DNA of 14,967 nt from Zoogloeaceae bacterium (GTDB taxonomy: Bacteria; Pseudomonadota; Gammaproteobacteria; Burkholderiales; Rhodocyclaceae). Below the pieces are notes generated by a model that did not search any database, was not told where the DNA came from, and saw only the letters and a program-made list of their open reading frames with translations. The stretch's first letter is position 1; each line of letters begins with the position of its first letter. A program made the translations under genes and the position numbers. Shown here piece by piece: positions 1 through 14,967 of the stretch. Location of the stretch: assembly GCA_031273145.1 (NCBI GenBank), contig JAISSL010000109.1, positions 1 through 14,967 of the forward strand, given 5' to 3'.

Positions 1-433
1 CAACATTCGCGCAGACGCTTCTGCCAGAAAGCTGGCGGAGAGTTTCGGCGTGGATATTCGCTACTACAACATCATCTATGAAGCTGTGGATGAAGTGAAG
101 GCGGCTCTTTCCGGGATGTTGGCGCCGGAGAAGCGCGAAATCATCATCGGTCAGGTTGAGGTGCGGCAGGTTTTCAGGATTTCCAAGATCGGCGCGATTG
201 CCGGTTGTCAGGTGCAGGATGGCGTCATCCGCCGCAACGCCCGTGTCCGCCTGTTGCGTGATAACGTCATGATCTGGGATGGCGAACTGGCTTCCCTGAA
301 GCATTACAAGGACGACGCCAAGGAAGTCAAGGCGGGTTCCGACTGCGGCTTATCCCTCAAAAACTTCAACGACATCCAGGAAGGAGACCTGATGGAAGCC
401 TACGAGATTCAGGAAATCGCGCGTAGCTTGTAG
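1..433 (+). CDS. infB: Translation initiation factor IF-2, C-terminal fragment
   Basis: The reading frame is open from base 2 and stops at TAG 431-433, so only the last about 143 residues are present; the gene begins upstream of the window. IF-2 is the GTPase that brings fMet-tRNA to the 30S subunit and promotes subunit joining. The visible part is domain IV: it opens with [20 protein letters not shown], followed by [16 protein letters not shown], and later has the GxxAGCQVxDGVIRRN and [11 protein letters not shown] stretches typical of the tRNA-binding C2 beta-barrel. It ends [14 protein letters not shown], a normal IF-2 C-terminus, so the gene is not truncated at its 3' end. In most proteobacteria rbfA and truB follow; here the next gene is dinD, 44 bp away. 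No terminator hairpin is visible after the stop. Confidence 0.97.
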
Positions 434-467
434 CCTGTATTTTTCAACCCAAACAACCGGATCGAAC

Positions 468-472
468 GGAAG
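468..472 (+). promoter_or_regulatory. Ribosome binding site of dinD
   Basis: GGAAG lies 5 nt before ATG 478 and supports that start. The 44-bp gap to infB holds no convincing promoter, so dinD may be read from upstream transcription. Confidence 0.5.
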
Positions 473-477
473 TTGAA

Positions 478-1356
478 ATGACGAGCAAAACAACCGAACT
501 TGGTATCCGAGGGCGATCTTTCGAAAGCCTGAAGCAATTGAACGAGCATGGCGCGGAGTACTGGAGCGCCCGCGACCTGCAACCCTTGCTGGGATACAGC
601 CAGTGGCGGCGTTTTGAGCAGGCGGTTGAGCGCGCGATAAGTTCTTGTAAACAATCAGGAAATCCATCTGAAAACCATTTTGCCGGCGCCGGCAAAATGG
701 TTGACATCGGGTCGGGAAGCGTCCGGGATGTTGATGACTACCACCTCTCCCGCTTTGCCTGCTACCTGATTGCCCAGAATGGTGATCCACGCAAGCCGGA
801 AATCGCGCAAGCCCAAAAATACTTTGCGATCCAGACCAGGCGGCAGGAATTGAGCGACCAGGCTGCTGCCGACCAAGAGCGGCTGGAACTGCGTAAACAA
901 ACCTCTGAAGAATTCAAGGCGCTTTCCGGGGCGGCGCAGGATGCGGGGGTGCAAAGCCGGATGTTCGGCGTGTTTCATGACGCAGGTTACAAGGGCTTGT
1001 ATGGTGGCTTGGGGCGCGATGCCATCAAGCAACGCAAGGCCATTCCTGAAAAGGATCATCTGCTTGACCGCATGAATGCGACTGAGTTAGCCGCCAATCA
1101 ATTTCGCATGACCCAGACCCGCGACAAACTGGAACGAGAACGCATACATGGGCAAGCCGAGGCTATCCAGACCCATGAACAGGTGGGGCGCGAAGTGCGT
1201 CAGGCGATTCAGCGCATCGGCGGCACTTTGCCCGAAGATATTCCACCAGCCGAGCACATCAAGGAAGTTGAGAAGCGGCTGAAATTGGCAACGCCAAAAC
1301 TGGCGTTGGGCGGCAAGGATGCCAAGGGGTTACTTGGAAAACAGGATAATGGTTAA
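478..1356 (+). CDS. dinD: DNA damage-inducible protein D (DinD) family
   Basis: A 292-residue protein of the DinD family. Residues 14-60 hold the family's N-terminal block (SFESLKQLNEHGAEYWSARD, then LLGYSQWRRFEQAVERA). Residues 87-121 hold the diagnostic DDYHLSRFACYLIAQNGDPR plus AQAQKYFAIQTRRQE. The second half is charged and probably helical. In E. coli, DinD is SOS-induced and reported to inhibit RecA filament activity; other DinD-like genes occur as accessory genes in phages and restriction islands, where their role is unknown. Here it precedes a type III restriction-modification operon on the same strand. No complete LexA box is visible upstream, so damage induction is not supported by sequence. 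A 30-bp perfect palindrome (673-702) encodes residues 66-75. The family call is firm; the function in this setting is inference. Confidence 0.9.
   Translation: MTSKTTELGIRGRSFESLKQLNEHGAEYWSARDLQPLLGYSQWRRFEQAVERAISSCKQSGNPSENHFAGAGKMVDIGSGSVRDVDDYHLSRFACYLIAQNGDPRKPEIAQAQKYFAIQTRRQELSDQAAADQERLELRKQTSEEFKALSGAAQDAGVQSRMFGVFHDAGYKGLYGGLGRDAIKQRKAIPEKDHLLDRMNATELAANQFRMTQTRDKLERERIHGQAEAIQTHEQVGREVRQAIQRIGGTLPEDIPPAEHIKEVEKRLKLATPKLALGGKDAKGLLGKQDNG
673..702. repeat. 30-bp perfect palindrome inside dinD
   Basis: The arm AACCATTTTGCCGGC is followed directly by its exact reverse complement with no spacer. It covers exactly ten codons, residues 66-75 of DinD (NHFAGAGKMV). In mRNA it could fold into a long GC-centred hairpin; in DNA it could extrude or bind a dimeric protein. 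Confidence 0.95.
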
Positions 1357-1406
1357 AAAAGCGGTTTTGTTCTGCTTCTTTCATCAATTCTGTAAGACTA
1401 TTGAAA

Positions 1407-3224
1407 ATGGCAACCAAACAAAAACTCGAACTTAGCTGGGTTGGGAAGGAGAAGCGACCCAGGGTGGAGCCGCGGATTTTGTTGGAGGATGCGGGGAGGT
1501 CGTATCACGCGAAGCATCGGGTGACGGGGCGGGATGTCTTCGATAACCTGTTGATTTTTGGAGATAATTTGTTGGCGCTGAAGGCGTTGGAGCAGGAGTT
1601 TACGGGGAAGGTAAAGTGCGTCTACATTGACCCGCCATTCAATACGCAGCAGGCATTCGAACATTACGATGATGGATATGAGCATTCCATCTGGCTTGGG
1701 CTTATTCGAGACCGTATCGAATCACTTCGGCGATTGCTGTCTGATGATGGAACGCTGTTTGTTCACATTGATGACAATGAGCTTGGCTACTTGATCGTGC
1801 TGCTTGACGAAATATTCGGGCGTGCTAACCGGGTTGCTGTCGTATCTTTCAAACAGGGATCGGCTACTGGTCATAAGGCCATCAATCCGGGTGTTGTCAG
1901 TACTACGAACTTCATTTTGATCTACGCAAAGAGCAAAACCGTGTGGTCGCCCAATCGTGTTTTTACAGCACGAACCGAGCGAGACAAGCGATATGGACAA
2001 TTTATCGATAATTTCGATGAACCATATCGCAAATGGCAATTCACGACGTTAACAAAAGCATTTGCTCAGAGCATTAACTTGCCAGAAAAAGGAATCAAGA
2101 AGGCCATCGGTGATGGCTTTGAGGAACATCTATCGGATTTCGTCATGAAAAATGCTGACCGTGTGGTTCGTCTGGCTCGACCAGATTACAACGCGGTGAG
2201 CAGTGAAGCTAGGGAAATGATCGACAAGTCAAAGGTTCAGCATAATGAAGTATTGTTGTTGAAGCGAGATGCTCATCCAAACATGTACTTTGTGAATGGA
2301 GAGAGAATCTTGTTCTACTTGGACAAGCTCAAGCTCATTGATGGTCAATATGTAGCCGGAGAACCACTAACAAGCCTTTGGGACGACATCCTATCCAATA
2401 ACCTGCACAACGAGGGTGGTGTCGAATTCCCCAAAGGCAAAAAACCCGAAGCACTTATCAAACGCTGCTTCGATTTGGCTACGAAGCCGGGCGACATCGT
2501 CTTGGACTCCTTCGCCGGTTCCGGCACTACCGGCGCGGTCGCGCACAAGATGGGGCGGCGCTGGATCATGGTCGAACTGGGCGAACACTGTCATACCCAC
2601 ATCATTCCGCGTCTCAAAAAAGTCATTGATGGTGAGGACAGGGGCGGCGTTACGGATGCCGTCGGCTGGCAGGGCGGCGGCGGGTTTCGCTACTACCGGC
2701 TTGCGCCCACGCTGATCGTCAACGACCGCTGGGGCAATCCGGTCATCAACCCGGAATACAATGCCGCGCAACTTTCCGAGGCACTGGCAAAGCTGGAAGG
2801 GTTTGTGTACGCGCCCTCGGAAACGCGCTGGTGGCAGCATGGTCATTCGAGTGAGCGCGATTTTATTTATGTGACCACGCAAAATCTTTCCGCCGGGCAG
2901 TTGCAGGCGCTCTCGGACGAAGTGGGTAGCGAGCAAAGCCTTCTGGTCTGGTGCTCGGCATTCCACGGCATCACTGCCGACCAGGCTGCAGAACGCTGGC
3001 CAAATCTGACGCTGAAAAAAATCCCGAAGGCAGTGCTGGCACGCTGCGAGTGGGGGCACGACGATTACAGCCTGAACGTGGAAAATCTGCCGATGGCAGA
3101 ACCTTCTCCCCCGGCCCCTCTCCCGGTCTTGCAGACGGCAATAGCGGGAGAGGGGAAAAAGGGGGGCCGCGTCAAAAATACTGAGCCGGATTTGTTTGGA
3201 GAGGTTGAGGAGGATGCACCATGA
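1407..3224 (+). CDS. mod: Type III restriction-modification system DNA methyltransferase (Mod)
   Basis: Mod transfers a methyl group from S-adenosylmethionine to adenine in one strand of an asymmetric site, and in type III systems it supplies sequence recognition for the Res complex. The 605-residue protein shows beta-class order: catalytic IDPPFNTQ at residues 74-81, then the central target-recognition region, then the cofactor motif LDSFAGSGTTGA with F369. DPPF replaces the commoner DPPY, which is seen in other members. ATG 1407 is chosen over TTG 1401 because it gives MATKQKLELSW; neither has a strong ribosome site. The segment from about 1650 to 2440 is much AT-richer than the rest, suggesting exchange of the specificity domain. 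The C-terminal linker contains an in-frame GC-rich inverted repeat (3102-3166). The stop overlaps rhuM by 4 bp. The recognition sequence cannot be read from the gene. Confidence 0.95.
   Translation: MATKQKLELSWVGKEKRPRVEPRILLEDAGRSYHAKHRVTGRDVFDNLLIFGDNLLALKALEQEFTGKVKCVYIDPPFNTQQAFEHYDDGYEHSIWLGLIRDRIESLRRLLSDDGTLFVHIDDNELGYLIVLLDEIFGRANRVAVVSFKQGSATGHKAINPGVVSTTNFILIYAKSKTVWSPNRVFTARTERDKRYGQFIDNFDEPYRKWQFTTLTKAFAQSINLPEKGIKKAIGDGFEEHLSDFVMKNADRVVRLARPDYNAVSSEAREMIDKSKVQHNEVLLLKRDAHPNMYFVNGERILFYLDKLKLIDGQYVAGEPLTSLWDDILSNNLHNEGGVEFPKGKKPEALIKRCFDLATKPGDIVLDSFAGSGTTGAVAHKMGRRWIMVELGEHCHTHIIPRLKKVIDGEDRGGVTDAVGWQGGGGFRYYRLAPTLIVNDRWGNPVINPEYNAAQLSEALAKLEGFVYAPSETRWWQHGHSSERDFIYVTTQNLSAGQLQALSDEVGSEQSLLVWCSAFHGITADQAAERWPNLTLKKIPKAVLARCEWGHDDYSLNVENLPMAEPSPPAPLPVLQTAIAGEGKKGGRVKNTEPDLFGEVEEDAP
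3102..3166. repeat. GC-rich inverted repeat embedded in the mod reading frame
   Basis: Perfect 11-bp arms CCCCTCTCCCG (3115-3125) and CGGGAGAGGGG (3145-3155) are flanked by matching C-rich and G-rich runs. A small inner hairpin GTCT-TGC-AGAC lies at 3126-3136. The type resembles dispersed repeats commonly seen between proteobacterial genes. Here it is translated in frame as SPPAPLPVLQTAIAGEGKKG, a low-complexity insert between the Mod body and its last residues. Confidence 0.8.
3209..3213 (+). promoter_or_regulatory. Ribosome binding site of rhuM
   Basis: GGAGG lies 7 nt before ATG 3221, inside the 3' end of mod. This strong site fixes the rhuM start and fits translational coupling through the ATGA overlap. 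Confidence 0.7.
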
Positions 3225-4276
3225 GCCAAGGCGAGTTTCTGCTCTATCAGACTGAGGACGCTCAAACCCGCGTTCAACTGCGCTTGCAGGATGAAACGGT
3301 CTGGGTGACGCAAAAGCAACTGGCAGAGTTGTATCAAGTCAGTGTTCCAACCATCAACGGACACTTGCGGACAGTATTTCAGGATGGGGAGCTTTCGGCA
3401 GATCGAACTATTCGGAAATTCCGAATAGTTGCCCGCGAAGCCGCGCGGGAAGTGGAACGGCTTGTTGATCATTACAATCTGGAAGTCATTCTGCATGTTG
3501 GATACCGTGTGCGCTCTCATCGCGGCGCACAGTTTCGTCGCTGGGCCACGGAGCAGTTGAAAAGTTATCTGGAAAAAGGGTTTTTGCTGGATGACGAACG
3601 CTTCAAGGGTAGCCAGGACAGCGGCTATTTTGAAGAACTGCTGGCGCGCATCCGCGACATTCGTTCCTCGGAAAAGGAGTTCTGGCGCAAGGTGTTGGAC
3701 ATTTACGCCACCAGCATTGATTACGACCCAAACACTGAAGCCGCGCGGCAGTTCTTCGCCACGGTGCAGAACAAGATGCACTGGGCGGCGCACGGTCACA
3801 CCGCCGCCGAACTGATTGCGTTGCGGGCGGACGCGCAGATGCCGCACATGGGGTTGACCAGTTGGACGGGAGCGACCAAAGGCGCTCCTGTACGCAAGGC
3901 GGACATCGGCATTGCCAAGAACTATCTCAACGCCGAAGAACTGGAAACACTCAATCGAATCGTCACGGCCTATATCGAAGTGGCCGAGTTGCAGGCTCGC
4001 GCGCAGCACGCAATGACGATGCAGGACTGGGCGATTGAACTGGATAACTTCCTGCGCATGACACGCAAGGACATCCTGACCCATGCAGGGAAGGTTTCCG
4101 CCGAAGCGGCACGGGAGAAGGCAGAGCAGGCGTATACGCAATACCAGCAGCAAACACGCAATTTGCCGTCACAAGTGGAAAAAGACTTTGAGGTCACTAT
4201 CGCGCAGCCGGTGAAGCGGATCGAAAAAAACCGAAAGAAAAATCCGCAAGATCAGCACAAAAAGGAGAAAAAATGA
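3221..4276 (+). CDS. rhuM: RhuM family protein inside the type III RM operon
   Basis: A 351-residue member of the RhuM (virulence protein RhuM) family. Residues 27-57 (VWVTQKQLAELYQVSVPTIN then HLRTVFQDGEL) form the family's helix-turn-helix-like N-terminus. Residues 63-110 carry TIRKFRIV, HYNLEVILHVGYRVRS and RGAQFRRWATEQL, which identify the family. The rest is helical; the C-terminal tail is lysine-rich (ending KKNPQDQHKKEKK) and comes from an A-rich segment. RhuM was named in a Salmonella pathogenicity island; its biochemical role is unsettled, and homologues often sit within type I restriction loci. Here it overlaps mod by 4 bp and res by 4 bp, so all three are probably translated in a coupled way and at similar levels. 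Control of, or partnership with, the restriction enzyme is inference. A 25-bp palindrome (3406-3430) encodes residues 63-70. Confidence 0.92.
   Translation: MSQGEFLLYQTEDAQTRVQLRLQDETVWVTQKQLAELYQVSVPTINGHLRTVFQDGELSADRTIRKFRIVAREAAREVERLVDHYNLEVILHVGYRVRSHRGAQFRRWATEQLKSYLEKGFLLDDERFKGSQDSGYFEELLARIRDIRSSEKEFWRKVLDIYATSIDYDPNTEAARQFFATVQNKMHWAAHGHTAAELIALRADAQMPHMGLTSWTGATKGAPVRKADIGIAKNYLNAEELETLNRIVTAYIEVAELQARAQHAMTMQDWAIELDNFLRMTRKDILTHAGKVSAEAAREKAEQAYTQYQQQTRNLPSQVEKDFEVTIAQPVKRIEKNRKKNPQDQHKKEKK
3406..3430. repeat. 25-bp perfect palindrome inside rhuM
   Basis: Arms AACTATTCGGAA (3406-3417) and TTCCGAATAGTT (3419-3430) are exact reverse complements around a single A. The segment encodes TIRKFRIV, residues 63-70. 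It starts 185 nt into the gene, nearly the same offset as the palindrome in dinD. Confidence 0.95.
4264..4267 (+). promoter_or_regulatory. Ribosome binding site of res
   Basis: GGAG lies 5 nt before ATG 4273, within the last codons of rhuM. It supports the res start and coupled translation through the ATGA overlap. Confidence 0.65.
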
Positions 4277-6876
4277 GTGCTCGTGTATTGCATCACATCA
4301 TAGGTCGTCTTTCGCTGCGTCCGCCGCAGGCGGAATCGCTGGCGCGTCTGAAACAGGCGCTGGATGCCGCGCCGGAAATGCTGGCGCATGAGCGTGATGT
4401 TGCGGCCATCCTCTCCACCCTGAAAGCCGAATTCCCCACACTCGACGATTTCGAGCGCGACTTTCCGTCGCTCTGTTTCGCGCTGGCAACGGGCGTCGGC
4501 AAGACCCGCCTGATGGGCGCGTTTATCGCGTATCTGCATCTGGCGCACGGCATCCATAACTTTTTCGTGCTTGCGCCCAATCTGACCATCTATAACAAGC
4601 TCATCACCGACTTTACACGCAACACGCCAAAGTACGTTTTCAAGGGCATCGCCGAATTCGCGCAAAAAACGCCGCTCCTCATCACCGGCGACAACTACGA
4701 CCAGACTGGCGCGGCGGTGGATGATGCTCCATCAAACCTGCCCCATGACGTGCGGATCAACATTTTCAACATCTCCAAAATCAATTCCGAAGTGCGCGGC
4801 GGCAAGGAGCCGCGCATCAAGCGGATGCAGGAAGTGCTGGGCAACAGCTATTTCAATCATCTGGCGAATCTGCCTGACCTCGTGCTGTTGATGGATGAAT
4901 CGCACCGCTACCGCGCCAGCGCCGGCGTGCGCGCCATCAATGAATTAAAACCGCTCTTCGGCCTGGAAGTCACGGCAACGCCATTCGTGGAATCGAATAA
5001 AGGGCCGACGCCATTCAAAAACGTGGTGATGGATTATCCATTGGCATTGGCGCTGAGGGATGGTTTCGTCAAGGAACCTGCCGCCGTCACCCAACGCAAT
5101 TTCGATGCCAAGGCTCATACGCCCGAAGAAATCGAAAAGATCAAACTGGAAGATGGCGTGCGGATGCACGAGAGCACGAAAGTGAAACTCACCACCTATG
5201 CCCGTGAGAACAACGTTCCGTCCGTCAAACCTTTCATGCTCGTCATCGCCCGCGATACGACCCACGCCGGTCAACTTCTGGCGTTGCTGGAGTCGAAAAC
5301 CTTCTACGAAGGACGCTACCGGGGCAAGGTCATTCAGGTGGATTCCAGCCGCACCGGCGCGGAAGAAGAAGCCATGATTACTCGTCTGTTGGCCGTAGAA
5401 AGTATGGACGAGCCGACCGAGATCGTGATTCACGTCAACATGCTCAAAGAAGGCTGGGACGTGACCAATCTCTACACCATCGTGCCGCTGCGCGCCGCCA
5501 ACGCGCGCACCTTGATCGAACAATCCATCGGGCGCGGCCTGCGTCTGCCTTATGGCAGGCGCACCGGCGTGGCGGCAGTGGATCGCCTGAACATCATCGC
5601 CCATGACAAGTTTCAGGAAATCATCGACGAAGCCAACCGGGGCGATTCGCCGATTCGCTTGCAACAGATCATTCTCGATGCGCCCGGCGCAAATGACAGG
5701 AAAGACAGCGTGCGAATTGAGCCGGGCGCGGCGGTTCGCCTTGGGCTTATGGAGCATCCGGCATCCATTGCACCCTACGGCGAAGAAGCTGTGCCAACGC
5801 CGGTCTTTACCACGGAAGCCGAAAAACAGGCGGCGCGCGTGGTAATGGAGGTGATCGGTACGTTTGAGGCGAGACGCAATGTTGCGCCGACCAGTCGCGC
5901 ATTGCTCAAACCGGAAGTGCAAAAGGAGATTTTGGCAGAAGTCGCGGAGCGTTTGCGTCCGGTGCAGGGCACGCTGCTGGCGGGTATGGACGAATCGGCG
6001 TCGACGCTTGATTTGTCCGCCATCGTCGCCAAAACCACGGAAATCGTCGCGCAGCAGACCATCGACATTCCGCGCATCGCCGTAGTTCCCAAGGGCGAAG
6101 TCACAACAGGTTTTCGCCCATTCACGCTGGATGTGCGCCAGCTCCACCTGCAACCCGGTGAACGTGAGATTGTCGGCCAGATGCTGCATAGCAACGAGCA
6201 GTTCACGCTGTCCGCCGAAACCGGCCTGAAAGAACAACGCCCGGAGGATGCCATCGTTCACGCGCTGGTGGACTTCGACGACATTGATTACCCCACTCAC
6301 GCCGATCTGCTCTACGACCTTGCGGGTCAGATGGTGCGGCATTTGCGGAGCTATCTGTCTGAAGAGGACGTGGCAAACGTTCTGAGTGGACAAGGCAAGG
6401 TCATTGCCCGCGAAATCCACGCGCAGATGATGGCGCATTTCTGGGAGGACGCCAGCGCCTACGAAGTGCGGGTCAGTCGCGGTTTCACGGAACTGAAGCC
6501 CTGCAACTACACGGTTGCGGCGGGACAAGCGCCGCGCCATTACCGCGAAACCATTGAGGACGTGGGCAATATCCGACAGATGCTGTTCGGCGGCTTCAAG
6601 CGATGCCTGTATCCGCTCCAGAAATTCGATTCGGATTCGGAACGCCGATTTTCGATCATCCTCGAACGCGACGCCCTGAAGTGGATGAAACCCGCAAAGG
6701 GGCAGTTCCAGATGTACTACAAGCTCGGCGCGGAACAACCGGAATACATCCCCGATTTTGTGGCGGAAACGGATGCGCTGATGCTCATGGCGGAAACCAA
6801 GAAGCGGGGCGACCTGAATAGCGATGAGGTGCAGGCCAAGGCTGCCGCCGCCGTACAGTGGTGCAAACATGCCTAG
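4273..6876 (+). CDS. res: Type III restriction endonuclease subunit (Res), C-terminally truncated by an amber stop
   Basis: Res is the ATP-dependent DNA translocase and nuclease of type III systems and works in complex with Mod. The 867-residue product has a superfamily 2 motor: Walker A ATGVGKT at 72-78, DESH at 208-211 (motif II), VTATP at 233-237 (motif III) and QSIGRGLR at 417-424 (motif VI). Near the C-terminus, IPDF (D828) and AETKK (E841, K843) form a PD-(E)xK nuclease site, so the catalytic residues are present. TAG at 6874-6876 ends the frame right after VQWCKHA. The same frame continues for 37 sensible codons to TGA 6988-6990, so the family-like C-terminus has been cut off. Either the enzyme tolerates the loss, the codon is read through at some rate, or restriction is disabled while Mod stays active. 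The start overlaps rhuM (ATGA). Confidence 0.93.
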   Translation: MSARVLHHIIGRLSLRPPQAESLARLKQALDAAPEMLAHERDVAAILSTLKAEFPTLDDFERDFPSLCFALATGVGKTRLMGAFIAYLHLAHGIHNFFVLAPNLTIYNKLITDFTRNTPKYVFKGIAEFAQKTPLLITGDNYDQTGAAVDDAPSNLPHDVRINIFNISKINSEVRGGKEPRIKRMQEVLGNSYFNHLANLPDLVLLMDESHRYRASAGVRAINELKPLFGLEVTATPFVESNKGPTPFKNVVMDYPLALALRDGFVKEPAAVTQRNFDAKAHTPEEIEKIKLEDGVRMHESTKVKLTTYARENNVPSVKPFMLVIARDTTHAGQLLALLESKTFYEGRYRGKVIQVDSSRTGAEEEAMITRLLAVESMDEPTEIVIHVNMLKEGWDVTNLYTIVPLRAANARTLIEQSIGRGLRLPYGRRTGVAAVDRLNIIAHDKFQEIIDEANRGDSPIRLQQIILDAPGANDRKDSVRIEPGAAVRLGLMEHPASIAPYGEEAVPTPVFTTEAEKQAARVVMEVIGTFEARRNVAPTSRALLKPEVQKEILAEVAERLRPVQGTLLAGMDESASTLDLSAIVAKTTEIVAQQTIDIPRIAVVPKGEVTTGFRPFTLDVRQLHLQPGEREIVGQMLHSNEQFTLSAETGLKEQRPEDAIVHALVDFDDIDYPTHADLLYDLAGQMVRHLRSYLSEEDVANVLSGQGKVIAREIHAQMMAHFWEDASAYEVRVSRGFTELKPCNYTVAAGQAPRHYRETIEDVGNIRQMLFGGFKRCLYPLQKFDSDSERRFSIILERDALKWMKPAKGQFQMYYKLGAEQPEYIPDFVAETDALMLMAETKKRGDLNSDEVQAKAAAAVQWCKHA

Positions 6877-6990
6877 GAATACGCCGCAAGCGTCGGCGGC
6901 AAGCCGTGGAAATATGGTTTGATCCCGCACGATGAAATCGTGGAATCAAGGCGGCTGCTTGATTTTCTGCGCTTCGAGCAGAAAGAGTGA
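6877..6990 (+). pseudogene. Severed C-terminal tail of res, downstream of the in-frame TAG
   Basis: Continuing the res frame past TAG 6874-6876 gives 37 codons (starting EYAASVGGKPWKYGLIPHDE, ending LDFLRFEQKE) before TGA 6988. From memory of the family, a continuation of the type 'KHAS-YAA..GGKPW+Y.LIPHD' is the normal end of these nucleases, so a single base change such as TCG to TAG is the simplest explanation. There is no start codon or ribosome site for separate translation. Confidence 0.75.
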
Positions 6991-7087
6991 GACGAACGAT
7001 CTGGCGCTGAATTTTCCGAAGGCCGTCGTCCACTAACGCAGGGGCGGGCAGCGGAAACATGCGCCGCGCGGCAAGTTGCCGGGGGCT

Positions 7088-7096
7088 TGGTATCAT
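7088..7096 (+). promoter_or_regulatory. Possible extended -10 promoter for the M48 protease pair
   Basis: TGG-TATCAT fits an extended -10 element about 30 bp before ATG 7126. No good -35 hexamer stands at the usual spacing. The 135-bp gap 6991-7125 otherwise holds only short GC palindromes (7063-7072, 7070-7080) and the ribosome site GGAAGG at 7111-7116. Confidence 0.3.
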
Positions 7097-7125
7097 TCAG
7101 GTTCTTTCATGGAAGGTAAAACGAC

Positions 7126-7236
7126 ATGGATTTTTTTGCTGCCCAGGAACAAGCCCGGAAAAAAACCCGCTGGCTGATGCTCTGGTTCGCGCTAGCGGTG
7201 CTGTGCATCGTCGCGCTGGCGCACCTGTTCGCCATG
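7126..7236 (+). repeat. 5' block shared by the two M48 genes, copy 1
   Basis: This block aligns without gaps to 9352-9462. It includes a 42-bp identical run (7195-7236 and 9421-9462), and most other differences are synonymous. The sequences become unalignable immediately afterwards. Confidence 0.85.
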
Positions 7237-9336
7237 TTGGCACTGCATGTGTGGGATTATCTTTTTTCTGATCATTCCATGATGGGTTTTATGGCGTTAG
7301 TGATGGGGCTTGCCATGTTCCTGGCCATGCTCTTTATTTTTCTGCTCTTGATGTACATGCTGTTCAGCAAGCCGCGCAAGAGGCAGGGACTGTTTAAAGG
7401 CAATGCGGAAAGGAAAAGGTCTTCCCTTGCTTCTTTCCTTGTATGGTTGCTATTGCTGGGGCCGCTCTTGCTGGGGTTTGCTTATATGGTCTACTTCGCA
7501 TTGGAGGCTTTTCCCTTCTTCGTTGACCAAATCCTGAAACTTTTTGAAGTAACCGATCTGGATACCAATTTTGGACATGCCTTGCGGTTGTGGGATAACC
7601 CGTTCGCTTTCGGTTTTTCCCTGCTTGTCGGCGTCTGCATTGTGGTGGCAACGCTATACAAGATGTGGCAAATCGCCCGGCAGGGCGGCGCCCTGATTGC
7701 GAAGCAACTGGGCGGACGCAGAATCAGGCGCGATACTTCCGACCCGGCAGAAAAGCGTCTGTTGAATGTGATAGATGAAATGGCGATTGCCGCAGGCATC
7801 CCTGCGCCGGTTGCCTTTGTACTCCCTATGGAAACCGGCCTGAACGCCTTTGCAGCCGGACTTTCCACGCGCGATAACGTGATTGCCGTCACCCAGGGCA
7901 TTCTGACCGCCATGAACCGGGATGAGTTACAAGGCATCATCGCGCATGAAATCAGCCATATCGCGCATGGGGATAGTCGCCTCAATCTCCGGCTGATCGG
8001 CATTCTGTTCGGTATTTACGGCCTCACGCTTTTGGGGCGCGGCTTGATACAGGGGGGCGGGTATATGTTGATTCTCACGCTGGCGGCGGGCGTCGTGTTG
8101 TGCGCCATTGGCTCTGTTGGGAAGTTTTTTGGCGGGATGATTCAGGCGACCGCTTCCCGTGAGCGCGAATATCTGGCAGATGCCGCCGCCGTACAATTCA
8201 CCCGCAGTTCCGCTGGACTCATTTCCGCGCTCAACAAATTGCGGGCTTTTGGTTCCCAAATCAAGCATCCGCAAGCCCTTGCCGCCAGCCATCTCTTTTT
8301 CGGCGCAAGCGAAAAACCTTCCCGTTTTTTGACTTCCCTGTTTGCGACGCATCCGCCGTTGGAAGCGCGCATTCAGCGTCTTGGCGGCAAGACGCTGCCT
8401 CTGTCGAAAATAGCGCCTCAATCCATAGACCTTGTCACAGTTGAAGATGACCGTCCGCAGATTTTGATGAACAATCTCCCTGCGGCCTTGCCCGCTGCGC
8501 CTGCCGCTACGGTTGCAAGGGACGGTATTGCGGAAGACCTTGCGCCCGATGGCGTCGCTCAGGCGCACAACCTGCTCGCCAGCCTGCCGGAAAGCCTGCG
8601 ACAAGCGGCATCGTCCGTTGCGGGCGCGGAGGGCATCGTCTACGGCCTGTTTCTCTCCATTCCAGAGATCAAACCTGGGCTGCTGTCCCGGCAGGAAAAA
8701 CTGATCCCCCCTGCGGCACTGCCTGTGGCGAAGAAACTCAACTGGTGGCTGCATTCGCAACCGGAAGGGGCGCGTTATCGTCTCGTCTGGCTGGACCTGG
8801 TCATGCCTACCTTGCGCGGCGCATCACAAGACGAATGCCGGGAATTGCTCATGATTGTGAAACCCCTGATTCAAGCCGATGAATATGTCTGTCCCGGTGA
8901 AATTGCCCTGTACAGCATTCTGCAAAATACCTTGTTGCCTGCCAGACGGTCAGGCGAGCAGAGCGCATCGCTTTGGGGATTTTGGGGACAACAGAATCGG
9001 AGTGCTGGCAGGCTGCTGTGGCTCATTGCCCGTGCCGGACATGAAGATGGGAAGATGGCCGAGGCCGCTTATCAGGCGGCGATAGCACATTTCCCTGAAT
9101 ATGAGGAGATATCTTTTCTGAACAAGGGCGGGCTTTCCCTCGATGCGGCTTCCAAAGCATTCGGGCATCTTGCCCTTGCCGCGCCATCGTACCGGAAAAA
9201 GTTTCTGGAAGCGTGCGCGGTTGCCGCGCAACACGATGGCAAGATTACGCCGGTAGAAAATGAACTACTCCGCGCCTTCGCGCAAAGCCTCGATTGCGCC
9301 GCGCCGCTTGTTACCTTGCCATCGGCGAACCAATAA
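7126..9336 (+). CDS. Membrane M48-family (HtpX-like) metalloprotease, copy 1
   Basis: A 736-residue predicted inner-membrane zinc protease. The N-terminus has four hydrophobic segments (about 17-38, 52-80, 102-128, 160-177). The peptidase follows: HEISH at 274-278 supplies two zinc ligands and the catalytic glutamate, and EYLAD at 348-352 the third ligand (E348). Two more hydrophobic stretches lie between them. A soluble region of about 320 residues follows, with an Ala/Pro-rich linker at about 430-475. It ends with a helical domain (FLEACAVAAQHDGKITPVEN then ELLRAFAQSL) that resembles a TerB-like fold, an uncertain match. HtpX-type proteases handle membrane-protein quality control; this one is more than twice the usual HtpX length, so its substrate may differ. 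Copy 2 follows after 15 bp, probably in one transcript. The start is supported by GGAAGG, 9 nt upstream. Confidence 0.88.
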   Translation: MDFFAAQEQARKKTRWLMLWFALAVLCIVALAHLFAMLALHVWDYLFSDHSMMGFMALVMGLAMFLAMLFIFLLLMYMLFSKPRKRQGLFKGNAERKRSSLASFLVWLLLLGPLLLGFAYMVYFALEAFPFFVDQILKLFEVTDLDTNFGHALRLWDNPFAFGFSLLVGVCIVVATLYKMWQIARQGGALIAKQLGGRRIRRDTSDPAEKRLLNVIDEMAIAAGIPAPVAFVLPMETGLNAFAAGLSTRDNVIAVTQGILTAMNRDELQGIIAHEISHIAHGDSRLNLRLIGILFGIYGLTLLGRGLIQGGGYMLILTLAAGVVLCAIGSVGKFFGGMIQATASREREYLADAAAVQFTRSSAGLISALNKLRAFGSQIKHPQALAASHLFFGASEKPSRFLTSLFATHPPLEARIQRLGGKTLPLSKIAPQSIDLVTVEDDRPQILMNNLPAALPAAPAATVARDGIAEDLAPDGVAQAHNLLASLPESLRQAASSVAGAEGIVYGLFLSIPEIKPGLLSRQEKLIPPAALPVAKKLNWWLHSQPEGARYRLVWLDLVMPTLRGASQDECRELLMIVKPLIQADEYVCPGEIALYSILQNTLLPARRSGEQSASLWGFWGQQNRSAGRLLWLIARAGHEDGKMAEAAYQAAIAHFPEYEEISFLNKGGLSLDAASKAFGHLALAAPSYRKKFLEACAVAAQHDGKITPVENELLRAFAQSLDCAAPLVTLPSANQ
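9190..9312 (+). repeat. 3' block shared by the two M48 genes, copy 1
   Basis: This block aligns without gaps to 11299-11421 with 6 mismatches in 123 bp counted by eye. It encodes the C-terminal YRKKFLEACAVAAQHDGKIT segment and the following residues. Confidence 0.85.
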
Positions 9337-9338
9337 CG

Positions 9339-9344
9339 AAAGGA
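9339..9344 (+). promoter_or_regulatory. Ribosome binding site of M48 copy 2
   Basis: AAAGGA lies 7 nt before ATG 9352 in a 15-bp intergenic gap. The leader (AAGGAAAACGAC) is nearly the same as before copy 1 (AAGGTAAAACGAC), so the duplication included the translation start region. Confidence 0.6.
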
Positions 9345-9351
9345 AAACGAC

Positions 9352-9462
9352 ATGGATTTTTTTGCGGCTCAGGAACAGGCGCGGAAGAAAACCCGCTGGC
9401 TGGTGCTCTGGTTTGCGCTGGCGGTGCTGTGCATCGTCGCGCTGGCGCACCTGTTCGCCATG
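9352..9462 (+). repeat. 5' block shared by the two M48 genes, copy 2
   Basis: This is the partner of 7126-7236 and encodes the start MDFFAAQEQARKKTRW and the first membrane segment. Confidence 0.85.
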
Positions 9463-11424
9463 CTGGTGTTTTCTAAGGGGGGGTTTTCTTTTGTTTTTGA
9501 GATGAAATTTATGCTTTCGATTCTAATGTTTTTTACGTTTTGCATGGGGTTTTTCCTCATACTTATCATTCTGTGGTTGACCTACAAATTCTGTCAGTCG
9601 GTTCTTAACCAATGGCGATTGGCGCCGTCTTATTTTTTCTCCATGCTGGGAATGTATTTGATTGGGGTGATATTGTTGATTATTTCTGCCTACGTATTTT
9701 TTGTCCTTGGCAACGAAGGCTTCGCCGCGATAGCCGAGTTAAACGAAAGTGTCGACCATGCCAAGACTGCCGATCATGCTAATGTCCTTCAGCTTTCCGA
9801 AACGGAAATGCCGGGGAACCCATCTGTATATTTCTTTTCGTCGTGGGATAACCCGTATGTTTTTGGCTTTTCCCTGGTTGTTGGCATCGGTATTGTGGCG
9901 GCTTCCCTGTACAAGATGCGGCAAATCGCGCGCCAGGGCGGCATCCTGATTGTGGAGCAACTGGGCGGGCGCAGGATCAACCGGGATACCGACAACCTGA
10001 TGGAAAAACGCCTGCTGAATGTGATGGACGAAATGGCCATTGCCGCAGGCATCCCAACGCCGACTGCCTTTGTGTTGCCCGAAGAGCATGGCCTGAACGC
10101 CCTTGCCGCCGGACTTTCCACCCATGATAGCGTGATTGCCGTCACCCGTGGTTTGCTGGAAGTCATGAACCGGGATGAGCTGCAAGGCATTATCGCGCAC
10201 GAAATCAGCCATATCGTGAATGGAGATACCCGCCTCAATCTGAAACTGATCGGCATTCTGTTCGGCATCAACGGGGTCTCGCTTTCCGGGCGTTCCATGC
10301 TGAAAGCGATGCTTGGCACCTGGTTTTTCACGCTGGTGGTGGGTTCCATACTGTGCGCCATTGGCTATATCGGCCTTTGCCTTGGACGGATGATTCAGTC
10401 CGCAGTTTCCCGTGAGCGCGAATATATGGCGGATGCTGTTGCCCTGCAATTTACCCGCAACCCTGCCGGACTCGTTTCCGCGCTCAATCTGTTGCGATTC
10501 TCCGGTTCACAAATTGGGCATCCGCAAGCCATTGCCGTCAGTCACCTCTTTTTCGGGGCGAGTGAAAAGCCTTCTGCCATTTTGACTTCCCTGTTTGCAA
10601 CCCATCCACCGATAGAGGAACGCATCCAGCGTCTTGGCGGCGCGTCGCTGCCTTCGCTGCCGGAGAGCGTCACCCACGCGCAAACCCTGCTTGCCAATCT
10701 GCCGGAGACTTTGCGACAAACGGCGCGGAACGTCACGGGCGCAAAAGGCATTGTGTGCGGGCTTTTTCTCTCCAACGCGCGCCCCCATATCCTGCACGAG
10801 TTGGAAGATCTGCTTCCCCCTGACGTACTCCCGGTGACACAGGAACTCTACCATTGGCTATCCACGCAACCGGGACGAGGGACGCATTACCGCCTCATCT
10901 GGCTGGACCTCGCTCTGCCCGCCTTGCTCGAAGCGACAAAGCGCGAACGCAAGGAACTGCTCGGCTGGATAGCGTACCTGGTTCCCGAAGATGAACGGGC
11001 AAGCCCCAGTGAATGCGCCCTTTACAGCATTCTGCGAAGTGTCTCGCTGCCCCCTTCGGAGCGTCATGCCCGCAGGTTGCGCCCGGATTGGGTGAATTGG
11101 GAGATGTCCCGACTGCTGGTGTTCATTGCCTATGCGGGTCATGCGGATGTAGAGATGGCAAAGGCCGCTTATCAGGCGGCCATCGCCCGTTCGCCTGCCA
11201 GTCATCACTACCAACAAGAGCCTTTTCCAGTCAGGGTGGAATTTTCCTTGAAGACGATCTCCCAGATATTTTCGCGCCTTGCCATGACCGAGCCGCTCTA
11301 CCGGAAAAAGTTTCTGGAAGCGTGCGCGATTGCCGCGCAACACGATGGCAAGATTACCCCGGTGGAAAATGAGCTACTCCGCGCCTTCGCGCAAAGCCTC
11401 GATTGCCCCGCGCCGCTGGTTTGA
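9352..11424 (+). CDS. Membrane M48-family (HtpX-like) metalloprotease, copy 2
   Basis: A 690-residue paralogue of the preceding gene with the same layout. It has hydrophobic segments at about 17-39, 54-78, 95-118 and 170-187, HEISH at 283-287, the third zinc ligand E357 in EYMAD, two further membrane segments, then a long soluble C-terminal region ending FLEACAIAAQHDGKITPVEN and ELLRAFAQSLDCPAPLV. All catalytic residues are intact, so both copies may be active. It differs in the membrane segments 2-3. It also has an extra loop (about 121-165, containing NESVDHAKTADHAN and others) before segment 4, and it lacks the roughly 45-residue Ala/Pro linker found after the peptidase in copy 1. The TM2-3 region is AT-richer with many Phe, Leu and Ile codons. 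Proximity suggests co-expression and perhaps a heteromeric protease, which is inference. Confidence 0.88.
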   Translation: MDFFAAQEQARKKTRWLVLWFALAVLCIVALAHLFAMLVFSKGGFSFVFEMKFMLSILMFFTFCMGFFLILIILWLTYKFCQSVLNQWRLAPSYFFSMLGMYLIGVILLIISAYVFFVLGNEGFAAIAELNESVDHAKTADHANVLQLSETEMPGNPSVYFFSSWDNPYVFGFSLVVGIGIVAASLYKMRQIARQGGILIVEQLGGRRINRDTDNLMEKRLLNVMDEMAIAAGIPTPTAFVLPEEHGLNALAAGLSTHDSVIAVTRGLLEVMNRDELQGIIAHEISHIVNGDTRLNLKLIGILFGINGVSLSGRSMLKAMLGTWFFTLVVGSILCAIGYIGLCLGRMIQSAVSREREYMADAVALQFTRNPAGLVSALNLLRFSGSQIGHPQAIAVSHLFFGASEKPSAILTSLFATHPPIEERIQRLGGASLPSLPESVTHAQTLLANLPETLRQTARNVTGAKGIVCGLFLSNARPHILHELEDLLPPDVLPVTQELYHWLSTQPGRGTHYRLIWLDLALPALLEATKRERKELLGWIAYLVPEDERASPSECALYSILRSVSLPPSERHARRLRPDWVNWEMSRLLVFIAYAGHADVEMAKAAYQAAIARSPASHHYQQEPFPVRVEFSLKTISQIFSRLAMTEPLYRKKFLEACAIAAQHDGKITPVENELLRAFAQSLDCPAPLV
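11299..11421 (+). repeat. 3' block shared by the two M48 genes, copy 2
   Basis: This is the partner of 9190-9312, ending one codon before the stop of copy 2. Confidence 0.85.
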
Positions 11425-11426
11425 CC

Positions 11427-11444
11427 GGGCAGCGAAAACTGCCC
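11427..11444 (+). terminator. Short hairpin after the M48 pair, possible terminator
   Basis: GGGCAG-CGAAAA-CTGCCC is a perfect 6-bp stem 3 bp after the stop of M48 copy 2. No T-run follows on the plus strand, so it is a weak or factor-dependent terminator at best, or a 3'-end stabiliser. Confidence 0.35.
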
Positions 11445-11516
11445 TGAACCGTAGCAAAAAAAATTTCCGACCAAAAAAAGAGGGGACTCAATCCGGCTTG
11501 TATATGCTACTCATCG

Positions 11517-11531
11517 GTATAAAAGTTATAC
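11517..11531. promoter_or_regulatory. Inverted repeat upstream of the TPR gene
   Basis: GTATAA-AAG-TTATAC is a perfect 6-bp inverted repeat 38 bp before ATG 11569. It overlaps a TATAAA that could serve as a -10 box, though no well-spaced -35 is visible. It may be an operator or just an AT-rich promoter zone. The rest of the 144-bp gap 11425-11568 holds an A-run (11456-11463) and the ribosome site AAAGG at 11558-11562. Confidence 0.35.
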
Positions 11532-11568
11532 TTGCGACTGCGTAAAATAAACAATCGAAAGGTGCTTC

Positions 11569-12351
11569 ATGAATCCGCTTGATGAACGGCAACTCGCAGG
11601 ATACCTTTTCTGGAAAGGTGTCAGGGGCTTTTTTCGCAGGTTGTTCGGGCGCTTTATATACTCGGCTGACGAACGGGCCATCATGGACCTCTTCGACGAT
11701 GGGTGTGCCTTGCAGGTACAGGGCAAGGCCAGGGAAGCCATTGCTGCCTACGACGGGATCGTCCAGCGTTTCGGCAGCAGCGACGCGCCCCGGATACGAA
11801 AACTCATCGCAAAGACGCTGCTCAACAAGAGCTTTACCCTGTGGGGACTGGGCAAGCGCGAGGAAGCCATTGCCGTTTGCGACGACCTCGACCGCCGCTT
11901 TGGCAACGACGAATCTCCCGACATGCGCGAGATCGTCGCGGATGCGCTTTCCATCAAGGACATGGCGCTCTGGCACGATACCAACAAACGCATTGCGGTG
12001 GATGACGAAATCATCCAGCGTTTCGGCAGCGACAAATCCCCCGGCATCCGCGAAAGGGTTGCGGAGGCGCTCTTTCACAAGGGCTATGCGCTGGAATGTT
12101 CAAACAAGGTGGAAGAAGCAATCGCCATCTATGACGAGCTTGTTCAGCGTTTTGGCGACGATAAATCTCCCGGCGTGCGCGAAGCGGTTGCGGGGACGCT
12201 CATCACCAAGGGCATCGCCCTGAAAAATCAGGGCAAGACTGGGGACGCCATCGCCGTCTATGACGACATCGTTAAACGCTTCGGTAACGACCGACTCCTC
12301 GGCAGAATCGTCGCAAAGGCACAGGAATACCGAAAATCACTCACGGAATAG
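11569..12351 (+). CDS. Tetratricopeptide (TPR) repeat protein
   Basis: A 260-residue protein with no signal peptide. After about 44 residues of leader (with KGVRGFFRRLFGRFIYS), it consists of five repeats of about 43 residues with the pattern A-LhxKGxALxxxGKxEEAIAhYDxIVQRFGxDxSPxhREhVA. The QRF-type anchors begin at 11764, 11893, 12016, 12145 and 12274, spaced 43, 41, 43 and 43 codons; the third repeat is two codons short around TNKRIAVDDEI. TPR arrays are helical scaffolds for protein contacts, and the wide spacing (34 is the canonical unit) is known in related bacterial TPR families. The partner is not evident. ATG 11569 has AAAGG 6 nt upstream. The gene follows the M48 pair after a 144-bp gap and converges on dksA, so it may be a separate unit. 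Confidence 0.85.
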   Translation: MNPLDERQLAGYLFWKGVRGFFRRLFGRFIYSADERAIMDLFDDGCALQVQGKAREAIAAYDGIVQRFGSSDAPRIRKLIAKTLLNKSFTLWGLGKREEAIAVCDDLDRRFGNDESPDMREIVADALSIKDMALWHDTNKRIAVDDEIIQRFGSDKSPGIRERVAEALFHKGYALECSNKVEEAIAIYDELVQRFGDDKSPGVREAVAGTLITKGIALKNQGKTGDAIAVYDDIVKRFGNDRLLGRIVAKAQEYRKSLTE

Positions 12352-12387
12352 CAGAAGAATTACAGAAAACGCTTTTGCCGCAGTTGA

Positions 12388-12408
12388 GGCGCGGGTCAAA
12401 TACGCGCC
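12388..12408. terminator. Hairpin between convergent TPR gene and dksA
   Basis: GGCGCG-N9-CGCGCC lies in the 72-bp gap between the two stop codons. It could act as a shared terminator stem for both strands, but neither side has a T-run, so the call is tentative. Confidence 0.35.
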
Positions 12409-12423
12409 CCATGCCGCGCCGGA

Positions 12424-12849
12424 CTACTTCGCAATCTGCTTTTCCTTCAGTTCGTCCAGGGTCTTGCAGTCAATGCAGAGGGTCGCGGTTGGCCGCGCTT
12501 CCAGACGCTTGATGCCGATCTCCACCCCGCACTTGTCGCAATAGCCATAGTCGCCCGATTCAATCCGCGCCAGGGTTTCATTGATCTTCTTGATCAACTT
12601 TCGTTCCCGGTCGCGGTTTCGCAACTCCACGGCAATATCCGTCTCCTGACTGGCGCGGTCATTGGGATCGGCAAACACCGTGGCTTCATCCTGCATGGTA
12701 TGCACGGTGCGATCAATATCTTCGCCCAAATCCTTCTTGATGCTTTCCAGAATATTGCGAAAATGCTGAAGCTGAGCCGCGCTCATGTAGGCTTCCTTGG
12801 CTTTGGGCACGTAGGGGGAAAAGCGCCGCTGTGACAGTTCTTCTTCCAT
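12424..12849 (-). CDS. dksA: RNA polymerase-binding transcription factor DksA
   Basis: DksA enters the secondary channel of RNA polymerase and, with ppGpp, shifts transcription away from rRNA promoters in the stringent response. The 141-residue product has the coiled-coil region with DPNDRA at 61-66 (the acidic tip residues D61 and D64 match the essential DxxD of E. coli DksA), the block LRNRDRERKLIKKI, and a four-cysteine zinc finger C104-x2-C107-x17-C125-x2-C128. The ATG at 12849 is chosen because homology begins soon after it (YMSAAQLQHFRNILESI) and GGAG lies upstream at 12 nt, rather far. An upstream extension of this frame overlaps corC and is not protein-like. It follows corC by 85 bp and converges on the TPR gene. 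A fully functional copy by all visible motifs. Confidence 0.96.
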   Translation of the reverse strand: MEEELSQRRFSPYVPKAKEAYMSAAQLQHFRNILESIKKDLGEDIDRTVHTMQDEATVFADPNDRASQETDIAVELRNRDRERKLIKKINETLARIESGDYGYCDKCGVEIGIKRLEARPTATLCIDCKTLDELKEKQIAK

Positions 12850-12879
12850 TTTGGGCGATAGCTCCGTTAAGAAAAGCGC

Positions 12880-12908
12880 ATTTAATAACAGAAAACCATT
12901 CTTGGCAA
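12880..12908 (-). promoter_or_regulatory. Possible dksA promoter
   Basis: On the minus strand TTGCCA and TTAAAT are separated by 17 bp, about 30 bp upstream of the dksA start, in the 85-bp corC-dksA gap. The -10 match is poor, so the call is weak, but a separate promoter is plausible because dksA is usually expressed on its own. Confidence 0.28.
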
Positions 12909-12934
12909 ACCCTGTGTAGCCGATATTCCGCAAC

Positions 12935-13768
12935 CTACTGATTCTCAAGCGTTTTCGGATACGCCCTCGCGTCCACAACCAGGGTGTAAAGACGGCGACT
13001 GTCCGCGCGCAGCACATTGAAGCGCAATCCATCAATCTCCACCACTTCGTTGCGCTTGGGAACCCGCCCCAGACGACGCAGAATCAGGCCGCCAATGGTA
13101 TCGAAGGTCTCGCTCGGAAAATTCGTGCCGAACGCCGCGTTGAAGTCGTCAATCTCGGTTCTGGCCTTGACGCGATAGCAACCCGTCGCGTCCTGCCGGA
13201 TGTTGTCGTGCGTCTCGTCGAAATCGTGCTCGTCCTCAATTTCGCCCACGATCTGTTCCAGCACGTCCTCAATGGTAATCAGCCCGGCAACGCCGCCGTA
13301 TTCATCCACCACAATCGCCATATGGTTGCGGGAAACGCGAAATTCCCGCAACAACACGTTCAGACGCTTGGCTTCCGGCACGAACACCGCAGGACGCAGC
13401 CAGTCCCGCAGGGCGAATTCCGGCTCCGTCTGCACGCGCAGCAAATCCTTGGCCAGCAGGATGCCCTGAATGTTGTCGCGGTCGCCATCCACGACCGGAA
13501 AACGCGAGTGCGCGGTCTGAATGACGAAGGACAAAATTTCAGGCAGCGGCTCGTGCAGATCAATGACATCCATCCGGGCGCGGGGCACCAGCACGTCGGT
13601 CACGCGGGTTTCCGAAGCGGCCAGCGCCCCTTCGATGATGGAAAGCGCATCCGCGTCCATCAAGTGTTTTTCAAAGGCGGAACGAAGGAGCAGGAGCATC
13701 TGTTCCCGCGTTTCCGGCTCCCTCAGCAACAGGTTTGAAAGGCGCTCAAAAATCCCCGGAATGTTCAT
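12935..13768 (-). CDS. corC: CorC/YbeX family CBS-domain protein
   Basis: A 277-residue soluble protein equivalent to YbeX of E. coli. Two CBS domains lie at about 62-112 (ARMDVIDLHEPLPEILS, SRFPVVDGDRDNIQGILLAKDLL) and 127-176 (NHMAIVVDEYGGVAGLITIEDVLEQIVGEI). A CorC_HlyC domain follows at about 190-268 (TFDTIGGLILRRLGRVPKRNEVVEIDGL). CBS pairs bind adenine nucleotides or Mg-ATP; the family is linked to magnesium/cobalt efflux and, for YbeX, to ribosome homeostasis. No membrane segment is present. The start codon overlaps the ybeY stop by 4 bp (ATGA), so translation is coupled. In many proteobacteria lnt follows; here dksA comes next. The transport label is inherited from the family, not shown by this sequence. 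Confidence 0.95.
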   Translation of the reverse strand: MNIPGIFERLSNLLLREPETREQMLLLLRSAFEKHLMDADALSIIEGALAASETRVTDVLVPRARMDVIDLHEPLPEILSFVIQTAHSRFPVVDGDRDNIQGILLAKDLLRVQTEPEFALRDWLRPAVFVPEAKRLNVLLREFRVSRNHMAIVVDEYGGVAGLITIEDVLEQIVGEIEDEHDFDETHDNIRQDATGCYRVKARTEIDDFNAAFGTNFPSETFDTIGGLILRRLGRVPKRNEVVEIDGLRFNVLRADSRRLYTLVVDARAYPKTLENQ

Positions 13769-14226
13769 GATTTATGCCCCAAAAGATAAGGATCGGGAAA
13801 GCCCAGGCTCTCCAGAATTTCCCGCTCACGCGCTTCCATGCGTTCGGCCTGGGCGGCGTCCTCATGGTCGTAGCCTTGCAGATGTAAGATACCATGCGTT
13901 ACCAGATGCGCGTAGTGGGCGGCGAGCGGCTTTGCCTGTTCAATGGCTTCCCGCGCCGCCACGACCGGGCAAATCGCCAGATCGCCCGCAATTTCAGGCG
14001 GCGGGCTGTAGGGAAAGGAAAGGACGTTGGTAGGCTTATCCTTGCCCCGAAACTGCAAGTTCAACTGGCGGCCTTCCTCGGCGGACACGAGACGAATGGT
14101 CACTTCGCCCCGGCATGGTTTGGGCAAGGCCGCCTTTGCCCAAGCGCGGATAGCCCCGCGTTCAGGCAGGTCTTTCGCAGCCACATCCCTGGCGGCATAC
14201 TGTACGGAGAGGGAGAGACGATTCAT
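13765..14226 (-). CDS. ybeY: Endoribonuclease YbeY, rRNA maturation factor
   Basis: YbeY is a zinc-dependent endoribonuclease needed for 16S rRNA 3'-end maturation and 70S quality control. The 153-residue protein carries the family zinc motif H111-x3-H115-x5-H121 in [13 protein letters not shown]. It also carries the conserved TNVLSFPYS and [14 protein letters not shown] blocks. The length is normal. It overlaps phoH by 4 bp upstream and corC by 4 bp downstream, forming the conserved phoH-ybeY-corC unit. Nothing unusual in its motifs. Confidence 0.97.
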
Positions 14227-14967
14227 CCTTCCGCTCCTTCATAGGCGGCGACGATACGCGCCACCAGCGGATGCCGCACCACATCTTCCCGACCAAAACG
14301 GACATAGGCAATGCCCTGCACCTCGGCGAGTTTTTCCAGCGCGTCCGTCAGGCCGCTGTGCTGTCCGCGCGGCAGGTCAATCTGGGAAGGATCGCCGGTA
14401 ATCACCGCCTTTGCGCCGATGCCAATCCGGGTTAAAAACATTTTCATCTGTTCCGGCGTGGTGTTTTGCGCCTCATCCAGAATCACAAACGCCCGATTCA
14501 ACGTGCGCCCGCGCATAAAAGCAAGCGGCGCGATTTCCAGCGCGCCCTTTTCAAACAGGCGGGAAACCCGGTCGAAGCCCATCAAGTCGTAGAGCGCGTC
14601 GTACAGGGGGCGCAGGTAAGGGTCTACTTTTTGCGCCAGATCGCCGGGCAGGAAGCCGAGCCGTTCGCCCGCTTCCACCGCAGGGCGAGTCAGGATGATG
14701 CGCTCGACCCATTCGCGCTCGAAGGCATCTACCGCGCTGGCGACGGCGAGATAGGTCTTGCCCGTCCCCGCCGGACCAAAGCCAAAAACAATGTCCCGCG
14801 CCTGAATCTGGCAGAGATATTCAATCTGGCGCGGCGTGCGCCCCCGCAAATCGCTTTTCCGGGTGAGCAGATGCGGATGCCCTGGGTCTTGCGCCGCTGA
14901 ATCATCCCGGCGAATCTCAAGCAGGCCAAGCTGAATATCGTCAATGGAAATGGGCGTCTTTGCGCGG
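14223..14967 (-). CDS. phoH: PhoH-like ATPase (YbeZ), N-terminus beyond the window
   Basis: The frame remains open to the window edge, so about 248 C-terminal residues are seen and the start is outside. PhoH proteins are P-loop ATPases with proposed RNA helicase-like or RNA-processing roles alongside YbeY. Walker A GPAGTGKT is encoded at 14754-14777, followed by the family stretch [20 protein letters not shown], Walker [11 protein letters not shown] and the GDPSQIDLP motif. Upstream residues ([18 protein letters not shown], then [13 protein letters not shown]) match the usual linker before the ATPase. A TTG at 14849 is an internal leucine, not a start. It is the first visible gene of the coupled minus-strand operon phoH-ybeY-corC. 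Confidence 0.97.

Follow-up and report, generated by a model that had tools for sequence, protein, structure and literature searches.

Palindromes inside dinD and rhuM as putative operators matched to the recognition helices of their own products

Introduction

Why should two accessory genes of one restriction-modification cluster each carry a long perfect palindrome at almost the same depth in their coding sequence? The question is raised by the window (the whole stretch of DNA that was analysed, 14,967 nucleotides), whose plus strand encodes, in this order, dinD, a type III mod, rhuM and res. A sequence-only reading of the window had offered three roles for the palindromes, namely an operator for autoregulation, an mRNA hairpin, or a recombination or target site, and had suggested that they are conserved as DNA. 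The comparison with homologues described below points to dinD and rhuM as putative self-contained units of regulator plus operator, with the same pattern in hundreds of relatives.

Operators normally lie in promoters and are found regulator by regulator, while here they would be readable from the gene itself; what would be new is an autoregulatory operator encoded inside the very domain that reads it. If this is true, RhuM and DinD, which are widespread accessory genes, gain a concrete function as self-limiting regulators, and a testable DNA target becomes available for each of hundreds of poorly understood phage, restriction-modification and SOS proteins, including DinD of E. coli K-12. Such a collection would also be a natural data set for the recognition code of helix-turn-helix (HTH) proteins, and a case of DNA-binding sites dictating protein sequence. 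Among the matches listed in a search of the CC-licensed PMC literature, none described the palindromes, the helix code or the pattern across the superfamily.

The locus and its two palindromes

The features of the locus are collected in Table 1. Both proteins belong clearly to their families: DinD scores 385.7 bits against NCBIfam PRK11525 (curated cut-off 242) and 41.1 bits against Pfam Bro-N (cut-off 25.6), and RhuM scores 366.5 bits against Pfam Virulence_RhuM (PF13310, curated cut-off 33.7). PADLOC places dinD in family PDC-S13 and rhuM in PDC-S05. Because rhuM overlaps both the stop of mod and the start of res, the three genes mod, rhuM and res are probably one transcript. Predicted promoters and terminators between positions 300 and 4400 were no more numerous than in shuffled sequence.

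Table 1. Coordinates of genes, helix codons and palindromes in the window
Feature	Position	Strand	Basis and remarks
dinD gene, Bro-N type DNA-binding N-terminal domain (NF008573)	478..1356	+	NCBIfam PRK11525, Pfam Bro-N
DinD codons 42-48, start of recognition helix; residues 42, 44, 45 and 48 covary with palindrome	601..621	+	Mutual information, residue-base tables, model helix 43-59
dinD intragenic palindrome, proposed operator read by DinD	673..702		Inverted-repeat scan; encodes residues 66-75, overlaps beta-strand 68-78
Type III mod methyltransferase gene	1401..3224 (TTG 1401 or ATG 1407)	+	Pfam N6_N4_Mtase, PADLOC MTase_III
rhuM gene	3221..4276	+	Pfam Virulence_RhuM, PADLOC PDC-S05; overlaps mod stop and res start
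RhuM codons 40-47, turn and start of recognition helix covarying with palindrome	3338..3361	+	Mutual information, leave-one-out prediction, synonymous-base test, model helix 42-54
rhuM intragenic palindrome, proposed operator read by RhuM	3406..3430		Arms of 10 bp, 3406-3415 and 3421-3430; 5-bp centre
Type III res restriction gene, downstream of rhuM	4273..6876	+	Pfam ResIII, PADLOC REase_III

An inverted-repeat scan recovered both palindromes as they had been described. That of dinD is a 30-bp perfect palindrome without spacer (15 of 15 pairs, codons 66-75) and that of rhuM a 25-bp perfect palindrome with a one-base centre (12 of 12 pairs, codons 63-70 and one further base); the respective start codons (at 478 and 3221) lie 195 and 185 nt ahead of them, and the two sequences are unrelated to each other. 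In homologues, the 5-bp centre of the rhuM palindrome is less symmetric than the arms. According to AlphaFold2 models the structural position is equivalent as well, since each palindrome encodes much of the first beta-hairpin strand after the recognition helix. Fold searches gave as top match the Deinococcus protein DdrC (PDB 8u0g, 7qvb; rmsd 6.6 to 16 over the chain), followed by low-scoring matches, many of which are HTH proteins.

Conservation of the palindromes in homologues

Homologues were taken from 398 genomes of the phylum per family, from 60 further RhuM regions, from the best 80 RhuM loci of GTDB species genomes and from the best 80 viral-contig loci per family, and 250 distinct RhuM and 100 distinct DinD stretches were aligned and examined. 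A palindrome, counted as such when at least 8 of 10 or at least 9 of 12 pairs matched around the expected kind of centre, was present in the aligned region of 245 of the 250 RhuM and 89 of the 100 DinD sequences, which span many bacterial phyla, two archaea and viral contigs. The position is nearly constant: in 229 of the 245 RhuM sequences, codon 43 starts 71 nt before the centre. Compensating changes in the two arms are frequent in both families and often alter amino acids, in line with the earlier suggestion that the palindromes are conserved as DNA. Indeed, the peptide encoded by the RhuM arms varies widely (RKFR, ANFA, KESL, EESS, NHWL and SILE are examples) with the symmetry retained; the peptide therefore follows the DNA.

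Changes of this kind can also be followed on a tree built from the C-terminal domain of RhuM at 220 loci, where both sides of a base pair change together on one branch. For the pair k=5, 49 changes are shared out of 50 on the left and 49 on the right, for k=6 it is 45 out of 46 and 46, and for k=2 it is 41 out of 47 and 47. Looser pairs are k=4 (53 shared out of 74 and 71), k=7 (54 out of 76 and 74) and k=8 (15 out of 30 and 28).

Chance or codon bias as the source of the palindromes was ruled out in two ways, by redrawing codons and by the density of palindromes elsewhere in the same loci. Of the 245 RhuM sequences, 163 have perfect arms against 0.42% of synonymous codon redraws, and of the 89 DinD sequences 28 against 0.16%, in a comparison that somewhat favours the observed value, as the centre was optimised on the real sequences and then held fixed and only sequences passing the palindrome criterion were used. 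Palindromes with perfect arms of at least 10 bp and a spacer of at most 5 number 213 in 371 kb of RhuM and DinD open reading frames and 73 in 1,345 kb of other DNA of the same loci. The two outcomes that would have told against the sequence-only reading, namely free synonymous variation that breaks the symmetry and shuffled codons that reproduce it at a similar frequency, did not occur, and its judgement that chance is unlikely is borne out by the homologues. The dinD gene of E. coli K-12 also carries such a palindrome, by far the best of that gene (score 12, the next 6).

Five distinct RhuM and 11 distinct DinD sequences failed the palindrome criterion. Among the RhuM sequences, the inner arms are retained at loci L361 and L165, only the left half-site is left at L332 and L338, and L356 has none; by reading, the helices of the first four appear to fit the code described below. 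Three of the 11 DinD sequences have another kind of centre and eight scored too low.

Coupling between recognition helix and half-site

For RhuM, each protein column was scored by its mutual information with the half-site, taken as its five inner bases. Outside the palindrome-encoded residues 64-69, the top columns were 47, 43, 44, 40, 41, 42 and 46 (3.47 to 1.31 bits), with the next-ranked column at 0.84 bits. In the structural model, whose HTH helices comprise residues 31-38 and 42-54, they make up the turn and open the second helix. The stretch that separates helix from palindrome, residues 48-61, does not exceed 0.50 bits, and since these residues are uncoupled, linkage is not the cause of the association. 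Pairs of RhuM sequences that are 80-90% identical elsewhere (pairs which are not independent of each other) have 95% of the seven helix residues in common if their half-sites agree (45 pairs) and 42% if the half-sites differ (51 pairs).

The seven residues also have predictive value. In a leave-one-out prediction of the 5-bp half-site from neighbours less than 50% identical (n=245), the half-site was exact in 69% of cases and correct in at least four of five bases in 90%. Three random column sets gave 5-9% exact, and the closest homologue gave 9%. When the neighbours were less than 40% identical, 44% were still exact, against 0-4%.

DNA and peptide can be told apart in 85 loci that share R65, R68 and I or V at 64, in which C and T at k=5 are synonymous on both arms. 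Arg or Lys at residue 43 goes with C in 37 of 37 loci, and the 48 loci with another residue there have T in 47, A in one and C in none (Fisher p = 1e-24 on C and T); among 28 representatives less than 60% identical the split is 12/0 against 0/16 (p = 3e-8). Residue 47 behaves similarly at k=2, where Glu goes with G in 70 of 70 and Tyr with A in 11 of 11, the four remaining loci having Gly with G (two), Asp with T (one) and His with A (one); in the representatives p = 0.001. For 79 of the 85 loci placed on the C-terminal-domain tree, 22 base changes and 22 residue-class changes fall on the same branches throughout, on a tree that says little about descent of the N-terminal part, because shuffled labels give 25.9 changes.

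The DinD alignment shows the same coupling, less cleanly. When the score is summed over k=4 to 1, the best columns outside the palindrome are R45 (1.14), Q42 (1.13) and Q48 (0.69), followed by R161 (0.62), D86 (0.57) and R44 (0.48). Columns 161 and 86 are outside the helix and outrank residue 44 in this sum, which counts against the operator reading; residue 44 couples at k=5 (0.79), a pair outside the sum. There, R44 goes with G in 56 of 56 sequences and E44 with C in 17 of 19, and at k=6 D42 goes with C in 10 of 12. The DinD model has its recognition helix at residues 43-59, the palindrome encoding part of the next strand, 68-78, and in both models the coupled residues are at the start of the second HTH helix.

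A proposed mechanism and its genomic setting

Of the roles proposed for the palindromes, the autoregulatory operator fits best what may be read from the homologues, since the recognition helix predicts the half-site. The mark of such an operator, a site in cis matched by the DNA-reading residues of the product, was found here by way of covariation. Symmetry at the level of DNA, coevolution of helix and half-site, and a fixed position are established by the alignments; because helix and half-site coevolve, physical binding of each protein to its own palindrome as a dimer may be inferred. A dimer of DinD or RhuM would set its HTH recognition helix on both arms, about 5 bp per arm being specified by residues 42, 44, 45 and 48 in DinD or 40-44, 46 and 47 in RhuM. 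The bound protein would then block RNA polymerase within its own gene, about 190-220 nt past the beginning, such that DinD limits itself and the mod, rhuM and res genes behind dinD, and RhuM limits itself and res. For the cluster of the window this would mean that RhuM holds res back after mod, and DinD the whole cluster. As a whole, a helix-matched operator in duplex DNA inside the gene, bound by a dimer and acting as a roadblock to its own gene and those behind it, is considered likely, with negative autoregulation by roadblock its less certain part.

A site this deep inside a gene is unusual for a repressor, which counts against the operator reading. The arms are also more perfectly symmetric than those of many known operators, and there is therefore room for an added mutational or structural cause.

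The order of genes around RhuM fits a role in limiting an operon. Neighbours are on the same strand in 117 of 141 cases upstream and 108 of 135 downstream, and 89 of 115 same-strand frames upstream and 81 of 107 downstream were scanned (22 of the 26 omitted per side being shorter than 200 residues). Counting the 25 commonest families per side, the 89 upstream frames include N6_Mtase (17), HsdM_N (15), N6_N4_Mtase (7), Methylase_S (3) and ResIII (2), and the 81 downstream frames ResIII (19), Methylase_S (13), SWI2_SNF2 (12) and HSDR_N (5). RhuM is thus often located between methylase genes upstream and restriction or specificity genes downstream, and many of the scanned neighbours are outside restriction-modification families.

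A second copy of the site near RhuM genes was not detected above expectation: 186 loci gave 9 matches with up to five mismatches, compared with 8.7 for control palindromes. On the upstream side, only locus L137 has a copy with at most 4 of 20 mismatches (275 bp upstream), and L320 and L150 are added at five, overall not above controls. An operator in the promoter region, as in type II restriction-modification controllers, was accordingly not found in the RhuM loci.

At locus L165 an additional palindrome lies upstream of the gene; its type is, by reading, at odds with the prediction from the helix encoded there.

Alternative explanations

The alternative that survives best accepts that the protein binds its own palindrome and assigns the binding to another act, such as silencing of a related incoming element, activation, or bringing the C-terminal domain to its own locus. 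All the coevolution evidence fits this equally well, and the families are present in viral contigs, plasmids and candidate defence loci. The type of helix and palindrome hardly follows the tree built from the remainder of the protein (22 changes, the mean for shuffled labels being 25.9), which looks as if specificity must diversify. Paralogues of one genome share a half-site in 0 of 29 pairs, compared with 7.4% between genomes (p ~0.1, not significant), and the orthogonality of paralogues is suggestive only. Autoregulation, however, is the simpler role for a site within one's own gene, and another act is considered possible but rather unlikely.

In a second alternative the palindromes would act in the dinD and rhuM messages, as hairpins through which translation, decay or RNase III cleavage is controlled. 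Folded as RNA, both palindromes do give strong hairpins (z -3.39 and -2.00), and the two central pairs of the RhuM palindrome are less symmetric (79% and 69%), as in a loop; a weak centre is equally expected for a dimer site whose centre is not read. A structured mRNA element would keep its stem through G-U as well as Watson-Crick pairs, but this was not observed. The mismatches between arms are 19 G.T, 26 A.C and 37 other in 171 distinct RhuM palindromes, and 19 G.T, 27 A.C and 48 other in 74 distinct DinD palindromes; G.T is no commoner than A.C, which disfavours the hairpin role put forward by the sequence-only reading. At the RhuM pair k=5, where both bases are at wobble positions, T-A (152) and C-G (88) replace each other with no T.G or C.A intermediate among 245 sequences. 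The lack of a G-U excess argues that the symmetry is maintained as duplex DNA and not as an RNA hairpin. The hairpin would also leave unexplained why helix residues predict bases, and as an explanation it is very improbable.

Equally improbable is a third alternative, in which the helix covaries with the peptide encoded by the palindrome through contact within the protein, the DNA symmetry being a by-product or the result of quasi-palindrome correction during replication. The encoded strand does come after the helix in the fold, and concerted changes of both arms are common. But residue 43 separates C from T where these are synonymous on both arms, correction could match the arms to each other and not to the helix, and codon redraws break the palindrome.

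That the palindromes are recombination or insertion sites, or a mobile palindromic element inside genes, is hardly credible: half-site types do change often relative to the C-terminal tree, which is compatible with exchange of N-terminal blocks, but a mobile palindromic repeat would have several copies per genome and each palindrome is found in the genome of the window at its own place only (up to three mismatches allowed; 1.98 Mb searched, 86% complete), its place in the gene is near-constant and confined to one gene superfamily, and a match to the recognition helix is not predicted, so that the earlier proposal of a recombination or target site is not upheld.

Related families and known systems

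The helix-matched operator may extend to further families of DNA-binding proteins. Fusions of RhuM with Fic have the palindrome as well, and at the modal codons it is present in about 41 of 111 distinct Bro-N sequences, 24 of 29 ORF6N and about 58 of 107 Rha; it is far from universal in Bro-N and Rha, which counts against the operator reading. Further viral ORF6N loci have it at codons 67-68 in 13 of 17 cases. The top coupled columns outside the palindrome include positions in the helix (assigned by motif in these three families), namely 36, 37 and 40 in Rha (67 sequences), 44, 45, 48 and 49 in Bro-N (47 sequences) and 37 and 41 in ORF6N (38 sequences). In ORF6N, columns beside the palindrome outrank those of the helix, and in Bro-N several columns distant from both helix and palindrome also score high in the set of 47; the coupling is noisier in these families because the sets are small.

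It is fairly likely that RhuM, RhuM-Fic, DinD, Bro-N, ORF6N and Rha make up a superfamily that carries the operator in its own DNA-binding domain (in RhuM, about 70 bp after the codons of the recognition helix) and that evolves and travels as one cassette. If true, this would amount to an open-ended set of orthogonal, self-addressed regulators with a readable helix-to-DNA code, to protein strands whose sequence is dictated by an operator, and to a limiter built into the operons of defence clusters and phages, possibly a silencer of related elements.

Type II restriction-modification controller (C) proteins are small HTH proteins that time restriction after methylation. They differ from RhuM and DinD in that their sites are in promoters and that they belong to another fold family. 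For roadblock action, PMC3711431 describes LacI as limiting itself through a transcription roadblock at O3. LacI is like the proposed RhuM and DinD in being a repressor that uses a downstream operator to halt transcription of the gene encoding it; it is unlike them in that O3 is in the lac control region, outside the code for the DNA-binding domain, and in having no coevolving self-site per gene.

The Roi protein of phage HK022, a distant relative, is the nearest candidate for a precedent. It has a KilAC domain, and its N-terminus scores 25.2 bits against Phage_pRha, below the family cut-off of 29.9; a search at the corresponding place of the HK022 roi gene gave no palindrome, which counts against the operator reading. 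In work by Clerget and Boccard from 1996, Roi reportedly binds a site within its own gene, and one case of the kind may therefore be known. As a DNA-binding protein of Rha/KilAC type whose site would lie within the sequence that encodes it, Roi would resemble RhuM and DinD, but it is a single case from another family, with neither a helix-site code nor a palindrome at the equivalent place. The title of the Clerget and Boccard 1996 paper is carried in the reference list of PMC3430580.

Distribution and position of the intragenic palindromes

Among the RhuM homologues, the type of a locus, that is, the recognition-helix residues of the protein together with the palindrome half-site in the same gene, is distributed nearly randomly when mapped on the C-terminal-domain tree. 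This scatter suggests that the N-terminal specificity block is either swapped or changing very fast. In three relatives of DinD (L276, L264 and L273) the palindrome is retained, seemingly displaced within the gene by some codons.

One RhuM locus (L137) has, ahead of the gene, a second sequence closely resembling the intragenic site, approximately 275 bp upstream of the palindrome itself. Such a close second site on the promoter side was found only there (1 of 186 RhuM loci).

Palindromes in other domain architectures

Fic domains are joined to RhuM-type N-terminal domains in loci L108-L122 (in each of the four that were tested), and these fusions carry a palindrome of the same kind. At a further locus (L405), a match to ORF6N, another DNA-binding domain family, and a RhuM-type palindrome occur within a single open frame; this palindrome, approximately 190 codons past the frame start, is identical in sequence to that of rhuM in the window.

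Other features of the window

The inverted repeat near the end of mod is perhaps a small repeat inserted into the coding sequence; similar ones are found 5′ of rhuM in a related locus (L123, at ~2649) and in L051. Judged from their open reading frames, the two similar genes in tandem look like M48-type membrane peptidases that have their N-terminus in common.

Coordinates of additional features in the window
Feature	Position	Detail	Source
Inverted repeat close to the mod 3′ end	3115-3155	CCCCTCTCCC...GGGAGAGGGG	Inverted-repeat scan
First tandem gene	7126-9336	Putative peptidase	ORF reading
Second tandem gene	9352-11424	Putative peptidase	ORF reading
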